NCBI RefSeq assembly: GCF_000233715.2
Contig: NC_021184.1
Span: 2,256,001-2,320,000, forward strand
DNA from: Desulfoscipio gibsoniae DSM 7213
Lineage (GTDB): Bacteria > Bacillota > Desulfotomaculia > Desulfotomaculales > Desulfallaceae
Reading direction: 5' to 3'
Length of the DNA: 64,000 bases
Made by a program: the position numbers and the translations under genes. Within the stretch, counting starts at the first letter, position 1. The number at the start of each line of letters is the position of its first letter. Shown here piece by piece: positions 1-64,000 of the stretch. The notes below the pieces were generated by a model. The model was given only the letters and a program-made list of their open reading frames with translations, had not been told where the DNA came from and searched no databases.

Positions 1-189
1 CATAAGTATTACCAGCGACAGTGTAATGCTGATGGTAAGAAAAATATCCAGTGCCAGCGGTGGCAGGGGAATTATTATCAGCAGCACAATCCCCAAAATG
101 GCAGCGGCAATTACTAAATCAGTATTATTTTTAACAAGCTGTCTAATGTTTGGCTGGGGATAAGTTGCCAACGTTATTTCCCCTTCCAT
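1..189 (-). CDS. flhA: Flagellar export gate protein FlhA, N-terminal part (cut by window edge)
   Basis: The first 63 codons of FlhA are visible. They give a short polar N-terminus followed by a hydrophobic stretch (VIAAAILGIVLLIIIPLPP), the first membrane segments of the type III export gate. FlhA forms the membrane ring with a cytoplasmic domain that docks chaperone-substrate complexes. The start is the ATG at 187-189, read leftward, preceded by a modest purine-rich site. It follows flhB by 32 bp in the same operon, the usual flhB-flhA order. The rest lies outside the window. Confidence 0.9.
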   Translation of the reverse strand, partial: MEGEITLATYPQPNIRQLVKNNTDLVIAAAILGIVLLIIIPLPPLALDIFLTISITLSLVILM

Positions 190-221
190 AGAAAATATTC
201 CTTGATCATACTTCCATGATT

Positions 222-1292
222 TTACCCTGTTTTATCCTTTAACCTGTAAACCATAGCTATTATCTCTGCGATGGCCTGGTAAAGTTCCACAGGTATCTCA
301 TGACCTAACTCCACGTTGTGGTATAGTGCGCGGGCTACCGGCGGATTTTCTACTACAGGTACGTTGTTTAAACGGGCCAGTTTTTTCATCACTTGCACAA
401 GTTCGCCCGCCCCTTTGGCTGTCAGCACCGGAGCCCCCATTTGCTGCTCATCATATTTGACAGCCGCTGCCACATGGGTAGGGTTGGTAATTACTACTGT
501 TGCTTTGGGTACTTCCTGGCGAATAGCATTCATAACTAATTCACGCTGCCTGCGGCGCAGCCAGGATTTTACCATTGGGTCTCCTTCAGTTTGTTTAAAT
601 TCGTCTTTAACTTCCTGCTTGGACATGCGCAGGTTCTTAATGTGCTCGTATTTTTGAAACAATAAGTCAAACACGGAGACAACAAAGAATGCCCCACCCC
701 CCGCAAATGCAGTTACCAGCATAGTATCGGCAATTAAAACCAGCAATTGAGCGGGGGTTTTAAAGTACATCAGCAACATTTCCGATAAGCGACCTTTAAC
801 TATGAAAAAAGCTGCTGTAGCCACTATAATTATTTTCAGTAAATTTTTTACCAGCTCAAATAAGCTGCGCCGGCTAAAAATCCTTTTAAAGCCTTCTATC
901 GGGTTAAGCCGCTCTAATTTTGGCTGCAAGACCTGCGGTGCAAACATAATACCTGTTTGTATAATATTAGCCGCCACTGCAGCTATAACAATTATAATAA
1001 ATACAGGTAACAGAATTAGGCTCATTTGCACTAAAAAACCAAATAGGTAATTAGGTAGGTTCTCTGCCGGTAAATCCATTGTTAAACTGTTACTAAAATA
1101 TTCAACTAAAAGATTTTGCATGGAAGAAATTATAGAATCTTTTATAAAAGCAATTAACGCCAGGGCAGATAACAAAATAACCGCTGCGCTAAAGTCCCGG
1201 CTTTTGGGAACCTGACCTTTCTTACGTGCCTCCCGTATTTTTCGCGGGGTTGGCGCTTCTGTTTTTTGCTGAGATGAATTATTGCCTGCCAT
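222..1292 (-). CDS. flhB: Flagellar export switch protein FlhB
   Basis: A 356-residue protein with a charged N-terminus carrying the FlhB signature TEAPTPRKIREARKKGQ, four hydrophobic segments between about residues 35 and 210, and a cytoplasmic domain with the autocleavage motif NPTH at about residues 270-273. In this family cleavage between N and P switches export from rod/hook to filament substrates. The intact NPTH implies a functional switch. Its ATG overlaps the fliR stop (TGATG), so the two are translationally coupled. A second, detached FlhB C-domain gene lies at 17698..17988. Confidence 0.97.
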   Translation of the reverse strand: MAGNNSSQQKTEAPTPRKIREARKKGQVPKSRDFSAAVILLSALALIAFIKDSIISSMQNLLVEYFSNSLTMDLPAENLPNYLFGFLVQMSLILLPVFIIIVIAAVAANIIQTGIMFAPQVLQPKLERLNPIEGFKRIFSRRSLFELVKNLLKIIIVATAAFFIVKGRLSEMLLMYFKTPAQLLVLIADTMLVTAFAGGGAFFVVSVFDLLFQKYEHIKNLRMSKQEVKDEFKQTEGDPMVKSWLRRRQRELVMNAIRQEVPKATVVITNPTHVAAAVKYDEQQMGAPVLTAKGAGELVQVMKKLARLNNVPVVENPPVARALYHNVELGHEIPVELYQAIAEIIAMVYRLKDKTG

Positions 1293-2059
1293 CAGGTCAT
1301 TCCCTTCAATAGAATTACGATATCCTCCTCAATAACCCCGCAGAGGGAATAGATAATGCGTACCAATACAGGTACCATTATACTGAGCGTAATTAAACCA
1401 AAAATAATTTTAATGGGAAAACCCAACATGAACACATTTATTTGGGGCGCAGTACGGGCTAATAAACCCAGCGTAACGTCGATTATCAGCATAACGGCTA
1501 TAATTGGAGCTGCAATTTGCACACCGATACTTATGGCCTGGGCAAAAGTTTTTATTAGATGCATAGCTGCGTTCCCGGTAACCACCGCCGAGTTTAACGG
1601 CACAACTTCAAAACTGCGCACAATAGCAGCTAAAATCATATGATGGCCGTCAAAGGCAAAAAGTACTGCCAACCCTAAAAGGTATATAAATCGTGAGATT
1701 ATGCCGGACATGGCTGAAGCCACCGGATCAAAAATCAGGCTCATAAAAAAACCAATTTGCATATCAATAAGGTTACCGGTAAACATCAGCGCGCTGAGCA
1801 CCAAATTGGCGACAAAACCCAAAGCCAGCCCTACCAGTACCTCCCGCACCAGGGCAAAAACATAATTCCAGCCGTCTATGGAATAATTAGGTATGGACAG
1901 GTATATAATCGGGAAAGTGATCAGGCTTATTAAAAGTGCCAGGCCAATCTTAACTATTCCCGGAATATTAGACATTGAGAACAAGGGTGCCGTAACCAAA
2001 AAAGCGGAAAGCCTGGCTAAAATAAGAAAGAATAAGGCCACTTGGTTAATATCCAGCAA
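1292..2059 (-). CDS. fliR: Flagellar export gate protein FliR
   Basis: A 255-residue, very hydrophobic protein with about six membrane segments, matching FliR of the FliPQR core gate that carries flagellar subunits across the membrane. The start is a TTG with an AAGGGG site about 9 bp upstream; no better ATG lies nearby. It sits between fliQ and flhB, as in most Firmicutes, and its stop codon overlaps the flhB start. Confidence 0.95.
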   Translation of the reverse strand: MLDINQVALFFLILARLSAFLVTAPLFSMSNIPGIVKIGLALLISLITFPIIYLSIPNYSIDGWNYVFALVREVLVGLALGFVANLVLSALMFTGNLIDMQIGFFMSLIFDPVASAMSGIISRFIYLLGLAVLFAFDGHHMILAAIVRSFEVVPLNSAVVTGNAAMHLIKTFAQAISIGVQIAAPIIAVMLIIDVTLGLLARTAPQINVFMLGFPIKIIFGLITLSIMVPVLVRIIYSLCGVIEEDIVILLKGMT

Positions 2060-2072
2060 TTTATGTTACCCC

Positions 2073-2342
2073 TTACCTGAGTATATCGGGAATCCGGTTG
2101 TATAAGCGGCTTGTAAAGTTTACCATTATCCTCGCGGTCCAGGGTGCCATTACAGCAAGCGTTAAAAAGACGGCGATTATCTTGGGCACGAAAGTCAATG
2201 ACTGTTCCTGTACCTGGGTGGCAGCTTGGAATATACTGATGACCAGCCCCACTATTAGGGAAACAGCCAGGGGAGGCAGCGCAACGATACACACGGTAAA
2301 AATAGCTTCCCTAACCAGTTCAATTATTAAAGTTTCGGTCAT
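2073..2342 (-). CDS. fliQ: Flagellar export gate protein FliQ
   Basis: An 89-residue protein with two hydrophobic helices (about residues 15-40 and 50-75) and the family-typical stretch ISIFQAATQVQEQSLTFVPK. FliQ packs around the FliP/FliR core of the export gate. The frame is open further upstream, but the ATG at 2342 is chosen because a GGGGGAG site lies at the right distance and the protein then has the usual length. It follows fliP by 11 bp. Confidence 0.95.
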   Translation of the reverse strand: MTETLIIELVREAIFTVCIVALPPLAVSLIVGLVISIFQAATQVQEQSLTFVPKIIAVFLTLAVMAPWTARIMVNFTSRLYNRIPDILR

Positions 2343-2353
2343 ATAATCTCCCC

Positions 2354-3112
2354 CTAAAAACTCTCCACCAGCGTTTTGACCACCAGATACCACCCGTCTA
2401 CCATAACAAAAAGTAATATTTTAAACGGCAACGAAATCATTACCGGCGGCAGCATAAACATACCCATGGACATCAAGGTACTGGCCACAACCATATCGAT
2501 AACCAGAAACGGTATATATATCATAAAGCCTATTTGAAAGGCCGTTTTCAACTCGCTGATTACATATGCCGGTATTAAAACAACTGCCGACACATCCTGC
2601 CTATTTTCAGGTTTTTCTGTACCGGATAATTTAATAAACAAGGCCAAGTCTTTTTCTCTGGTTTGCTTGAGCATGAACGATCGCAAAGGACTATATGCTT
2701 TATCCCAGGCTTGCTGTTGTGATATTTGATTATCCAGGTATGGTTGTATAGCTTCTTCATTTATTTGTCCGGCCACAGGCGTCATGATAAATACAGTGAG
2801 AAAAAGAGCCAAGCCAATAATCACCTGGTTTGGAGGTGTTTGCTGCGTACCCAAGGCGCTGCGCAGTAGTGATAAGACGACTATGATCCGGGTAAAACTG
2901 GTCATCATCAATAAAAAGGCCGGCACCAGGGAAAGCAAGGTTAACATTATTAATATTTTTATACTGTTAACAACTTGTATCGGCTCTTCTGTAGGTTGAA
3001 TATTTAAATCAACACCCGGTAAGGGTGCTGCCAATGCCGGTTCAATAAGGTTCAAAAAAAGTCCGATAAAAGATATCAGGGTAATAATTATAAGTCCTTT
3101 TCTAAGTTGCAT
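2354..3112 (-). CDS. fliP: Flagellar export gate protein FliP
   Basis: A 252-residue FliP with a cleavable-type signal peptide (hydrophobic core at residues 8-28) and four later membrane helices. The family motifs MMTSFTRIIVVLSLLR and ALFLTVFIMTPV are present. FliP forms the pentameric core of the export gate. A GGCGGGA site precedes the ATG. It lies between fliO and fliQ. Confidence 0.97.
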   Translation of the reverse strand: MQLRKGLIIITLISFIGLFLNLIEPALAAPLPGVDLNIQPTEEPIQVVNSIKILIMLTLLSLVPAFLLMMTSFTRIIVVLSLLRSALGTQQTPPNQVIIGLALFLTVFIMTPVAGQINEEAIQPYLDNQISQQQAWDKAYSPLRSFMLKQTREKDLALFIKLSGTEKPENRQDVSAVVLIPAYVISELKTAFQIGFMIYIPFLVIDMVVASTLMSMGMFMLPPVMISLPFKILLFVMVDGWYLVVKTLVESF

Positions 3113-3127
3113 CGTTATTGTCCCGCC

Positions 3128-3457
3128 TTATGGCTTTTGCTTATTAAATAACTGACTAAATTTCCATTCCGGCAAAGTAGATTCAATTTCCTCAGGTAAT
3201 TCATCCATTTCCTTGACCAGGATAATGCTTCCCTCCCGGTGTGCAAAAAGCAAATATTTTTTTCCCACCTGAACCAGGGTAAGCCCGCTTTTAGGACCCA
3301 GGGATAACTGTTCTAAAGCACGCATTCTTCTGGAAACATGCGTGAATGGCATCTTCATACGGCTAAAGCCGAACTTTACAGTCAGATATGCCAATCCACA
3401 AATAAGTGGTAATAAAAAAATTATCCGAACCAGCGCAGCAATAATATCCCTATCCAT
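3128..3457 (-). CDS. fliO: Flagellar biosynthesis protein FliO/FliZ-like
   Basis: About 109 residues: one membrane helix near the N-terminus (residues 6-25) and a small cytoplasmic domain with the FliO-type stretch LEQLSLGPKSGLTLVQVGKKYLL (shown in part; residues about 43-65). FliO helps FliP assemble into the export gate. The open frame extends about 28 codons upstream, but the ATG at 3457 overlaps the upstream fliN-like gene by 8 bp, typical of a coupled operon, and puts the helix at the N-terminus. Confidence 0.85.
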   Translation of the reverse strand: MDRDIIAALVRIIFLLPLICGLAYLTVKFGFSRMKMPFTHVSRRMRALEQLSLGPKSGLTLVQVGKKYLLFAHREGSIILVKEMDELPEEIESTLPEWKFSQLFNKQKP

Positions 3458-3845
3458 TTTTACGATCCTTGTCCTGATGTGAACCGGTGGAATATTTGGG
3501 GTTATTGATCCGGTCCACACGGATCCCCAAGTTATTCCCAATTATAATAACCTCACCACGAGCAAAACTTTGACCGTTCACTTTGAGGTTGACAGTTTCC
3601 CCGGCAGCCTTTTCCAACTCAATAACCATACCCTCTTTCATGTTTAAAACTTCTTTAACAGTAAGGGGGGCTTGCCCCAGTTCGGCCAATATATCTACGG
3701 TAAGATCTTGGAAATAATCTATAGATAGATTTGCTTGAGGCAGCACGGTCTGTACCTGTAATTCAGGATATTTAACTTTTTTTATTGTGGTTTCCCGCTT
3801 GTTTAATTTACCAAGGAAATCGTCCAGATCGTTTTGAGAAAGCAT
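3450..3845 (-). CDS. fliN: Short flagellar switch protein, FliN/FliY-like with FliM-type N-terminal motif
   Basis: A 131-residue protein. Residues about 45-115 form a SpoA (FliN C-terminal) domain with the signatures ILAELGQAPLTVKEVLNM and GEVIIIGNNLGIRV. This builds the C-ring that sets motor direction. The N-terminus LSQNDLDDFL resembles the LSQ-EIDALL motif with which FliM and Bacillus FliY bind CheY-P, but the CheC-like middle domain of FliY is absent. The adjacent fliL is followed directly by this gene, so fliM, normally here, is missing from the locus. Confidence 0.85.
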   Translation of the reverse strand: MLSQNDLDDFLGKLNKRETTIKKVKYPELQVQTVLPQANLSIDYFQDLTVDILAELGQAPLTVKEVLNMKEGMVIELEKAAGETVNLKVNGQSFARGEVIIIGNNLGIRVDRINNPKYSTGSHQDKDRKNG

Positions 3846-3863
3846 TTTGTCCCCCCTCTTAAA

Positions 3864-4367
3864 CTATTGAACTATGTATTGGGTAAAAATGACATTCTTT
3901 ATAACTTTTTCATCAAACCGGTTATTAATGTTAATTATTAGTTCTTCTTTTAAGTTTTCAGATGCATTTGGCGGGCTGACCTCAGCCAAAGTTTTATTAC
4001 GTAAAGTAAGCAAGGTTGCTTCGATTATATGGGATTTTCCCTCGCTAACAAGTTTTTCAAATTCTTTTTCTTTCGGATATTCAATAGTAATTTTTGTCTT
4101 TAAATAGTGATTGTCCGGACCTGATAAGTTAACCACCATATCCCCTAGATCCGTGCTGGTTAAGGTAATATTCTCCGCTTGTTTCTCTTTGGATAAGAAA
4201 TTTTGATTACCGCCGCTTTCAAAAAATTTAAAGTATCCAATAATTACACCTATACCAACCAAAAGAACAACAAGCATCATTGCCAGCATTATTTTTAAGC
4301 TTATCAGCCCCGTTTTTTCGGCAAAGGATTTATTCTTTTTATCCTTATCCGGTTTTACCAAAGCCAT
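3864..4367 (-). CDS. fliL: Flagellar basal-body-associated protein FliL
   Basis: A 167-residue protein: short cytoplasmic tail, one membrane helix at about residues 24-46, and an extracytoplasmic domain with the FliL pattern VVNLSGPDNHYLKTKITIEY. The C-terminal RFDEKVIKNVIFTQYIVQ is also typical. FliL surrounds the stator-rotor contact and modulates stator activity. The SD GGGGTGAGG precedes the ATG. It is first after a strong hairpin that separates it from the hook gene. Confidence 0.92.
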   Translation of the reverse strand: MALVKPDKDKKNKSFAEKTGLISLKIMLAMMLVVLLVGIGVIIGYFKFFESGGNQNFLSKEKQAENITLTSTDLGDMVVNLSGPDNHYLKTKITIEYPKEKEFEKLVSEGKSHIIEATLLTLRNKTLAEVSPPNASENLKEELIININNRFDEKVIKNVIFTQYIVQ

Positions 4368-4402
4368 TTTCTACCTCACCCCAGCTTAATAGATGTTTCC
4401 CG

Positions 4403-4443
4403 AGATATTTCCCGCACGCGTTAAAAGCGCGCGGGAAATATCT
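4403..4443 (-). repeat. Intra-operon hairpin between the hook gene and fliL
   Basis: A 13-bp perfect inverted repeat (AGATATTTCCCGC and its complement) with a further GC-rich inner stem, lying in the 82-bp gap between the hook gene and fliL. No T-run follows on the minus strand, so it is not a normal intrinsic terminator. It could stabilise the abundant hook mRNA or cause partial termination. Function is inferred from position only. Confidence 0.6.
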
Positions 4444-4449
4444 ATCAAG

Positions 4450-5994
4450 TTATCTCTTAAGGTTTAACAATTCTTCCAACATGGTATCGGATACAGTTAT
4501 TGTCCTGGCACTTGCCTGGTAACCACGCTGAGTGGTAATCATGTTGGTGAATTCATCGGTTAGGTTAACGTTAGACATTTCCAGATAACAGGAATTAATT
4601 TTGCAATCTGCATTGAGAGTTGTCATATCTGTATAATTCGAAAGTTCTTCTCCGGAAGAAGGCGTTTCCCGATACAGATTTTCACCTACTCTTTCCAAAC
4701 CTTCAAAGTTATTGAACATAGCTATTCCTATTGACTCACCGCCACCGATATCAGCAGGAGTGGAGCTGCCGTTAACGTATATCTTACCTTGTTCATCAAT
4801 AATAATAGAAGTAATTTTAGATGAACCTGGCGGAACAGGAGATTCACCGGGTGTAATAGTAGTTACTCCACCCGTAACCGCGCCGGACTGTACTGTTGGA
4901 CGCAACGAGGAATAATAACCGCTTTGCTGGGATAATGTAATCTTAGCTTCCGGTGCAACACCGATTGTTGGTGGGGGTGTTTCAACACGATCTATATTAA
5001 TAGGAGTAGTGGTATCTTTGTCCTCAAAATCAACTGTCGGCGCCACTGGGTCGCCCACATTTTGTGTTATTGTTAATGTACCCGCACTAGGAGTAAATAC
5101 ATAATTATCAAATAAACCACTAGCACTTAATGCTGATGCAAGATTTGCTATAGCGTTATCTAAAGAAGCATCAGTTGTAAATTCATGATCACCAGGGGGT
5201 GTGTTACCAGTAGCAACAAACTCTTCCCCATCAATAGTTATACTATCACCAGCTTCAAAATTTCCAGTAAATTTATAAGCATACACGCCCTGCACACCAG
5301 GATCAAAATTATCTGTATTGACACTGTATTTGTCTTTTAGATCAGCATTACCTTCTATGGCCGATTTCAAATTCTCTAATGTTATTTTGAAATTCTCCAA
5401 TATTGTTTTAGTACTATCATTAGAAATTTTAAATTCATTATCGTTAAGTACATTATTTACTGCTGTAAATTGTACCCCATCAATTGTTATAGTATCACCA
5501 TCAGCAAAACCGGTGCTATCAATTGCAAATTCATATTTCCCTGCAGTGCCATTTGATCCTGGTGTGGGAGTAACATTGATTCGAATCTCCTCACCTTTAT
5601 TGTCACATACCCGCAAGCCATTGGAGTTAACCAATCTATTATCTTCGGTTAAATAAAATATACCGTCCCTGGACAGGAACCTTTCACCTTTGTCATTTTG
5701 CAAAACAAACATGCCGTTACCGTCGATGGCCAGGTCCAAAGTTCTACCCGTACTTTGCGAAGGCCCGGTTGTAAAATCATTGGTTATACCGCTTACTGAC
5801 ATACCGGTACCCACCTGAGCTGCGTTTTTACTCTCATCACCGGAACGAATGGTTTGGTACAATGTATCCTCAAAATTCACCCTACCGGATTTATATCCAG
5901 TGGTATTAACGTTGGCAATATTATTACCCACCACATCCATGCGGATTTGGTGGTTTTTCATGCCTGAAACACCACTATATAGGGAACGAATCAT
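4450..5994 (-). CDS. flgE: Flagellar hook protein FlgE (with duplicated insert)
   Basis: A 514-residue hook/rod family protein. The N-terminal rod motif (SGVSGMKNHQIRMDVVGNNI, residues 8-27), the LDLAIDGNGMFVL motif near residue 86, and a C-terminal helix ending in ITTQRGYQASARTITVSD mark the FlgE/F/G family. The length and position after flgD favour the hook protein. Residues about 163-225 and 247-312 are two versions of one module (DxITIDGxxFxA... then an amphipathic stretch and TITQ), making a duplicated variable domain exposed on the hook. The ATG has an ideal AGGAGGAAATATAG site. Confidence 0.9.
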   Translation of the reverse strand: MIRSLYSGVSGMKNHQIRMDVVGNNIANVNTTGYKSGRVNFEDTLYQTIRSGDESKNAAQVGTGMSVSGITNDFTTGPSQSTGRTLDLAIDGNGMFVLQNDKGERFLSRDGIFYLTEDNRLVNSNGLRVCDNKGEEIRINVTPTPGSNGTAGKYEFAIDSTGFADGDTITIDGVQFTAVNNVLNDNEFKISNDSTKTILENFKITLENLKSAIEGNADLKDKYSVNTDNFDPGVQGVYAYKFTGNFEAGDSITIDGEEFVATGNTPPGDHEFTTDASLDNAIANLASALSASGLFDNYVFTPSAGTLTITQNVGDPVAPTVDFEDKDTTTPINIDRVETPPPTIGVAPEAKITLSQQSGYYSSLRPTVQSGAVTGGVTTITPGESPVPPGSSKITSIIIDEQGKIYVNGSSTPADIGGGESIGIAMFNNFEGLERVGENLYRETPSSGEELSNYTDMTTLNADCKINSCYLEMSNVNLTDEFTNMITTQRGYQASARTITVSDTMLEELLNLKR

Positions 5995-6022
5995 CTATAT
6001 TTCCTCCTATTTCTTAGATTTT

Positions 6023-6778
6023 TTAACGCTTTAATTCAATAATCCCCTGCAGCACTTCGTCCGCTGTGGTAAATACTTTGGCATTAGCCTGGAAACCACG
6101 CTGGGTGACAATAAGATCGGTCATTTCATTTGTTAATTCAGTGTTGGACATCTCCAGTGCTCCGGAACGAATTACTCCCAATCCTTCTTCCCCCGGTTCA
6201 CCTGCCAATCGCTCACCGGATGCTTCGTTATCCGAGTATAAATTGTCTCCAACCTTGGTTAAGCCCGATAAATTGGTAAAATTAAACAGGCCTATTATAT
6301 CGTTTGTGCTTTCTTTACCTACAAAAATTTCCCCGTTTTGATTTATTTGAACTTCCTCCAGGTCATCATTATCAATTTGTATTTCGGACTCACCATCATC
6401 AACTACTCTAAGTCCGGAGGAATTAACGAGGTATCCCTCCGCATCCAAATGAAATGACCCGTCCCTGGTAAACTTTAACTCATCATTATCATCAATAACG
6501 CCAAAGAAACCGTTACCGTCAATAGCAAGATCCAGATTTCTACCGGTGGGCTGAATTACTCCCTGCGTAAAATTATTGGATATTTCTGATACGGCTACAC
6601 CATTACCTGACTGACAAAACCTATTGGATTCCCTGGCCAGGTAAAGCATGTCTTTAAAGTTCGCCCGTCCCGACTTAAAGCCGGTGGTATTAACATTGGC
6701 GATGTTATTGCTAATTACATCCAAGCGAAGCTGATGTTTGGAAATTCCTGATACCGATATACCCATGGAAGGAATCAT
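6023..6778 (-). CDS. Flagellar hook-basal body protein (FlgE/FlgF/FlgG family, short form)
   Basis: A 251-residue protein with the same fold signatures as its downstream neighbour: N-terminal ISKHQLRLDVISNNIANVNT, central LDLAIDGNGFFGV, C-terminal ELTNEMTDLIVTQRGFQANA. It lacks the long middle insert and has normal FlgF/FlgG length, so it may be a distal rod protein or a second hook-like subunit. The SD AGGAGG precedes the ATG. The paralogue lies 28 bp downstream. The exact subfamily cannot be settled by eye. Confidence 0.85.
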   Translation of the reverse strand: MIPSMGISVSGISKHQLRLDVISNNIANVNTTGFKSGRANFKDMLYLARESNRFCQSGNGVAVSEISNNFTQGVIQPTGRNLDLAIDGNGFFGVIDDNDELKFTRDGSFHLDAEGYLVNSSGLRVVDDGESEIQIDNDDLEEVQINQNGEIFVGKESTNDIIGLFNFTNLSGLTKVGDNLYSDNEASGERLAGEPGEEGLGVIRSGALEMSNTELTNEMTDLIVTQRGFQANAKVFTTADEVLQGIIELKR

Positions 6779-6852
6779 CTTCTATCCTCCTACTCAAATA
6801 AATCGCTTCTTTCGTTCAGCGATTTACAGCATCCTTTAAAAGGTCCTGCTGC

Positions 6853-7239
6853 TTATTTAATAATTACGGCGCTATCAATATTAGTAAAAACATGCTCCTT
6901 CATAGATACTTCATCCATCGCAGATATCACCGTACGGTTTTTAACACTTACTATTAAAGCCAACTCTCCGTGAATTAACAAAGAATTACGGGCACCCTTA
7001 TTTTCCGCTTTATTTATAGCATTATTGATCTTGTGCCAATCAGTTTGGTTAAGTACTATATTCCTTTCAATCATCCGTTGTTTAGCATGAGCGGAAAGTT
7101 TAACTTGCTTTGCATCAGTCAGACTTTGAGATAAATAATCCTGGAAGCTTTCTATTTGTTTACCGGGTGACGTTGTTTTTGTCGTACAAGTATTCTGAAT
7201 TACCGGCTCCGGTACAATATGTACCCCTTTTATGAGCAT
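6853..7239 (-). CDS. Flagellar operon protein, TIGR02530-like
   Basis: About 128 residues. The conserved part (LSAHAKQRMIERNIVLNQTD, then KAENKGARNSLLI and a C-terminal SAVIIK) matches the small protein found between flgD and the hook gene in many Firmicutes, annotated as flagellar operon protein TIGR02530. Its biochemical role is not established; position suggests hook assembly. The ATG at 7239 has an AGGTGA site 5 bp upstream and is preferred to a GTG nine bases further out. Confidence 0.8.
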   Translation of the reverse strand: MLIKGVHIVPEPVIQNTCTTKTTSPGKQIESFQDYLSQSLTDAKQVKLSAHAKQRMIERNIVLNQTDWHKINNAINKAENKGARNSLLIHGELALIVSVKNRTVISAMDEVSMKEHVFTNIDSAVIIK

Positions 7240-7254
7240 TTGTTTCACCTGGCC

Positions 7255-7902
7255 TTATTCTGTCGTCCCATCTTCAGCTGCCGGCGTTGGTTCTATTATT
7301 CGTCCAACTTCAATTAACTGATCCATACCATAGGTTCTACCATTTACTTGTATAAGTGATTGGCCATTTTGGATAAGCACTTTTTCTACCAGCCCGGAAA
7401 TTTCCTCATTATCATGCCTAACTTTTACCAAACGATCAACTAATAAAGCATTTGACAGAAAATCCGAAGTTTCATTACCGGCAACTTGGATAATCTGTTC
7501 CAGGCTATACAATGGGCCGTTTGGGTTATTGTCAATGTAAAAATATGGTTTTTGATCGTCGAATAGAATACCACCCACCTGACCTGAAATAATTTTTTCT
7601 TTGTCTTCACTTAATACTGTAACATTTTTCCCAAGGAGGTTATAATAGTTGGCCGTTTCATACCTGGATGCCATGCTATCCATACTCCGGCTGACATTGT
7701 ACATCTGTTCCATGCTGGCCATTTGGGAAAGTTGGCTAATAAAAGCGGAACTATCCTGGGGGTTCATTGGATCCTGGTATTGCATTTGAGCCACTAAAAT
7801 TTTTAGAAATATATCCGGGTCGGCCATGCTCTGGGGTGGATTTTTTACTTCATTGTCACTTGGCAGGTAATAATCGTTTTTTATGCTAATTGGATCGGTC
7901 AT
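7255..7902 (-). CDS. flgD: Hook cap/scaffold protein FlgD
   Basis: About 215 residues. The N-terminal FlgD core is clear (FLKILVAQMQYQDPMNPQDS, then SQMASMEQMYNVSRSMDSM), followed by a beta-rich region and a C-terminal regulatory segment. FlgD caps the growing hook. The ATG at 7902 is chosen because AGGAGGATAAT directly precedes it; the frame also opens seven codons upstream, overlapping the end of fliK. Confidence 0.93.
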   Translation of the reverse strand: MTDPISIKNDYYLPSDNEVKNPPQSMADPDIFLKILVAQMQYQDPMNPQDSSAFISQLSQMASMEQMYNVSRSMDSMASRYETANYYNLLGKNVTVLSEDKEKIISGQVGGILFDDQKPYFYIDNNPNGPLYSLEQIIQVAGNETSDFLSNALLVDRLVKVRHDNEEISGLVEKVLIQNGQSLIQVNGRTYGMDQLIEVGRIIEPTPAAEDGTTE

Positions 7903-7915
7903 ATTATCCTCCTTC

Positions 7916-9385
7916 CTAAACAAAGTAATTCAATTTGTCTAAAGCCCCGGTTATTTCTTCTGTTGATTGTCCGAATGCTTTTTCGTTTACGGCCATCGTT
8001 TTACCGGATAATCCATCGAACTGTTTTTTATGCTGGCGGTTCTGGTCCCAATTTTGCCCCCTGCGGTTGTTCTCTCCACCAATAGATACTGTGGCATTTT
8101 GCAGGTTAAGATTAAAACTGCTTAAGGTTTCTTTCAATTGAGACAAAGAGCTTTCAATCATGTATTTCGCATGCTCGCTTGCTGTTTGAAAATGAGTAGC
8201 TATATTTCCGTCACGATAAATTATTTTAATAACTACTTCACCAAGATGTTTCGGCTGTAATTGCAAACTTACCTGTGTCTGACCCTGACCTCCTTTAACA
8301 ACCTGTCCCCGAATGGCCTCAGCAAGCTGCATATAAACATTGTTTACCTCTGTTCTAGTTAAGTTAATTGCTTTACCACCCGCTGATTTTGTAGCAGATA
8401 ATATGTCATTATTTATAAGAAAAGTTGTTGGATCAATTTGCTTATCGGATCCGTTTTCATGTTTAAGTAAAAAAGATGTTGGTGTGTTGGATTGATTATT
8501 TAAACTCATCTTACTCTGTACATCTGTTGGCACGTTGATTATTGTGTTACCCGGCTGTTTTGTTTTAAATGATAAGATAAATTCTTGCAGCATTTGGGAC
8601 AATTTTGATTCGTTATATGGCCTTTGTAGAACATGTTCCGGGTCAGCATTGATGAGCGAAGCTGCTGTCTTTTGGTCAGGGTATGCTGTTTCATCGGTTT
8701 GCATATTCAAGCTGCCGAACGGTAAATTTGCCCTGCTTAAAATAGGTGCTACTTCTTTTGTAGAATGGTCCTTTAGAAATTGAGACCAGGCAGCAGCTAA
8801 TGGCGATTTTTCATTTACGCTATCCATTATGTGTTGAGGAACAGTCAACAAGTCCCCTGCTGAAGCCAAACCATCTACAAAATTTACAACTTGTCCCGGC
8901 TTGCCTGTCTGCCACAATTGTTGCACGTTCGCTGGTACATTTTCGAGCGCAGTGAGACCCTGTGTTTGGTATGCTAATAGCAATTTCTGCAAATCCGGTG
9001 GTAATTCTTCCGGTGTTGGGCGCTCATTTACCCCTTCTGTTACAGTAAACGTATTAGCCAGCAGTTGCAGCAGCTCATTTACTATTACCGGGTTATCGAG
9101 CTGTTGGGCCAGCTCTTGTAATTCTAGTGGTAGTACATTTAGAGATATTTGCCCGGTGCATTCCTCTACGCCAGCAAGATTTGAATCATCAACATCTTTT
9201 TTACTTGAATCAACCGGGGTATCAGTTAGTTTAAAAGTAAGGTCGGATTGCTCACAACCGATTTGTTCCAAATTAGTTCCTTCTGTGCTTGGCTGCCGCA
9301 TTAAAAATGGATTGGCAACATCCTGCTGCAAAAAGTTCAGAAGCTGCATAAAGTCGATTCCGGTATTTAGCGCACGGCCTGCCAT
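7916..9385 (-). CDS. fliK: Flagellar hook-length control protein FliK
   Basis: A 489-residue protein, low in recognisable motifs until the C-terminal Flg_hook domain (about residues 365-440, VSLQLQPKHLGEVVIKIIYR and LSQLKETLSSFNLNLQNATV). FliK measures hook length and triggers the FlhB switch. The first ATG (9385) has no SD. A near-perfect AAGGGGGTGA lies 6 bp before an in-frame ATA at 9452-9454, which would add 23 residues; no ATG, GTG or TTG lies between them. The true start is therefore uncertain. It lies between fliJ and flgD, as expected. Confidence 0.9.
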   Translation of the reverse strand: MAGRALNTGIDFMQLLNFLQQDVANPFLMRQPSTEGTNLEQIGCEQSDLTFKLTDTPVDSSKKDVDDSNLAGVEECTGQISLNVLPLELQELAQQLDNPVIVNELLQLLANTFTVTEGVNERPTPEELPPDLQKLLLAYQTQGLTALENVPANVQQLWQTGKPGQVVNFVDGLASAGDLLTVPQHIMDSVNEKSPLAAAWSQFLKDHSTKEVAPILSRANLPFGSLNMQTDETAYPDQKTAASLINADPEHVLQRPYNESKLSQMLQEFILSFKTKQPGNTIINVPTDVQSKMSLNNQSNTPTSFLLKHENGSDKQIDPTTFLINNDILSATKSAGGKAINLTRTEVNNVYMQLAEAIRGQVVKGGQGQTQVSLQLQPKHLGEVVIKIIYRDGNIATHFQTASEHAKYMIESSLSQLKETLSSFNLNLQNATVSIGGENNRRGQNWDQNRQHKKQFDGLSGKTMAVNEKAFGQSTEEITGALDKLNYFV

Positions 9386-9530
9386 ACTTTTTTGCTGAAA
9401 GCCGCTGCCGGTTTGGCCTAACTGAAATAAATTTATGGATTTTTCGAAAGATATCTTAAATCACCCCCTTTTATTGATCTTTCTTTGCGTATGATAATAT
9501 AAAAGCACTTGGGTATAGTATTTTAATAAC

Positions 9531-9962
9531 CTATTTATTTCTAAATAGGAATAACTGCGTGGCAATACCATCATTTTCTTTTTGTTCAAGTACGTTCGCT
9601 GCTAACTTATACGACCTAAATTGTTTTTCCTTAAGCTTTTCGATAATAGACCGGTCCATCATAGCTTGAACAAGATTTTCCCGGCATCTTTCAAATTTTC
9701 TCCGTGAACTGCTGGTTATTGCCTCCAAGTTTTTTATTTCTTTAGTCATATACTCAGTGTACGTAATCTGATTTAAATACTCGAATTGATTCACTGGTTT
9801 ATATGTTTGTATTGCCATGGCATATCTTTCCCGGGCAGCACAAAGATTTTCGTTATTTTGTCTGTATTCCTCCAAAGCACGGGCATGCTCTTTAGCAGCC
9901 TGTTCTTCCTGGACCTCCCGGTGCTTTAACACCGGTTCCAGGCGAAATTTAAATTTATTCAT
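9531..9962 (-). CDS. fliJ: Flagellar export chaperone/stalk protein FliJ
   Basis: About 143 residues, almost entirely charged coiled coil, beginning FKFRLEPVLKHREVQEEQAA, the FliJ start pattern. FliJ is the stalk of the FliI ATPase ring and links it to FlhA. The ATG at 9962 is preferred; a GTG three codons earlier overlaps the fliI TAG but lies only 2 bp from the AGGCGG site. Confidence 0.88.
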   Translation of the reverse strand: MNKFKFRLEPVLKHREVQEEQAAKEHARALEEYRQNNENLCAARERYAMAIQTYKPVNQFEYLNQITYTEYMTKEIKNLEAITSSSRRKFERCRENLVQAMMDRSIIEKLKEKQFRSYKLAANVLEQKENDGIATQLFLFRNK

Positions 9963-9970
9963 GATCGTCA

Positions 9971-11287
9971 CTACCGCCTAAACTTTAATAGTTCTTGTAA
10001 TGTTTGATCAAAACTGCTCTCTTCGTCCTTATTTTGTAGTAAAAATTTTAGAATTTTATCATATTTATTTATTGCATTGTCAATTTCAGGGCTTGTCCCT
10101 TTTACATAGGCACCTATATTAATCAAATCTTCAGACTGTGTATAAGTTGCCAAAAGATGCCTCAACCGGGCAGCTGCCAGGGCATGGTTTTTATCAACCA
10201 AATTCGTCGCCAGCCTGCTCACGCTGTTTAATACATCAATAGCCGGGTAATGGCCCCGTGCCGCTAATTCACGTGATAATACAATATGCCCGTCCAATAT
10301 GCCCCTAACTGCATCGGCTATGGGTTCATTCATATCGTCCGCTTCCACAAGAACGGTATAAAAAGCGGTGATAGTACCATTTTTCGAACTACCTGAGCGT
10401 TCCAACAGCTTTGGCAGCAGGCTAAAGACAGATGGGGTGTAACCTTTGGTTGCCGGCGGCTCCCCCACGGCCAACCCAACCTCACGTTGGGCCATAGCAA
10501 AACGGGTTATAGAATCCATAAAAAGTAATACATTTTTACCCTGATCTCTAAAATATTCCGCAATGGCACTGGCTACAAAAGCGCCCTTCAGTCTGACTAA
10601 AGCCGGTTGATCCGAGGTAGCGGTTACTACTATGGAACGTTTCATACCATCGGGCCCAAGGTCATTTTCTATAAATTCGCGGACCTCGCGGCCACGCTCG
10701 CCGATTAGAGCAATTACATTTAGGTCGGCATTGCAAAACCGGGCCATCATGCCCAAAATTGTACTTTTACCTACCCCACTGCCGGCAAAAATACCAATAC
10801 GCTGTCCCTGACCACAGGTCATTAACGCATCTATAGCCCGAACCCCGGTGGTAAAAATTTTATTGATACGCTTTCTTTGCAGCGGGTCCGGCGGGGGATT
10901 GTTTACAGAATATGTGCCCCGCAGGGTAAGGTCTTTACCATCTATAGGTCTACCCAACCCGTCCAGTACCCGGCCCAAAAGACCTTCGCCCACTCCTATA
11001 ATTAATGCTTCACTTCGGGGCACTACCGTACAGCCCGGGTAAATGCCGCGCAGTTCTCCAAGGGGCATTAATATTGAAGAATCTTCCTGAAAGCCTACCA
11101 CTTCCGCCATAACCGGATTGCGTTCACCGGGAATATAAATATCACAAACTTGTCCAATGCCCGCAGTAATTCCTTTTGCTTCAACCGTAAGGCCAATTAC
11201 TTTGGTTACCTTTCCCGTGGACCGCAATAGTTTGGCCTGGCTTACTTTTCGCCGCCAATGCCTGATTTCATTTACCAGTTCCTGCAT
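9971..11287 (-). CDS. fliI: Flagellum-specific ATPase FliI
   Basis: A 438-residue homologue of the F1 beta subunit. The Walker A GIFAGSGVGKST is at residues 165-176, followed by Walker B (VLLFMDSITRFA) and the export-ATPase signature region with GYTPSVFSLLPKLLERSGSS. FliI energises delivery of export substrates to the gate. Its start overlaps the fliH end by 20 bp, implying coupled translation. Length and motifs are normal. Confidence 0.98.
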   Translation of the reverse strand: MQELVNEIRHWRRKVSQAKLLRSTGKVTKVIGLTVEAKGITAGIGQVCDIYIPGERNPVMAEVVGFQEDSSILMPLGELRGIYPGCTVVPRSEALIIGVGEGLLGRVLDGLGRPIDGKDLTLRGTYSVNNPPPDPLQRKRINKIFTTGVRAIDALMTCGQGQRIGIFAGSGVGKSTILGMMARFCNADLNVIALIGERGREVREFIENDLGPDGMKRSIVVTATSDQPALVRLKGAFVASAIAEYFRDQGKNVLLFMDSITRFAMAQREVGLAVGEPPATKGYTPSVFSLLPKLLERSGSSKNGTITAFYTVLVEADDMNEPIADAVRGILDGHIVLSRELAARGHYPAIDVLNSVSRLATNLVDKNHALAAARLRHLLATYTQSEDLINIGAYVKGTSPEIDNAINKYDKILKFLLQNKDEESSFDQTLQELLKFRR

Positions 11288-12056
11288 CTAAACCCTCGTT
11301 AATTGCCTTTAGTAAGGTTTGCCACCTGTTTGACAACGTAGCATCTACTTTCCCATAGTCGGTTTCCACAATACACCCCCCCCTGGCCACGGTTTCATCA
11401 GTCATAATATGCACCTCAGCCTTGGGCGGTAGATGTTTTAACAATTGATCCCGGTGCTTTTGACAGATTTCCTCTTCTTCCGGATGAACCCATAACACAA
11501 TGTATTTTCGATTGCTAACCAATTGAATTGCTTCTTGTGCTATGGTTAATACAGCATCCGATTTTATTTCCAATTCTTTGGTCACGATTTTTTCTGCTAT
11601 ATCAATTGCCAGGTCGCGGATTTCTTCTCTCAGGTTATTTATTTTTTCGCGTCGATTTTCCTCAGCTTGCACTAATACCGATTTAGCCCGGGCTCTTATT
11701 TTATCTGCCTCTTTTCCGGCCTCTTCCAGCGCGGCCCGGTAACCTTCATCATATCCTTTATCGTAGCCCTGTCTGGCCGCATCAGCTTTTATCCGCTCAG
11801 CCTCAGCGATGGCTTTTTGTTTGGCGCTGTCCATGAGTTCAGCCGCCTTGGCTTGAGCTTGTTTTTTGATTCCTTCAGCTTCTTTCCTGGCTGAAGCTAA
11901 TAAGTCCATAACTATTTTGGGGTGGGGTTCGTTTTGAGAAAAACTGTTGTTATTATTTTTTATAAAATCGTGCCTTAAACCTATACTTTTCCAGCTAATT
12001 AAATCACCGTTCCCGGTTTCTTTATCGCGAATGATGATTTTATGTAATGATGGCAT
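11268..12056 (-). CDS. fliH: Flagellar export ATPase regulator FliH
   Basis: About 262 residues. A long alanine/glutamate/lysine-rich helical region (about residues 50-130, including AQAKAAELMDSAKQKAIAEA and YDKGYDEGYRAALEEAGKEA) precedes the conserved C-terminal V-ATPase E-like domain (IAEKIVTKELEIKSDAVLTI, then VARGGCIVETDYGKVDATL). FliH tethers FliI to the C-ring. The ATG at 12056 is chosen over a GTG three codons upstream for better SD spacing. It overlaps fliG and fliI. Confidence 0.93.
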   Translation of the reverse strand: MPSLHKIIIRDKETGNGDLISWKSIGLRHDFIKNNNNSFSQNEPHPKIVMDLLASARKEAEGIKKQAQAKAAELMDSAKQKAIAEAERIKADAARQGYDKGYDEGYRAALEEAGKEADKIRARAKSVLVQAEENRREKINNLREEIRDLAIDIAEKIVTKELEIKSDAVLTIAQEAIQLVSNRKYIVLWVHPEEEEICQKHRDQLLKHLPPKAEVHIMTDETVARGGCIVETDYGKVDATLSNRWQTLLKAINEGLDAGTGK

Positions 12057-13047
12057 CCTCTCCACCCCGCGATATTATAATTTCACCGGCCTCATCCAGG
12101 CGCCTGATAATTTGCACAATCTTTTGTTGAGACTCCTCTACATCCCGCAAGCGTACCGGTCCCATATATATAATCTCATCCCGCAGCATATCGGCAGCCC
12201 GTTTGGACATATTTCTAAAGATACGCTCCTGCACTTCGTCATTGGAAGCCCGCATTGCTCTGGCCAGATCCTGTGAGTCAATTTCCCTAAGCACTCGTTG
12301 TATAGAAGCATCCGGCAGCTTTACGATATCTTCAAATATAAACAAGCGTTTACGTATTTCATCAGCGAGGTCTGGACTTTCCATTTCCAGTTCTTCTAAG
12401 ATATTTTTTTCCGTACTGCGGTCTACCCGGTTCAAAATATCTACCAGGGAATTAATACCGCCTGAGCTATGTTCGCTTTGTTCGAGAAACGACATCTTGC
12501 GTTCCAGAATACTTTCTACCTCGCGAATCATTTCAGGAGCAACCCGGTCCGTCATGGCAATACGGCGGGCTATGTCACTTTGTTTTTCCGGACTTAATGA
12601 AGAAAGTATCATGGCTGCTTGTTCGCTGTGCAAATGAGTTAAGATTAAAGCAATAACCTGGGGGTGTTCACTGTGGATAAAGGTCATTAAATTTTTAGGG
12701 TCGGTTTTGCGCAGTGTAGCAAATGGTTTATTTACTATGTTTACCTGTACTTTTTCCAAAATCGCACTGGCCTTATTCTCGCCAAATGCTTTTTGCAACA
12801 TATCTTTGGCGTAATCAGCACCACCCACAGCCAAATAATCCCGTGCTTGAAGCAATTGCCCAAATTCCTCCAGCACTTGTTTCTGAATTTCCCGTGGTAC
12901 GGTTTCCATTATAGATATTTGCTGGGTAATTTTTTCAATATCCTGTTCATGAAAATTCTTTTTTAAAATCTCAGCAGATATATCTGACCCAAGCGAAATA
13001 AGTAGTATGGCTGATTTTTGCAATCCATTTACTCCTTTATTTAGCAT
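12040..13047 (-). CDS. fliG: Flagellar motor switch protein FliG
   Basis: A 335-residue FliG with the N-terminal MS-ring binding domain (QKSAILLISLGSDISAEILK), the middle domain with the hydrophobic EHPQ motif (IHSEHPQVIALILTHL) and the C-terminal torque domain with conserved charged residues (LPDASIQRVLREIDSQDLAR). It transfers stator force to the rotor. It overlaps fliH by 17 bp. A TTG eight codons in has a better-placed AAAGGAG, so the N-terminus is not fully certain. Confidence 0.97.
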   Translation of the reverse strand: MLNKGVNGLQKSAILLISLGSDISAEILKKNFHEQDIEKITQQISIMETVPREIQKQVLEEFGQLLQARDYLAVGGADYAKDMLQKAFGENKASAILEKVQVNIVNKPFATLRKTDPKNLMTFIHSEHPQVIALILTHLHSEQAAMILSSLSPEKQSDIARRIAMTDRVAPEMIREVESILERKMSFLEQSEHSSGGINSLVDILNRVDRSTEKNILEELEMESPDLADEIRKRLFIFEDIVKLPDASIQRVLREIDSQDLARAMRASNDEVQERIFRNMSKRAADMLRDEIIYMGPVRLRDVEESQQKIVQIIRRLDEAGEIIISRGGEDAIIT

Positions 13048-13060
13048 TGTGCAGTATAAC

Positions 13061-14584
13061 CTACTCTCTTAGCCATATTTTTAAAATCTCTACTACCTCG
13101 CCCGGTCTTTCCCGGGCAACTTGCTTCACGGATTTGCGCTGTCCGGCTATTGGATCTTCCACTTTTACTTCTTTTTTAGGCTCTTCCTGGACTACCTGAG
13201 ATAACGCTTCCTCTTCAATCTGCTGCTGTATCAGCATTTCTTTACGGCGGCGGGCGCGTCTTCTGAGCAGCAGAAAACCTATAAGCATTAGTAAAAGTGT
13301 CCCGGCAATAGCTCCCGGAATAATCAACCTTTTATCTAATAAAGTTTCAGAAAATGGTGCCGGTGTTTCTTCAAAATTCGGCAGTGAGTCTTTATTAAAA
13401 TTCATGCTCGAAACATTTAATTGGTCGCCACGGTTTTCATCGTAACCCATAGCTCCGGCAATCACTTGCTGTAGAGAGTCTAATTCGTTCTGTGCATAAT
13501 CACCGTCCACCACCACAGACACGGAAAGTCGCCTGACGGTACCCGGAGCTTTAATTAAAGTTTGTTGGTTGGCATTAACCTGGTAGTCAATAGTACTCTG
13601 CTCCCTATTGTATGTTGAACCGGTATTATCAGTGGCAAAAGGCATCGTATCCCCCGGCATTTGAGCATCCGTACCCGGTATACCACCGCTGGTGGTACCT
13701 GTCCCTTCCTCGGTTAACGTTTCCTCGTGGAGTATAGTACCGGGGCCATACTCTGCCTGCAAAATTTCTTGCCGGTCAAAATCCAGATCAGCGGATACCA
13801 TAGCAACAGCACGGGCAGGACCTAAAATGCGGTTTAGCATTTGCTGCAGTCGTTGTTCCATTTCTTTTTCATATTCTCTTCTAATTTCATAGTTTTTAAG
13901 GGCTGAAGCAGTAGAAAATTCAGCACCGTCAGTTTCCATATTTTCATTTAATACATTACCCTGCATGTCTATAATATGAATATTTTCAGGGGTCAGTCCC
14001 TGCATGCTTCCCATTACCAGGCTTTGAATGCCCCGCACCTGATCGCGCTCCAGTTTGGTATATGGCTTTAGTTTCAGAGCAATGGAAGCGGAAGGCACCA
14101 CCTGTTCATCCAGAAAAACACTTTCCTGGGGCAGTACCAAATGTACCCGGGCCTGCTCTACTTCTTCCAATTGAACGATGGTGCGTCGCAATTCCTCCTG
14201 CAGCGCCCTTTGGTAACCAACCTGCTGTTCAAATTCAGTAATGCCGAACTTTTTTTCATCAAACAACTCAAAACCTTGACCACTATTATATAAAGCCCCG
14301 GCACTGGCCATTTGTATACGTAATTTATATACCTGATCCTCGGGGACCTCAATGGTTTTACCGTTGTTGGTTATATGGTAAGGAACTTGCAGGGTTTCCA
14401 GCTGTTCAATAATCTTAGACGCATTTTGCGGCTCTAATTCTGTAAATAAAGGTGCATACGTTGGGCGTAACAACATTTGGCCCAAAACTATAATGGTGAT
14501 AAGAATACCGGTGCATCCTGCAACAAATATAATTTTCCGTGATCGATTCAAAGACTGCCACCATTGACGCAATTTGTCCAACAT
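13061..14584 (-). CDS. fliF: Flagellar MS-ring protein FliF
   Basis: A 507-residue protein with an N-terminal membrane helix (about residues 17-38), the YscJ-like ring domains (APLFTELEPQNASKIIEQLE; EFEQQVGYQRALQEELRRTI), a second helix at about residues 425-445 and a C-terminal FliG-binding tail ending VVEILKIWLRE. FliF forms the MS ring that seeds basal-body assembly. It follows fliE in the usual order. Confidence 0.98.
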   Translation of the reverse strand: MLDKLRQWWQSLNRSRKIIFVAGCTGILITIIVLGQMLLRPTYAPLFTELEPQNASKIIEQLETLQVPYHITNNGKTIEVPEDQVYKLRIQMASAGALYNSGQGFELFDEKKFGITEFEQQVGYQRALQEELRRTIVQLEEVEQARVHLVLPQESVFLDEQVVPSASIALKLKPYTKLERDQVRGIQSLVMGSMQGLTPENIHIIDMQGNVLNENMETDGAEFSTASALKNYEIRREYEKEMEQRLQQMLNRILGPARAVAMVSADLDFDRQEILQAEYGPGTILHEETLTEEGTGTTSGGIPGTDAQMPGDTMPFATDNTGSTYNREQSTIDYQVNANQQTLIKAPGTVRRLSVSVVVDGDYAQNELDSLQQVIAGAMGYDENRGDQLNVSSMNFNKDSLPNFEETPAPFSETLLDKRLIIPGAIAGTLLLMLIGFLLLRRRARRRKEMLIQQQIEEEALSQVVQEEPKKEVKVEDPIAGQRKSVKQVARERPGEVVEILKIWLRE

Positions 14585-14621
14585 ATTGCTTTATTCGACC
14601 TCGCCTTTTATCTATGTATAA

Positions 14622-14921
14622 TTAAATTTGCATTCTGGACACTTCCTGATAAGCTTCAACTAGTTTATTGCGCACTTCCACTGCCAATTGCATAGTAAGT
14701 TTGGCTTCACTCAAAGCAATCATAACCGTATGCACATCTGTAACTTCACCAACCAAAAAATTCTTTACTGTATCCTCAGATTTCAGCTGACTATCATTTA
14801 AGTTTTTTAAAGCGTTGTCGAAGATATTTTTAAAGGAATCATTTTGTATATTATTAGCTGTTGAATTTTGCTTAACCTGTATTGTAGATTGTATCGGTAA
14901 AACAGAAGTTAGAATATCCAT
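14622..14921 (-). CDS. fliE: Flagellar hook-basal body protein FliE
   Basis: A 99-residue FliE. The C-terminal half VTDVHTVMIALSEAKLTMQL with VRNKLVEAYQEVSRMQI is diagnostic. FliE joins the MS ring and export gate to the proximal rod. The ATG has a GGCGTGA site. It lies between flgC and fliF as in most bacteria. Confidence 0.95.
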   Translation of the reverse strand: MDILTSVLPIQSTIQVKQNSTANNIQNDSFKNIFDNALKNLNDSQLKSEDTVKNFLVGEVTDVHTVMIALSEAKLTMQLAVEVRNKLVEAYQEVSRMQI

Positions 14922-14956
14922 TATGAATCACGCCTTTTTTAAAAAATAGGTAGGAA

Positions 14957-15391
14957 TCAACGTCCCATTTCCAGAGCTGAAACTGCCATACTCTTAGCTG
15001 CTTCAAAAACTGTAGCATTGGACTCGTAAGCCCTACTGGCCGCCATAAGGTTTACCATTTCGTTTAAAAGGTTAATATTCGGGTAAGCTACATATCCCGT
15101 CTCAGGATTAGCATCAGGATGGCCCGGGTCATATACCAATTGGGGCTCACTGTTATCTCGGACTAACCGGGTAACTTGCACGCCCTGTCCATGCGGTACC
15201 GGAGTAACATTTACTTTTTGTTGTAATATTTCTGCAAAAACAGGCACTTGACGGCAATACGGTAGATTATTTGGGTCACCAGGCTTACCTGTACTGTTCA
15301 TATTGGCAACGTTATTGGCTATCAAGTCAGCCCAAAAACGGTTTGCTGTCATACCCGAAGCACTGATATAAAAGCTGTCAAACAAGGCCAT
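14957..15391 (-). CDS. flgC: Flagellar proximal rod protein FlgC
   Basis: A 144-residue rod protein with the N-terminal FDSFYISASGMTANRFWADL and IANNVANMNSTGKPGDPNN motifs and the C-terminal NLMAASRAYESNATVFEAAK helix. It polymerises in the proximal rod with FlgB. A GGAGGTAGTTAACA site precedes the ATG. It starts 3 bp after flgB ends. Confidence 0.97.
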   Translation of the reverse strand: MALFDSFYISASGMTANRFWADLIANNVANMNSTGKPGDPNNLPYCRQVPVFAEILQQKVNVTPVPHGQGVQVTRLVRDNSEPQLVYDPGHPDANPETGYVAYPNINLLNEMVNLMAASRAYESNATVFEAAKSMAVSALEMGR

Positions 15392-15393
15392 TG

Positions 15394-15768
15394 TTAACTA
15401 CCTCCTTTAATCACATAGCTTAATATGTTGCCTTTATCACTTTTCACTCTTGTTGCCAACCTGTATAACAGGGTATTAGTGGCCAAATTGACCATCTCCT
15501 GATCAATATCTACGTTATTACCATCGGCCTTCATTGCGGTATTCTTAACTTGCACTATTTTCGGTGTTAATTCGGCCAAATTATTGTTTTGCTTGACATG
15601 GCTGTCATCCAAAGCTTTCTTCAACTGCTGCTGAAATGATACTTCGGACTTTTTAAAGCCCGGTGTATTGAAGTTGGCAATATTATTAGCAATTACTCGC
15701 TGGCGTAAAGTACAGGTATCTAATTGTTTAGTTAAAATAATAGATAGCGTATCGTTCAAGATGCTCAT
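15394..15768 (-). CDS. flgB: Flagellar proximal rod protein FlgB
   Basis: A 124-residue FlgB with the family motif RQRVIANNIANFNTPGFKKS near the N-terminus and KADGNNVDIDQEMVNLATNT near the C-terminus. It is the first gene of the basal-body operon in this window, so transcription of the whole flgB-to-flhA block probably starts in the AT-rich 150 bp upstream (15769-15920). I cannot place a confident promoter there. The SD CTGGAGGATATTT is strong. Confidence 0.97.
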   Translation of the reverse strand: MSILNDTLSIILTKQLDTCTLRQRVIANNIANFNTPGFKKSEVSFQQQLKKALDDSHVKQNNNLAELTPKIVQVKNTAMKADGNNVDIDQEMVNLATNTLLYRLATRVKSDKGNILSYVIKGGS

Positions 15769-15920
15769 AAATATCCTCCAGATGCAAAGTTATCCAAAAT
15801 CCATAACAAAGTATTTTCAACGTAATTCTTATTTATTCCTGCAAATTATTATTTTTTTTAAATTAAATGTCAAATGTTTTTCTAATTTTAAATAATATAT
15901 GTATTTATTAGGGTTTTCCA

Positions 15921-15950
15921 TAAAAAAACAAGAAGCCACAAGTGACTTCT
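15921..15950 (-). terminator. Rho-independent terminator after flaG
   Basis: An 8-bp stem (GAAGTCAC / GTGGCTTC, one G-U pair, 2-nt loop) at 15932-15949, followed on the minus strand by TTGTTTTTTT. It lies 22 bp beyond the flaG stop and separates the fliS-flaG operon from flgB. Confidence 0.85.
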
Positions 15951-15971
15951 TTTGCTTGGCTTTTTTAAATA

Positions 15972-16337
15972 CTAAACTAACTTGTCCACCATAATACCCA
16001 GTATCTTTTTGAAATATCCCACCATTTCCAATACCTTTTCAGGAGGAATTTCCCGGATCACACTACCGTCTTCCCTGCTAATTACTTTTACCATAATCTC
16101 GCCGCTTTTTTCGTGCATTTCAAAACGGAGTTCAGTCTGATAATCCTTCATGGTATTATTTAAAGTTTTAACGGCTTGCTCCAGTTCTTCTTTTACATCA
16201 CGGTTTTCCTCCAACTGTTTTAGTGTTCCGGGATTAGTATTTTTAGGCCCGAATTCATTTTTTCGTTCCTCCGAAACCGACGGTTTATATGTATTTTGTT
16301 CAGTAACGGCACCAGGATCTACGCCTGTTATTTTCAT
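15972..16337 (-). CDS. flaG: FlaG family protein
   Basis: A 121-residue protein. Residues about 50-121 (ELEQAVKTLNNTMKDYQTEL, then SGEIMVKVISREDGSVIREI and PPEKVLEMVGYFKKILGIMV) match FlaG, a small protein that influences filament length in several bacteria. The N-terminal third is polar and probably disordered. The SD GGGGAGGTGATTTA is excellent. It is last in the fliS/fliT-like/flaG operon. Confidence 0.9.
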   Translation of the reverse strand: MKITGVDPGAVTEQNTYKPSVSEERKNEFGPKNTNPGTLKQLEENRDVKEELEQAVKTLNNTMKDYQTELRFEMHEKSGEIMVKVISREDGSVIREIPPEKVLEMVGYFKKILGIMVDKLV

Positions 16338-16359
16338 TAAATCACCTCCCCACCGACTC

Positions 16360-16824
16360 TTACTTTTTTTTATCTACAAAAAAAGCTGGTGGCTGATTGT
16401 TTTTTTTGTAATAACTGGCTACAGCCAGCCTGTTTACCCGCATTGTGTCCAGTGCTTTTATAATGTTGTTATAGTTTTGCTTAAGGTCATGCTGTACCTT
16501 TTGGTCAATCCCGCGGATCTGCATAAGATACACTTTTATATTAATCTCTAATTCTTTTATTTCATTGTTTGGAATTTCGTTTGCATTATAAGGGGTTGGT
16601 ATCTGTTTTTCATTTAGTAACAATTCCTTGTCCAAGCTGTTTATACTTTCAATTAACTTTTTTCTCTCTTCTAATATATCATTAAACTCTTCGATGTTTT
16701 CTGAAGATAAAGTTCGTTGCAATGAATTTGTTAGATAGTAAAACTCCTTCAATAGCGCAAGTTTTTTTCGCAATATTACTGTCTTTTCTTGCTGCTGTCC
16801 CAGGCCATTATTTTTAAATTCCAA
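16360..16824 (-). CDS. Putative flagellar chaperone, FliT-like
   Basis: A 154-residue, largely helical charged protein with no strong motif (ERKKLIESINSLDKELLLNE; LEINIKVYLMQIRGIDQKVQ). FliT-type chaperones bind the filament cap FliD and are encoded right after fliS, as here. The start is probably a TTG behind GAGGGCAGG, inside the end of the spacer after fliS. FliT is inferred from position, size and helicity; an FlgN-like role is possible. Confidence 0.65.
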   Translation of the reverse strand: MEFKNNGLGQQQEKTVILRKKLALLKEFYYLTNSLQRTLSSENIEEFNDILEERKKLIESINSLDKELLLNEKQIPTPYNANEIPNNEIKELEINIKVYLMQIRGIDQKVQHDLKQNYNNIIKALDTMRVNRLAVASYYKKNNQPPAFFVDKKK

Positions 16825-16828
16825 GTGC

Positions 16829-17209
16829 TTAAACCTGCCCTCGGGCTTTTACCATAGCCTCTTTCCATGTGTTGCGTAATTCCTCGGCCAAACCTAAAAT
16901 CTCATGTAAAATAGCGATATCCTTTTTTATATTAGCCTGCAGCAATTGGCGGATCATAAAGTCATATAAGTTATACAAATTATTGGATATTTTGATATCC
17001 ATATTTAAAGTATCTTGTAAATGCTTATATATTTCTTGCGCCCTTACTAGCTCTTGATGGGCCTTTTCCATTTCATTTTCTTCAATACTCTGCATAGCCT
17101 GGCGAATGAAACGCACTCCACCACTATATAACATGTTGGTCAATTCCTGAGGTGGGGCACTGGAAACAGAATTTTGTTGATATCTTTGGTAAGGGTTATT
17201 TAGAGCCAT
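16829..17209 (-). CDS. fliS: Flagellin export chaperone FliS
   Basis: A 126-residue FliS: NPYQRYQQNSVSSAPPQELT at the N-terminus and LYDFMIRQLLQANIKKDIAI in the middle are family signatures. FliS binds the disordered C-terminus of flagellin and prevents premature assembly, and in the CsrA circuit it assists FliW. A GGGAGGAAATAAA site precedes the ATG. The gene upstream is only a fliD remnant, so it now leads its operon. Confidence 0.95.
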   Translation of the reverse strand: MALNNPYQRYQQNSVSSAPPQELTNMLYSGGVRFIRQAMQSIEENEMEKAHQELVRAQEIYKHLQDTLNMDIKISNNLYNLYDFMIRQLLQANIKKDIAILHEILGLAEELRNTWKEAMVKARGQV

Positions 17210-17241
17210 TTTATTTCCTCCCTTAATAAACTCCTAATGTG

Positions 17242-17475
17242 TTATTGTCCGCCCATGCCAAACTGTTGTATAAGCCACGTACTCTGGGAATTTATCTGCT
17301 GTATAGCCTTTTCCATAGCAGTAAATTGACGCCAGTAACGATCCTCTACCTGCTTTAAGCGGTCTTCAATCTTCGCAGCTCGATCATTAATATCTTTTAT
17401 TTCTTTACCAATAAAGCTATCATCCACCAAGCTAAATTCGTTATCGTTACCCGCTTTTGTAGATATGCTTTTCAA
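17242..17475 (-). pseudogene. fliD: fliD 3' remnant (filament cap protein C-terminus)
   Basis: The 77 codons before the stop encode only the last part of FliD: EDRYWRQFTAMEKAIQQINSQ followed by a QQFGMGG end, nearly the same as the C-terminus of the intact FliD at 24468..26372. The frame begins at a TTG with no good SD. It sits in the canonical fliD-fliS-fliT slot and keeps a sigma-28-like promoter just upstream, so an ancestral fliD was mostly deleted here while a full copy works elsewhere. Confidence 0.85.
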
Positions 17476-17487
17476 TCTTTTTATTAA

Positions 17488-17515
17488 TTAATCGGTAAAA
17501 AATCATGAAACTTTA
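17488..17515 (-). promoter_or_regulatory. Sigma-28-type promoter before fliD remnant-fliS operon
   Basis: TAAA (17512-17515), a 15-bp spacer, then ACCGATTAA (17488-17496), on the minus strand. This fits the FliA/SigD consensus TAAA-N15-GCCGATAA at nearly every position. It should drive fliS, the fliT-like gene and flaG through the fliD remnant. Confidence 0.75.
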
Positions 17516-17697
17516 CACAATCAGTTGCTATAAAGCAAAAAAAGGTCAAGAACGGTACGTATCGACGGGATGAATGTTTTTGGGGCCGGCTACTGTAGTA
17601 GGGAAAATGGATACAGGTGGCATGCGGGACAGTGTGGTGGGTGAGGAACCGGGAAGAAATCTCTCAACTTTCAATACCTGCTACCAGGTACTTAGAA

Positions 17698-17988
17698 TTA
17701 GGGCAGTTTATGGTCTATCCGGGCGACATAAACCAGTATCCGGGCCACTACTTCATATAATTCGGGCGGAATTTCGGTGTTCACAGCTAGTTTACACAGT
17801 GTTTCGGCCAGTTTGCCATCTTCGTAAACCGGCACACCGTGGCTTTCGGCCATTTCCCTGATGGCGCGTGCTAGATCGCCTCGGCCTGTGACCGTTACCC
17901 GGGGGGGCCGGTCTTCATCGGGTTGGTAACGTAGAGCAGCGGCATAGCAATTGGCCGGTTTTATTTCGTTGGCTTTCTTATCATCCAT
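17698..17988 (-). CDS. Stand-alone FlhB C-terminal domain protein (YlqH/FlhX-like)
   Basis: A 96-residue protein that aligns with the cytoplasmic domain of FlhB after the cleavage site: AAALRY here against AAAVKY, and VYEDGKLAETLCK then IPPELYEVVARILVYV against the FlhB end. It lacks the NPTH tetrad. Such FlhB-C paralogues occur in Firmicutes (YlqH of Bacillus) and can replace the cleaved FlhB fragment in other bacteria. It follows a FliK-C-like gene by 4 bp, the ylqG-ylqH arrangement. A GC-rich 180-bp spacer downstream holds nothing I recognise. Confidence 0.85.
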   Translation of the reverse strand: MDDKKANEIKPANCYAAALRYQPDEDRPPRVTVTGRGDLARAIREMAESHGVPVYEDGKLAETLCKLAVNTEIPPELYEVVARILVYVARIDHKLP

Positions 17989-17992
17989 TTTT

Positions 17993-18559
17993 CTACACCT
18001 TTTGGTCTATTAAGGTCGGGGAAGTAAATTTTGTCTGCAACTTACGAAGTTTATGATCCAGCACGGTGCAGTGAAAGGTAATTTGCTCAAAGCCCAGATT
18101 TTGCACCTGTTTTTTCAACTCTTCCGCGCGTGCATTTAGCCGGGAGGCAAATTTTTCATTCTCGGTATGACAAACTATATTTATCGCTGTATCTCCGCGC
18201 CGGGTAAGCATAAAGAATAATTGCCCCAGGCTGGCGGTGATTAGGCTGAATACAATCCCTGTCTCCCCTTTTCCTTGTTTATGATTAGTATCATTGGGTT
18301 TACGAAAAATAAAAAACTGAGTATCCGGGAAAAGAGGTGTTTTAAGAGGCAGAGGGAGCAGTATCGGTTCACCACCTTCCGCCGGGCGGTCCCGGGAAGG
18401 TGCTGTCTGGGAAGCTTCCGGTGTAGTAGTGGATAACGTTTGAGGCCGCATTACTGTTGTGTTTGTATCTTGCTCCCGGAGCGATTGTTTTGGATTTTGC
18501 TGCTCGCTTAAAATAATATTTAGCAAAATTGGTAATATGCCTGAAACCTGCATGAGCAT
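17993..18559 (-). CDS. FliK C-domain-like protein (YlqG-like)
   Basis: About 188 residues. The N-terminal half is low-complexity and proline/threonine rich. The C-terminal half (VFSLITASLGQLFFMLTRRG, then FASRLNARAEELKKQVQNLG) resembles the Flg_hook domain of FliK. Paired with a FlhB C-domain gene, it suggests a second specificity-switch pair. The ATG at 18559 has an AAAGGTAGG site and is preferred to a start 28 codons upstream. Function beyond this is unknown. Confidence 0.7.
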   Translation of the reverse strand: MLMQVSGILPILLNIILSEQQNPKQSLREQDTNTTVMRPQTLSTTTPEASQTAPSRDRPAEGGEPILLPLPLKTPLFPDTQFFIFRKPNDTNHKQGKGETGIVFSLITASLGQLFFMLTRRGDTAINIVCHTENEKFASRLNARAEELKKQVQNLGFEQITFHCTVLDHKLRKLQTKFTSPTLIDQKV

Positions 18560-18942
18560 AGACCTACCTTTATTAACAACCGGTGGTGCCTTACTTGTTG
18601 ATACAATATATTCCAAGCGCTTTATCAAGTTATAATATCTCAAGCTATAATAATAAGCAAGATGTTTGTTGCATAAGAACTGTTATAAGTTTAAATAATT
18701 TATTTAGTAGTATTTTTTTCCTGCTAAAAAGTACAGCAACCGGGCTAGTTCACACTGCCGGGGTAAGTTTGTTTGCGCTGCCCACAAATTAATTTTAACT
18801 TTTACAACCGGTAACAAAGCAGGAATTAAAGCAGTGAAGTATAAAATACATTAATTGATAATTATTTAAACCATTGGTTCTATTGCCAGGATAACGCCGT
18901 TCATCTTACAGTTATAAAAAGTATAAGGGAGATAAGAAAGAT

Positions 18943-19671
18943 ATGAATATAAATATAGATACGCTAGTTAAGACGCTTTTTATAGAAATGCTGTCTTCCT
19001 CATTGTCCGGTACGAACCAAACTGACAGCACCCCCACCACAGGCCTAAACTTTTCCGATATTTTATTAATGGCCCTGCTGCGCCAAGAAACGAACCAGTC
19101 GCCCAATCGAACAAGTTCATTGACAGCCAACGAATCACGCCGGTTAGTCGATCAAAGTTGCGTCACCAGTAGATATCAAGTAAGTAATAGTTATGCCGCT
19201 GGCGATTCCAGCCTCAAGCCAGGTGTCAGCAGCGCGGCGTCCGTCTATGGAGTAACCGCTATCGGCACCATGACCGGTGCGGATAAACCGGAGCTAGAGA
19301 AAACGGTGGAACAGGTGGCCCGAAAATACAGCGTAGATCCGGCACTGGTAAAGTCGATGGTACAGGCGGAATCCGGATTTAACCCCCGGGCGGTTTCCGC
19401 AGCGGGGGCTATGGGGCTAATGCAGCTTATGCCGGAGACAGCCGCCTCGCTGGGTGTCACTGACCCCCTCGACCCGGCACAAAACGTTGACGGTGGGGTA
19501 CGTTACTTAAAACAAATGTTAAACCGCTACAATGGGAATGTCCCCCTGGCACTGGCCGCCTACAACGCCGGCCCCGGGACCGTTGACCGCGCCGGTGGCA
19601 TCCCCAACTACCGGGAAACCCAAAATTATATACAAAAGGTAATCAGAAACAGAGTAAATTTTGTAGTGTAG
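18943..19671 (+). CDS. Lytic transglycosylase, SLT domain
   Basis: A 242-residue protein. Residues about 120-242 form a Slt70/goose-lysozyme type domain with the catalytic Glu at about residue 143 ([20 protein letters not shown]), the [10 protein letters not shown] motif and [13 protein letters not shown]. It would cleave the glycan strand of peptidoglycan, probably to let the rod through the wall. There is no obvious signal peptide; the N-terminal 110 residues are polar. It is divergent from the FliK-like gene. The 300-bp gap upstream (18644-18942) shows no gene. Confidence 0.9.
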
Positions 19672-19718
19672 GTGTAGAAGAGTCAGTCCCCTTTTGGGAA
19701 ACAACGGTGAATGAAAAC

Positions 19719-20819
19719 TTAACTGTTTCCTGCAGGTTTGCAAGCGGTACTAAGAGAAACATTGGCTGCACCTCCTTCCATAGCAAATTGACGTATGTTC
19801 TCCTGGGGTACAAGACCCTTAATTACAATATTATTTTCTATTCCCAAATTAATTTCTTCACCTGTTGACAATAGTTTCACTACCGGCCTAAAAACCAGGC
19901 CAGGGTTTTGTCTGTAAATCTGGGCAATATGGCCGTTGCTTAAATAGACTATACTCCCAACTGGATATGGTACAATGCACTTCAAAAAAGCTTCAACAGT
20001 AACGGGGGTAAAATTAATTTCGCCGGATACCATTATCATTTCATAAGCTTCATGGGGTGGTAGTGCTTTTCGATAAACCCTATCAGCGGTCATAGCACTG
20101 TATACATCAGCTATAGCGCAAATATAGGCCAACTCGTTAATTTCATTGCTATGTAACCCATTAGGGTAACCGGAACCATTATATCTTTCGTGATGATTCA
20201 ATACTATTTCCGCACTTATTCGATTTATATCGTGTTCTTTAATTGTTTCATAACCATAGACAGGGTGTTTTTGTATTATACTAAACTCGTCCGGTGTTAA
20301 TTTGCCGGGTTTGTTTAATATTTCGTTCGGTATTTTTGTTTTGCCAAGGTCATGGAGTATACTGCCAACTCCGAGACAAATAAGCTTTTTTCTATGGAAA
20401 CCCATCTTAACCCCAATTGCTATAGCCAATATTGCAACGTCAATTGAATGGGTATACGTATACGTATCTGCCAAACATATTTCCGATAGGCTTCCGATTA
20501 CTACTTTACCTGATAATATTTCGTCAATAATATCTTCTATTGTTTTAAGAAGTGTTGCAAAAATTTTTTTATCAAAGCTTTTATTCCATTCCTTAACAGC
20601 TTTTAAGGCGTTTAACTGTATTACTTCGTTTAGTTCATCTCCCCGTTCAGTTTCAAAACTACTTGTTACTCTTACAGCCAATACCCCTGCGCGGCGCATG
20701 GCCATAATGCTTTGGGCTGTTAAAACGGAGCCTTTTCTAAGTAATAGTTCGCCACTTTGGCCGTAGAGTGGTCTCTCCAGTATCATTCCGGGTAATAAAT
20801 ATGAAGTTGATAACTTAAT
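19719..20819 (-). CDS. HD-GYP domain protein, putative cyclic di-GMP phosphodiesterase
   Basis: About 366 residues: an N-terminal DUF3391-like part (STSYLLPGMILERPLYGQSG) and an HD-GYP domain with HSIDVA, the metal-binding HDLGK, HPVYGYETI, the NHHERYNGSGYP segment, and ADVYSAMTADR. These residues support hydrolysis of c-di-GMP, which would favour motility. The chosen start is an in-frame ATT at 20819 just after AGGGGGGGA. An upstream ATG at 20912 gives a non-homologous N-terminal extension with no SD. No c-di-GMP riboswitch was recognised. Confidence 0.88.
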   Translation of the reverse strand: MKLSTSYLLPGMILERPLYGQSGELLLRKGSVLTAQSIMAMRRAGVLAVRVTSSFETERGDELNEVIQLNALKAVKEWNKSFDKKIFATLLKTIEDIIDEILSGKVVIGSLSEICLADTYTYTHSIDVAILAIAIGVKMGFHRKKLICLGVGSILHDLGKTKIPNEILNKPGKLTPDEFSIIQKHPVYGYETIKEHDINRISAEIVLNHHERYNGSGYPNGLHSNEINELAYICAIADVYSAMTADRVYRKALPPHEAYEMIMVSGEINFTPVTVEAFLKCIVPYPVGSIVYLSNGHIAQIYRQNPGLVFRPVVKLLSTGEEINLGIENNIVIKGLVPQENIRQFAMEGGAANVSLSTACKPAGNS

Positions 20820-21059
20820 AAAAATCCCCCCCTCTAAAAAAATAAAAGAGCTAACGATCGCTGTTACTACCCTGCAAGCAACAATCCAGCTATTGCCTTT
20901 CTGCATGGGCATGTATGTATTTATCGGGTAATTTTGGTTAAGCCTTATAGTTTTTTATATAGTTATTACTTCGGATTAGATGTCAAAAATCCTGTATAAA
21001 AAGTAGTACTCCTTGTAAATTTGCTCTAAAAAGCAACAGTTTGTCACGCTGATAAAAAA

Positions 21060-21092
21060 AATAGAATATGGCTATAATAGCCATATTCTATT
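21060..21092. promoter_or_regulatory. 15-bp inverted repeat, probable operator of the toxin-antitoxin locus
   Basis: A perfect dyad: arms AATAGAATATGGCTA and its complement, 3-nt spacer TAA, with TATAAT sequences inside (21073) and overlapping the right end (21092). It lies 40 bp before an antitoxin-like gene. Type II antitoxins usually bind such dyads to repress their own promoter. No T-run follows that would make it a plain terminator. Confidence 0.65.
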
Positions 21093-21131
21093 ATAATGGG
21101 GGTAAGGTATTTGAGAAGGAATGATAAGTTT

Positions 21132-21587
21132 ATGCCTAGTGTACCTATCCACGAGGCAAAAAATAAATTGTCTGCATTAAGGCGGGAAGCTATTACAGGA
21201 AAAGAGTTTATATTAGCGGATGCCAAAAGAAAAGATGACAAACCTGTTTCCTTAATATCAACGGCACTACTTGACGAATTATGTGAAACTAAGACTTTTT
21301 CACTTGAATGGATAGACGAACCCACGGAGGAAACCGAGCATTATTCTTTATATAATCAGGAAACTGGTGTTTACGGTGTAGGCCCGACTAAAAGGGAAGC
21401 TATCGAAGACTTTATTAATAATATTGTTAACTACACTGAGGTTTATTCAAATGACTTACCGTTTTATTTAAGTCCGTCAGGTGGTCGCCGTGAACATTAT
21501 TGGTACTTAAGGCGCAGCATTCGCTGTAAAGGGGACAAGGATCAAATTTACCTGGTGCTAGATTTAAATAAGGTGCTGGAAGGTTAA
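21132..21587 (+). CDS. Antitoxin-like protein with Phd/YefM-type N-terminus
   Basis: About 151 residues. The N-terminal 45 residues (VPIHEAKNKLSALRREAITG, ILADAKRKDD, PVSLIS) resemble Phd/YefM DNA-binding antitoxins. The longer C-terminal region (YNQETGVYGVGPTKREAIED then SPSGGRREHYWYLRRSIRC) is not one I recognise. The ATG at 21132 follows an AAGGA site. The next gene overlaps its stop by TAATG and is broken, so the partner toxin has been lost. Family assignment is moderate. Confidence 0.6.
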   Translation: MPSVPIHEAKNKLSALRREAITGKEFILADAKRKDDKPVSLISTALLDELCETKTFSLEWIDEPTEETEHYSLYNQETGVYGVGPTKREAIEDFINNIVNYTEVYSNDLPFYLSPSGGRREHYWYLRRSIRCKGDKDQIYLVLDLNKVLEG

Positions 21588-21676
21588 TGGGGTATACGTT
21601 TACCTGGGATGATATTGAACAAATTTGCCGTAACTTGGATATGAAAAGGCAGGGCAAGTCTGCTGTTTGGAAAGGC
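21587..21676 (+). pseudogene. Truncated partner gene of the antitoxin (5' end only)
   Basis: The first 30 codons (GYTFTWDDIEQICRNLDMKR, then QGKSAVWKG) read like the start of a small toxin, HicA-like at best. Sequence then changes abruptly into the antisense of an Rpn-type nuclease gene. The reading frame continues for 67 more codons only as antisense of that element. The start overlaps the antitoxin stop, the normal coupling of a TA operon. This is a toxin truncated by insertion or deletion. Confidence 0.65.
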
Positions 21677-22205
21677 ATTTTGTGGCTTGCGCTTCAGCTT
21701 GGTAATCTTCCCCAGCTCCAGGAAATGAATTTCCAGGTCGTCGTTCAACAACTCTCCTGTCTGATCCTCCCTGATGTGAAAGGTATGATGATACTTACCG
21801 GTATCTTCAAACCAGTTAAAGCCGAGAATGTTTATAGTGATGGTCTTTCTGAGATAAATAAAGTTTTGACCACTGGCTAATTGTCCGTAATACAGACCTG
21901 CCCAGTAGAACACAGTTCTTTTATCATGTTGTATTTGTTTGCTACCTGCACTTCTACGTTCACTAACGTCCCGATTGCTGTTTTGGCCAGAATGTCAAGT
22001 CTGGCGGCTTTGTTCAGTAAGTATTTGGGGTCTAATTCCCGATCCAACAACTCAACTGAGGTTAGTTCCTGTCTTGGTGATGGCTTTAGCACCGCGTTCA
22101 GAAAGCTGATTAGTGCTTCTTTACCTTCTTCCGACCCAAATATCCTTTTAAATGCGTAATCGTTGGTTCGGTTTATCCCTTTTATCTCCGCCAAACCCGC
22201 ACCCC
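21673..22205 (-). pseudogene. Rpn-family nuclease copy, frameshifted and 3'-truncated
   Basis: Aligned with the intact copy at 38898..39854, this stretch encodes the N-terminal PD-(D/E)XK domain (GINRTNDYAFKRIFGSEEGK; LDILAKTAIGTLVNVEVQVA). A one-base deletion after NKYN shifts the frame, and a second small deletion lies near the start codon. It stops at the junction with the TA gene near 21673, losing the C-terminal third. On the right the element ends near 22220, where a chemoreceptor fragment begins. Confidence 0.85.
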
Positions 22206-22226
22206 CTCCGGTAGGTTCTATCCCTC

Positions 22227-22397
22227 CAGGTTGACGAGATTGCCTCGGCAATAGGGCAAATGACTACCAGTGTAGAGAGCGTGGCCGCTTCCGCCGAGGA
22301 AGAAACCGCAAGTATGGAAGAGGTATCAGCTTCTGCTGAAGCTCTTGCCAAAATGGCCGAAGAGCTCAACACCATCATCAGCCGTTATAAACTATAA
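22227..22397 (+). pseudogene. Chemoreceptor (MCP) C-terminal remnant
   Basis: An open frame of 56 codons before TAA encodes only the end of a methyl-accepting chemotaxis protein: VDEIASAIGQMTTSVESVAA, then SAEEETASMEEVSASAEALA, ending in SRYKL. It has no start codon and begins right at the edge of the Rpn element, so the 5' part of an mcp gene was removed. The 200 bp after it (to 22596) show no gene. Confidence 0.8.
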
Positions 22398-22596
22398 CAG
22401 TTTTCAAAAACTCAAACCGGGGGAAGATTCAGATGAACACATTATATTTACATCGAGAACCGCCCCCGGTGGGAATACCTTCCATACGACCGGTTTAAGG
22501 TTCCATGTATAAACCAGCCACAACCATCCCCTGGTAAGCCTTGGGCTTACAATAACTAAGGCGAAGAGTATTTAACCGGAACTCCCGCTCCTTGAG

Positions 22597-24141
22597 CTAT
22601 GTCATGGTATCTAACTTCTCGGAAATACTATTTAATTCTTTTGCGGAATCAACTATTGCTTCTAAGTTAGCGGCCTGTTCTTCTATTGAGGAAGCAACCT
22701 CTTGTGAGCTGGCTGCATTCTGCTGTGCCACACCGGTTACACTTTGAATTATATGCGAAACCTTATGAACCACTTCCTTCTCCCTGTCAATTTCATCTAC
22801 AATTTGCTGAACTAGAACAGCAGCTTGCTGAGAATGGGATACGATTTGGTCCAGTGCTCCTCCTGTTTTGCAAAAGGCTGCGGTACCTTCTTCTACCTGG
22901 GCTTTACTTTGCTCCATAAGGTTAACTGTTTTTAATATCTTATTTCTTACTTCTGTAATAAGCTGGTTTATTTCTTTAACTGCACCCCCGGAATTATCAG
23001 CTAACTTACCGACCTCGTCAGCAACAACCGCAAAACCCCTTCCGGATTCCCCCGCCCGGGCTGCTTCAATTGAAGCATTCAGGGCAAGCAATTTGGTTTG
23101 TTCTGCAATGCCAAAAATAATTTCTACGATACCTTCAATTTTTTTAGAATCCTTATCTAAAGCCGTTACCACTTCATTAAGGGATTGCATACCAGTTGAA
23201 ATGGCGGTTATTTTTTCGTCTATAGACTGTATCAAATGTTTTCCTTCATCCGCTACTTTTACAACTTTATCCGATGATTCAGAAGACTCTTGGGCATGAT
23301 TTCTTATTTGATTGATGGACTGGACAAATTCTTGCATTTGCTCGCTGACATTTTCTAGATTGTCAGCCTGTTCCGCAGCACCGCAAGAAATTTGGTTAAA
23401 AGCAGTGGCAATCTGCTGGCCTATATCATTGGTGTTTTGAATATTATCAGTTACGTCCTTACTCATGTCTTTTAACTTACTGCTTGCACCACTGATCTCC
23501 GAAATAATTTTTTTTGTAACCCACATCCCGCATACGATACAAATAATTAAGCTGAGTATTACCGGTATAAGAATGCGTAGTAGTAAATCTTTCTTTATTG
23601 CCACTACCTGCCTGGCATCATAATCAACACCCAAAATAGCATCAACTTTTCCGGAATTACTAATAATAGGGGCATATCCGCTTTTAAATGTACCCCATTG
23701 GTCTGTGGACATTTCTCGTTCAAACGAAGCGGTGCCATTAAAAGCCTCTTTCATGCTTTCGGACATTTCGTACTCTTCCCCGATGGCAGCAGGCTCATTA
23801 TCAGTGTCAATAACAAAGGTGGCAGTATTTTCATTTTTTCTACTTAGAGTATAGACGTAGATAGCTCCGTACTTGTCACGAGCCTGCCTTAAAATATCTC
23901 TAATTTGTATGTATGTATCAGTATTTTCATCCCCCGGTCCCAGTGATGCATGTGCCGTCGAATCGATAAGCATAGCAGAAACCTGGGCCAGGTTCATTAA
24001 ACGCATTCCCAAAGAGTCTTCAAGTTCAGCTGTCGCTTTACTAAATAATAAAAACCCTACTAAAACAGCCACCAAAACAGTTATAGTTAAAATTAAAAGA
24101 TTCACTCGGGTCTTTAGAGACATATATTTCATTGCAAACAA
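22597..24141 (-). CDS. Methyl-accepting chemotaxis protein
   Basis: A 514-residue receptor: an N-terminal membrane helix (about residues 12-33), an extracellular sCache-like sensor ([28 protein letters not shown]-type end), a second helix (about 187-208), then the signalling domain with hairpin tip [20 protein letters not shown] and [18 protein letters not shown]. It reports ligand occupancy to CheA/CheW, encoded at 50-52.7 kb. The ligand cannot be predicted. A copy of hairpin repeat A lies directly upstream. Confidence 0.95.
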
Positions 24142-24153
24142 TCTCCTTTATAA

Positions 24154-24217
24154 GCAGTCAGTCTCCTTTTGGGAAATTTCGGAAGGGCGATTAGCCCTTT
24201 CGGAATTTCCCCGAGCA
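24154..24217. repeat. Hairpin repeat family A, copy 1
   Basis: An imperfect long hairpin: GGGAAATTTCGGAAGGG, short loop, CCCTTTCGGAATTTCCC, preceded by a CAGTCTCCTTTT module and followed by CCGAGCA. Closely similar copies lie at 38781 and 40456, and a partial one at about 19683. All are intergenic. It is probably a non-autonomous mobile or REP-like hairpin; mobilising protein unknown. Confidence 0.7.
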
Positions 24218-24321
24218 TGGCCTTGACACGTTCCCCCTGCTCGTAGGCAGACGTAAGCAATTTAAGGGAGTTACCGCAGGGCTTGGTCTAAAGGTTCCAG
24301 TTAGTTGGACGATCCTCCTTC

Positions 24322-24405
24322 CCTGGTTTACTCTGCACTATCTATGATGGCCTCAGCATCTTCCAGCAAATCGGCAGTATAAATCTTATTAATAATTCTA
24401 TCTAT
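24322..24405 (-). pseudogene. Rpn-family nuclease 3' remnant
   Basis: About 28 codons matching the extreme C-terminus of the Rpn copies (IINKIYTADLLEDAEAIID-like) and nothing else of the gene. The 100 bp to its left (24215-24310) match, with frameshifts, the end of the small pseudogene at 38381..38672 (LEPLDQALR region). The 326-bp gap between fliD and the chemoreceptor gene is therefore built of gene debris plus repeat A. Confidence 0.65.
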
Positions 24406-24467
24406 AAGCTCGCCAGAACTGTATGACAATAAGTTAATAAGTTTGGTGCCTGGCACCGTCTCAACTG

Positions 24468-26372
24468 TTAACCGGTTCCGAACTGCTGCATCAACCACGC
24501 GCTTTGCTGATTCATCTGGTTGATGGCTTTTTCCATGGCGGTAAATTGTCTGTAATAGCGGTCTTCCATCATTTTCAACCGATCTTCCCAGTCTTTTATA
24601 TCATCTTCGTAATCACCGATACGTTTACCCAGAACACTGTTGTCAGCTACCTCAAAACCTGAACCGCCCGCTTTATCAATTATTGTATTTATAGCACCGG
24701 TAAGGTCGTCATACAGCCGCTGAGCAATACCTTTATCATTATAATCATCAGCTTGTTTTGTAAACATTTCCATAACACCTTGCGGGTTACTCTCAATTGC
24801 TTTGCGCAAAGCATCTTCCTTATATTCCAGCTTAGCACTCCAATAATCAATTGTTGTTGTTATGCCAACGGCAGCAAGTGAATTGATGCCATTGGTAGCA
24901 CCAGGTACTGCCGCTGACATTGTAGTGCGGAATTTATTACGAAAAGTACTTAATGTTTGGTCATTACGCAACATGCCACTGCGTGCTTTTTCAATCCACT
25001 GGTCAATCTGCTTATCGGTTAGCTTTTCCCTCTCTACATCACTTAAGGGGTATTTATAATCCCTGTAACGTTTTTCCGATAATTTATCTTCAACGGTTCC
25101 TACGATTTCATTATATTTTTCAATAAAATTCACCACAGCATTGTAAATGCTGTCAGTATCACGCTGAACTGTTACTGTAATATTTGTCGCGCTGGTGTCA
25201 TGCAAATTATAGGTTACCCCGTTTAAGGTTACCTGATTGCTAGTGTACTCTGTGTAAGACAAATCATCAATAACAACATGTGCATTTTGCCCACCACTGG
25301 CAATAACACCACTGGGGAAATCGCTAACATCAGCACTGGTATCAATATTACCGTTTCCATTAGTTAACTTTAAAAGCCTTGATAATTCGTTATCTACAAG
25401 TTTTAATTGTTGGTCGTCTCCCGTTTCACTGGTAGTCAGGAAAAACCTGTCCACGGTTGCATCGTAAGACGCGCGAACGTTCCATTTCTGGCCTCCCGAT
25501 ACCGTAGCGGAGACTGCATTAGCCGCACCTACTTCATCTGAGGTTATAGTTAGCACACCCGTACCGGTTCTTTCCCATAATGCACCTGTAGGTGCAGCTT
25601 GGTTATCAACAATGTCCTGTACAATTTTATCGGCAGTATCAAAATTTACACCCGATATATCGTAAAGGTAATCCGCCCCCAGAGCCTCTTTGGCCAGTGT
25701 CTCACTTTCATAAGCGGAATTTGCCCTATTCCACAGAGCTATTTTTTTATCCCCCACGGTTATGGTCAGCCCTTCGGTTAAAGCATCGTCAGTCAACTTT
25801 AACTCCTGCACTTGGGCAGTGGAATCAGATGCCCTTTGAGTAGTATTTAAAGAAACACCGGCAGCGCTATGGTTATTAATTCTATTAACAAGACCATAGA
25901 TACTGTCAATCTGGGCGTCCATTTTAAACACTACACCATTTATTTCAAAATCCAAAACACCATAATCAGTTTCAGGATCAGAATCAAGCTGGTCATTAAG
26001 TGTTGCATAGTTACCAGTTGAACCAATCTTGGAGAAGCTGGTAATGGAAGCCGCTTTGGCTAATTGATCTACCTTAATAGTATGTGTACCATCAATAGCT
26101 GCAGAATTGGCCGACACGGTAACAATACTTTGATTAGATGATGTGGCCTTATGCGCCAGGAAAGTAGATTGCAGTCTCATATCCGCAACAACATCACGTA
26201 AGCTTCTTAAATCCGTATTTATATTTCGGTAATCTTCTTGCTGCCACTCCAGGATTTGCTTATTCTGCTCAATACTATTAACTTTCATACGCTGGGCTTT
26301 CATCAGATCGCTAACCATTTGATCTATATCCATGCCTGATGCCAACCCGCTGATACGCATGATGGAAGACAT
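24468..26372 (-). CDS. fliD: Filament cap protein FliD
   Basis: A 634-residue FliD. The N-terminus (MRISGLASGMDIDQMVSDLM, then KAQRMKVNSIEQNKQILEWQ) and the C-terminal coiled coil (MMEDRYYRQFTAMEKAINQM, ending WLMQQFGTG) are diagnostic. The middle has flagellin-hook-IN-type modules. FliD caps the filament and folds incoming flagellin. It is now separate from fliS, whose old fliD neighbour survives only as a 77-codon remnant. It has its own sigma-28-like promoter and a GAGGGGGGAA site. Confidence 0.96.
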   Translation of the reverse strand: MSSIMRISGLASGMDIDQMVSDLMKAQRMKVNSIEQNKQILEWQQEDYRNINTDLRSLRDVVADMRLQSTFLAHKATSSNQSIVTVSANSAAIDGTHTIKVDQLAKAASITSFSKIGSTGNYATLNDQLDSDPETDYGVLDFEINGVVFKMDAQIDSIYGLVNRINNHSAAGVSLNTTQRASDSTAQVQELKLTDDALTEGLTITVGDKKIALWNRANSAYESETLAKEALGADYLYDISGVNFDTADKIVQDIVDNQAAPTGALWERTGTGVLTITSDEVGAANAVSATVSGGQKWNVRASYDATVDRFFLTTSETGDDQQLKLVDNELSRLLKLTNGNGNIDTSADVSDFPSGVIASGGQNAHVVIDDLSYTEYTSNQVTLNGVTYNLHDTSATNITVTVQRDTDSIYNAVVNFIEKYNEIVGTVEDKLSEKRYRDYKYPLSDVEREKLTDKQIDQWIEKARSGMLRNDQTLSTFRNKFRTTMSAAVPGATNGINSLAAVGITTTIDYWSAKLEYKEDALRKAIESNPQGVMEMFTKQADDYNDKGIAQRLYDDLTGAINTIIDKAGGSGFEVADNSVLGKRIGDYEDDIKDWEDRLKMMEDRYYRQFTAMEKAINQMNQQSAWLMQQFGTG

Positions 26373-26408
26373 AAAATTCCCCCCTCTGTTGGGATTATCT
26401 ATTAATAG

Positions 26409-26436
26409 TTATCGTCAGTTATAATACAATTCTTTA
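26409..26436 (-). promoter_or_regulatory. Sigma-28-type promoter of fliD
   Basis: TAAA (26433-26436), 16-bp spacer, GACGATAA (26409-26416) on the minus strand, 37 bp before the fliD start. GACGATAA differs from the FliA/SigD -10 consensus GCCGATAA at one base. Confidence 0.65.
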
Positions 26437-26612
26437 TATTAATATCAATAATAATTTTATAAATTGACGACTTAACCATTATTAATCATAATAAATTTGA
26501 AGCCATCAAAGGGATTTGCATTTATGCGGTCAGTGGGGCCATAACGGCAACGTCGGTAGGTTAGGGTCAAGGCCCGAACGCTGCCGGCGCGATCGTCGTT
26601 CGCGTCGAGGGG

Positions 26613-26767
26613 CTAACTTGGTGATAACTCCGGCTCAGACGAGCCGGTCGACATTGGTCCCCAGGGGGGCATTTTGGCCTGGGCTGCGGCCTTCCCTTTC
26701 GCCGCCTTGTCCAGCATTTGGTTCACCAGGCCGCCGTTCCGCTCCGCGGTGTCCATAATCTTTTTCA
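26613..26767 (-). pseudogene. YjfB-like motility protein remnant (5'-truncated)
   Basis: The frame KIMDTAERNGGLVNQMLDKA and the following AAKGKAAAQAKMP match the C-terminal two-thirds of the intact YjfB-like protein at 30128..30331 (KKAMDTAEQGSTLVNQMFDK). The N-terminus is missing; a different remnant abuts directly. This part is clearly more GC-rich than the surrounding DNA. Confidence 0.65.
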
Positions 26768-26899
26768 TCAAGGATGGAGCATGATCAGGCCGTCTTCGAA
26801 GCGCCCTTCGTTGATGCAGGTTTTGACGTGTTCCAAGCCCTGCAGGCAGGTATTCGCCAAATCCAGTGTTCTTCTTATTACGTCGATGTACTTGTCCAC
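26768..26899 (-). pseudogene. Remnant of a small motility-associated gene
   Basis: 43 codons from a GTG: DKYIDVIRRTLDLANTCLQG then LEHVKTCINEGRFEDGLIML. This is the N-terminal half of the gene seen, frameshifted, at 38381..38672; a third scrap lies at about 40195..40248. It ends in a premature TGA, fused to the YjfB remnant. The family has no name I know. Linkage to YjfB and flagellin scraps suggests a motility role. Confidence 0.5.
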
Positions 26900-26948
26900 T
26901 TTGTTTCCTCATTTCATCGGTTATCGAGAATAGTTCCTGATGTACCTG

Positions 26949-27012
26949 CCACGGGAACCGTCCCCCTGGTTGGTCCCCCCCTGGTTGGTCCCCCCTGGTT
27001 GGTCCACGGGGA
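26949..27012. repeat. REP-like repeat with tandem CTGGTTGGTCCCC units
   Basis: CCACGGGAACCGTCCCCCTG followed by three CTGGTTGGTCC units and a closing GGTCCACGGGG that is complementary to the opening part. The core GAACCGTCCCCCTGGTT is shared with the repeats next to the RAYT transposase at 29085. It is an interspersed repeat, not a CRISPR, since the units are contiguous with no spacers. Confidence 0.7.
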
Positions 27013-27059
27013 TTGACTGAAATAACCATAAAATGGTACGATAATAAAAAATTGCGAGT

Positions 27060-27485
27060 GTGTTAAAAGTGATTATTAAGAAAAAGCTTGAGAAACAAGA
27101 AAAAACGAAAATTATTAATACTATTAAAGAGAAACTAAACAGTCGTAAGGAAATTCTTTTTGCTTATGTGCATGGCTCTTTTATTATGCCTATTCCCTGC
27201 GGGGATATTGATATTGCCGTTTTTCTTGAGGAATCCGCTGTTAGCCCCAGGCATTGGGAATATGAAGCAAATTTGTCCGCACAACTGGATAGGCATGTTG
27301 GATTGCCGGTAGATATCCTTACTTTAAATGTTGCCCCGGTCACCCTGCGCTACCATGCCACGCGCGGTAAACTTTTGCTTAGTAAAAATGAACCCGCCCG
27401 TTTACATTTTTTAGAATCAACCTGGCGTGAATATTTTGACTACCAACCGTTACTTAAAGCTTACTATATGGATTTGCTGGATTAA
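27060..27485 (+). CDS. MNT-type nucleotidyltransferase, probable antitoxin
   Basis: A 141-residue minimal nucleotidyltransferase. The motif GSFIMPIPCGDIDIAVFLEE is the GSx-DxD signature of the polymerase-beta fold. Proteins of this type (MntA) neutralise HEPN toxins by adding AMP to them. The next gene is a truncated HEPN (HepT-like) gene, so the antitoxin now has no complete partner here. The start is a weakly supported GTG. Confidence 0.75.
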   Translation: MLKVIIKKKLEKQEKTKIINTIKEKLNSRKEILFAYVHGSFIMPIPCGDIDIAVFLEESAVSPRHWEYEANLSAQLDRHVGLPVDILTLNVAPVTLRYHATRGKLLLSKNEPARLHFLESTWREYFDYQPLLKAYYMDLLD

Positions 27486-27515
27486 GTTTAAAGGAAATTT
27501 TTTTTGGGGGGCAAA

Positions 27516-27782
27516 ATGATGCACTACGGCAATAACTTATTTATAAACCAAAATCTTATACTGGATAAAATATCTGATATAAAAAAATCCCTTGCCTTGA
27601 TGAATAAAATAGCCGGTACTAATATGGATGATTTTTTGAGCGACGAAATATTAATGTCCGGTTCTAAATACCAGTTAATACTTTCAATAGAGGCAGCCCA
27701 AACCATCTGCAACCATCTGGCAGCCAGGGTGGCCAAGCAGCCAAGGGAAGCAGCCAAGGGGACGGTTCTCTTGGCAGATTGA
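27516..27782 (+). pseudogene. Truncated HEPN toxin (HepT-like)
   Basis: Eighty-eight codons with the start of a HepT/DUF86 protein (LILDKISDIKKSLALMNKIA, then SGSKYQLILSIEAAQTICNH). The frame runs into a REP-like repeat near 27755 and stops. The C-terminal RNase motif R-x4-6-H-x-Y is missing, so it should be inactive. An ATG about 30 bp after the MNT gene has a GGGGGGC site. Confidence 0.75.
27750..27781. repeat. REP-like repeat interrupting the HEPN gene
   Basis: AAGGGGACGGTTCTCTTGG, with CCAAG/CTTGG able to pair. It shares the ACGGTTCTC core with the repeats at 29085 (reverse orientation), 56910 and 61431, and forms the novel 3' end of the truncated HEPN reading frame. Confidence 0.6.
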
Positions 27783-27808
27783 TTAGGGAGTATCCAAAAC
27801 ACTAGGCG

Positions 27809-28057
27809 TTACTGGTAGTCCAACCAGAATACCCCGCTTTGCTCGTCCAGTTCGGTGATTTCTCTCTGCAGCTCATGCAGCTTAGCGTTAATCTCCCGTG
27901 CTTCCACCGGGGTCAGTTCGTTGTCCCTTGCAAATACCGCCAGTTCCTTCATTTCCCTTAGCTTAACTTCGATCTCGTCTAAGGCAGCCGCCCTATATTT
28001 GACCCATTCCAGTTGCTGCCGCAGGTAATCTTCGTTGGGTATGGTCAGTTTTATCAC
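27809..28057 (-). CDS. Conserved small protein, paralogue of 30386..30619
   Basis: About 75-82 residues, helical and acidic (EDYLRQQLEWVKYRAAALDE, then ELTPVEAREINAKLHELQRE). It is about 60% alike by eye to the protein at 30386..30619, which is next to a YjfB-like gene. There is no recognised domain. By alignment its start would be an ATA where the paralogue has ATG, behind GGAGTGATAAAA; a GTG inside that site is the only usual start codon. It may be a small motility or regulatory protein. Confidence 0.6.
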   Translation of the reverse strand: MIKLTIPNEDYLRQQLEWVKYRAAALDEIEVKLREMKELAVFARDNELTPVEAREINAKLHELQREITELDEQSGVFWLDYQ

Positions 28058-28104
28058 TCCAATGCTATAAGGCTATACTGTCAAATCAATTATGTAAATA
28101 ACCA

Positions 28105-28151
28105 TTGTCATTGTAGGCAGTCAGTGCGGCAATATTATGGTTAATTCTCAT
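28105..28151 (-). pseudogene. Flagellin N-terminal remnant
   Basis: An ATG followed by [12 protein letters not shown], the conserved first residues of flagellin, identical to the start of the pseudogene at 37046..37723. Homology ends after 13 codons. Only the extreme 5' end is left. Confidence 0.7.
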
Positions 28152-28249
28152 ATCAATAAGTCCTTCTTTAAAACGAGTTAGAGGTTTTTTCAGCAGCTTT
28201 TGAAATAGCTGATAATCCCATTTATCAACCGGCAAAATCCTACTATTTC

Positions 28250-29017
28250 TCAATTGTTAATTGCTTTTAGAACCATCCATCTGCCGATACCCGTTATCCG
28301 AGCAATTTGCCTCGCGGATAAACCTTCTTGATATAGCAGTTTAAAATAGTGACTTTGCTCTTTTTTGTCCAGTTTCTGTACTTCTTTGCAGCTCGTCACG
28401 TGGCAAATGCTTTTAATCAATTCAATGGCATCGGAGTCTTTCCATTTCTTCTTTTCATCAATATCAAGGAATGTTTCCTGTCCCTCGACGGCATGAAACT
28501 TCTTAAATGCATCAATAGCCTTAGACCTGTCATTACTAAACATATTTAGTACAAAGTTGGTGTCGATTAGTTTGCTTTCACCTATATACTCATTGAAACT
28601 GCTCCATGGATAGTCTGCCAGTTCTTTAACTAATCCTGCTTTGAAGGGGTTTTGATGAATGTATCGTAGAACTGCCAGAAAGTATTTACCATTCTCCACC
28701 TTTTCGCTTTTATAGCGGTCTTGAAAGAGATGACCAATTCGCTCATACTTCCAGTTATACCAATAAACATAACTGGCCCCGATGCGTTTTATGCTGGTGC
28801 CTAAATCTTCTTTTTCCTCCTTCATTAAGAGGTGTATATGGTTACCCATCAAGCAGTAGGCATATAATGAATATCCGCCATCTTTTAGGTACTTTCCCAA
28901 AGTTTGTATGAACTTTAGGGCATCTTCTTCACATTCAAAGATGGTTTGCCTGTTAATTCCTCGTAATATTACATGGTAAATACCTGTCTTACTTTTTTTC
29001 CTGGCTGTTCTTGGCAT
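28250..29017 (-). CDS. REP-associated tyrosine transposase (RAYT, IS200-like)
   Basis: A 255-residue Y1 transposase. The N-terminus (KTGIYHVILRGINRQTIFEC) and the HUH motif GNHIHLLM (His 60 and 62) are clear, and SYVYWYNWKYERIGHLFQDR holds the candidate catalytic tyrosine. Residues 190-255 carry a helix-turn-helix-like tail (GLSARQIARITGIGRWMV). RAYTs are domesticated transposases that process REP hairpins. Two tandem REP-like units lie 70 bp upstream, and related repeats are scattered through the window. Confidence 0.9.
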   Translation of the reverse strand: MPRTARKKSKTGIYHVILRGINRQTIFECEEDALKFIQTLGKYLKDGGYSLYAYCLMGNHIHLLMKEEKEDLGTSIKRIGASYVYWYNWKYERIGHLFQDRYKSEKVENGKYFLAVLRYIHQNPFKAGLVKELADYPWSSFNEYIGESKLIDTNFVLNMFSNDRSKAIDAFKKFHAVEGQETFLDIDEKKKWKDSDAIELIKSICHVTSCKEVQKLDKKEQSHYFKLLYQEGLSARQIARITGIGRWMVLKAINN

Positions 29018-29084
29018 TCATACTCACCCTTATTCAACTTTGAATCAAGACTATTATATACCATTTTCAGGATGGGTTCACCTG

Positions 29085-29134
29085 TCACGAGAACCGTCCC
29101 CCTGGTTGTCTCACGAGAACCGTCCCCCTGGTTG
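29085..29134. repeat. Two tandem REP-like units beside the RAYT gene
   Basis: Two copies of TCACGAGAACCGTCCCCCTG GTTG separated by 2 bp, 68 bp upstream of the RAYT start. The core is shared with repeats at 26949, 27750, 40386, 56910 and 61431. Position next to the transposase is typical of REP/RAYT systems. Confidence 0.75.
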
Positions 29135-29205
29135 TTCCGAATTTTCCCGAGCAATTTTGTAGGAAATAGGTTATAATTTATCTAACATCTATTGGAGGTG
29201 GTAGG

Positions 29206-29478
29206 ATGAGCATGGAACACCCACAAAATGAATTAAGAGATAAAGAGTCTGTGGTTAGGGAAAAATTTCAGGTTACTCTGCCTGCATTTATTCGCGACAG
29301 GGCGAGGCTTAACGTAGGTGATATATTGCTGTGGGAATTTGACGAGAATAGTAAAACCATGACGGTGATCAAGAGACCATTTAATTTTACGAGCCAACTA
29401 TCCGGGTTGGGGAAACACCTATGGAAAAACGGGGTTGAAACACTGAAAAAGGAGCGCGCCAGGGAATGGGGAGTATAG
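29206..29478 (+). CDS. VapB-type antitoxin (AbrB/SpoVT fold)
   Basis: A 90-residue protein whose N-terminal half (VREKFQVTLPAFIRDRARLN then VGDILLWEF) is an AbrB-like swapped-hairpin DNA-binding domain. The basic C-terminus would wrap the toxin. A GGAGGTGGTAGG site precedes the ATG. It overlaps the following PIN-domain gene by 13 bp, so the two form a VapBC operon. Confidence 0.85.
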   Translation: MSMEHPQNELRDKESVVREKFQVTLPAFIRDRARLNVGDILLWEFDENSKTMTVIKRPFNFTSQLSGLGKHLWKNGVETLKKERAREWGV

Positions 29479-29912
29479 AACAGTTACTCCGAGATGTCGA
29501 AAAGGTCGCGCTTGATACCAACATTATCATTTATCTACTAGAACAAAACCACCAGTTTTTCACGGCAGCCAGAGATATTTTTGACCTTATCGAGTCAGGA
29601 TCTGTTAGGGGCATAACATCTGCTCTCTCCCTAACGGAAGTGCTGACCAAACCATATAAAACGGGAGATTATACACTGGCCAATGAATATAAGTTATTAT
29701 TCCGTTATTTCCCCAATTTTTGTATTCTTGACGTGAATGCCGTTGTAAGCGAGCGGGCAGCTTGGCTAAGAGCACGGTATGGTTTAAAAACACCTGATGC
29801 AATATTTGCCGCCACCGCTTTGGTTGGAGAAGCCGATGTCTTTATATCGAATGATAGTGATCTGTACAAAGTAGATGAATTGAAGGTAATCAACCTGAAT
29901 AACCTTACTTAG
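29466..29912 (+). CDS. VapC-type PIN-domain ribonuclease toxin
   Basis: A 148-residue PIN protein with all acidic metal-binding positions visible: LDTN near residue 17, TEVL near 58, KTPDAI near 112, and SNDSDL near 131. VapC toxins cut tRNA or rRNA loops. It overlaps vapB. No truncation; probably functional. Confidence 0.88.
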   Translation: MGSIEQLLRDVEKVALDTNIIIYLLEQNHQFFTAARDIFDLIESGSVRGITSALSLTEVLTKPYKTGDYTLANEYKLLFRYFPNFCILDVNAVVSERAAWLRARYGLKTPDAIFAATALVGEADVFISNDSDLYKVDELKVINLNNLT

Positions 29913-30039
29913 AACATTCCCTATATAATTATATTCCGATAATGAGTATTATTTTACGGAAAAATAGCTAAGTGACTACATGAGAACTCCCGGCTATTCT
30001 TGTCCTGAACCTCAGTCCTTTAGTTCGTTAATGTGTTAA

Positions 30040-30110
30040 CCGAGTGGGGGGCTGTCCCCTTTAGGAAGTTTTTGGGAATGGCGCAAGCCAGGCCCAAAAA
30101 CTTCCTCGAG
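30040..30110. repeat. Hairpin repeat family B, copy 1
   Basis: A 14-bp perfect inverted repeat (AGGAAGTTTTTGGG at 30063-30076 and its complement at 30093-30106) around GGCGCAAGCC, preceded by a TTAACCGAGTGGGG and CTGTCCCCTTT module like that of family A. A second copy is at 40275-40356 and a decayed one near 32035. The two families share their left module and CCGAG(C)A right end. Confidence 0.7.
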
Positions 30111-30127
30111 CACTCTTGTTGATAATG

Positions 30128-30331
30128 CTACGCAAGGGTGTTGATATTATTGCCCAAATGGGGCAGTTTGGCCTGGGTCGCAATATTCCCCTGATGAACC
30201 TTATCAAACATTTGATTCACCAATGTGCTTCCCTGTTCTGCTGTGTCCATGGCCTTCTTCAATACGGTAATACCTACGTCCTGCTTCAACTGGACCTGGT
30301 TCTTGATTATCGACAGCGCCGCTATGTCCAT
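30128..30331 (-). CDS. YjfB-family putative motility protein
   Basis: A 67-residue protein: MDIAALSIIKNQVQLKQDVG then VLKKAMDTAEQGSTLVNQMF, matching the small YjfB family (putative motility proteins, controlled with flagellar genes in Bacillus). The SD GGAGGTGATTACGA is excellent. A decayed copy lies at 26613..26767 and an N-terminal scrap at 32437..32467. Confidence 0.8.
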   Translation of the reverse strand: MDIAALSIIKNQVQLKQDVGITVLKKAMDTAEQGSTLVNQMFDKVHQGNIATQAKLPHLGNNINTLA

Positions 30332-30385
30332 TCGTAATCACCTCCATTCCTCATTCGTTATTGTGTATCTTTGTTGAAAATGCGG

Positions 30386-30619
30386 TTACTGGTAGTCTGA
30401 CCAAAATACCCTACTTTGCTCGTCCAGCTGGGTGGCTTCCTTCTGCAGATCGTGTAGCATTGTGTTAATATCCCAGGTTTCAACCGGAGTCATTTTGTTA
30501 TCCCTGGCTAATATTGCCAATATTCTCATTTTCAGCAGCTTAGCTTCGATCTCCTCCAAGGCCGCCGCTCTAAACTTTACCCACTCCAGTTGCTGCCGGA
30601 GGTAATCTTCGTTTGTCAT
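30386..30619 (-). CDS. Conserved small protein, paralogue of 27809..28057
   Basis: A 77-residue acidic helical protein (NEDYLRQQLEWVKFRAAALE; MTPVETWDINTMLHDLQKEA). It is 54 bp upstream of the YjfB-like gene on the same strand, so they are probably cotranscribed. There is no domain I recognise. A GGAGTGAT site precedes the ATG. Confidence 0.7.
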   Translation of the reverse strand: MTNEDYLRQQLEWVKFRAAALEEIEAKLLKMRILAILARDNKMTPVETWDINTMLHDLQKEATQLDEQSRVFWSDYQ

Positions 30620-30754
30620 AGTCTGTTTATCACTCCAATGCTGCAGGGTTGTACCGGCAAATCAATTCAATTCAAGCAGGTATCACACTAACTGCATCAT
30701 TTCAGAGCCTTGGCCCTATCTCATTTCTGCTGACCAAATGAATGCCTGACCCCT

Positions 30755-31183
30755 TTAATATTTATTATCTATAATGGCCTCGGCATCATCCAACGATTCG
30801 GCAGTATAAATCTTTTCAATAACCTTATCTAAAGCCTCTAATTTGTTAATATATCTGACTTTCCTCTGTAAACCCTGTGAAGCATCACCAAACCTCGCAT
30901 CAAGAAAGGTACAGATAGCATCAACTTTACCTTCAGCCCTACCTTCAGCCCTACCTTTAGCCTCACCCTCGGCCCTTGCACCGGCTATCATGGAGATTTC
31001 ATCCCTGACAGCTTTTTCCCTAAGCTCGTATAGCCTGCGCTCCTTCTTGTTCTTCAAGAAGATCTGCTCAATGGTCAAAGCTTTCCGAATTCCGGGGTTT
31101 CCCATGGCGATTTTCTCCATTTCTTCTAACCATTTTTTTAATTGACAAACGCATGTGGACATGATATTTTTGCTATATACCAT
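30755..31183 (-). pseudogene. Rpn-family nuclease copy, N-terminal domain lost
   Basis: A 142-codon frame that carries only the C-terminal third of the Rpn protein (AMGNPGIRKALTIEQIFLKN onward) with an AEGEAKGRAEGRAEGKV repeat tract, fused to about 20 unrelated codons at the start. The PD-(D/E)XK catalytic domain is absent, and part of the linker (WLLYLNNIQGEE in other copies) is deleted. It is probably not functional as a nuclease. Confidence 0.8.
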
Positions 31184-31308
31184 AATTTAGTAGATTAAAT
31201 CGAATTTTTTAAAGTTTATTAGCATTAAATATATATTTACGAACTTTAGCAAAAGATATTTCTAAAGGTATTTATATATCCTAGGACGTAACGAATGGAG
31301 GAATTAAT

Positions 31309-31590
31309 GTGAATCCAGCGGATTGTATACGAGAACATATGTCAGAATTACGTGATACCTATAGGGTTTCTAAGCTGGGTATTTTCGGCTCGTATGCCCG
31401 TGGCGAAGCTAAAGAATCGAGTGACGTTGATATACTAGTGGAATTTAGCGACTACGTTGATTTGTTTCACTTCATCAGGTTGCAGTCTCATTTGACAGAG
31501 ATTCTTGGTCGAAAAGTGGACTTGGTTACTCCGGATGCGTTAAAACCAATAATAAAAGACATAGTTCTACAGGAGGTACTATACATATGA
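31309..31590 (+). CDS. MntA-type nucleotidyltransferase antitoxin
   Basis: A 93-residue minimal nucleotidyltransferase with the signature LGIFGSYARGEAKESSDVDI and the third acidic residue in GRKVDLV. In the HepT-MntA system it AMPylates the HEPN toxin. The GTG start has a GGAGGAATTAAT site. Its stop overlaps the HepT start (ATGA), confirming the operon. Confidence 0.88.
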   Translation: MNPADCIREHMSELRDTYRVSKLGIFGSYARGEAKESSDVDILVEFSDYVDLFHFIRLQSHLTEILGRKVDLVTPDALKPIIKDIVLQEVLYI

Positions 31591-31925
31591 CGAGAAACGC
31601 ACGTCTATACCTCTATGACATACTGGAATCAATTGAGAAAATCCAGCAGTATACCACTAACCTAACCTTTGAAGATTTTGTCGCGAACAACATGGCAGTA
31701 GACACCGTAGTAAGAAACTTTGAGATCATCGGAGAAGCAGCAAAACACATTCCTGATGACATTCAGTCCAAGTATTCAGAAGTGCCGTGGTTTGAGATGA
31801 AAGGTCTGCGCAATATCATGGTGCATGAGTATTTTCGTGTTGATCTTAAAATCGTCTGGAAGACAGCGCGCGAATCTTTGCCTGCATTATTATCGATGAT
31901 CAAGCGAATAATCGCGGATAGGTAA
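31587..31925 (+). CDS. HepT-type HEPN ribonuclease toxin
   Basis: A 112-residue DUF86/HepT protein. The catalytic motif R-x4-H-x-Y is present as RNIMVHEY near residues 87-94, and DTVVRNFEIIGEAAKHIPDD is typical. It is a tRNA-targeting HEPN RNase neutralised by MntA. Unlike the copy at 27516 it is complete. Confidence 0.88.
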   Translation: MTRNARLYLYDILESIEKIQQYTTNLTFEDFVANNMAVDTVVRNFEIIGEAAKHIPDDIQSKYSEVPWFEMKGLRNIMVHEYFRVDLKIVWKTARESLPALLSMIKRIIADR

Positions 31926-32034
31926 TAATAAACCTGTAACTTCTAGCTTAGAAATAGGGTGCGACATAACGCTTCTTTTAATGATGTTACAAATAATGGG
32001 TGCCGTTGCTTATGTGGCAATGGACTTTTAAAAA

Positions 32035-32220
32035 AGAACTGGCGCAAGCCAGGCCCGAAGCCTCCCCGAGCACTGGATTATTTTTACTGCTCCCTTTACT
32101 ATAGCCCATGCTTCATCCAAGCTAATGGCGGTATAAATATTGTTAATGATCTCATCTAATATAATTACATCATTGATTTTCTTTACCTCTGCTTGTAAGC
32201 CAAGGGATGCCTCTGACCGT
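32035..32220 (-). pseudogene. Decayed Rpn 3' end and hairpin-B fragment
   Basis: Bases 32087-32215 encode on the minus strand a diverged Rpn C-terminus (ASLGLQAEVKKIND, then IILDEIINNIYTAISLDEAW), recognisable against the intact copy but with only about half the residues conserved. Just left of it is a degraded hairpin-B piece (GGCGCAAGCCAGGCCCGAAG). It is older than the other Rpn fragments by divergence. Confidence 0.6.
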
Positions 32221-32436
32221 TAGCAACTTGAGCGTGTTTGCAAAACGACGAAAGCCGCCGTAATGGCAATCTTCTTTTTTAGATATTACGAGCACCCGGC
32301 TCTTTTTTAGATATCGTTAATTAATTATTTAAAATCCTTCATATTCCATAGTTGAAATACCGCATTTTTTAGGTCACCCCAGGAAATATCATCAGCATAA
32401 GTATATTTCTTTTGATATTTAACCCACGATTCATAC

Positions 32437-32467
32437 TCTTGATTATCGACAGCGCCTCTATGTCCAT
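32437..32467 (-). pseudogene. YjfB N-terminal scrap
   Basis: An ATG followed by DIEALSIIKS, matching the first residues of the YjfB-like protein at 30128..30331, with the same kind of upstream site (GGTGAAACGA). Homology ends after about 11 codons. The same upstream stretch recurs at 38850-38900 next to the intact Rpn copy, so the Rpn element carries or targets this flank. The rest of 31926-32513 shows no gene. Confidence 0.5.
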
Positions 32468-32513
32468 TCGTTTCACCTCTGTTCCCGGTCGTTATTATAT
32501 TGCGTTCTCAGGT

Positions 32514-33395
32514 TTACTTTACAGCATTATCTATGATGGCCTCGGCATCATCCAACGATTCGGCAGTATAAATCTTGTTAATAATCCTGTCTAAAACTTC
32601 TAATTTACTGATAGACCTTACTTTTCTCTGTAAACCCTTTGAGGCCTCACCAAACCTTACATCAAGAAATGTATAGATGGCATCAGCTCTACCCTCAGCT
32701 TTACCCTCAGCTTTTGCGCCGGCTAGCATTGAGATTTCATCCCTGACAGCCTTTTCCCTAAGTTCGTAGAGCCTGCGCTCCTTCTTGTTCTTCAAGAAGA
32801 TCTGCTCAATGGTCAAAGCTTTCCGAATTCCGGGGTTTCCCATGGCGATTTCCTCCATTTCTTCTCCTTGAATATTGTTAAGATAAAGCAGCCATTCCTC
32901 CAGGTTATTCAAGGGTTTGCGCTTCAGCTCGGTAATCTTCCTCAGCTCCAGGAAATGAATTTCCAAATCATCGTTCAATAACTCTCCTGTTTGGTCTTCC
33001 CTAATGTGAAATGTATAGTGGTATTTACCGGTATCTTCAAACCAGTTAAAGCCGAGTATGTTAATGGTGATAGTTTTTCTGAGATATATAAAGTCTTCGC
33101 CACTGCCCAATTGTCCGTGATATAGCCCTGCCCAGTAAAATAAAGTTCTTTTGTCAGTATTGTATTTATTTACCACCTGTATTTCTATATTCACTAATGT
33201 CCCGGTTGCTGTTTTGGCCAGAATATCAAGTCTGGCGGCTTTATCCAGCAAGTATTTGGGGTCCAATTCCCGGTCCAGCAACTTCACTGAAGTCAGTTCC
33301 TGTCCCGGAGATGGCTTCAGCACTGCGTTAAGAAAACTTATGAGTGCATCTTTGCCCTCTTCCGAGCCGAATATCCTTTTGAATAAGTAAACGAT
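32514..33395 (-). pseudogene. Rpn-family nuclease copy with exchanged N-terminus
   Basis: From LFKRIFGSEEGKDALISFLN to the stop the frame matches the intact copy, including LDILAKTATGTLVNIEIQV and a short AEGKAEGRA tract. The first 10-12 native codons are gone; the frame opens 26 codons further right (to 33473) in unrelated sequence, so a chimeric 319-residue protein could be made. Catalytic D and E-x-Q residues are kept. Confidence 0.8.
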
Positions 33396-33682
33396 ATTAC
33401 AGTTACAACGGGGAAGACATGAACGCCAAGCAATTGCTGGCGACATTAAAAGCGGATTGTTTGAGGTTATCAAGGACGAACTTATTGAAAAAATGTGGCC
33501 GAACGGCTATGGGAGTTATTCGAGGAATTATTGCAAACCGTCATTAACACCATAGCAGAATCCGGCGCACTTGATATTAAAGAATTCCGAAACTCCGTCG
33601 AGTATCAATACTTGAAGGGCTTATTTGAGGACTCTTTTTTAAGCAATCAGCTCAAGCAAATTGATAAGCTATTTTTTTCAGG
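33396..33682 (+). pseudogene. Unidentified plus-strand gene fragment
   Basis: Plus-strand coding-like sequence with a frameshift: GDIKSGLFEVIKDELIEK in one frame, then AERLWELFEELLQTVINTIA and LKGLFEDSFLSNQLKQIDKL in another. It has no start or proper end, abutting the Rpn copy on the left and fapA (convergent) on the right. I do not recognise the family. Confidence 0.4.
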
Positions 33683-35164
33683 TCAATGCAAAACTATTTC
33701 ACCTTTTTCATTAAGTCTGGCCAGCACCATGCTGTTTTCCCGGTTTACTTTGTAAGTATAGGAACCAATTTGCAAAACAGTGCCGACATATACCTGCCTG
33801 GCTTTAATCAGACAGCCCTTTTCGGTACGGACCGTCGTGGTTATGCCCATGGGACCGCCAATTTCACCCGCATTGATGCCTTTTTGGGCATACATATCGC
33901 CACCCCGTAATACACCGTTTATGGTAATAGTGCCCAAGGAATTCAACCGGGAGTTAAATGCCCCCTGCCCGGTTATTTTTATGTCACCGGTGGCTTCAAT
34001 TTCCGAATTCCAAACGCTGTTGGCAACAATATGGGCAGATTCGTGACTTAAAGAGTCCAACAGCGCCAGCGCAGACGCTACGTTTTTTTGCACCTCGTCC
34101 AGGTTTTGCAAAGCCAGAGCTTTGAAACCGCTAATCCGGTTCAGCGCCTGAATTGCGTCTTGTACTTCTTCGGGTGGCTTTTGCTTTTGTTTGTTAACTA
34201 ATTCAACCAGACCGCGCACCTGTCTGCCAATATAGTTAAACTTTTTATCCAGCAAGGTCATAACAACCTGCCCGTATTGGATATTTGGCCTGGTTTGCCT
34301 CAGTTTGCCCATTAGCTGCAGGGTCGCGGCATTCAGGCTGTTAATGCTCTGTTCTATTTTTCGCAATTCTTTTTCCACCGCGCTTAATGAAACCGTGGAA
34401 CCACCGGCCACAATCTTCCCGGCGGTAACCACCTTTATTACTTCCAAACTGCCTTTAACTTTTATATTGGATCTGGATATAAAGCCCTGTACCCTCAGGT
34501 TGCCTTGCACATCCACGATCATGTTATCCATAACATTGCCGGTTACGGTAACATCACCATGAAAACGCAAGTTGCCCGATTTAATATCCACATCACCTTC
34601 ATGCTGGTAAACGGCATCCACACCCACAATAACATTATTCCCTTTTTTTTGTGTCCGGGGGCGGCCGTTAATTTGGCTGGATACCATCATGCCGTCATTG
34701 GATAAAACCGTTCCTTTGGCGGCCCGCAGTGTCAGTTCCACAACTTTGCGGGCGGCAATGACCTGTCCGGTCACCATCCGACCGTCTTCCCCTTTGACCG
34801 CCGGATGATAAACAGCCAACACCGTATTGGCGGTTACCGATGGAACATTAAATACTTCCCTGAAATCAACGTTTTGCTGGTCCTGTTCGTTTGACCTGAC
34901 CACCCGGGAACTGAAAAGGTATTGTACGTAACCATCCTGTCCCTCCTTGGGAGGCGTGCCTGTGGCAAACAAAAATGTACCTTCACTTGGGGATTTAATT
35001 AAATCATCCAATACCTGCTTATCAATCCCATACTTTACCCCTTTATCGCGCACCAGTTTATCAATTAACTCTTTATTAACTGATTCAGGGTCTCTGACGG
35101 TAAAAAAAGCTTTCATTTTATCGTCAGTAATTATGAGCAAAACATTATTGTTCTCGTCACTCAA
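33683..35164 (-). CDS. FapA (DUF342) family protein
   Basis: About 493 residues. The C-terminal 280 residues form the right-handed beta-helix-like FapA region (VDAVYQHEGDVDIKSGNLRF, DVTVTGNVMDNMIVDVQGNL, GGSTVSLSAVEKELRKIEQS) with a central coiled coil and a second repeat block (IEATGDIKITGQGAFNSRLN). FapA/DUF342 proteins affect flagellar placement in Vibrio and are common in Clostridia, where the role is unclear. A TTG at 35164 with GGGGTGG upstream is the likely start; a GTG six codons earlier is possible. Confidence 0.85.
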   Translation of the reverse strand: MSDENNNVLLIITDDKMKAFFTVRDPESVNKELIDKLVRDKGVKYGIDKQVLDDLIKSPSEGTFLFATGTPPKEGQDGYVQYLFSSRVVRSNEQDQQNVDFREVFNVPSVTANTVLAVYHPAVKGEDGRMVTGQVIAARKVVELTLRAAKGTVLSNDGMMVSSQINGRPRTQKKGNNVIVGVDAVYQHEGDVDIKSGNLRFHGDVTVTGNVMDNMIVDVQGNLRVQGFISRSNIKVKGSLEVIKVVTAGKIVAGGSTVSLSAVEKELRKIEQSINSLNAATLQLMGKLRQTRPNIQYGQVVMTLLDKKFNYIGRQVRGLVELVNKQKQKPPEEVQDAIQALNRISGFKALALQNLDEVQKNVASALALLDSLSHESAHIVANSVWNSEIEATGDIKITGQGAFNSRLNSLGTITINGVLRGGDMYAQKGINAGEIGGPMGITTTVRTEKGCLIKARQVYVGTVLQIGSYTYKVNRENSMVLARLNEKGEIVLH

Positions 35165-35399
35165 AAAACCACCCCACTGCACATATTTAGTAATACATTC
35201 AATGGTTAAATTTTTCTGTAAATATTGTAAAAATCCTGCAAAAATACTGGTATAATGATTTTTTTTTGCAACTCCAAGTTAACAAGCCATTAACCTTTTT
35301 TTAACATAGGTTAAATTTCTGTAAAACAGGACAACTGGGCGTCAAAGTGCTGTAAAATACAATAAAAATCTGCTTTAAGGAGGAGCCCAAATGCAGATG

Positions 35400-35955
35400 T
35401 TCAAACGCAGCTGTTTGAAGAGGGCTTCTTCAGCCGGGTCTTGTTTGGCCTGCTGGTAATGCTCTATTACTCTTTCTATCTGGGCTTTTCCTGTTACCGG
35501 TCACTTTAAAATAGACTATATAACAATCACCCGGTGCGTATGTGGCGGCTTCCCTTAAGCGCTGCACATTAATTGTAGATGAGCTAAATGTGTACCTTAC
35601 ATCAAGAAATGTACAGATGGCATCAGCTCTACCCTCAGCTTTACCCTCGGCTTTTGCGCCGGCTAGCATTGAGATTTCATCCCTGACAGCCTTTTCCCTA
35701 AGCTCGTAGAGCCTGCGCTCCTTCTTGTTCTTCAAGAAGATCTGCTCAATGGTCAAAGCTTTCCGAATTCCGGGGTTTCCCATGGCGATTTCCTCCATTT
35801 CTTCTCCTTGAATATTGTTGAGATAAAGCAACCATTCTTCCAAGCCATTCTGTGGCTTGCGCTTTAGCTTGGTAACCTACTCCAAATCTAGGAAATAAAT
35901 TTCCAGATCATCGTTCAATAACTTTCCTGTCTCATCCTCCCTGATGTGGAAGGTG
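35400..35955 (-). pseudogene. Rpn-family fragment fused to another gene fragment
   Basis: Bases 35590-35955 match the middle and start of the C-terminal part of the Rpn gene (EEIAMGNPGIRKALTIEQIF), broken at both ends. The left part (35400-35590) carries remains of a second, frameshifted gene (LREAATYAPGDCYIVYFKVT, then QIERVIEHYQQAKQDPAEEA) that I cannot identify. The open frame across the junction is a chance fusion. The remaining 35183-35400 gap is AT-rich with no gene. Confidence 0.7.
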
Positions 35956-35960
35956 TGGAT

Positions 35961-36209
35961 TTATTCATTTGCCTGAAAAATAAACTCAACATCACCTGTT
36001 GCCCATCCAAGGCCGGCTAATATTTTTATTTCTCCCTTGTATTGCAATTCCTTAATGGCATCAATGATTTCTTTTCTTGACGTTTCAATACTATTAGCTT
36101 CATAACTATTAACTTGGACATATCCTTGAACTAATTTGTTTAAAGTAGATTGTTTTGGCTCCCAAGGTCTATTGTTTATTATAGAACGTATAAATTCTGT
36201 AGCACTCAT
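35961..36209 (-). CDS. Small hypothetical protein
   Basis: An 82-residue protein (MSATEFIRSIINNRPWEPKQ; SRKEIIDAIKELQYKGEIKI) ending in FIFQANE. There is no recognised domain; the layout suggests a small winged-helix-like fold, but this is a guess. The ATG at 36209 is chosen for the GGGGGGGCATAAA site. It lies directly against the Rpn fragment on its downstream side. Confidence 0.5.
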   Translation of the reverse strand: MSATEFIRSIINNRPWEPKQSTLNKLVQGYVQVNSYEANSIETSRKEIIDAIKELQYKGEIKILAGLGWATGDVEFIFQANE

Positions 36210-36244
36210 TTTATGCCCCCCCCCTTTTTTATCATCCAATGGCC

Positions 36245-36381
36245 CTAGAATCTTCCGCCGGCCATTATGGCCATAACCGCCAGCAGATCCTGCTGCAGTG
36301 CCTTGTCTTCAACTTCCTGCACTATACTTACACACTGTTTTAGTGTTTGCTCGGGTGTCTCTTGTATATTTCTTGCTAAAG
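36245..36381 (-). pseudogene. C-terminal remnant of another Rpn/DUF4351-like protein
   Basis: An open stretch without start codon, ending in TAG, encodes SLARNIQETPEQTLKQCVSI then VQEVEDKALQQDLLAVMAIM. This style of ending is common in other PD-(D/E)XK Rpn-like proteins of Clostridia, different from the copies above. Low-confidence family call. Confidence 0.4.
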
Positions 36382-36383
36382 AG

Positions 36384-36412
36384 TTGATACTGCAATGCAA
36401 TTGGCATATAAT
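36384..36412 (+). promoter_or_regulatory. Sigma-A-type promoter of the DinJ/YafQ locus
   Basis: TTGATA (36384-36389), 17-bp spacer, TATAAT (36407-36412). An imperfect dyad (TTGGCATA ... TATGCAA) overlaps the -10 and is a likely operator for autoregulation. It is 36 bp from the antitoxin start. Confidence 0.75.
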
Positions 36413-36447
36413 ATGTATGCAATGGATTGCGAAAGGAGTTGATTATC

Positions 36448-36723
36448 GTGGCCAACACGACGAATTTCAGCGTCCGAATGGACAGCGAAATCAAGAAGCA
36501 GTGCGAGGCACTTTACGGAGAGCTTGGCATGAATCTCACAACAGCCATCAACGTGTTTTTAAGACAGTCGCTTCGGGTCGGCGGTTTCCCGTTCGAGGTG
36601 ACGATCAACACACCGAACGCCGTTACCATCGCTGCTATGCAGGAAGCCGAACGTGTTGCCCGCGACCCCAACGCAAAACGCTATAGCGATGTAGAGGAAG
36701 CGTTGAGGGAGCTTAAAAGATGA
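36448..36723 (+). CDS. dinJ: RelB/DinJ-family antitoxin
   Basis: A 91-residue ribbon-helix-helix antitoxin: TTNFSVRMDSEIKKQCEALY, then GMNLTTAINVFLRQSLRVGG, and a C-terminal region for toxin binding. The GTG start has AAAGGAG 9 bp upstream. It overlaps the YafQ-like toxin by 4 bp (ATGA). The sequence is more GC-rich than neighbours, fitting recent acquisition. Confidence 0.88.
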   Translation: MANTTNFSVRMDSEIKKQCEALYGELGMNLTTAINVFLRQSLRVGGFPFEVTINTPNAVTIAAMQEAERVARDPNAKRYSDVEEALRELKR

Positions 36724-37001
36724 AACTGGACATTGTTTGGACAACACAATTCAAGAAGGACTACAAGCTGGCAATGAAGCGCGGGCGTAACATCAATTTG
36801 CTGGACGATATCATTCGCCTGCTTTCCAGGAGTGAACCGCTGCCGGAAAAAAACCGCGACCATGCGCTATACGGGAATTGGGTGGGGCACCGGGAATGTC
36901 ACATTCAAAGTAACTGGTTGCTTGTATACCGGATTGAAAATGACATTCTTGTGCTGACACTGGTACGTACCGGCTCTCACAGCGATTTGTTCGGCAAATA
37001 G
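36720..37001 (+). CDS. yafQ: YafQ-family mRNA interferase toxin
   Basis: A 93-residue RelE-superfamily toxin. GNWVGHRECHIQSNWLLVYR and the C-terminal LVRTGSHSDLFGK, with the catalytic histidine in GSHSDLF, are YafQ hallmarks. It cleaves mRNA on the ribosome and is neutralised by DinJ. Complete and probably functional. Confidence 0.9.
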   Translation: MKLDIVWTTQFKKDYKLAMKRGRNINLLDDIIRLLSRSEPLPEKNRDHALYGNWVGHRECHIQSNWLLVYRIENDILVLTLVRTGSHSDLFGK

Positions 37002-37045
37002 AGTAGCGCCACACGGGATCAAATCTGTACGGCGTTTTTCTATTC

Positions 37046-37723
37046 TCATCCAGCAGTATGCTCAAGGCGGTTTATGTAAGCGCCCATCCTACCCCTCTCG
37101 CTGTAAAAGTCCTCAAGGGCCTGATTGACAACGGCAATGTTGTCATCATAGGAGTTATTTAGTATATTGACCGCACTCAGAGCAAAATCCTGATCCGCAC
37201 TGGCCCCCAATATGTCGGCACTCATGTTGTGAAACTGTATGTACATCCCCTGTCCGGCATTAGCCCCCAGCTGAAGCCAAAGTCCCTTGCTCGCATCGGA
37301 GTCACAACTGCCATCGAGGAGCTTCCTTGTATTAAACTCTGTTCTGTTTGATACTCCCCCGATTTCCTCAATAAGCTAGTCAATTTCTTGCTGAATAGTT
37401 CTTTTGTCAGCATCGCTTAATGTTCCGCTGTGCCCTTGTATCACAAGTTCCCTGATTCGCTGTATCATAGCGTGGGTCTCGTTTAAAGCACCCTCGACGG
37501 TTTGGATCATGGAGATACCATCCTGGGCATTCCGGCTGGCCTGCTGCAAGCCCCTGATCTGTGCCCACATTCTCTCACTGATGGCCAGACCGGCGGGATC
37601 GTCCGCCGCGCGGTTTATTCTGAGACCTGAAGATAATCTTTCTATGGCTCTGGTAACCATGTTACCGGCTATGGCCATGTTTCTGTAAGCAGTCAGTGCG
37701 GCTATATTGTGGTTGATTCTCAT
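37046..37723 (-). pseudogene. Short flagellin gene with an in-frame amber codon, C-terminus missing
   Basis: From the ATG at 37723 the frame encodes flagellin D0/D1 ([40 protein letters not shown]). At 37373-37375 a single TAG stands where flagellins usually have Gln (EID-stop-LIEEI). The same frame then continues for another 109 codons (VSNRTEFNTRKLLDGSCDSD; GANAGQGMYIQFHN) and stops at RLEHTAG. The last 50 or so residues needed for polymerisation are absent. An AAGAAGG site precedes the start. Confidence 0.85.
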
Positions 37724-37796
37724 AATCTTAAACCTTCTTGGAAACAAGTCAGAGGGAATTATTTCAAATTAAGAAATGTCCCCGATACCCAGATAC

Positions 37797-38216
37797 TTAA
37801 TAGTAGCGCCTCATAACAAGGTTATAGATTTCCTCAATAAGTCTATAGGCCCATCTTAAGTCAGAGTTGTCTTTTACTGTTGCCTGCCGTTTCCAGTTTC
37901 CAGGCTGCAAGCCTGGCGGTTTCAATAATACATGTAACCTTGATTCTTCAGTCAATTGTGGATAATCTTCATCGTGTACCGCAATATAGACACAACTATG
38001 TTGTGGAGCGGGTTCAACTTTGAAGAATATTACCCTTTTATTAATTCCATAGTTGATATACCAACTTCCAGTAGCACGCTTTAGTTGTGGATATTCTTTC
38101 TTAATATTATTAGTTAGATTATCAAACACTAACATAGCTTTGGTTGGTAAATTAATCCGTAATGCATTCAAATTTGCATCGTCAGTATCAAATTCAATCC
38201 TTCCTGCCCGCAACAT
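37797..38216 (-). CDS. Hypothetical protein
   Basis: About 139 residues (INLPTKAMLVFDNLTNNIKK; GINKRVIFFKVEPAPQHSCV; SDLRWAYRLIEEIYNLVMRR). The pattern slightly recalls DUF5655-type domains (charged start, FFKVEP strand, C-terminal helix with W), but I do not assign it. The ATG at 38216 has GGAGGGAG about 8 bp upstream, so it is probably a real gene. Confidence 0.55.
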   Translation of the reverse strand: MLRAGRIEFDTDDANLNALRINLPTKAMLVFDNLTNNIKKEYPQLKRATGSWYINYGINKRVIFFKVEPAPQHSCVYIAVHDEDYPQLTEESRLHVLLKPPGLQPGNWKRQATVKDNSDLRWAYRLIEEIYNLVMRRYY

Positions 38217-38380
38217 TCTACCGTCTCCCTCCAATTATAACCATTCGATTTATTAGAAGTTTGCTTAAGACCGTCCTAGAAAATTCAAGTACCTTTTAAT
38301 TTGTCTTATGACACTATGTACGGCAGCAGACAGCGGTTCAATTCCGCCTGCCACTTCTTGAATTTGGATACCACGCTGAA

Positions 38381-38672
38381 CTACATAAATTCCATAGCCT
38401 TAGCACGCTCCCCTTGTTCGTATGCGTAAGCAACCCGGTCAAATGCATTGCGCAGGGCTTGATCTAAAGGTTCCAGTTGGTAGCTAGAAGATCTTTGATT
38501 AATGGTAGAGAAATAGCTCAACCTGATAGTACCCATCCAGCACATTATGCAGCATGATGATCCCGTTTTCAAAGTCACCCTCGTTCATCCTGGACTTGGC
38601 ATGCTCCAAGCCCTCCAGGCAGGTTCCCGCCAGTTCAATTATCCGCCTCATTATGTCAATGTGCTTGTCCAC
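38381..38672 (-). pseudogene. Frameshifted copy of a small motility-associated gene
   Basis: From a GTG: DKHIDIMRRIIELAGTCLEG, then LEHAKSRMNEGDFENGIIML and HNVLDGYYQVE. The frame is then lost, and the C-terminus (LEPLDQALRNAFDRVAYAYE then QGERAKAMEFM) continues in another frame. It is the most complete of three copies (26768..26899, about 40195..40248). A full gene would encode about 95 residues. Function unknown. Confidence 0.6.
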
Positions 38673-38780
38673 TACATGTTCCTCATTTTAACAAAGATAA
38701 TAGATTACAAGAGTATTTAGGATGCCTTGTTTATGTATATTCGGATGACAAAAAGTAGTTTAGTATGCTAATGTTTTAAC

Positions 38781-38850
38781 GCGGTGAGGGTCAGTCCCTT
38801 TTTGGGAAATTTCGGAAGGACGGTTAGCCCTTTTGGAATTTCCCCGATCA
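38781..38850. repeat. Hairpin repeat family A, copy 2
   Basis: GCGGTGAGGGTCAGTCCC module, then TTTGGGAAATTTCGGAAGG, loop, CCCTTTTGGAATTTCCCC and CGATCA. It is nearly the same as copies at 24154 and 40456 and sits just beyond the 3' end of the intact Rpn gene. Confidence 0.7.
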
Positions 38851-38897
38851 TTCGTTTCACCTCTGTTCCCGGTCGTTATTATATTGCGTTCTCAGGT

Positions 38898-39854
38898 TTA
38901 CTTTACAGCATTATCTATGATGGCTTCAGCATCTTCTAATAAATCGGCGGTATAAATCTTGTTGATAATCCTATCTAAAGCCTCTAATTTGTTGATATGC
39001 TTGACTTTTCTCTGTAACCCTTTTGAAGCATCACCAAACCTCGCATTAAGAAAGGTACAGATAGCATCAACTTTACCTTCAGCCCTACCTTCAGCCCTAC
39101 CTTCAGCCCTACCTTTAGCCTCACCCTCGGCCCTTGCACCGGCTATCATGGAGATTTCATCCCTGACAGCTTTTTCCCTAAGCTCGTATAGCCTGCGCTC
39201 CTTCTTGTTCTTCAAGAAGATCTGCTCAATGGTCAAAGCTTTCCGAATTCCGGGGTTTCCCATGGCGATTTCCTCCATTTCTTCTCCTTGAATATTGTTG
39301 AGATAAAGCAGCCATTCCTCCAGGTCATTCAAGGGTTTGCGCTTCAGTTCGGTAATCTTCCTCAGCTCCAGGAAATGAATTTCCAAATCGTCGTTCAATA
39401 ACTCTCCTGTTTGGTCTTCCCTAATGTGAAATGTATAGTGGTATTTACCGGTATCTTCAAACCAGTTAAATCCGAGTATGTTAATGGTGATAGTTTTTCT
39501 GAGATTTATAAAGTCTTTACCACTGCCCAATTGCCCGTGATATAGCCCTGCCCAGTAAAATAAAGTTCTTTTGTCAATATTGTATTTATTTACCACCTGT
39601 ACTTCTATATTCACTAATGTACCGGTTGCTGTTTTGGCCAGAATATCAAGTCTGGCGGCTTTGTCCAGCAAGTATTTGGGGTCCAACTCCCGATCCAGCA
39701 ACTCCACTGATGTTAATTCTTGCCCTGACGATAGTTTCAGCACTGCGTTAAGAAAACCTATAAGTGCTTCTTTGCCCTCTTCCGAGCCGAATATCCTTTT
39801 GAATAAGTAATCGTTAGTTCGGTTGATTCCTTTTATCTCTGTCAAATCCGGCAC
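38898..39854 (-). CDS. Rpn-family recombination-promoting nuclease / putative transposase
   Basis: The only complete copy in the window, 318 residues. The N-terminal PD-(D/E)XK domain (GINRTNDYLFKRIFGSEEGK; RLDILAKTATGTLVNIEVQV with D and E-x-Q) is followed by GLYHGQLGSGKDFINLRKTI and a C-terminal regulatory part with an (AEG[KR]A) tract of five units. RpnA-type proteins are DNA endonucleases that raise RecA-independent recombination in E. coli. The GTG start has GGAGGGA upstream. At least six fragments of it lie elsewhere in 21.6-36 kb. Confidence 0.88.
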   Translation of the reverse strand: MPDLTEIKGINRTNDYLFKRIFGSEEGKEALIGFLNAVLKLSSGQELTSVELLDRELDPKYLLDKAARLDILAKTATGTLVNIEVQVVNKYNIDKRTLFYWAGLYHGQLGSGKDFINLRKTITINILGFNWFEDTGKYHYTFHIREDQTGELLNDDLEIHFLELRKITELKRKPLNDLEEWLLYLNNIQGEEMEEIAMGNPGIRKALTIEQIFLKNKKERRLYELREKAVRDEISMIAGARAEGEAKGRAEGRAEGRAEGKVDAICTFLNARFGDASKGLQRKVKHINKLEALDRIINKIYTADLLEDAEAIIDNAVK

Positions 39855-40053
39855 TCCCTCCGGTAGGTTCTACTACCCTTATTATACCAGATTTAAAAGA
39901 AAGGCTAAATATAGAATAACTATGGTGTAGAAATGGAGATGGGTTGGTTAGCAGGTGTAGCTTATGGTTCGGGAATTGAAAAGCAAGGCCCAGGAAATAG
40001 TCCGGCAGCTGGTGCGTGAAACTTTACCCATTACAGTTGCTACCGCAGGTACT

Positions 40054-40248
40054 TCTGAGGCCCGAAGATAATTTCTCTATGGCTCTGGTAACCATGTTAC
40101 CGGCTATGGTCATGTTTCTGTAAGCTGTCAGTGCGGCAATATTGTGATTAATTATCATGGTTGTGGTCCTTCTTGGAAATAAGTTAGACGGATACAGGCA
40201 GGTGTCTGCCAGTTCAATTGTCTTTTTGGTTACATCAGTGTAAATCAA
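40054..40248 (-). pseudogene. Chimeric scrap: small motility gene 5' end joined to flagellin 5' end
   Basis: The first about 17 codons (YTDVTKKTIELADTCL) match the start of the gene at 38381..38672. After a short spacer an ATG at 40158 opens flagellin ([20 protein letters not shown], then [14 protein letters not shown]), which ends after 35 codons. In 37-38.7 kb the same two genes are adjacent in the same order, so this is a collapsed duplicate of that pair. Confidence 0.65.
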
Positions 40249-40274
40249 AAGAATTCCCTCGTCTCTTTAATACA

Positions 40275-40356
40275 TTAACGTATCACCGTAGCGAGGGACA
40301 GACCCCTTGTGGAAGGTTTTGGGAATAGCGCAGCTAGGCCCAAAACCTTCCCGAGC
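40275..40356. repeat. Hairpin repeat family B, copy 2
   Basis: A 13-bp perfect inverted repeat (GGAAGGTTTTGGG at 40311-40323 with its complement at 40339-40351) around AATAGCGCAGCTAGG, preceded by GAGGGACAGACCCCTTGTGG and followed by CCGAGCA. Same family as 30040. Confidence 0.7.
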
Positions 40357-40385
40357 ATAAACAAATCCTTAGATCATAGTAACCT

Positions 40386-40525
40386 GCCACAGGAACCGTC
40401 CCCCTGACTACCCTGACTACCCCCCCCTGGCTACCTAGCAAGTTAAATCTTTAATGCGGTGAAGGTCAGTCTCCTTATGGGAAATTTCGGAAGGGTGAAT
40501 AGCCCTTTCGGAATTTCCCCGAACA
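40386..40525. repeat. REP-like repeat followed by hairpin repeat A, copy 3
   Basis: 40386-40436 is a REP-like unit (CCACAGGAACCGTCCCCCTG) followed by degenerate CTGACTACCC tandem units. 40456-40525 is hairpin A (GGGAAATTTCGGAAGGG / CCCTTTCGGAATTTCCCC). The stretch 39860-40688 holds only repeats and scraps; an open frame across it is not believed to be a gene. Confidence 0.65.
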
Positions 40526-40688
40526 GTGATGGTGCAGCTAATCCTTTCACGTAGGGCTCTTTCATCCCCTATTCTATGCCGGTTTATCCCGGCGCTTTCG
40601 AACCATCCCCCTGTAAATATATTGTCTGATAATATAACGCTAGCGCAAAAAAACAAGCTGATCCTAATCCCATGGTGAGCCACGTTAA

Positions 40689-41528
40689 CTAAAAATTTTC
40701 TTGGGGTGTATATGAAAAATACTGCAAAATATCATCAAAATCCTTTTTAAATGGCCTTGCCAATGTGATTTTTCTGCCATGCTGACCAAACAAAAAGACA
40801 AGTCCCATTAGTGTATCTTCTTCCTTATAGATTCTTATGACATGGTTAAATTGTTTATATATTTGTTTATCCAAATGTGCAATAGGTAACTTGACACCAA
40901 TATCCGAAAAATTAGTACCATGTAAAGCAAATTCTCTAGCTTGATTAAGTTCTAAATCCTTTAAGTAAGTAAGACCTCTTTTAAATCCAATTAAATTCAG
41001 ACATGATTTAACTAATGAACGTATAACCATTTTTTCTTGGTCGGAAGAACAATGTTGCATACCCGTCCCTAATACTATATCATCGGAGTTTGGAACATAA
41101 TAACCATCAAATTTATCCGACTTGTTACTGGATAAAAACTTGTGTTTTTGCTTTTTATCGTGAAATACTCTAATCTTTCGCTTATCATTTAATTCTATAA
41201 CTTGATTCTTTATTCTAACACCATTGCTTGATAAAGTTGCTCGAACTTTTCCTGAAAAACCCAAGATAGAAAAATCATCAAATTCAATTTCATTTTTTGA
41301 ATATTTTTTGTTCTTCTCTGGCCTTATCCCAAATAAAATTGTAAGTGGTTTATATTCCTTGATCAAATAAAGATCTGCTTCTCTATTGAGTCGATCATTA
41401 CATTCCTTACAAACATTTAAAAATGTTATTCTTCCACCCAATGCATCTGGAATTATATGATCTCCTTTTGCTCCCTTGCTAGCAATAAATTCCTTATCGC
41501 AGTAATAACAATATAATTCTGTCTTCAT
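40689..41528 (-). CDS. HNH endonuclease domain protein next to the intron-bearing flagellin
   Basis: A 279-residue protein with an N-terminal zinc-type HNH domain: CYYCDKEF, then KGDHIIPDALGGRITFLNVC and KECNDRLN (C-x2-C ... DHIIP ... C-x2-C-N). The rest is basic and AT-rich and not recognised. It starts 66 bp beyond the flagellin terminator, same strand. HNH proteins include group I intron homing endonucleases that may be encoded outside the intron; the position suggests that, but it could also be a defence or stand-alone nuclease. Confidence 0.8.
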   Translation of the reverse strand: MKTELYCYYCDKEFIASKGAKGDHIIPDALGGRITFLNVCKECNDRLNREADLYLIKEYKPLTILFGIRPEKNKKYSKNEIEFDDFSILGFSGKVRATLSSNGVRIKNQVIELNDKRKIRVFHDKKQKHKFLSSNKSDKFDGYYVPNSDDIVLGTGMQHCSSDQEKMVIRSLVKSCLNLIGFKRGLTYLKDLELNQAREFALHGTNFSDIGVKLPIAHLDKQIYKQFNHVIRIYKEEDTLMGLVFLFGQHGRKITLARPFKKDFDDILQYFSYTPQENF

Positions 41529-41593
41529 TTTTAAAAAGGCAATACTCCTTAATTGTTAATTTAATAAATAAAAGGGATCGGTTATTTGTTATA

Positions 41594-41622
41594 TGAAAAG
41601 ACCCCGGTAATCCGGGGCCTTT
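41594..41622 (-). terminator. Rho-independent terminator of the flagellin gene
   Basis: GGCCCCGG, loop ATTA, CCGGGGTC on the minus strand, followed by TTTTCATAT. It lies 15 bp beyond the exon 3 stop, confirming that the transcription unit runs through both introns to exon 3. Confidence 0.9.
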
Positions 41623-41636
41623 CTTTAATTGATTGG

Positions 41637-44119
41637 TTAACGGAGCAGTTGCAGTACGTTTTGAGGTTGCTGGTTTGCTTGCGGACCACCGGTTATCTTT
41701 CGATAACCGCCAGACTATATCTTCAACCATCTTGTTTGATGGCTGTCGGGTGCTTCGGGGAACCTCTTACCCCTACGGACCTCATCACCGTACCCGGTGG
41801 GGCCGGGTTTAGGTGGTACGTCCTAGTCGTTGAACCTTCTCCATCCTTTCGGAACAGGAGCTCGGCTGCTGATTATCCAATCTGCCCTGCTTTTCAGCCT
41901 GTCACGTCTACCCTTTCGGATTACGTTGTAGGGAGGACAGCTCTTTAGGAAGTTCCAGCAATTCACCCGATTTGCGCTTAAAGGTTACCCTTTAAGGGAC
42001 CCTGCCAACATTACCTGAGGAGTTGTAAAACACCTTGGGGTTGTTGTTGGGCTTGAGCCAGCATGGAATTGGCAGCCTGTGAGAGGATATTCATCTTGGT
42101 GTACTCCATCATTTCTTTGGCCATCGTCGCCACAACAGGTTTCCCTGTTGACCAGACTATATCTTCACCCTCAGCTTTACCTGTTAAGGGCCGGGCACTT
42201 CGAACACCATTCGGTGCTCTACGGGCTTCATCACCATACCTTATGGCTTAGGTGGTATGCCCTAGTCGTTGAACCTTCCCCAACCTTTCAGTCCAGGGGC
42301 TCGGCTGCTGATTGCCCAATCCTTTCATTTTTTAAACCATCACGTTTGCCGTTTCCGGCTGCGTTGTGGTATGAAGGGCTCTAAAGGGTTTTCCAGCAAT
42401 TCACCCGGTGATACTCCTGACCGTTACCAGTCAGGACGACTGTGCCTTGGCTTAAGCTGCCTCGGCATAATCAACGTCGCGGATACGGGATTCGGCGGCG
42501 GACAGGTTTTCGGAAGAGGTGCCCAGGTTGTTGATGGTGTGCTCAAGACGGTTCTGGTAGGCACCGAGTTTGGAACGTTCAGCGGAAACCTGTTCAATTG
42601 CATCATTGATGACATCAACTGCCGCAGTTGCCTTTTCATGGTCGGATACATCCAAAGCCTTAAACTTGGCAGTATTATTAGTTCCATCAGTTACAACGGC
42701 ATCTGTTGTATAATAGGCAGTTTTGCCTGACTTTGAAACTACTGTCGTGCCATCTTCAGAAGCCACCTGCAGCGCATCGGAGCCGGCTCTCATATCTCTG
42801 ATATCGATGGTCATACTCTGTCCCGCATTTGCGCCAACTTGGAAGGTGGCTTGGTAGTCTTCTTGTACTCCACCATCTGTAATATTTAGTTCAGCCGTTG
42901 CACCTGTTGCCGTGGTGCTGATGGTTATAGTGCCAGTGCCATCATCAGTAGCTGTGATGCCCTCTACTTTGTCATTTAGTTGAGCGGCGACAATATCTGC
43001 CAATACATCCTCATTATTAGCAGTTGCATTAATTGCATCACTTATGTTTATGCCGATAGCATCGCCGTTATAAACACCATCGTTAGCATCGTAAAACTCA
43101 ACTTGTTGACCATTAATTGTGAAACCTTTGCCAACTAAAGCTTCAATTGCAGCACCGGTGGTGTAAGACGTAAGGTCCAAAGTTGTAGTAGCCGCAGTAG
43201 CCGCAGTAGTAGTACCTACAGCATTGGTCAAATCTTCTGTAGCATTTGCAGCTGTGCTATAGGCAGTTTCAACATAATTACTAATTGTTCCAGCAGCGCC
43301 ATCAAAGTCACCACCAGCTACAGCCTTAATTGTAACAGTATCCGTACCATCAGAGACTGCAGTATAATTACCTTTTAATACTTCATTTGAATCTATGATT
43401 TCTTGTAATGCGTTAGCATAACTATCTGCTGTGTTTTGCACAGTACTACCACCCGAAGCAATATTGACCGAAGCACTAGTACTAGTGACATTATATGCTG
43501 CAGAATCATCGTAATTAGCATCATTGGCCTTCCAAGTTACTGTCAAGGTAATCCCATTCAAGTCAATGCTTAAAGCATCATCTGCAGCTGCGCCTGCGTT
43601 TGCGAATGCAACAGTTGCAGTTGCTTGGGTATGTTGTGTGGCAGTTCCAGTATTAGCTACATCAGTTGAGAATAAACCAGATTTAGCTAAATTAACCCTA
43701 CCATCACCCTTTAACAAACTCTGGGTGTTAAACTCAGTGGTATTACCGATTCTATTAATCTCAGAAGTCAGCTGGTTGATTTCCTTTTGAATCTCATCAC
43801 GGTCAACGTTTACGTTGGTATCACTGGCGGCCTGGGTGGCCAGTTCACGCATACGTTGCAGAATGCTGTGGGTTTCATTCAATGCACCTTCAGCAGTTTG
43901 GATCATAGAAATACCATCCTGGGCGTTACGGCTGGCTTGATCCAAGCCGCGAATCTGAGCCCTCATTTTTTCACTAATGGCTAAACCTGCGGCATCGTCA
44001 CCGGCCCGGTTGATGCGTAGACCGGAAGACAGCTTTTCCAAAGATTTGTTACCGATGGCGTTGTTAGTACTCAACTGACGATACGTGTTAAGCGCTGCAA
44101 TATTATGATTAATAATCAT
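41637..44119 (-). CDS. hag: Flagellin, split by two group I introns (three exons)
   Basis: Exon 1 (42470..44119) encodes residues 1-550: D0/D1 N-terminus ([20 protein letters not shown]), variable domain (about 155-420) and C-terminal D1 to SRIRDVD. Read through, it stops five codons later (YAEAA). Exon 2 (42056..42124) gives [20 protein letters not shown] plus MLA. Exon 3 (41637..41681) gives [14 protein letters not shown]. Joined, these make a canonical 587-residue flagellin ending RDVD-MAKEMM...VLQLLR. Splice sites are inferred from U-G pairs at the 5' sites, terminal intron G and reading frame. An AGGGAGGAA site precedes the ATG; the leader has CsrA-type sites. Confidence 0.9.
41682..42055 (-). 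ncRNA. Group I intron 2 of flagellin (ORF-less, carries an alternative flagellin tail)
   Basis: About 374 nt. It has the same core as intron 1: GGGTGAATTGCTGGAA, AATCAGCAGCCGAGC, GGTTCAACGACTAGG (5' strand of P7) and AAGATATAGTCTGG (3' strand of P7), then a P9-like GGTTATC-GAAA-GATAACC hairpin and an 8-nt tail ending in G. P1 pairs exon GGCU with intron GGUC (U-G at the site). The first 45 nt after the 5' site encode [14 protein letters not shown] and a TAA, a full alternative tail. No endonuclease frame. Confidence 0.85.
42125..42469 (-). ncRNA. Group I intron 1 of flagellin (ORF-less)
   Basis: About 345 nt. Core elements in order: GGGTGAATTGCTGGAAAACC, a GCCG-GAAA-CGGC hairpin, GGCAATCAGCAGCCGAGC, GGTTCAACGACTAGG, a CATACC/GGTATG stem, AAGATATAGTCTGG, and CAACAGG-GAAA-CCTGTTG (P9). 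GACTA and TAGTC form P7. P1: exon GTTGAT pairs with intron GTCGTC with a U-G at the splice site, extended by TATGCC with GGCACA. The intron ends in G before ATGGCC. Excision joins GTTGAT to ATGGCC, giving RDVD-MAKEMM. No protein frame inside. Confidence 0.88.
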
Positions 44120-44207
44120 CTAAAAAATTCCTCCCTGAATGTAAGTATGCATCCATGCATGTATAAATCCTCAGGTGGCCACCCTGAAGGGCTATGATTA
44201 TATCCCT
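44120..44207 (-). promoter_or_regulatory. Flagellin mRNA leader with CsrA-type binding sites
   Basis: The leader has ATGCA-TGGA-TGCAT at 44147-44160, a small hairpin presenting GGA in its loop, the classic CsrA target. A second GGA lies in the Shine-Dalgarno (AGGGAGGAA), and a third follows a TCAGG/CCTGA dyad near 44170-44188. In Bacillus CsrA binds two such sites in hag and blocks the ribosome until FliW sequesters it. fliW and csrA are the two genes directly upstream here. Confidence 0.75.
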
Positions 44208-44213
44208 ATCTAT

Positions 44214-44241
44214 ATATTCGGTAATTAAGCAGCGTTCTTTA
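44214..44241 (-). promoter_or_regulatory. Sigma-28-type promoter of flagellin
   Basis: TAAA (44238-44241), 15-bp spacer, ACCGAATAT (44214-44222), minus strand, between csrA and flagellin. The -10 is identical to the one before flgM. Confidence 0.75.
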
Positions 44242-44247
44242 GTTTTT

Positions 44248-44481
44248 TCAACCTTTATTGGCAAAAATTTTTTTCAACGCATCCACAGCATTATGATCAC
44301 TGGTAATGGCGGTAATGTTTTCTTCTTTAACGGCCTGGTATAGTTCGCTACGCAATATAGTAACGTCTTTGGGGGCTTCGATGCCGATTTTTATGGTGTC
44401 TTCTCCGATTTCCAAAATGGTGATGCTGATGTTATCCCCCAGCATAATGCCCTGTTTTTTCTTGCGGGTGAGTACCAGCAT
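44248..44481 (-). CDS. csrA: Translational regulator CsrA
   Basis: A 77-residue CsrA with the canonical start MLVLTRKKKQGIMLGDNISI and VTILRSELYQAVKEEN. It is slightly longer than E. coli CsrA, like Firmicute forms that bind FliW through the C-terminal extension. It represses flagellin translation at the leader described at 44120..44207. The start overlaps the fliW stop by one base (TAATG). Confidence 0.97.
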   Translation of the reverse strand: MLVLTRKKKQGIMLGDNISITILEIGEDTIKIGIEAPKDVTILRSELYQAVKEENITAITSDHNAVDALKKIFANKG

Positions 44482-44942
44482 TAAACTCCCTCCCCGCCGG
44501 ATGTTTTTTCTGTTGTTTTCGGAAACAGCATGTGTTTAGTGGTGTAAGGGGAATTGTTTAATATAACCTGCTTGGCTTTGTTAAGCCGGGTATTAATAAC
44601 AATAGGGGCCACCAGGTTGGCTGTGGCAGCGGCGGGGTTGTCGCGGGGCACTGTTATTGTGGTTAATACCAGAGCCTCCGAGGGCTCCTGCAGACCCAGT
44701 TCTTCTATGTCATGGTCTGGTAAATTACACACATATCCTTTGAAGTATAGGAATGGGTCGATAAGTAAAAGTGCCACTGCGGGGTCTTCCACCGCCTGCA
44801 GCCATTGCATGTTATCAGCGCCTTTAACAGGCAACATAAAAAAGCGGTGCAAGGATCTAAAGCCGGGAATGCCTTTAGGAAAGTTTATTATTTTTTGTTC
44901 ATCGATTTTAAGGTTACCGAACCGGGTGGTTCTCACTTGCAT
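44481..44942 (-). CDS. fliW: Flagellar assembly factor FliW
   Basis: A 153-residue FliW (FPKGIPGFRSLHRFFMLPV; WLQAVEDPAVALLLIDPFLY; AATANLVAPIVINTRLNKAK). FliW binds flagellin and, when flagellin is exported, binds and inactivates CsrA, so flagellin synthesis follows export. The ATG at 44942 has AAGGAG 9 bp upstream and is preferred over a TTG two codons earlier. It lies in the flgL-fliW-csrA-flagellin order common in Clostridia. Confidence 0.96.
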   Translation of the reverse strand: MQVRTTRFGNLKIDEQKIINFPKGIPGFRSLHRFFMLPVKGADNMQWLQAVEDPAVALLLIDPFLYFKGYVCNLPDHDIEELGLQEPSEALVLTTITVPRDNPAAATANLVAPIVINTRLNKAKQVILNNSPYTTKHMLFPKTTEKTSGGEGV

Positions 44943-45026
44943 AAACAAATGCTCCTTTTTAAATAATTATGGTGACCATATAGGTCACCACGAGATTGTT
45001 CATTATTTGATATAGTATTTGTCACT

Positions 45027-46301
45027 TTATTTCAGGAAATTTAGCAGACTTATATTCATTATAGTTGCGCCTACAGCCAGTGACGCGTTGTAAGACAGTG
45101 CCTGCTGACTTACTTCGATGGATAACTCAGCTATGTCGGCACCTTCTATTTTGTTCAGGTTATCTTTAAGTATAATTTCCTGATCCAAAAGTTGGTTCTG
45201 TAAAGATTCAAAGTGCCTGTAGCGCGCACCGGCCTGGACTCTATGCTGCAACAACATATCCATTTTATCTCCAAGCTCTGCAATACTTTTCTGCAACCCT
45301 GCTGTATCATCGTCCCGCAACCTGTCGCGCAATGCAAACAGTGCGTCAAAAATACCCCGGTCCGGGTTATCATCGGCCCTTGGATTTGTTGAGTCATACA
45401 CTATATTATCTATCTCAGCACGTCCAAACACACCCAGGCTATTATTAATTGTAATAGTATATTCAGCACCGTCCTCTATATCGGGCGGAGTAGGAAAAGT
45501 TATTTTCAGTCCTTCCAGTTTACCATCTGTGACACTTAAAACATTATTTTCAAAAGTATAATCTATTATTAAATCATTGTTTTCTATTATTCCATTCAGT
45601 TCAAGCTGTTTTTCTATACTTACAGTATCATTATCAGGATCAGGTAGGTTATTAAATTTTACTTTAATAATACCAACGATATTTTTATCATCCTGTCTTT
45701 GAGTGAGGACAAGTGCAGAGGATGATTTTGCTGTGTCATTGATTGCTTTAATTTCAAAACCACTGGTCACTCCCGGCGCATCGATGCGATAATCGGTACC
45801 GGCCAGCACTTCACGGTATATACCATTGAAGTCGCCATTATAAATAATCTTATCACCAACACGTTCAAAAGGCGGGCGGTTATTTTTTGTACCCGCGTAG
45901 ATGTATTTGCCACCAACTGTTGAGTTTGCCAAATCCACCGCCTGGTCAATCATTTTATCAATTTGCTCTGAAATGGCACCCTTGTCATCGGCGTTATAAG
46001 TACCATGAGATCCTTGCAAGGCATATTCTTGAGCCTTGGATAATAAGTCACCCAGAGTGCCCATAACAGTGTCGTTCATATCCAGATAGCCCAAGCCATC
46101 CTGGATATTGCGATCGTACTGATCATTGTAAGACAAATTACCCTTGATGCTCATGAACTGTCCCATTACATTGGGATCGTCACTGAGGCGTAACAGCCGC
46201 CTGCTGGTGGCCATCTGTTCCTGGCTGCGGGCCAGCTTACTCAGATTGGTCTGGATACTGTTCAATATATTGTTGGCCATGTAAATATTGGTTATACGCA
46301 C
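45027..46301 (-). CDS. flgL: Hook-filament junction protein FlgL
   Basis: A 424-residue flagellin-like protein: N-terminus MRITNIYMANNILNSIQTNL and SRRLLRLSDDPNVMGQFMSI, C-terminus ADIAELSIEVSQQALSYNAS. It forms the second junction ring between hook and filament. The length is larger than E. coli FlgL because of a middle insert (about residues 180-290). A GTG start follows GGGGGAC. It is 20 bp after flgK. Confidence 0.95.
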   Translation of the reverse strand: MRITNIYMANNILNSIQTNLSKLARSQEQMATSRRLLRLSDDPNVMGQFMSIKGNLSYNDQYDRNIQDGLGYLDMNDTVMGTLGDLLSKAQEYALQGSHGTYNADDKGAISEQIDKMIDQAVDLANSTVGGKYIYAGTKNNRPPFERVGDKIIYNGDFNGIYREVLAGTDYRIDAPGVTSGFEIKAINDTAKSSSALVLTQRQDDKNIVGIIKVKFNNLPDPDNDTVSIEKQLELNGIIENNDLIIDYTFENNVLSVTDGKLEGLKITFPTPPDIEDGAEYTITINNSLGVFGRAEIDNIVYDSTNPRADDNPDRGIFDALFALRDRLRDDDTAGLQKSIAELGDKMDMLLQHRVQAGARYRHFESLQNQLLDQEIILKDNLNKIEGADIAELSIEVSQQALSYNASLAVGATIMNISLLNFLK

Positions 46302-46320
46302 GTTTTATTGTCCCCCTAAT

Positions 46321-47715
46321 CTAAAACAGGCGATTGATAATTACATCCAGCATTTCATCTATGGCGCTAATTACTTTGGCTGAAGCCTGAAAACCGTATT
46401 GAAACTGAATCATTCTGGTAAGCTCTTCGTCCACGGAAACTCCGGATACCGAATCCCGCAGGGCAGTGATTTGCTTCCTAATGTCCATTTGGTTGCCGGC
46501 CATATCACTGGTACCCTTAGCACTACCGCCCACTTCGGTGACCAGTATGCTGTAATATTCTTCAAAAGTAAACGGTTTGGCGGAAGAAATTTCTTCATCC
46601 CGGAGATTAGCTATATCACGGGCTTTTGTACCGTCAACTAAAGCCGGGTTGCTTATTAAAGTACTATCTACTTGGAAATCACCTGTGGCTAAGTCACCGG
46701 TAAAAAACACGGGGTAGTCAGCCTTTGGTGGTTCGTTAAATTTTTCCACAATTTTATTGCGTAAATTGACAGCTATATCGTTTAAACTGCTTTTGTAATC
46801 AATCAACCGTTGTCTGGACATTTCCAGGCCGAGCAATGAACCTCCTTGATTGGTATCATTGCAATTAGCCGTTAGGTATACTGTTTCCCCATTATTAGAA
46901 CCGCCATTAAACGAAATATTAATATCGCCACCAGTCGTTACTAATTCAATTTTCGTATTTGCGGTTAGTACATCTTGGCCGAATAGGGTGAGCTGGGTTA
47001 ATTCCCCGTTGGGTTTTCCATTGTTTGATCCAAAACCAACCTGCAAAGGGCCATAGCTGCTGAGCTCTTCCAGCAGTTGATCCCTTTTATCCAATAGGTC
47101 ATTAGGCTGCTGGCCAACGCTATAAACTTTCTTTATGGAATCAGTTAAATCCCGAATTTGAACCAGGATGTCATTAACACGGTCTACTTGTTGGGATAAC
47201 TCAGCCTTTACGCTTTTTTCAATATCGCCAAGCTGTTCGTATGTATAGGACATTAAAGAAGCAAGTTCCTCACCCAATTGAACTACCGCTGATTTAACGC
47301 CGGGATCCTGGGGGCTGTTATTTAAATCCATCCAGGCTTTAAAAAAGTCCACCATGCGCTGCCCGATGCCTTCAGAGCCAGGTTCAGCAAAACATGCTTC
47401 CGCTCGTTGCAATATAGATATTTGATCTTCCCAATAGGCTGCGTCTGTGGATGCCCTGCGCACCTGATTATCAAGGTATTCATCCCTGATTCTGCGGATA
47501 GCGGTTACCTCCACCCCTGTACCGTACTGTCCGGGGGAGGCTGCACTATTTAATGTAGGATTGGTATAGGGGTCGGTAGTTTGAAGGATGGCCTCCTGGC
47601 GGGAATAACCCGGTGTACTGGCGTTGGCCAGGTTGTGTCCGGTAATTTCCAAAGAGTGCTGGTGCACTTTAATCCCCCGGCGGGCTGTTTCCAATCCCAT
47701 AAATGTTCCGGGCAT
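46321..47715 (-). CDS. flgK: Hook-filament junction protein FlgK
   Basis: A 464-residue FlgK. The N-terminal rod motif (ARRGIKVHQHSLEITGHNLA, then NASTPGYSRQEAILQT) and the C-terminal SVDEELTRMIQFQYGFQASA are diagnostic. It forms the first junction ring above the hook. It follows flgN, its export chaperone. Confidence 0.96.
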   Translation of the reverse strand: MPGTFMGLETARRGIKVHQHSLEITGHNLANASTPGYSRQEAILQTTDPYTNPTLNSAASPGQYGTGVEVTAIRRIRDEYLDNQVRRASTDAAYWEDQISILQRAEACFAEPGSEGIGQRMVDFFKAWMDLNNSPQDPGVKSAVVQLGEELASLMSYTYEQLGDIEKSVKAELSQQVDRVNDILVQIRDLTDSIKKVYSVGQQPNDLLDKRDQLLEELSSYGPLQVGFGSNNGKPNGELTQLTLFGQDVLTANTKIELVTTGGDINISFNGGSNNGETVYLTANCNDTNQGGSLLGLEMSRQRLIDYKSSLNDIAVNLRNKIVEKFNEPPKADYPVFFTGDLATGDFQVDSTLISNPALVDGTKARDIANLRDEEISSAKPFTFEEYYSILVTEVGGSAKGTSDMAGNQMDIRKQITALRDSVSGVSVDEELTRMIQFQYGFQASAKVISAIDEMLDVIINRLF

Positions 47716-47730
47716 AGTATCCCTGCTTTC

Positions 47731-48201
47731 CTAGACAGTTTTGTTTAATATACCGGCCGGACGGCCTTTCTGCTGTATAGCACCGCTGTCCCGGTAGGTG
47801 CTACTACTGCCTCCGGTTTTAAATATGTTTAATATAACCTCGTTAACCTGCGCGGCACGCATAGTCAAAACCTTATTAATTTCGTTTAATTGGCTAATGC
47901 GCTGAAAATCGCCCTTGAGTTGCCTTTGTATTTCTTTCAGCTTTAACTGTATTTCAAAAGGGGCCTTTGGCAAAATGTCACTGACAGTAGCCCCCAATTG
48001 CTGTTGTATTGTTTCTCGCTGTTTATCTAATTCTTTCATGGTTATAGATTGCTGTTCCAGTTGCTGCACAGCCTGGTTCAATAATTGCATATCTAAATCC
48101 CGCAGCGCCTGGTTTTGAGCCTCGGATGCCTTTAACTGCTTTTGAACAACCGAACATTGTTCGTTTAATATTTTTACCAATTCATTAAAAAGAGGCTCCA
48201 C
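47731..48201 (-). CDS. flgN: FlgK/FlgL export chaperone FlgN
   Basis: About 156 residues, helical and glutamine-rich (LNEQCSVVQKQLKASEAQNQ; KAPFEIQLKLKEIQRQLKGD) with a polar C-terminal tail, matching FlgN in size and position directly before flgK. It delivers FlgK and FlgL to the export gate. The GTG at 48201 has AAGGAG 8 bp upstream; an ATG two codons earlier is too close to that site. Confidence 0.85.
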   Translation of the reverse strand: MEPLFNELVKILNEQCSVVQKQLKASEAQNQALRDLDMQLLNQAVQQLEQQSITMKELDKQRETIQQQLGATVSDILPKAPFEIQLKLKEIQRQLKGDFQRISQLNEINKVLTMRAAQVNEVILNIFKTGGSSSTYRDSGAIQQKGRPAGILNKTV

Positions 48202-48218
48202 GAGCATCTCTCCTTAAA

Positions 48219-48572
48219 CTAAATGTATATATCTACACTAATCCCTTTGGAATCAATTATTTTATTCGCTAATTCACTAGCTTCTTTAAGGTCGATATCT
48301 TTTGTCCTATCAGTTTTTGTATTGCGCATTTCAATATAGTCGGTACCTGCATCGGTTTTTTTATGGGCAAAGCGCAGGGGTAAATCAAACGCCTGAGCTG
48401 CATCATTTAGTTTTTCCACTGTTTTATTTAAAGCGTCTTTGTTTAGTGTTGCGGTATTCTCACTATCCTGAGGTCTAACCGGCTCAGCCGGTTTACGATT
48501 TTCCTGCGCCTGCCGGCTGGCCACATCATCATGTGTAACGTAAGCCTGCAGTCCGCCTGCTCCTATTTTCAT
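48219..48572 (-). CDS. FlaG-like small flagellar protein
   Basis: About 117 residues. The N-terminus is polar. Residues 45-117 (LNKTVEKLNDAAQAFDLPLR, then FAHKKTDAGTDYIEMRNTKT) resemble FlaG, for which a second gene is present at 15972. The ATG at 48572 has GGAGGTG 6 bp upstream. It sits between flgM and flgN, where small proteins of unknown role are common in Clostridia. Confidence 0.6.
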   Translation of the reverse strand: MKIGAGGLQAYVTHDDVASRQAQENRKPAEPVRPQDSENTATLNKDALNKTVEKLNDAAQAFDLPLRFAHKKTDAGTDYIEMRNTKTDRTKDIDLKEASELANKIIDSKGISVDIYI

Positions 48573-48604
48573 GATATACACCTCCATTTTTCAGTTGGAG
48601 TAGA

Positions 48605-48895
48605 TTAAACCTTAGTATCCAGGCGCCTTTCCCTTAAGATTCCTTCAGCTATCTTTTCCGCGGAAGGCTCGTAATTGCCGTTTTTTATCTGAGTTTTTAA
48701 AGCATCTACCCGTTCCTGCCGAACATCGGGCATTTCTTTAAGTTTCGCCCGGTAGGTTTGTAGTTCTTTGCCGACGGAGGATATCTCCACCCGGTCTCTA
48801 TCCGGCGCACTATTGTTTTGCTTAATGTTTTTATTTTTATCATTCTGGGCTTTGTAGGCATCAATCATGCCTGACCCCAGATGGGTGATTTTCAT
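48605..48895 (-). CDS. flgM: Anti-sigma-28 factor FlgM
   Basis: A 96-residue FlgM. The C-terminal sigma-binding part is clear (VRQERVDALKTQIKNGNYEP, then SAEKIAEGILRER). FlgM holds sigma-28 inactive until the hook is complete and FlgM is exported. It begins the late operon flgM-flaG-like-flgN-flgK-flgL-fliW-csrA and is itself behind a sigma-28-type promoter, giving feedback. The start ATG at 48895 fits the SD better than a GTG three codons earlier. Confidence 0.93.
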   Translation of the reverse strand: MKITHLGSGMIDAYKAQNDKNKNIKQNNSAPDRDRVEISSVGKELQTYRAKLKEMPDVRQERVDALKTQIKNGNYEPSAEKIAEGILRERRLDTKV

Positions 48896-48936
48896 GTCTT
48901 TCACCCGCCCCTTTTAAAATAGCAATGTTAATATAT

Positions 48937-48964
48937 ATATTCGGTAAATATTTTATGAACTTTA
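48937..48964 (-). promoter_or_regulatory. Sigma-28-type promoter of the flgM operon
   Basis: TAAA (48961-48964, overlapping the cheB stop codon), 15-bp spacer, ACCGAATAT (48937-48945), minus strand, 42 bp before flgM. Same -10 and spacing as the flagellin promoter. Confidence 0.75.
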
Positions 48965-50044
48965 TACGATGCGTAAAATTTCTGCGGCAATTTGAGATAG
49001 GGGGAGAATTTTTCGCGCGGCGCCCAGCTCGGCTGCAGCTTTAGGCATACCGTAGACCACACAAGTGCTTTCATCCTGCGCAATGGTATACCCACCACGC
49101 TGTTTAATAGCCAGCATCCCCCGGGCACCGTCCCGGCCCATGCCGGTGAGTAATACGCCCATCGTCCGGTTGCCCACCACTTCCGCCGCCGAGTTCATCA
49201 TTACGTCTATTGAAGGTCGAAAGCCCCCGGGGGGCACGGGTTTGTTTCCTTTATCCAAAGCTATGCTCAACTGACCGGCATACCTGCGGAAGGTCAGGTC
49301 ATAGCCTGCCGGTGCCACCAGCACTTGCCCGGGCAAAACCTGATCGCCGTGCTCGGCATGTTTTACCACCAGTTTACACTTACGGTTCAAATGCTCTGCC
49401 ATTGGGCCACTGAACCCCACCGGGATATGCTGTACTACTACCACTCCACAGGGCAGATCACCCGGCAGTGCGGGTAACAGTACTTGCAGCGCCGCCGGGC
49501 CTCCGGTGGATGAGCCGACCGCCAGCAGTTCCATTTTTCCCGGTGATGGTTTGGCTGCGGGCAGTGAAGCCACGGCCAATTCATCCACAACCCTGTGCCC
49601 GCCGGCAGGCCGGGGTTTTACAGAAGGTGCAGGGCATCTTTTCATTACCGCGCGACTGGCCACTTGGACCTTATGGGCCAGTTCACGTACCATTTTTTCA
49701 GCATCTCCGGCCTTGAGTGGTTTTGGGACAAAATCAACCGCACCGGCTGCCAGTGCTTCCATAGTTACCCTGGCACCTTCGGTGGTATGGGCGCTGAGCA
49801 TGACCACGGGTACGGGGCATTTCCGCATCAACCTGGTTACAGTGGCCACACCGTTCATACCGGGCATTTCCACGTCCATAGTTACTACATCAGGGCGCAG
49901 CACGGTTACTTTTTTAATGGCTTCCTGACCGTTGGCGGCGGTATCGACTACTTTAATATCCACCTGAGCTTCTAAAAGACGGGTAATAACCCGGCGCATT
50001 AAAGCGGAGTCATCCACCACCAGTACCTTAATTGGCTGCGGCAT
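48962..50044 (-). CDS. cheB: Protein-glutamate methylesterase CheB
   Basis: A 360-residue response regulator-methylesterase. Receiver: acidic pocket DD at residues 11-12, phosphoacceptor Asp57 (TMDVEMPGMNG). Catalytic domain: VGSSTGGPAAL, VVQHIP and GMGRDGARGML supply the Ser-His-Asp triad. It demethylates and deamidates receptors during adaptation. Clearly richer in GC than cheA or flgM. It overlaps cheA by 17 bp with an AGGAGG site inside cheA. Confidence 0.97.
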   Translation of the reverse strand: MPQPIKVLVVDDSALMRRVITRLLEAQVDIKVVDTAANGQEAIKKVTVLRPDVVTMDVEMPGMNGVATVTRLMRKCPVPVVMLSAHTTEGARVTMEALAAGAVDFVPKPLKAGDAEKMVRELAHKVQVASRAVMKRCPAPSVKPRPAGGHRVVDELAVASLPAAKPSPGKMELLAVGSSTGGPAALQVLLPALPGDLPCGVVVVQHIPVGFSGPMAEHLNRKCKLVVKHAEHGDQVLPGQVLVAPAGYDLTFRRYAGQLSIALDKGNKPVPPGGFRPSIDVMMNSAAEVVGNRTMGVLLTGMGRDGARGMLAIKQRGGYTIAQDESTCVVYGMPKAAAELGAARKILPLSQIAAEILRIV

Positions 50045-52151
50045 ATAATAAGGCCTCCTCGGAGCCCGCGCTTCTTACCAAGCTTCGCACATCCACAATC
50101 AAGGATACTTTACCGTCTCCCAGTATGGCTGCTCCGGCCAGTCCTTCCACCTGGCCGAGGTAAGAGCCCAGGGATTTAATGACTATTTCTTGCTCACCGA
50201 TTAATTCATCTACTATAACACCCAGTTTACGGTCACCAGAACCGACAACGACTAAATAAACCTTGCTGTCATCATTTTTTGATGTTTTATGATTGAATAT
50301 ATCTCCCAGTCGTTTTATAGGGCATACCTGCCCGCGAATGATTATCACTTCAGAATGTCTGATGGTCTTTATCTCCGAACGATTGACGTAAAGGGTTTCC
50401 ACCACGTAGGTTAGAGGAAATGCGTAAGTCTTGGAGCTGCATTCGACCATTAGCGCGCGGGTTATGGCCAGGGTTAGCGGCAGCTTTATGGAAAACCGGG
50501 TACCCTGACCGGGCACGGCGTAATAATCCACTAGGCCATTGATATTTTCTATTTGGGTGCGTACTATATCCATACCCACACCCCGACCGGAAATGTCACT
50601 AACATGGTCTTCTTCCACTGTTGAGAAACCCGGTGCAAAAATAAGCTCCTGGGCTTCCCGGTCACTCATCCGGTCATAATGCTCCTGCGTTATTAAACCT
50701 CGCTGCAGGGCTTTGCTTTTTAATTTTTGCATGTCAATGCCCCGCCCATCATCTTCCACGTTAATGACAATGTGCCCTTCTGAATAAGATGCTTTTAACT
50801 TGAGGTGGCCTTGAGCCGGTTTGCCCAAGCGCTGCCTTTCCCGGGCATCTTCAATGCCGTGGTCAATGGAGTTTCTTAACAGGTGGATTAACGGGTCTCC
50901 GATTACTTCAATCACATTACGGTCAAGTTCGGTTTCTTTACCTTCGATAATAAAGTCGATTTCTTTGCCAAGTTTATGGGCTATATCCCTTACCATGCGT
51001 GGGAAACGATTGAATACCTGGGCAACGGGCAGCATGCGCGCTTTCATGATTTCGTCCTGTAAATCAGTAGTAACCTTACCCAGGTGACTGGATATTTCTA
51101 ATATATCTTCGGCAATGTCTTCGGAGCCGAATTTGCTTTCAAAGACATTTACAAAACGCTCCAACCTGGTGCGTTCAATTACCAGTTCCCCGACCAGATT
51201 CATCAGGGTGTTTAATTTTTCCACGTCTACCCGGACGGTTTTTATGGCTTTCTTTGGACCGTTGTTATCACTGTTGGGCAGTTTTGCGGCAGTGGGAGTT
51301 GCTTTGGCCATGTTTTTCCGGTCCGCCGCAGTTTGCATTTCCTGCTCCGGGGTATTATTAACTTTAATTTTTTGTATATGTACAGCCTTGATTTCCGCTA
51401 CCGAGAGGGCCAGGTTTTTAACCTGGTCGATGTCTGACTGGCTAATAATAATCAGTGCTATACTACTGTTAAAATAACCGCTTTGAATATCCTCTATTTG
51501 GGGGTTGGTTTTAATGATCTCGCCCACCTGCTCTAAAGTTTCAAAGAGCAGAAAAGCACGTACTTCCTTCATCTGGCAGTCTTCCGCAAAAACAACCTGC
51601 AGGCCATAGGCATGGTACCCACGGATTTCTGCTTCGCTGATGACATCCTCGGTTACGTCATCAACTTCGATCTCCGGCAGCAGTTGATTGGAATCACTTA
51701 CTTTTGACGTTCCCTGTTCAACGGGCTTATACAGCCGGTCGTGTCCATATTGGTTATTAATGTCGGCTCCCGGTGTTTGTTTTACTTGTTTGATTTTTTG
51801 TAACACCGGACTGATATCTATATTTTTAGTGGCATTGCCAGTTGTTTCGTCTTTTAATTCCGTTAATTTATCAACGGCTTCAAAAAGCACGTCCACCAGG
51901 TCACCGGTTATTTCCAACCGGTTATGACGTAGTTCATCGAATAAGCTTTCCAACTCATGGGTTAATTTTGTCATTTTATCGTAGCCCATTATGGCGGAAG
52001 ATCCCTTTATGGTATGAGCGGCCCGAAATATTTCCTGAATAATTTCGGGTGTGGCTTGCTGCTGCTCCAATAGAAGTATATTATCGCTGATTATTTGCAT
52101 TTTTTCTTCCAGTTCTTCTTGAAAGATGGCAATTTCTTCACTACTAAACAC
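50028..52151 (-). CDS. cheA: Chemotaxis histidine kinase CheA
   Basis: A 707-residue CheA: P1 Hpt domain with His46 (AAHTIKGSSAIMGY), a P2-like middle domain, P3 dimerisation helix (VDVEKLNTLMNLVGELVIER), P4 kinase (HLLRNSIDHGIEDARERQRL; VEDDGRGID; GRGVGMDIVRTQI) and P5 CheW-like domain. It autophosphorylates under receptor control and passes phosphate to CheB and CheY. The GTG start has GAGGGAGTGAT. No cheY is in the window. Confidence 0.98.
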   Translation of the reverse strand: MFSSEEIAIFQEELEEKMQIISDNILLLEQQQATPEIIQEIFRAAHTIKGSSAIMGYDKMTKLTHELESLFDELRHNRLEITGDLVDVLFEAVDKLTELKDETTGNATKNIDISPVLQKIKQVKQTPGADINNQYGHDRLYKPVEQGTSKVSDSNQLLPEIEVDDVTEDVISEAEIRGYHAYGLQVVFAEDCQMKEVRAFLLFETLEQVGEIIKTNPQIEDIQSGYFNSSIALIIISQSDIDQVKNLALSVAEIKAVHIQKIKVNNTPEQEMQTAADRKNMAKATPTAAKLPNSDNNGPKKAIKTVRVDVEKLNTLMNLVGELVIERTRLERFVNVFESKFGSEDIAEDILEISSHLGKVTTDLQDEIMKARMLPVAQVFNRFPRMVRDIAHKLGKEIDFIIEGKETELDRNVIEVIGDPLIHLLRNSIDHGIEDARERQRLGKPAQGHLKLKASYSEGHIVINVEDDGRGIDMQKLKSKALQRGLITQEHYDRMSDREAQELIFAPGFSTVEEDHVSDISGRGVGMDIVRTQIENINGLVDYYAVPGQGTRFSIKLPLTLAITRALMVECSSKTYAFPLTYVVETLYVNRSEIKTIRHSEVIIIRGQVCPIKRLGDIFNHKTSKNDDSKVYLVVVGSGDRKLGVIVDELIGEQEIVIKSLGSYLGQVEGLAGAAILGDGKVSLIVDVRSLVRSAGSEEALLYAAAN

Positions 52152-52169
52152 CGTATCACTCCCTCTTTT

Positions 52170-52646
52170 TTAGGTTTCTGAGAGTTGCTCCATTTGTTTT
52201 AGATGTTGCATATCCTGGTTGGGTAAAAGCTGATGTAAATCCACCAGCACAATTAGGTTTTTATCATCCAGGATTATGCCCTTTAGATAATGCTCGTCCA
52301 CACTAATACTGGGCGGCACGGGTTTAATCATATCCGGGCTGATCTTTCTTACTTCAGAAACGCTGTCAACGATGAGGCCAAATTTATTCTCTTCTGTCTC
52401 CACTACAATGACCCGGTTGTTTTCTGTCCTTTCATCGGCCTGAGTATTAAACAGCACATGCAAATTAACAGCCGGTGCTATTTGTCCCCTGATATTAATT
52501 ATTCCCTCCACATATGCCGGAGCGTTTGGTGTTGGGGTAATTTTCTCCAGGCGAATAATCTCCGAGACCAAAGATATATCTACACCAAAATATTGGTCGA
52601 TTAACGAAAATACTACAATTTGCAAATCGGTTATTTCAGCAGACAC
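52170..52646 (-). CDS. cheW: Chemotaxis coupling protein CheW
   Basis: About 158 residues, a CheW domain (IVVFSLIDQYFGVDISLVSE; YVEGIINIRGQIAPAVNLHV; FGLIVDSVSEVRKI). It couples receptors to CheA. The GTG at 52646 with AAGGAGG 7 bp upstream is chosen; the frame opens 13 codons earlier inside the end of motA. A second CheW-like gene lies at 54459. Confidence 0.93.
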   Translation of the reverse strand: MSAEITDLQIVVFSLIDQYFGVDISLVSEIIRLEKITPTPNAPAYVEGIINIRGQIAPAVNLHVLFNTQADERTENNRVIVVETEENKFGLIVDSVSEVRKISPDMIKPVPPSISVDEHYLKGIILDDKNLIVLVDLHQLLPNQDMQHLKQMEQLSET

Positions 52647-52665
52647 TAAAACGCCTCCTTTGAAA

Positions 52666-53451
52666 TTATTCTTCTTTGATATCATCTTTTTCCTCTGTTT
52701 GTCTATTTGACGGGTTCAGATAGGATATCAACCTTTCCCTGATCAGGATGGGGTTATACCCGGCCTGTAAAGAAATGATACCTTCCATCATCAGTTGTTT
52801 TAATAATATTTCTTTATCGCTAATATTGGATAACTTGGCAGCTAGTGGAAACCATAGTAAGTTAGCACTGCCTACACCGTAAAGAGTGGCCATAAATGCC
52901 ACGGCAATGGCAGAACCCAGGGTATCCGGGTCATTCATGTTTCCTAACACGTGCACCAAACCCATCACTGTACCGATAATACCCATTGTGGGCGCATAAC
53001 CGCCTGCAACTTCAAATATTTTACTACCAATACTGTGGCGTTCCTCTATGGTATAAATTTCTACTTCCATAATATCTTTTACCAACTCCGGTTCGGTGCC
53101 GTCTATTACCAACTGCAGCCCTCTTTTAAAAAAGGCGTCATCGATATCCTCAATGCGGTTTTCCAAATATAATAACCCTTCCCGCCGGGCATCTTCGGCC
53201 AGGCTTACAATATCTTCAATAGTTTTGATCGGATCGTAAGATTTATTAAAAAAAGCTATTTTTATTATTTGCGGCAGGGCCTTAAAGTCGTTAGGGGAAA
53301 AACTGAAGATTGTGGCTCCCAAAGTTCCACCGAAAACTATCAGCGCGGCACTGGGCTGAAACAATGCCAACAAATGCCCTCCTTCCAATAAAAAACCCAC
53401 CAGTAATGATAGTATTCCAATGAAGAATCCAAGTGCAGTTGCTAAATCCAT
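52666..53451 (-). CDS. motA: Flagellar stator protein MotA
   Basis: A 261-residue MotA/MotP-type protein with four membrane helices and the conserved GGYAPTMGIIGTVMGLVHVL and GVGSANLLWFPLAAKL segments. With MotB it forms the ion-driven stator. It is encoded downstream of motB, the reverse of the usual motA-motB order. Whether protons or sodium drive it cannot be decided by eye. Confidence 0.95.
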   Translation of the reverse strand: MDLATALGFFIGILSLLVGFLLEGGHLLALFQPSAALIVFGGTLGATIFSFSPNDFKALPQIIKIAFFNKSYDPIKTIEDIVSLAEDARREGLLYLENRIEDIDDAFFKRGLQLVIDGTEPELVKDIMEVEIYTIEERHSIGSKIFEVAGGYAPTMGIIGTVMGLVHVLGNMNDPDTLGSAIAVAFMATLYGVGSANLLWFPLAAKLSNISDKEILLKQLMMEGIISLQAGYNPILIRERLISYLNPSNRQTEEKDDIKEE

Positions 53452-53475
53452 AGTATTTATCCATTCCTTTACAAT

Positions 53476-54234
53476 TTATAAATTATCAAAATTCTCATAA
53501 TCTGTCTCGTTTAAAGTCGAAATGCTATTTGGTTCAACTTCGGCAAACTTATTACGTAAGATTATCAGATCAACCCGGCGATTAAGCTGACGATTTTCAG
53601 TATTACTGTTCGGAACCCTGGGTCTGTATTGTCCATATGCTGTGGCGGACATCTTCTGCGGGGTAAATCCGAATTCATTGATCATTGCCTGTAGTACATT
53701 AGTAGATCTGGCCGCTGATAATTCCCAATTGGAAGGATATCGGGAATTATTAATTGGGAGATCATCGGTATGCCCTTCGACGCGAATGTAGTTGGGTATA
53801 TCCACCATTAACGGTGTTAATTTTGTTAGAATTTCATGCGCATTCGGGGTTAGCTGAGCCGAGCCCAGGTCAAACAAAACCGCTTCCTGAAAACTTAGCA
53901 CGATACCCCTTTCCTCCATGCCAACTGAAACCCTGGTTGAAAGCCCGTTTTCTTCAATATATTCTTCTAAGTTTCTTTTTAAATTCTCCAGCTGCATTAA
54001 CTCTAGCTGATCTTTTATTTGTTCATCCTGTTCAACAATATTTTGCATTTGTTCCGGAGGAGAGCCGGGGATAACTTTCGAACCCGAGCTGTCTAATAAC
54101 ATCCCTCCCGCGCCGAAGACTTGGGACAGTGCTTCAGCCAACGTCTCGAATTTAGCCGCATCAATTTTGCTTAACGTATATAAAACTATAAAAAAAACCA
54201 ACAGCAGGGTAATCATATCAGCATAGGTTATCAA
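53476..54234 (-). CDS. motB: Flagellar stator protein MotB
   Basis: A 252-residue MotB. The helix with the ion-binding Asp (TYADMITLLLVFFIVLY) is right at the N-terminus; the OmpA-like peptidoglycan-binding domain follows (FDLGSAQLTPNAHEILTKL; VEGHTDDLPINNSRYPSNWE). The start here is a TTG with AAGGAT upstream, which leaves almost no cytoplasmic tail. The normal tail is visible upstream in frame (KKGKDNKDRW) but is cut off from a TTG behind AGGAG by an in-frame TAA (TTG GCA TAA). So the true 5' end is uncertain. Confidence 0.9.
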   Translation of the reverse strand: MITYADMITLLLVFFIVLYTLSKIDAAKFETLAEALSQVFGAGGMLLDSSGSKVIPGSPPEQMQNIVEQDEQIKDQLELMQLENLKRNLEEYIEENGLSTRVSVGMEERGIVLSFQEAVLFDLGSAQLTPNAHEILTKLTPLMVDIPNYIRVEGHTDDLPINNSRYPSNWELSAARSTNVLQAMINEFGFTPQKMSATAYGQYRPRVPNSNTENRQLNRRVDLIILRNKFAEVEPNSISTLNETDYENFDNL

Positions 54235-54408
54235 CCAACGATCCTTATTATCCTTGCCTTTTTTTTATGCCAACTCCTGTTGACCAAAGTATTAACCCCC
54301 ATTTTAATTAGAAGACATTATAGCAATTTATTCTAATAATTTAGTAATTTTCTATAATTACTTTTAAAATCCTGCATTGTAAAATAAGTAAACATGCGCA
54401 ACATAACT

Positions 54409-54440
54409 ACAAAAATCCCTCTTAAAGATTAAGAGGGACT
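54409..54440 (-). terminator. Rho-independent terminator after the second cheW-like gene
   Basis: A perfect 10-bp stem, TCCCTCTTAA and its complement, loop 3 nt (54416-54438), followed on the minus strand by TTTTTGT. It separates the upstream cheW-like gene from motB. The 170 bp between it and motB are AT-rich and must contain the mot/che promoter; a TAAA-N15-GCTATAAT sequence there is a weak sigma-28 or sigma-A candidate. Confidence 0.85.
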
Positions 54441-54458
54441 CTAATTAAAAGTGACTAT

Positions 54459-54878
54459 TCAATCCTCCATTACTTCTTTCAGGTTTAATAACAAAATCAT
54501 ATCGTTTTCTTCTTTAAGGATCCCTTTGATAAACCTGTCTTCACCGTTCATGGTTTCGGATTTTTCCACTTCATCATTTGAATACCTGGTTACAGAATAA
54601 ACACTGTCTACAATTAGACCCAATTTCCCTTTAATCGTCTCTGTCACTATAATACGGGAATCTCTACCCAGCTTATTCTCTTCTAAACCCAGTCTTAAAC
54701 TTAAGCTTATAACAGGTACAATGGCTCCTCTAAGGTTTATAATGCCCTTACAGTAATACTGTGTATTGGGAACCCTGGTTATTTCCATGATGCGTATAAT
54801 TTCCGATACATTTTCTATTTGTAAGCCATAATGTTGATTGTTTAATCCGAAAACCACCAGCTGGTTATTTTCCTTCAT
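54459..54878 (-). CDS. CheW-like chemotaxis coupling protein (second copy)
   Basis: About 139 residues, single CheW domain (LVVFGLNNQHYGLQIENVSE; YCKGIINLRGAIVPVISLSL; LGLIVDSVYSVTRY). The ATG at 54878 has GGGGGAAG. It has its own terminator, so it is a separate unit from motB-motA-cheW-cheA-cheB. It may serve a subset of receptors. The 275 bp upstream show only a weak hairpin. Confidence 0.9.
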   Translation of the reverse strand: MKENNQLVVFGLNNQHYGLQIENVSEIIRIMEITRVPNTQYYCKGIINLRGAIVPVISLSLRLGLEENKLGRDSRIIVTETIKGKLGLIVDSVYSVTRYSNDEVEKSETMNGEDRFIKGILKEENDMILLLNLKEVMED

Positions 54879-55107
54879 ATAACTTCCCCCATTACATAGC
54901 ATCTGACCTTGATTTTATTTACAAACCCCCATTGTTTCCAGTATCACTAAAAGGTTTCCAGGGGCACCAACTATTTACACCCCCCTTTCCGGTAGCCGAA
55001 TCAAAAGTACTTATCAGCTTTATGATATATAAAACCTATTACTTAATAATCGGCTGAAAATGTTTGAAACTTTAAAGATAACATAAAACATTTCGTATAG
55101 AGAATGT

Positions 55108-55136
55108 GAAAACTACGGATAAGTCCGTGGGTTTTC
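55108..55136 (-). terminator. Weak terminator-like hairpin after the SLH gene
   Basis: GAAAAC-CC-ACGGA, loop CTTA, TCCGT-A-GTTTTC on the minus strand, 18 bp beyond the SLH gene stop. There is no clear T-run after it, so efficiency is doubtful. Confidence 0.45.
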
Positions 55137-55153
55137 TGTGGCAACACCTTTTT

Positions 55154-56638
55154 TTATAATTTTTGTGTCTTTTGTAGAATAGTATAAACCATACGGGCTG
55201 CTTCGGCACGGGTTATTGTTCTATTTGGTTCCAGGTACCCCTGCTCGGTTGTAGTTATTAAACCGCTTTGAATGCATGCTAGAATGTGTGGTCTTTGCCA
55301 GGAGTAAGTAGAAGAATAATCGTTGGGAAAATACGTTTTTAGCACAGAAGTTGCCTGATCAGGGGTTTTTAGCGGTAGACCGGCTGCATTGGCCATAAAA
55401 ACACAAGCTTGCTCCCGAGTTAAAGGATTGCCGGGATGAAATAAAAGTTTTCCATCTGTAGTAGGGGTGTTAGGGATCCACCCGGCTTTAACAGCGGCTT
55501 CAATATATTGGATTTCGATAATGTTTAAGTTTTGTATATCGCTAAATATATGCGACTGCAATGATAAAGGAGAAAAGGGCAATCTGAAACCATTGACAAG
55601 CATGCTGATAAATTCATACCTCGTTACAGGTAATTCATTTTGACCGGATTTATTCGTCAAACCAAAAAATTCTTCAGGCACCGGGGAGCCGTCCTGGTAT
55701 GTTGCAAGTGGGTGCATAATTCCCCTGGACCACAGAGTTACCACGTAAGACCTGGCCCATTCCAGATCTACCCCGCCTGTTTTCCTTAGATAGAAATCTT
55801 TAAAGTCCTTTGTTGTGCGTACCACCATGTAGTGCCCGAAGCCTGTATTGGAAAAAGGAACGGTAATGCTTTCGGTGGTAAGATTGTAACTACCTATCCT
55901 TTGCAGCATGGATGGTTGCAAAGATGTAGCTTGAAAGCTGGGCAGGGCGTATAAAACGGTAATCAGTTCATTATTAGTACCGCCGGCGGCGGCATCAAAC
56001 TTCAAAGTTAGCTCACCCGGGTTTGAAAGGCTGTAAGATGGTGATGCGGCCTCAATGGAATACAGTGGGCTTAATGGTATATAGTCGGGGTTTAGATTAA
56101 ATTGGGGGCTGTTGGCCAATATAGTGACACTTTGATCCCAGGCGGATCTATTGCTATGATCAACAATAGCGGTTTCTTTAGGTACCTTAAGAACTACCGA
56201 TTTATTAAAGGCAGGTAAACTTTGACCAATTGCTTCAAAGCAGCGCTGGGAACCGGACAACGGTGCATCAATAACAGTAATGCGTAAATCGTCAGTTTCA
56301 GTGCTGTCTTTTTTGTTTTGCCCGTTATACCTATATTTTTCCACTTTGACTTTAATAGTATTTTCACCGGGTTTGAGTAAGTAATCACGCAGCAACCAAA
56401 GATCAGAGTCGCTGCCAGCTATTTGAATAGCTTCTTCACTGTTTATTTCAACAGTTTTGGCGTTTTCCACGCGTACTTGTATGTCTACCTTATTGGTGGT
56501 GGCATAAGGTCTTTGGGAATAAGTAGTATTATTATCATTGGCTGGTCTCCAGTAAATGTCCATAGCAAGGGCGGGTGTGCTATTGGCATAGAAAAGAAAG
56601 CTATATAGTGCCAAGGTATAAAGAATTTTTTTGACCAT
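55154..56638 (-). CDS. SLH-domain surface protein
   Basis: About 494 residues with a signal peptide (hydrophobic core residues 4-22, then TPALAMD). The middle is beta-rich and not recognised. The C-terminal 200 residues contain three S-layer homology motifs (for example TRYEFISMLVNGFRLPF; FHPGNPLTREQACVFMANAA; LEPNRTITRAEAARMVYTIL), which anchor proteins to pyruvylated cell-wall polymer. The ATG at 56638 has GGAG 8 bp upstream. Not obviously linked to its neighbours. Confidence 0.88.
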   Translation of the reverse strand: MVKKILYTLALYSFLFYANSTPALAMDIYWRPANDNNTTYSQRPYATTNKVDIQVRVENAKTVEINSEEAIQIAGSDSDLWLLRDYLLKPGENTIKVKVEKYRYNGQNKKDSTETDDLRITVIDAPLSGSQRCFEAIGQSLPAFNKSVVLKVPKETAIVDHSNRSAWDQSVTILANSPQFNLNPDYIPLSPLYSIEAASPSYSLSNPGELTLKFDAAAGGTNNELITVLYALPSFQATSLQPSMLQRIGSYNLTTESITVPFSNTGFGHYMVVRTTKDFKDFYLRKTGGVDLEWARSYVVTLWSRGIMHPLATYQDGSPVPEEFFGLTNKSGQNELPVTRYEFISMLVNGFRLPFSPLSLQSHIFSDIQNLNIIEIQYIEAAVKAGWIPNTPTTDGKLLFHPGNPLTREQACVFMANAAGLPLKTPDQATSVLKTYFPNDYSSTYSWQRPHILACIQSGLITTTEQGYLEPNRTITRAEAARMVYTILQKTQKL

Positions 56639-56909
56639 CTTGATCACTCCATTTTTTATATGCAGGTTATAGATATATTGGATAATTTTTCGTTTGTTCC
56701 TTCATGGCAACAGAAAAATTTGTCTGTTTAATCTGAGATATGTTAATTATCGGTTTTGACGGGTTATGATAGACTATTTTTCTATTATTTAAATCAACTT
56801 TCGGGGTTCAATCACATTCAGGCCTACTACCTAACTGTCTATGCTTAAATCTATAGATTACCATAGACTCCAAGACTCGCTACCGGTGACTTGGCTTAAG
56901 CCTTACCGG

Positions 56910-56975
56910 GGGAAGCAATAGGGACGGTCTCTTGCTTCCATAAATGGAAACAAGAGACCGTCCCTATTGCTTCCC
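56910..56975. repeat. Large REP-like palindrome
   Basis: A 66-nt near-perfect hairpin: 25-bp outer arms starting GGGAAGCAATAGGGACGGTC (first 20 bases), then a 6-bp inner stem TTCCAT/ATGGAA. It contains the ACGGTCTC variant of the REP core. Folded, it would be an extremely stable cruciform. The rest of the 56648-57021 gap shows no gene. Confidence 0.75.
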
Positions 56976-57003
56976 AAAAAATCCCGCCTTTTTAGGGCGG
57001 GAT
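56976..57003 (-). terminator. Rho-independent terminator of the symporter operon
   Basis: ATCCCGCC, 7-nt loop, GGCGGGAT at 56981-57003, followed on the minus strand by TTTTTTGGG. It lies 19 bp beyond the symporter stop and next to the REP-like palindrome. Confidence 0.9.
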
Positions 57004-57021
57004 GTTTTGGATTCGCATGAA

Positions 57022-58545
57022 CTACACTGTTATTTTAGTTTCTTTACCAATAATATTAGGTTCTCCACTTAATTTAGCAAAAGTGCTGAAAAATTCATCA
57101 GTTGCTTTCTTATCAGGAGCCGGTGTTAAATAGGTAACAACAATCAATATGATTAACCCCAGAACTAAAGCCGGCACACCTGGTAGCAAGCCCATGGCAA
57201 ACTTTTGCGGAATTATCCCCAGAGGCAAAGCAACTTGTACTATTTGAGAGACCAGCAGTGCAGCAATGGCAGCCTCCTTGGTACAACGTTTCCAGTACAA
57301 CGCAGCAAGCATGGGGACGATCAAACAGGCAAATCCCCCGAAGGCCCAGTTAATCAGAGTGATAATTCCCATAGGTTTGATTAAAGCCAGCACATAGCTG
57401 ATCAAAACCATGGCGAAAAGTACACTTTTGCTTAATAATAGTTTCTTTTTGTCCTCAATATTTTTAGCAGATGACATGTTTAGCAAAATGTCTTTAGTGA
57501 AAATAGTTCCGGCAGCGAGTAGTTGCGAGTCCATGGTGGACATGGTAGCGGCCAGGATTGCCGCGCCCAAGATGCCGGTCATGAAAACAGGTGCATATTG
57601 GGCTAGAAACAATGGAATAATTTGTTCAGCTTGATTCCCTTCCAAGCCGGGAATCAAGGTATGTGCCCACATGCCGATGTAAACGCAAACAGAGAAAATG
57701 AAAAGTCCGGCAAAGGGATACATTAAACTCATTTTCTTAAGCTCACCAATACTCTTACCTGACAGCAAGCGTGTAAAGAGCTGCGGAAACATTGGCACCG
57801 CCAGGCTTACTATGATACCAAAGCTGAAAAATACCTGCCAGGGCAAATTTCCCCTGGATAATAGTTCAGGATTATTTTGCATGATGTTTTGCGTTACCTG
57901 AGCGGGACCTCCCACAGTATTTAATGCATACAGAAAAATTATCAATGCACCGACCATAAAAACCATAGCTTGCACCGTATTGGCCCAAATTGAACCACGC
58001 ATTCCCCCCATAATTACGTAAATACCAATAACTACAGATATTATCAAAGCCCCCAGCCAAAAAGGTACAGCACCCTGGGTCAGCCCTTCAAAAACTTGTC
58101 CGGCACCCATGGTGCCTGTCATCAGATAGGGTATGGTATAGATTAAACCCACCAGAGTCACAAGATAACCTAAAGTTTTACTGTTCCAGCGGCCAATTAC
58201 GACATCAGACATTGTCACAAAACCATATTTCTTGCCCAGCAACCAGGCCCGATTCCCGACGGTATAAAATAGAATTGGCGTTAGCCAGGCCCACGTAGTT
58301 ACGAAATAAGGCCACATTATCCACCCATTATGATAAGCCTGACCTGGAATGCCAATTAAGGTTACAGCTGAAATGTTGGCGGCAAAAACGCCGCAAAACA
58401 GCACCAGGGCTTTAAATTCACGGCTGCCGGTGTAATAATCTTCAAGGGTGCCTTTGGCGTATTTAACGCTGGCCAATCCAATGGTTAAAATAGCAATGAC
58501 ATAAAGCGCAAGAATAGATAAAACTGTAATATTTTGTTGTTCCAT
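57022..58545 (-). CDS. Sodium:solute symporter (SSS family)
   Basis: A 507-residue protein with about 13 membrane helices and SSS signatures (NISAVTLIGIPGQAYHNGWI; the STMDSQLLAAGTIFTKDILL region with the sodium-site residues). It imports an organic solute with sodium. The substrate is unknown; sigma-54 control and the nearby molybdenum hydroxylase point to a heterocycle, purine, or acid to be oxidised. The SD GGAGGGGGC precedes the ATG. It follows a small membrane protein by 20 bp. Confidence 0.92.
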   Translation of the reverse strand: MEQQNITVLSILALYVIAILTIGLASVKYAKGTLEDYYTGSREFKALVLFCGVFAANISAVTLIGIPGQAYHNGWIMWPYFVTTWAWLTPILFYTVGNRAWLLGKKYGFVTMSDVVIGRWNSKTLGYLVTLVGLIYTIPYLMTGTMGAGQVFEGLTQGAVPFWLGALIISVVIGIYVIMGGMRGSIWANTVQAMVFMVGALIIFLYALNTVGGPAQVTQNIMQNNPELLSRGNLPWQVFFSFGIIVSLAVPMFPQLFTRLLSGKSIGELKKMSLMYPFAGLFIFSVCVYIGMWAHTLIPGLEGNQAEQIIPLFLAQYAPVFMTGILGAAILAATMSTMDSQLLAAGTIFTKDILLNMSSAKNIEDKKKLLLSKSVLFAMVLISYVLALIKPMGIITLINWAFGGFACLIVPMLAALYWKRCTKEAAIAALLVSQIVQVALPLGIIPQKFAMGLLPGVPALVLGLIILIVVTYLTPAPDKKATDEFFSTFAKLSGEPNIIGKETKITV

Positions 58546-58565
58546 GATATAAGCCCCCTCCAGGA

Positions 58566-58775
58566 TTAATCTTCATCCGGATCATACCAGAAGCTTTTGT
58601 TTACCCAGAAAAGCAGTAATGTACCAATAACCCAAATCATTAATTGATATAGTTCATAGATAGAAAGCCAACCTAGAAATACGGGTTCCTTAATTTTTCC
58701 CCAGTTCCAAATGTCTACCCTGATAAATACCAGAAAAACGCACATGGCATAAAGTATCCATTCCTTTGGTTTCAA
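58566..58775 (-). CDS. Small membrane protein paired with the symporter (DUF3311-like)
   Basis: About 69 residues with two membrane helices (ILYAMCVFLVFIRVDIW; LYQLMIWVIGTLLLFWV) and an acidic tail FWYDPDED. Such small proteins often precede SSS transporters and probably assist them. The start is probably the TTG at 58775, with AGGGGGTG 6 bp before; a GTG three codons earlier overlaps that site. First gene after the sigma-54 promoter. Confidence 0.75.
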   Translation of the reverse strand: MKPKEWILYAMCVFLVFIRVDIWNWGKIKEPVFLGWLSIYELYQLMIWVIGTLLLFWVNKSFWYDPDED

Positions 58776-58953
58776 TTGGGGCACCCCCTTTTAAATTTGA
58801 ATTTGAGCAATTATTTTCTTATCCCTGTACTTTTACATACAAAGTCGCGACATTTGTTTTGTCCGAAATGTGTTTAAATATTGAATTGCCTGAAAATTTT
58901 TTATAAACAACCCCCTCTCACTTTTCCTACCATTAAGCTATGATCACATTACG

Positions 58954-58970
58954 AAGCAAGAAATGTGCCA
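58954..58970 (-). promoter_or_regulatory. Sigma-54 (-24/-12) promoter of the symporter operon
   Basis: TGGCAC-ATTTC-TTGCTT on the minus strand: exact GG and GC elements with the required 10-bp gap. It is 180 bp upstream of the small membrane protein gene. Upstream dyads that could bind the divergent activator are GTTTGG-N7-CCAAAC (about 59090-59108) and GGTTTA-ATAA-TAAACC (about 59110-59126). The remaining 58776-59327 gap has no gene. Confidence 0.85.
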
Positions 58971-59327
58971 CTAAATATGTACACAAATCAAATGCTCATT
59001 AAGCTTGGGTTTTGACAAAGAGAAAAATATATCCAGCAACTTTTACGGAATAAATTGGATATTTTCTATCATTATTTAGCTCCCTTTAGGTTTGGAATAC
59101 AACCAAACTGGTTTAATAATAAACCTTGTTTATAAAAATACAATATTTTATGTGAAAATTTTAAATATTTACAGGATTCATGAATTTAGTGTCGAAAAGA
59201 TAATAAGCTTAATATAAAATTCCGTGCATAAATATTATTTACATAAATAAAAACCGGTACATAAATAAACCAAGGAATTTAACGTTTATTCGTATGTAGC
59301 CGTTCATTTGTAAGGAGGTAGTTTTAC

Positions 59328-61424
59328 TTGAATATCGGTAAGCTAATAAGAAATTCGCCGGTTGTATTAAAAAAGGAACAGCTTCTTGACAAAGCGGTTG
59401 ATTTATTGATTGATCATCAACAATGCGCGGCTCCGGTAGTTAGTGGAAAAAAAACTATCGGTGTTTTACTGCTGGCCGAGGCTTTGCACAGATTAAGAAA
59501 CAAGCCGGACAATAAAGAGCAGGTGGTATCTGATGCTTTATTCACCGATGTTACCGTATTAAGTCCGGATGATGCTATTGAAGATACTGTTATTGGAGGT
59601 CTGCCATTTTATCCCGTATCAGATAGCAAAGGACATTATATGGGAATTGTGCTGGTTGAAGATATTTACAAAGATATGAAGAAAATTGCAAATAGGAAAA
59701 ATGATGTTCTCCAAAATGCTCATAACGGCATATTGGCTGTTGATGCCGAAGGAGTCATTATAGTCTGTAATAAATCGGCCGGCAAACACCTGGGTATAAA
59801 TCCGCATGAAATTACGGGTCGGAAAATTAATGAAGTTTTTCCTACCAGCAGATTAACCAGGGTAATTAGCACTGGCAAGCCCGAATCAATACAAAAAATT
59901 ATAGTCAACGGTCGTTCGATAGTGTGCAATCGTACACCGATTGTTTACGATGGGAAAGTGACAGGGGCTGTTACCGTGTTTCAGAACGTTGCCGAGCTCG
60001 AAGCTGTTTCAGCTGAATTAGAGTCTGTACAACGGCTATATAATGAACTGGACACTATCGTCGAGGCGGCGCATGATGGAATTATGATTACTAACAGTGA
60101 TGGAATCGGTTTGAGAGTTAACCGGGCCCTTTGTCGCCTTACCGGTCTCGAAGCCTCTTATTACCTTAACCAGCCCATTGACAAGCTTTATAGTGATGGT
60201 GTTTTTAAGTACGAATCAGTAACTACGAAAGCCCTGCGAGAAAAACGTTCGGTTACTGCAATACAAAGGATAAATAACGGTAAAGAGGTTTTGGTAACCG
60301 GCACACCCATATTTAGTAACAACGGAGAACTCTTTCGGGTTGTTACCAACGTGAGGGACATCATCGAGCTGCAAAAGCTAAAAGAAGAAAGAGACAGGTA
60401 TATAGAAAAAAACTCAGCTAACGGTGATGTTGATGATTTTATCCAGCAATTGCGAAAAGGAGAAATCGTTGCTGAAAGCACAGAGATGTTAAAAGTTTTG
60501 CACGTGGCGGTTCGGGTGGCCAGGGCCGAAACAACTGTACTGCTTTTGGGGGAATCTGGGGTAGGTAAAGAAGTACTGGCTAAAATAATTCATTGCAGTA
60601 GCAACAGACCCAGAAGAGGAAAGTTTATCCAGATTAATTGCGGTGCCATTCCGGAAAGTCTTTTGGAAAGCGAGCTTTTTGGGTATGAATCTGGTGCGTT
60701 CACCGGCGCAAAAAAAGAGGGCAAACCTGGACTGTTCGAAATTGCTGATAACGGGACATTGCTGCTGGATGAAATCGGTGAAATGCCTCAGCCGCTGCAA
60801 GTCAAACTATTGAGGGTTTTGCAGGAACAGGAATACTATCGCATTGGCGGTGTTAAGCCAATTAAACTGAATGTGAGAATAATTGCAGCTACAAACAAAG
60901 ACCTTAAAAAATTAGTAAAACAGGGGAAATTCCGTAAAGATCTTTATTATCGTTTAAATGTTATTCCCATTGAAATTCCCCCGCTGCGCCACCGCAAAGA
61001 TGATATACTTCCATTGTCATTACATTATTTACGTAATTTTAACGAAAAGCACCAAACCAATAAGACCCTGGATGCTAGAACTGTGGCTATCTTAGAGAGT
61101 TACCACTGGCCTGGTAATGTTAGGGAACTAATGAATATATTAGAACGCACGGTAATTTTAAACAGCGGGGATTCCATAGATCCGTACATTATCAATAATC
61201 AACTCGACCAAAAGGGCGTCAAGGAAATTACTCCGATTATTGTCAGGAGTATTATACCCCTCCGCAAGGCCCAAGCAATCATAGAACGGGAACTGCTGCA
61301 AAAAGCGTTAACAAAGAATAAGACTGTTCGCCAAGCAGCTAAAGACCTGGGCATATCACATTCTACATTAATTCGCAAGGCCGCCCAATACAACTTAAAA
61401 AAGGAGAATGTGATTACTGTGTAA
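59328..61424 (+). CDS. Sigma-54-dependent transcriptional activator (CBS-PAS-AAA+-Fis)
   Basis: A 698-residue enhancer-binding protein. Residues about 1-125 are two CBS motifs ([40 protein letters not shown]), then two PAS domains ([40 protein letters not shown]). The AAA+ domain has Walker A GESGVGKE, the sigma-54 contact loop [10 protein letters not shown] and Walker [11 protein letters not shown] Fis-type helix-turn-helix ([20 protein letters not shown]) ends it. TTG start with AAGGAGGT. It probably activates the divergent sigma-54 promoter. Confidence 0.95.
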
Positions 61425-61430
61425 CCGGGG

Positions 61431-61469
61431 GGAAGCAGGGGAACGGTTCTCTTGCTTCTCCCTGCTTCC
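61431..61469. repeat. REP-like hairpin between convergent genes
   Basis: GGAAGCAGGG (61431-61440) pairs with CCCTGCTTCC (61460-61469) around GAACGGTTCTCTTG, the REP core. It lies between the convergent activator and hydroxylase genes and reaches into the hydroxylase stop codon. It may act as a two-way terminator. Confidence 0.65.
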
Positions 61470-63748
61470 TAGGCCTTTTGCATACCCATGAACACTTTTT
61501 CGGGGGTTATGGGGAGATTGGTTATTCTAACACCCACCGCATTATAAACCGCATGTACGATGGCCGGCGCAGGTGTATTAATTACAACCTCTCCTATCGA
61601 CTTGGCACCAAAGGGCCCCGTCGGCTCATAACTTTCTTCGAAGGCTACCCTTACGTTACTGATATCCTTTCGGCAGGGAATCTTATACTGCATAAAAGAG
61701 TTAGTCTGCAATTGGCCTTTGTGGTTATATTTTACATCCTCATACAAAGCCATTCCTATTCCCTGTACAATGCCACCTTCTGTCTGTACCCGCGCCAGGT
61801 TTGGATTGATTACCGTACCGCAGTCCACCACAGCCACGTAATCCACCAGGTCAACTTTTCCGGTCTCCTGATCCACTTCCACTTCAGCAAATCCGGCTAC
61901 AAAGGGCGGCGGCGAAACCCGGCTGCCATAGGTGGCGTGTCCGGCCAGCTGGAGTTTTCCCGTACCCAAGACCATAAGTTCAGCAAGTTTCTTTAGACTT
62001 ATGGACTTTTTACCGTCTACAGTACTAATGGTTTTTCCATCATAGGTGGTTTCTTCAGGGGGCACTGCTAAAAAACCTGCCCCGTTTTGCATAATTTGCT
62101 GTTTTAAATCTTCCGCCGCTTTAACTACGGCCATACCCGTGACATAAGTGGTGCTGGAAGCGTAGGAACCGGGGTCATAGGGAGAAACATCGGTATCCGC
62201 GGCATGAACAATAATATTTTCCACTGATGTTTCTAAAACCTCGGCAGCTATTTGGGTCAGTATGGTATCGCTGCCCGTGCCCATGTCGGTGGAACCGATG
62301 AGCAGGGTAAAGCTGCCGTCATCATTAAGTCTTATTTCAGCGGAGGCCGTATCCACTCCGGCAATTCCCGATCCCTGCATGGTTACCGCCATGCCCACCG
62401 CTCTTATTTTATTGTTGCCTGTATCTATCCCGGGATACTTTTGGTCCCATCCGATCATTTCTTTACCCTTTTCTATGCACCTGTGCAGAGACGAACTGCC
62501 CAGAGAATGATCTTTATGGACCAGAGATGTTTCCCCTTCCCTGATTAAATTCTTAAGCCGGATTTCCGCCGGGTCTAGGTTCAGTTTTTCAGCCAGCTTA
62601 TTGACAGTTGACTCAAGGGCAAAGGTTCCCTGGGTGGCCCCATATCCCCGTAAAGCTCCCGCCGGCATTTTATTTGTATAAACAGCCTGGCCCATATACC
62701 GTACACCTTTTGCCTTATTATAAAGGGGAAGGGTTTTTTCCCCCACCACCGCAAATACCGTGGGCGCATGTTCCCCGTAGGCGCCAGTATCGGATAAACC
62801 CTGGATGTCGATCGCTTTGATGTAACCTTCCCGGTCGGCCCCCAGTCTGACTTTTAACTTCATGGCATGGCGGCTGTTAGTGTAGGTAAAGGTTTCCTTT
62901 CTGTCATAGACAATTTTAGCCGGCTTCCCTGTTTTTAAAGTAACAATGGCCGGGAACAATTCCGCCACAGCTGTCTGTTTTCCTCCGAATCCTCCGCCTA
63001 TTCTCGGTTTAATAACCCTGATCATGTTAGCAGGCATTTGTAATGCCCTGGCCAGTATTCTTCGCACATGAAAGGGAATCTGGGTGGAGCTTACCACCAC
63101 AAGCCTGCCTGTATGATCAAAATAACTGAAAGTACGGTACGTTTCCATCATAGCCTGGGCCTGGGCTTGAGTATAATAGGTTTCTTCCACTACCACGGCA
63201 CATTTTTTAAATTCTTCCTCAACATTGCCAGCTTCCACTTTGTGTGCAGAAGCAATATTCCGTTCCCGCTGCATGCCGATATCAAAATTGCAATGCAAGT
63301 CATCTTCGGGGTGAACGATGGATGCATGACCTGCCGCCTTTTCAAAGTCCAAAACAGGTTCCCATACCTCGTATTCAACCTTAATCAGGCTCATGGCCAT
63401 GAGAGCAGTTTTTTCATCCGCGGCAGCGATGATGGCCACCTCATCTCCTACATATCTGACTACTTCGTCCAATATTAGGCGGTCATACGGTGATGGTTCC
63501 GGATAGGATTGACCTGCTGTTGTATATCTGATTTGGGGAACATCCTTATAAGTAAGAATGCACTCTACACCATCCAGTTTTTTCGCCCCGGATATATCAA
63601 TGGAGGTTATTTTAGCGAAGGCGTGCGGGCTCCGGAGTATTTTTACCACCAGAGCATTGGGCACCACCAAATCATCCGTATAAACAGGTTTGCCTGTGGC
63701 GATGGCTATCCCATCCAATTTGGCCATACCCTTGCCGACGATATGCAT
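61469..63748 (-). CDS. Molybdenum hydroxylase large subunit (xanthine dehydrogenase family)
   Basis: A 759-residue molybdopterin-binding subunit. KPVYTDDLVVPNALVVKILR, RPRIGGGFGGKQ-like (VIKPRIGGGFGGKQTAVAEL), AGALRGYGATQGTFALEST, and the C-terminal PFGAKSIGEVVINTPAPAIV, whose GAKSIGE holds the catalytic Glu, mark the family. It hydroxylates a purine, aldehyde, or N-heterocycle using water as oxygen donor. Substrate not assigned. The 2Fe-2S subunit gene lies immediately upstream in the same operon. Confidence 0.93.
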   Translation of the reverse strand: MHIVGKGMAKLDGIAIATGKPVYTDDLVVPNALVVKILRSPHAFAKITSIDISGAKKLDGVECILTYKDVPQIRYTTAGQSYPEPSPYDRLILDEVVRYVGDEVAIIAAADEKTALMAMSLIKVEYEVWEPVLDFEKAAGHASIVHPEDDLHCNFDIGMQRERNIASAHKVEAGNVEEEFKKCAVVVEETYYTQAQAQAMMETYRTFSYFDHTGRLVVVSSTQIPFHVRRILARALQMPANMIRVIKPRIGGGFGGKQTAVAELFPAIVTLKTGKPAKIVYDRKETFTYTNSRHAMKLKVRLGADREGYIKAIDIQGLSDTGAYGEHAPTVFAVVGEKTLPLYNKAKGVRYMGQAVYTNKMPAGALRGYGATQGTFALESTVNKLAEKLNLDPAEIRLKNLIREGETSLVHKDHSLGSSSLHRCIEKGKEMIGWDQKYPGIDTGNNKIRAVGMAVTMQGSGIAGVDTASAEIRLNDDGSFTLLIGSTDMGTGSDTILTQIAAEVLETSVENIIVHAADTDVSPYDPGSYASSTTYVTGMAVVKAAEDLKQQIMQNGAGFLAVPPEETTYDGKTISTVDGKKSISLKKLAELMVLGTGKLQLAGHATYGSRVSPPPFVAGFAEVEVDQETGKVDLVDYVAVVDCGTVINPNLARVQTEGGIVQGIGMALYEDVKYNHKGQLQTNSFMQYKIPCRKDISNVRVAFEESYEPTGPFGAKSIGEVVINTPAPAIVHAVYNAVGVRITNLPITPEKVFMGMQKA

Positions 63749-63750
63749 AT

Positions 63751-64000
63751 TTATGCCACCCCCAGATACTTTTTAATTGCCCGGAGCTGTCCCATGTAGC
63801 CTGTGCAACGGCATAAATTACCGTTTAGATAATGTTTGATTGCTTCTTCCGTAGGATTTTTCAATTCGTTTTTCATGGCCAGCACGGTCATGATGAAACC
63901 GGGACTGCAGAAGCCGCACTGGTCCGCGCCATCAGCCGCAAGGAACCGGGCAAATTCCCCGGCCTCTTTTGGGACTCCCTCAATGGTGGTAATAGATTTG
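63751..64000 (-). CDS. Molybdenum hydroxylase 2Fe-2S subunit (cut by window edge)
   Basis: The C-terminal 82 residues of the small iron-sulfur subunit, with both C-terminal cluster motifs visible: DQCGFCSPGFIMTVLAMKN and the NLCRCTGY motif. It passes electrons from the molybdenum centre to FAD or another acceptor. It ends 2 bp before the large subunit ATG (TAA AT ATG). The plant-type N-terminal cluster is outside the window. Confidence 0.93.
   Translation of the reverse strand, partial: KSITTIEGVPKEAGEFARFLAADGADQCGFCSPGFIMTVLAMKNELKNPTEEAIKHYLNGNLCRCTGYMGQLRAIKKYLGVA

Follow-up and report, generated by a model that had tools for sequence, protein, structure and literature searches.

Group I introns have been described in the flagellin genes of Geobacillus stearothermophilus and other thermophilic bacilli, where they are reported to be self-splicing (Hayakawa and Ishizuka 2009, 2012, via PMC3984707 and PMC4853749). 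The flagellin gene of Desulfoscipio gibsoniae DSM 7213 likewise corresponds to a Firmicutes flagellin gene interrupted by group I introns, but it differs by a tandem pair of introns, a spare gene end and a degron-like tail, none of which is mentioned in the available parts of these two citing accounts. The closest functional analogue of the tail is found in yeast HAC1, whose intron encodes a degron at its 5' end according to the part of PMC8002603 that is available; in both cases, a short C-terminal tail read from the start of the intron would remove the product of unspliced RNA. HAC1 is however no relative, since it involves another intron type, another protease system and a eukaryotic stress regulator. 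The commonest tail among related flagellin introns (YALAA) shares a C-terminal ...ALAA with the ssrA tag of tmRNA (AANDENYALAA in E. coli), for which the variants LVA, AAV and SVA are in use (PMC9382460, available part). LVA and SVA occur in a few of the introns. The ssrA tag is added in trans to stalled ribosomes, whereas the flagellin tail is encoded in the gene's own intron.

A group II intron with alternative splicing is reportedly present in a surface-layer gene of Clostridium tetani, which would likewise be a case of bacterial introns close to the 3' end of a gene for a surface protein and giving alternative protein ends. That system is said to be of group II with several 3' exons, while in the flagellin gene it is L1 of the intron itself that holds the alternative end, and the resulting protein is nearly the same. 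In E. coli, tandem group I introns have been engineered to produce exon skipping, according to the available part of PMC10136302. The DucS RNA was considered as a parallel and dropped because self-splicing is excluded by its authors in the accessible part of PMC10504365. Among the literature matches listed, from a coverage that leaves out most subscription papers, no report of bacterial introns that encode tags or carry a duplicated gene end was found; flagellin group I introns themselves are already known, but fail-safe frames in L1 are not described for bacterial introns in the literature searched.

Layout of the interrupted flagellin gene

The window analysed here is a stretch of 64,000 nt of the D. 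gibsoniae genome, in which the flagellin gene spans positions 44119-41637 of the minus strand, with its ATG at 44119 and its final stop ending at 41637. Read straight, the frame stops after 555 aa at ...RDVDYAEAA (ORF translation) and covers 54 of the 86 positions of the Flagellin_C profile, so that the C-terminal part is indeed missing, as indicated by a first-pass annotation based on the sequence alone. This annotation had proposed two tandem group I introns devoid of endonuclease genes and called for a covariance search; cmscan of the window returned two full-length RF00028 matches on the minus strand (model 1-253; cut-off 50 bits), at 42479-42133 (73.1 bits, E 1.2e-16) and 42030-41691 (88.5 bits, E 2.9e-21). 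Both introns are without any long frame and thus without an in-intron homing endonuclease gene, as proposed, and the 4.86 Mb genome contains no third RF00028 match.

Exon and intron boundaries (Table 1) were set from conservation among relatives. Splice-site signs consist of GAT before the 5' site and a final G at site A, and of GCT and a final G at site C (each in 111/111), in agreement with the U before each 5' site and the G at each intron end put forward earlier. Exon-guide pairing was judged by eye and is short at site C (ca. 3-4 bp). Both introns are predicted to splice in vivo.

Table 1. Features of the interrupted flagellin gene of D. gibsoniae (window positions)
Feature	Position	Strand	Evidence
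Exon 1, ends ...RIRDVD	42470..44119	-	Flagellin_N 1-136/139; boundaries conserved among relatives
Intron 1, group I, site A, 345 nt	42125..42469	-	RF00028 73.1 bits; site A boundaries recur in relatives
In-intron frame of intron 1, YAEAA and stop, ssrA-like tail; within hairpin, stop in loop	42452..42469	-	103/110 site A tails end in AA; RNA fold
Exon 2, 23 residues	42056..42124	-	Boundaries conserved among relatives; domain restoration
Intron 2, group I, site C, 374 nt	41682..42055	-	RF00028 88.5 bits; GCT and final G in 111/111 site C introns
Substitute C-terminus (14 residues and stop) in loop L1 of intron 2	42011..42055	-	Full end in 111/113 classified site C introns
P1 extension of intron 2, 5' strand CCAACA	42045..42050	-	Strand-pairing comparison; coordinates counted
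P1 extension of intron 2, 3' strand TGTTGG	42005..42010	-	Strand-pairing comparison; coordinates counted
Exon 3, native gene end, 14 residues	41637..41681	-	Boundaries; intronless genes; domain restoration

Predicted removal of both introns results in a protein of 587 aa in which Flagellin_C coverage rises to 86/86, so that joining the exons restores a flagellin in frame as had been predicted. When intron 2 is retained, the product is still a 587-residue flagellin with 86/86 Flagellin_C positions, which differs from the doubly spliced product by two residues; for the C-terminal 107 aa, the profile score is 117.7 bits when doubly spliced versus 114.4 bits with intron 2 kept. Skipping of exon 2 is in frame, yet it gives only 52/86. 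Both terminal regions are therefore complete once intron 1 is removed (Flagellin_N 1-136/139; Flagellin_C 86/86), with or without removal of intron 2. As intron 2 brings its own copy of the gene end, intron 1 is the only one that has to be spliced out for the protein to be complete. The initial view that the missing end lies in two downstream exons holds in that exons 2 and 3 complete the protein, but not in full since a complete end is already reached by reading from exon 2 into the first part of intron 2. A GC-rich hairpin followed by a T-run, seen by eye 3' of the stop, corresponds to the expected terminator.

Other flagellin-related sequences occur nearby. A damaged copy (37307-37747, minus strand) has a Flagellin_N match (37307-37717), an in-frame TAG and no C-terminus; a second damaged copy, an N-terminal fragment (40024-40248, minus strand), falls below the Pfam cut-off; and another Flagellin_N match is contained in the ORF 45027-46301, which we take to be flgL. 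The interrupted gene thus appears, by inference, to be the sole intact flagellin gene of the genome. The damaged copy with the in-frame TAG is flanked by a 318-aa ORF (38898-39854, minus strand) and by a shorter partial copy (35430-35843, minus strand) with which it has a long stretch in common, both presumably belonging to a transposase-associated nuclease family. Directly behind the flagellin gene, an HNH_5 endonuclease-like ORF (40689-41528, minus strand) was detected that is absent from 59 of the 60 genomes searched and that has no PADLOC match.

Flagellin introns in related genomes

An RF00028 match was found in 21 of 150 related genomes, D. gibsoniae included, and many of these matches were placed in flagellin by tblastn and inspection, at insertion sites designated A (RDVD/MAKEMM), B (after AUGCU) and C (MLA/Q), with site C sitting four nucleotides from site B. 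The 3'-junction pattern of sites B and C occurs in at least 117 stretches of GTDB contigs, mostly from Bacillales and Clostridia among the matches listed, and no B or C intron with the exact pattern was found in viral contigs. A looser pattern applied to 263 loci gave 142 distinct B/C introns, of which 11 were too near the locus end and 11 had no flagellin end in the 420 nt examined, although four of the latter (L073, L100, L111 and L131) have a full end further up. The remaining 120 comprise 111 site C introns with a complete end, seven site B introns and two site C exceptions.

Site A introns are frequent: a search by the 3' junction only detected them in 39/193 genomes of one family and 46/299 of one order. 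In the phylum, 7/398 genomes gave a site A intron by such a search. The site A sample, assembled from the B/C loci, the 3'-junction searches and 20 further stretches, contains 114 distinct introns with enough upstream sequence, five truncated ones being left out. Among 97 distinct site C regions (window included), 37 have a site A intron as well, 55 have none and five are unclear, so that the tandem arrangement, at first regarded as unusual, recurs in 37 of 92 classifiable genes. All these samples are shaped by the choice of pattern and by the number of matches listed, and homologous introns are not independent of one another.

An ssrA-like tail in introns at sites A and B

An in-intron frame is present in 110/114 site A introns, with 69 reading YALAA and with endings in AA (103), VA (5), AV (1) and TA (1). 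Four give no tail, one (L124) because of an N run and three (L179, L189 and L217) that look like remnants; in these three, the 3' half of the intron and the following flagellin exons stand beside unrelated genes, as in remnants or moved cassettes. The putative degron of D. gibsoniae intron 1, YAEAA, has Glu where ssrA has Leu. Longer site A variants keep the ending (YDLAAA, YDLIAA, YVLSAA), or nearly so (YVLSVA). At site B, 6/7 tails end in AA, the exception (L013, EVLAK) having no ordinary exon in front. In the loci obtained with the 3'-junction pattern of sites B and C, 32/33 cut flagellin frames end in AA, versus 1/330 other long ORFs of the same loci, a control from which the site B frames L092 and L135 were moved by hand (3/332 before).

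A tmRNA (RF00023) was found in 22/22 genomes queried, and its tag, identified by ARAGORN in 16 cases and by eye from translated frames in six, ends in AA in all 22. The D. gibsoniae tag, ANEENYALAA, ends with YALAA, the commonest site A tail, and in L101 a tag in ...PALAAA occurs with the tail YDLAAA. A detailed match between tag and tail is absent, as the tail is YDLAA or YDSAA in two genomes whose tags end in ...SLAAA, and genomes with ...LAFAA or ...LAYAA tags have YTEAA, YVLSAA, YVLSVA or YAKAA.

Two further group I introns (L015 1501-1834 and L028 1501-1795) are located in a gene that is presumably dnaE, where the frames running into the intron end in ...RWALIA and ...RWALVA, near ssrA variants; the two introns are related and the likeness may be due to chance.

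A second gene end in introns at site C

The frame crossing the 5' site of intron 2 encodes a 14-residue flagellin end and a stop, and exon 3 encodes a 14-residue end again. In all but two of the 113 classified site C introns, the complete end and its stop precede the guide sequence; the exceptions are L052 (two nonsense codons) and L057 (FEQIAA and stop). The codon before the 5' site is invariably GCT in site C introns, versus 18/27 in intronless flagellins of one family (collected from 30 loci by a Flagellin_C search followed by regex reading). This same-codon comparison was preferred as a control over the bias of nearby Ala codons (GCT in 129/560), which is a poorer one. All 27 intronless genes read QANQ, as does exon 3, for which the search pattern itself favoured QANQ, while position 2 of the intron copy is Ser in 81/110 introns. 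Judged by this comparison, exon 3 is the native gene end and the intron copy is the substitute.

In codons 8-14, the intron copy has a pN/pS ratio of 0.118 and exon 3 one of 0.215, compared with 0.76 and 0.95 for pseudo-codons of two other intron segments (120 B and C introns); codons 1-7 of exon 3 were not used as evidence because the search pattern fixed most of them, which inflates their conservation. By this measure, coding constraint acts on both copies of the gene end. Within one gene, the two copies have 69% DNA identity and their synonymous sites are saturated (pS 0.79), a divergence that would hinder recombination between them. The start of the intron also pairs with the bases located between the stop and the guide sequence, with a score of 13.5 for own strands versus 10.9 +/- 0.23 for swapped ones (97 introns, 200 swaps, maximum 11.5), so that the loop of a covarying P1 extension holds the greater part of the substitute end.

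The introns and their boundaries, the in-intron frames with their conservation and the hairpins that enclose them are thus all features visible in the sequences. As far as sequence comparison goes, the in-intron frames are not plain readthrough, and the conservation of their protein sequence over many genomes is the main finding.

Proposed role of the in-intron frames and alternative explanations

Because ribosomes translate the unspliced RNA, a group I intron in a bacterial protein gene is considered costly. Flagellin RNA is heavily translated, and export or assembly would probably suffer from a flagellin devoid of its C-terminal helix. We propose, with a probability of roughly 65%, that each of the two D. 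gibsoniae introns bears in L1 a translated fail-safe, an ssrA-like degron in intron 1 and a substitute C-terminus in intron 2. That flagellin group I introns as such use L1 as a fail-safe against their own splicing failure, by an ssrA-mimicking degron or by a spare gene end, and so lower the cost to the host, is also held to be probable, if slightly less so. The L1 stretch, between the 5' splice site and the guide sequence, would be meant for translation while the intron is still in the RNA. With intron 1 unspliced, the ribosome would add the five-residue ssrA-type tail and stop, and the truncated flagellin would be passed to ClpXP-type proteases for degradation; with intron 2 kept, the substitute C-terminus and its stop would be used to give a whole flagellin, making retention harmless. 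In both introns, the ribosome would stop ahead of the guide sequence and the ribozyme core, leaving the RNA free to fold.

A rather unlikely alternative is that the gene contains two ordinary group I introns and that the AA tail merely results from an RNA hairpin whose loop contains the stop and which is required only for release of the ribosome before the ribozyme core. Introns of this kind usually have a stop shortly downstream of the 5' site (PMC3984707, available part). In the majority of 101 site A introns that were folded, moreover, the sequence 3' of the stop forms pairs with codon 2, codon 4 and a part of codon 5, so that RNA structure does account for part of the tail conservation. 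In a tree of intron bodies with 104 five-codon site A frames, however, codon 4 changed 13 times with four amino-acid changes and codon 5 changed 43 times with a single one. The three bases of codon 4, paired to a nearly equal extent (in 94, 99 and 97 of the 101 introns), changed 1, 3 and 10 times and the first G faces C in 28 cases and U in 66, a pattern that points to coding constraint. Variants three bases longer retain the ending, and at site B an identical ending comes with another hairpin, both of which speak against a mere by-product. Codon 1 of these frames is TAT in 103/104 and shows no third-base change although the codon is largely unpaired, and therefore may possibly have an RNA role beside coding.

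For intron 2, the frame in front already encodes a full flagellin, the guide pairing is short at site C and a few damaged exon 3 copies exist (L037, L081 and L141; a damaged intron copy is found in L052), all of which would fit an intron that is never spliced and sits behind a complete gene, with exon 3 as baggage of the element. This is nevertheless considered unlikely, since exon 3 is intact in 110/111 site C introns and under coding constraint in the codons left free by the search, since it is exon 3 and not the intron copy that matches the end of the intronless genes, and since the GCT and the final G are invariant; in L052 and L057, moreover, splicing would be needed because the intron copy cannot give a normal end. 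A regulatory instead of a fail-safe role of the retained intron or of the two ends, for instance in controlling motility by temperature or in providing two filament isoforms, is suggested by the temperature-dependent splicing reported for flagellin introns of thermophilic bacilli (available part of PMC4853749), but appears quite improbable given that the two ends of the D. gibsoniae gene differ by just two residues and that the exon 3 type of end is found in 27/27 intronless genes of one family. Finally, the HNH gene, which gives an HNH_5 match of 60.9 bits and begins shortly past the end of the flagellin gene, might move the endonuclease-free introns in trans. Trans-homing was sought in 60 genomes and in viral contigs and was not supported: D. 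gibsoniae is itself the only one of the 60 with the gene although G001, G010, G022, G025 and G056, which have flagellin introns, are among them, and viral contigs contain no relative of it, so that this possibility is regarded as very remote.

The fail-safe reading would bring the two designs together as answers to one problem, that of translation, which the introns seem to meet in two ways, by tagging the failed product at sites A and B or by supplying a spare gene end at site C. Introns of the latter type are easily overlooked because a normal-looking gene stands in front. If this reading is true, the ssrA-like tail would be the bacterial equivalent of the degron in the HAC1 intron. The intron would also be less of a burden to its host, and this could be the reason why it persists, endonuclease-free, in a gene that is so heavily translated.
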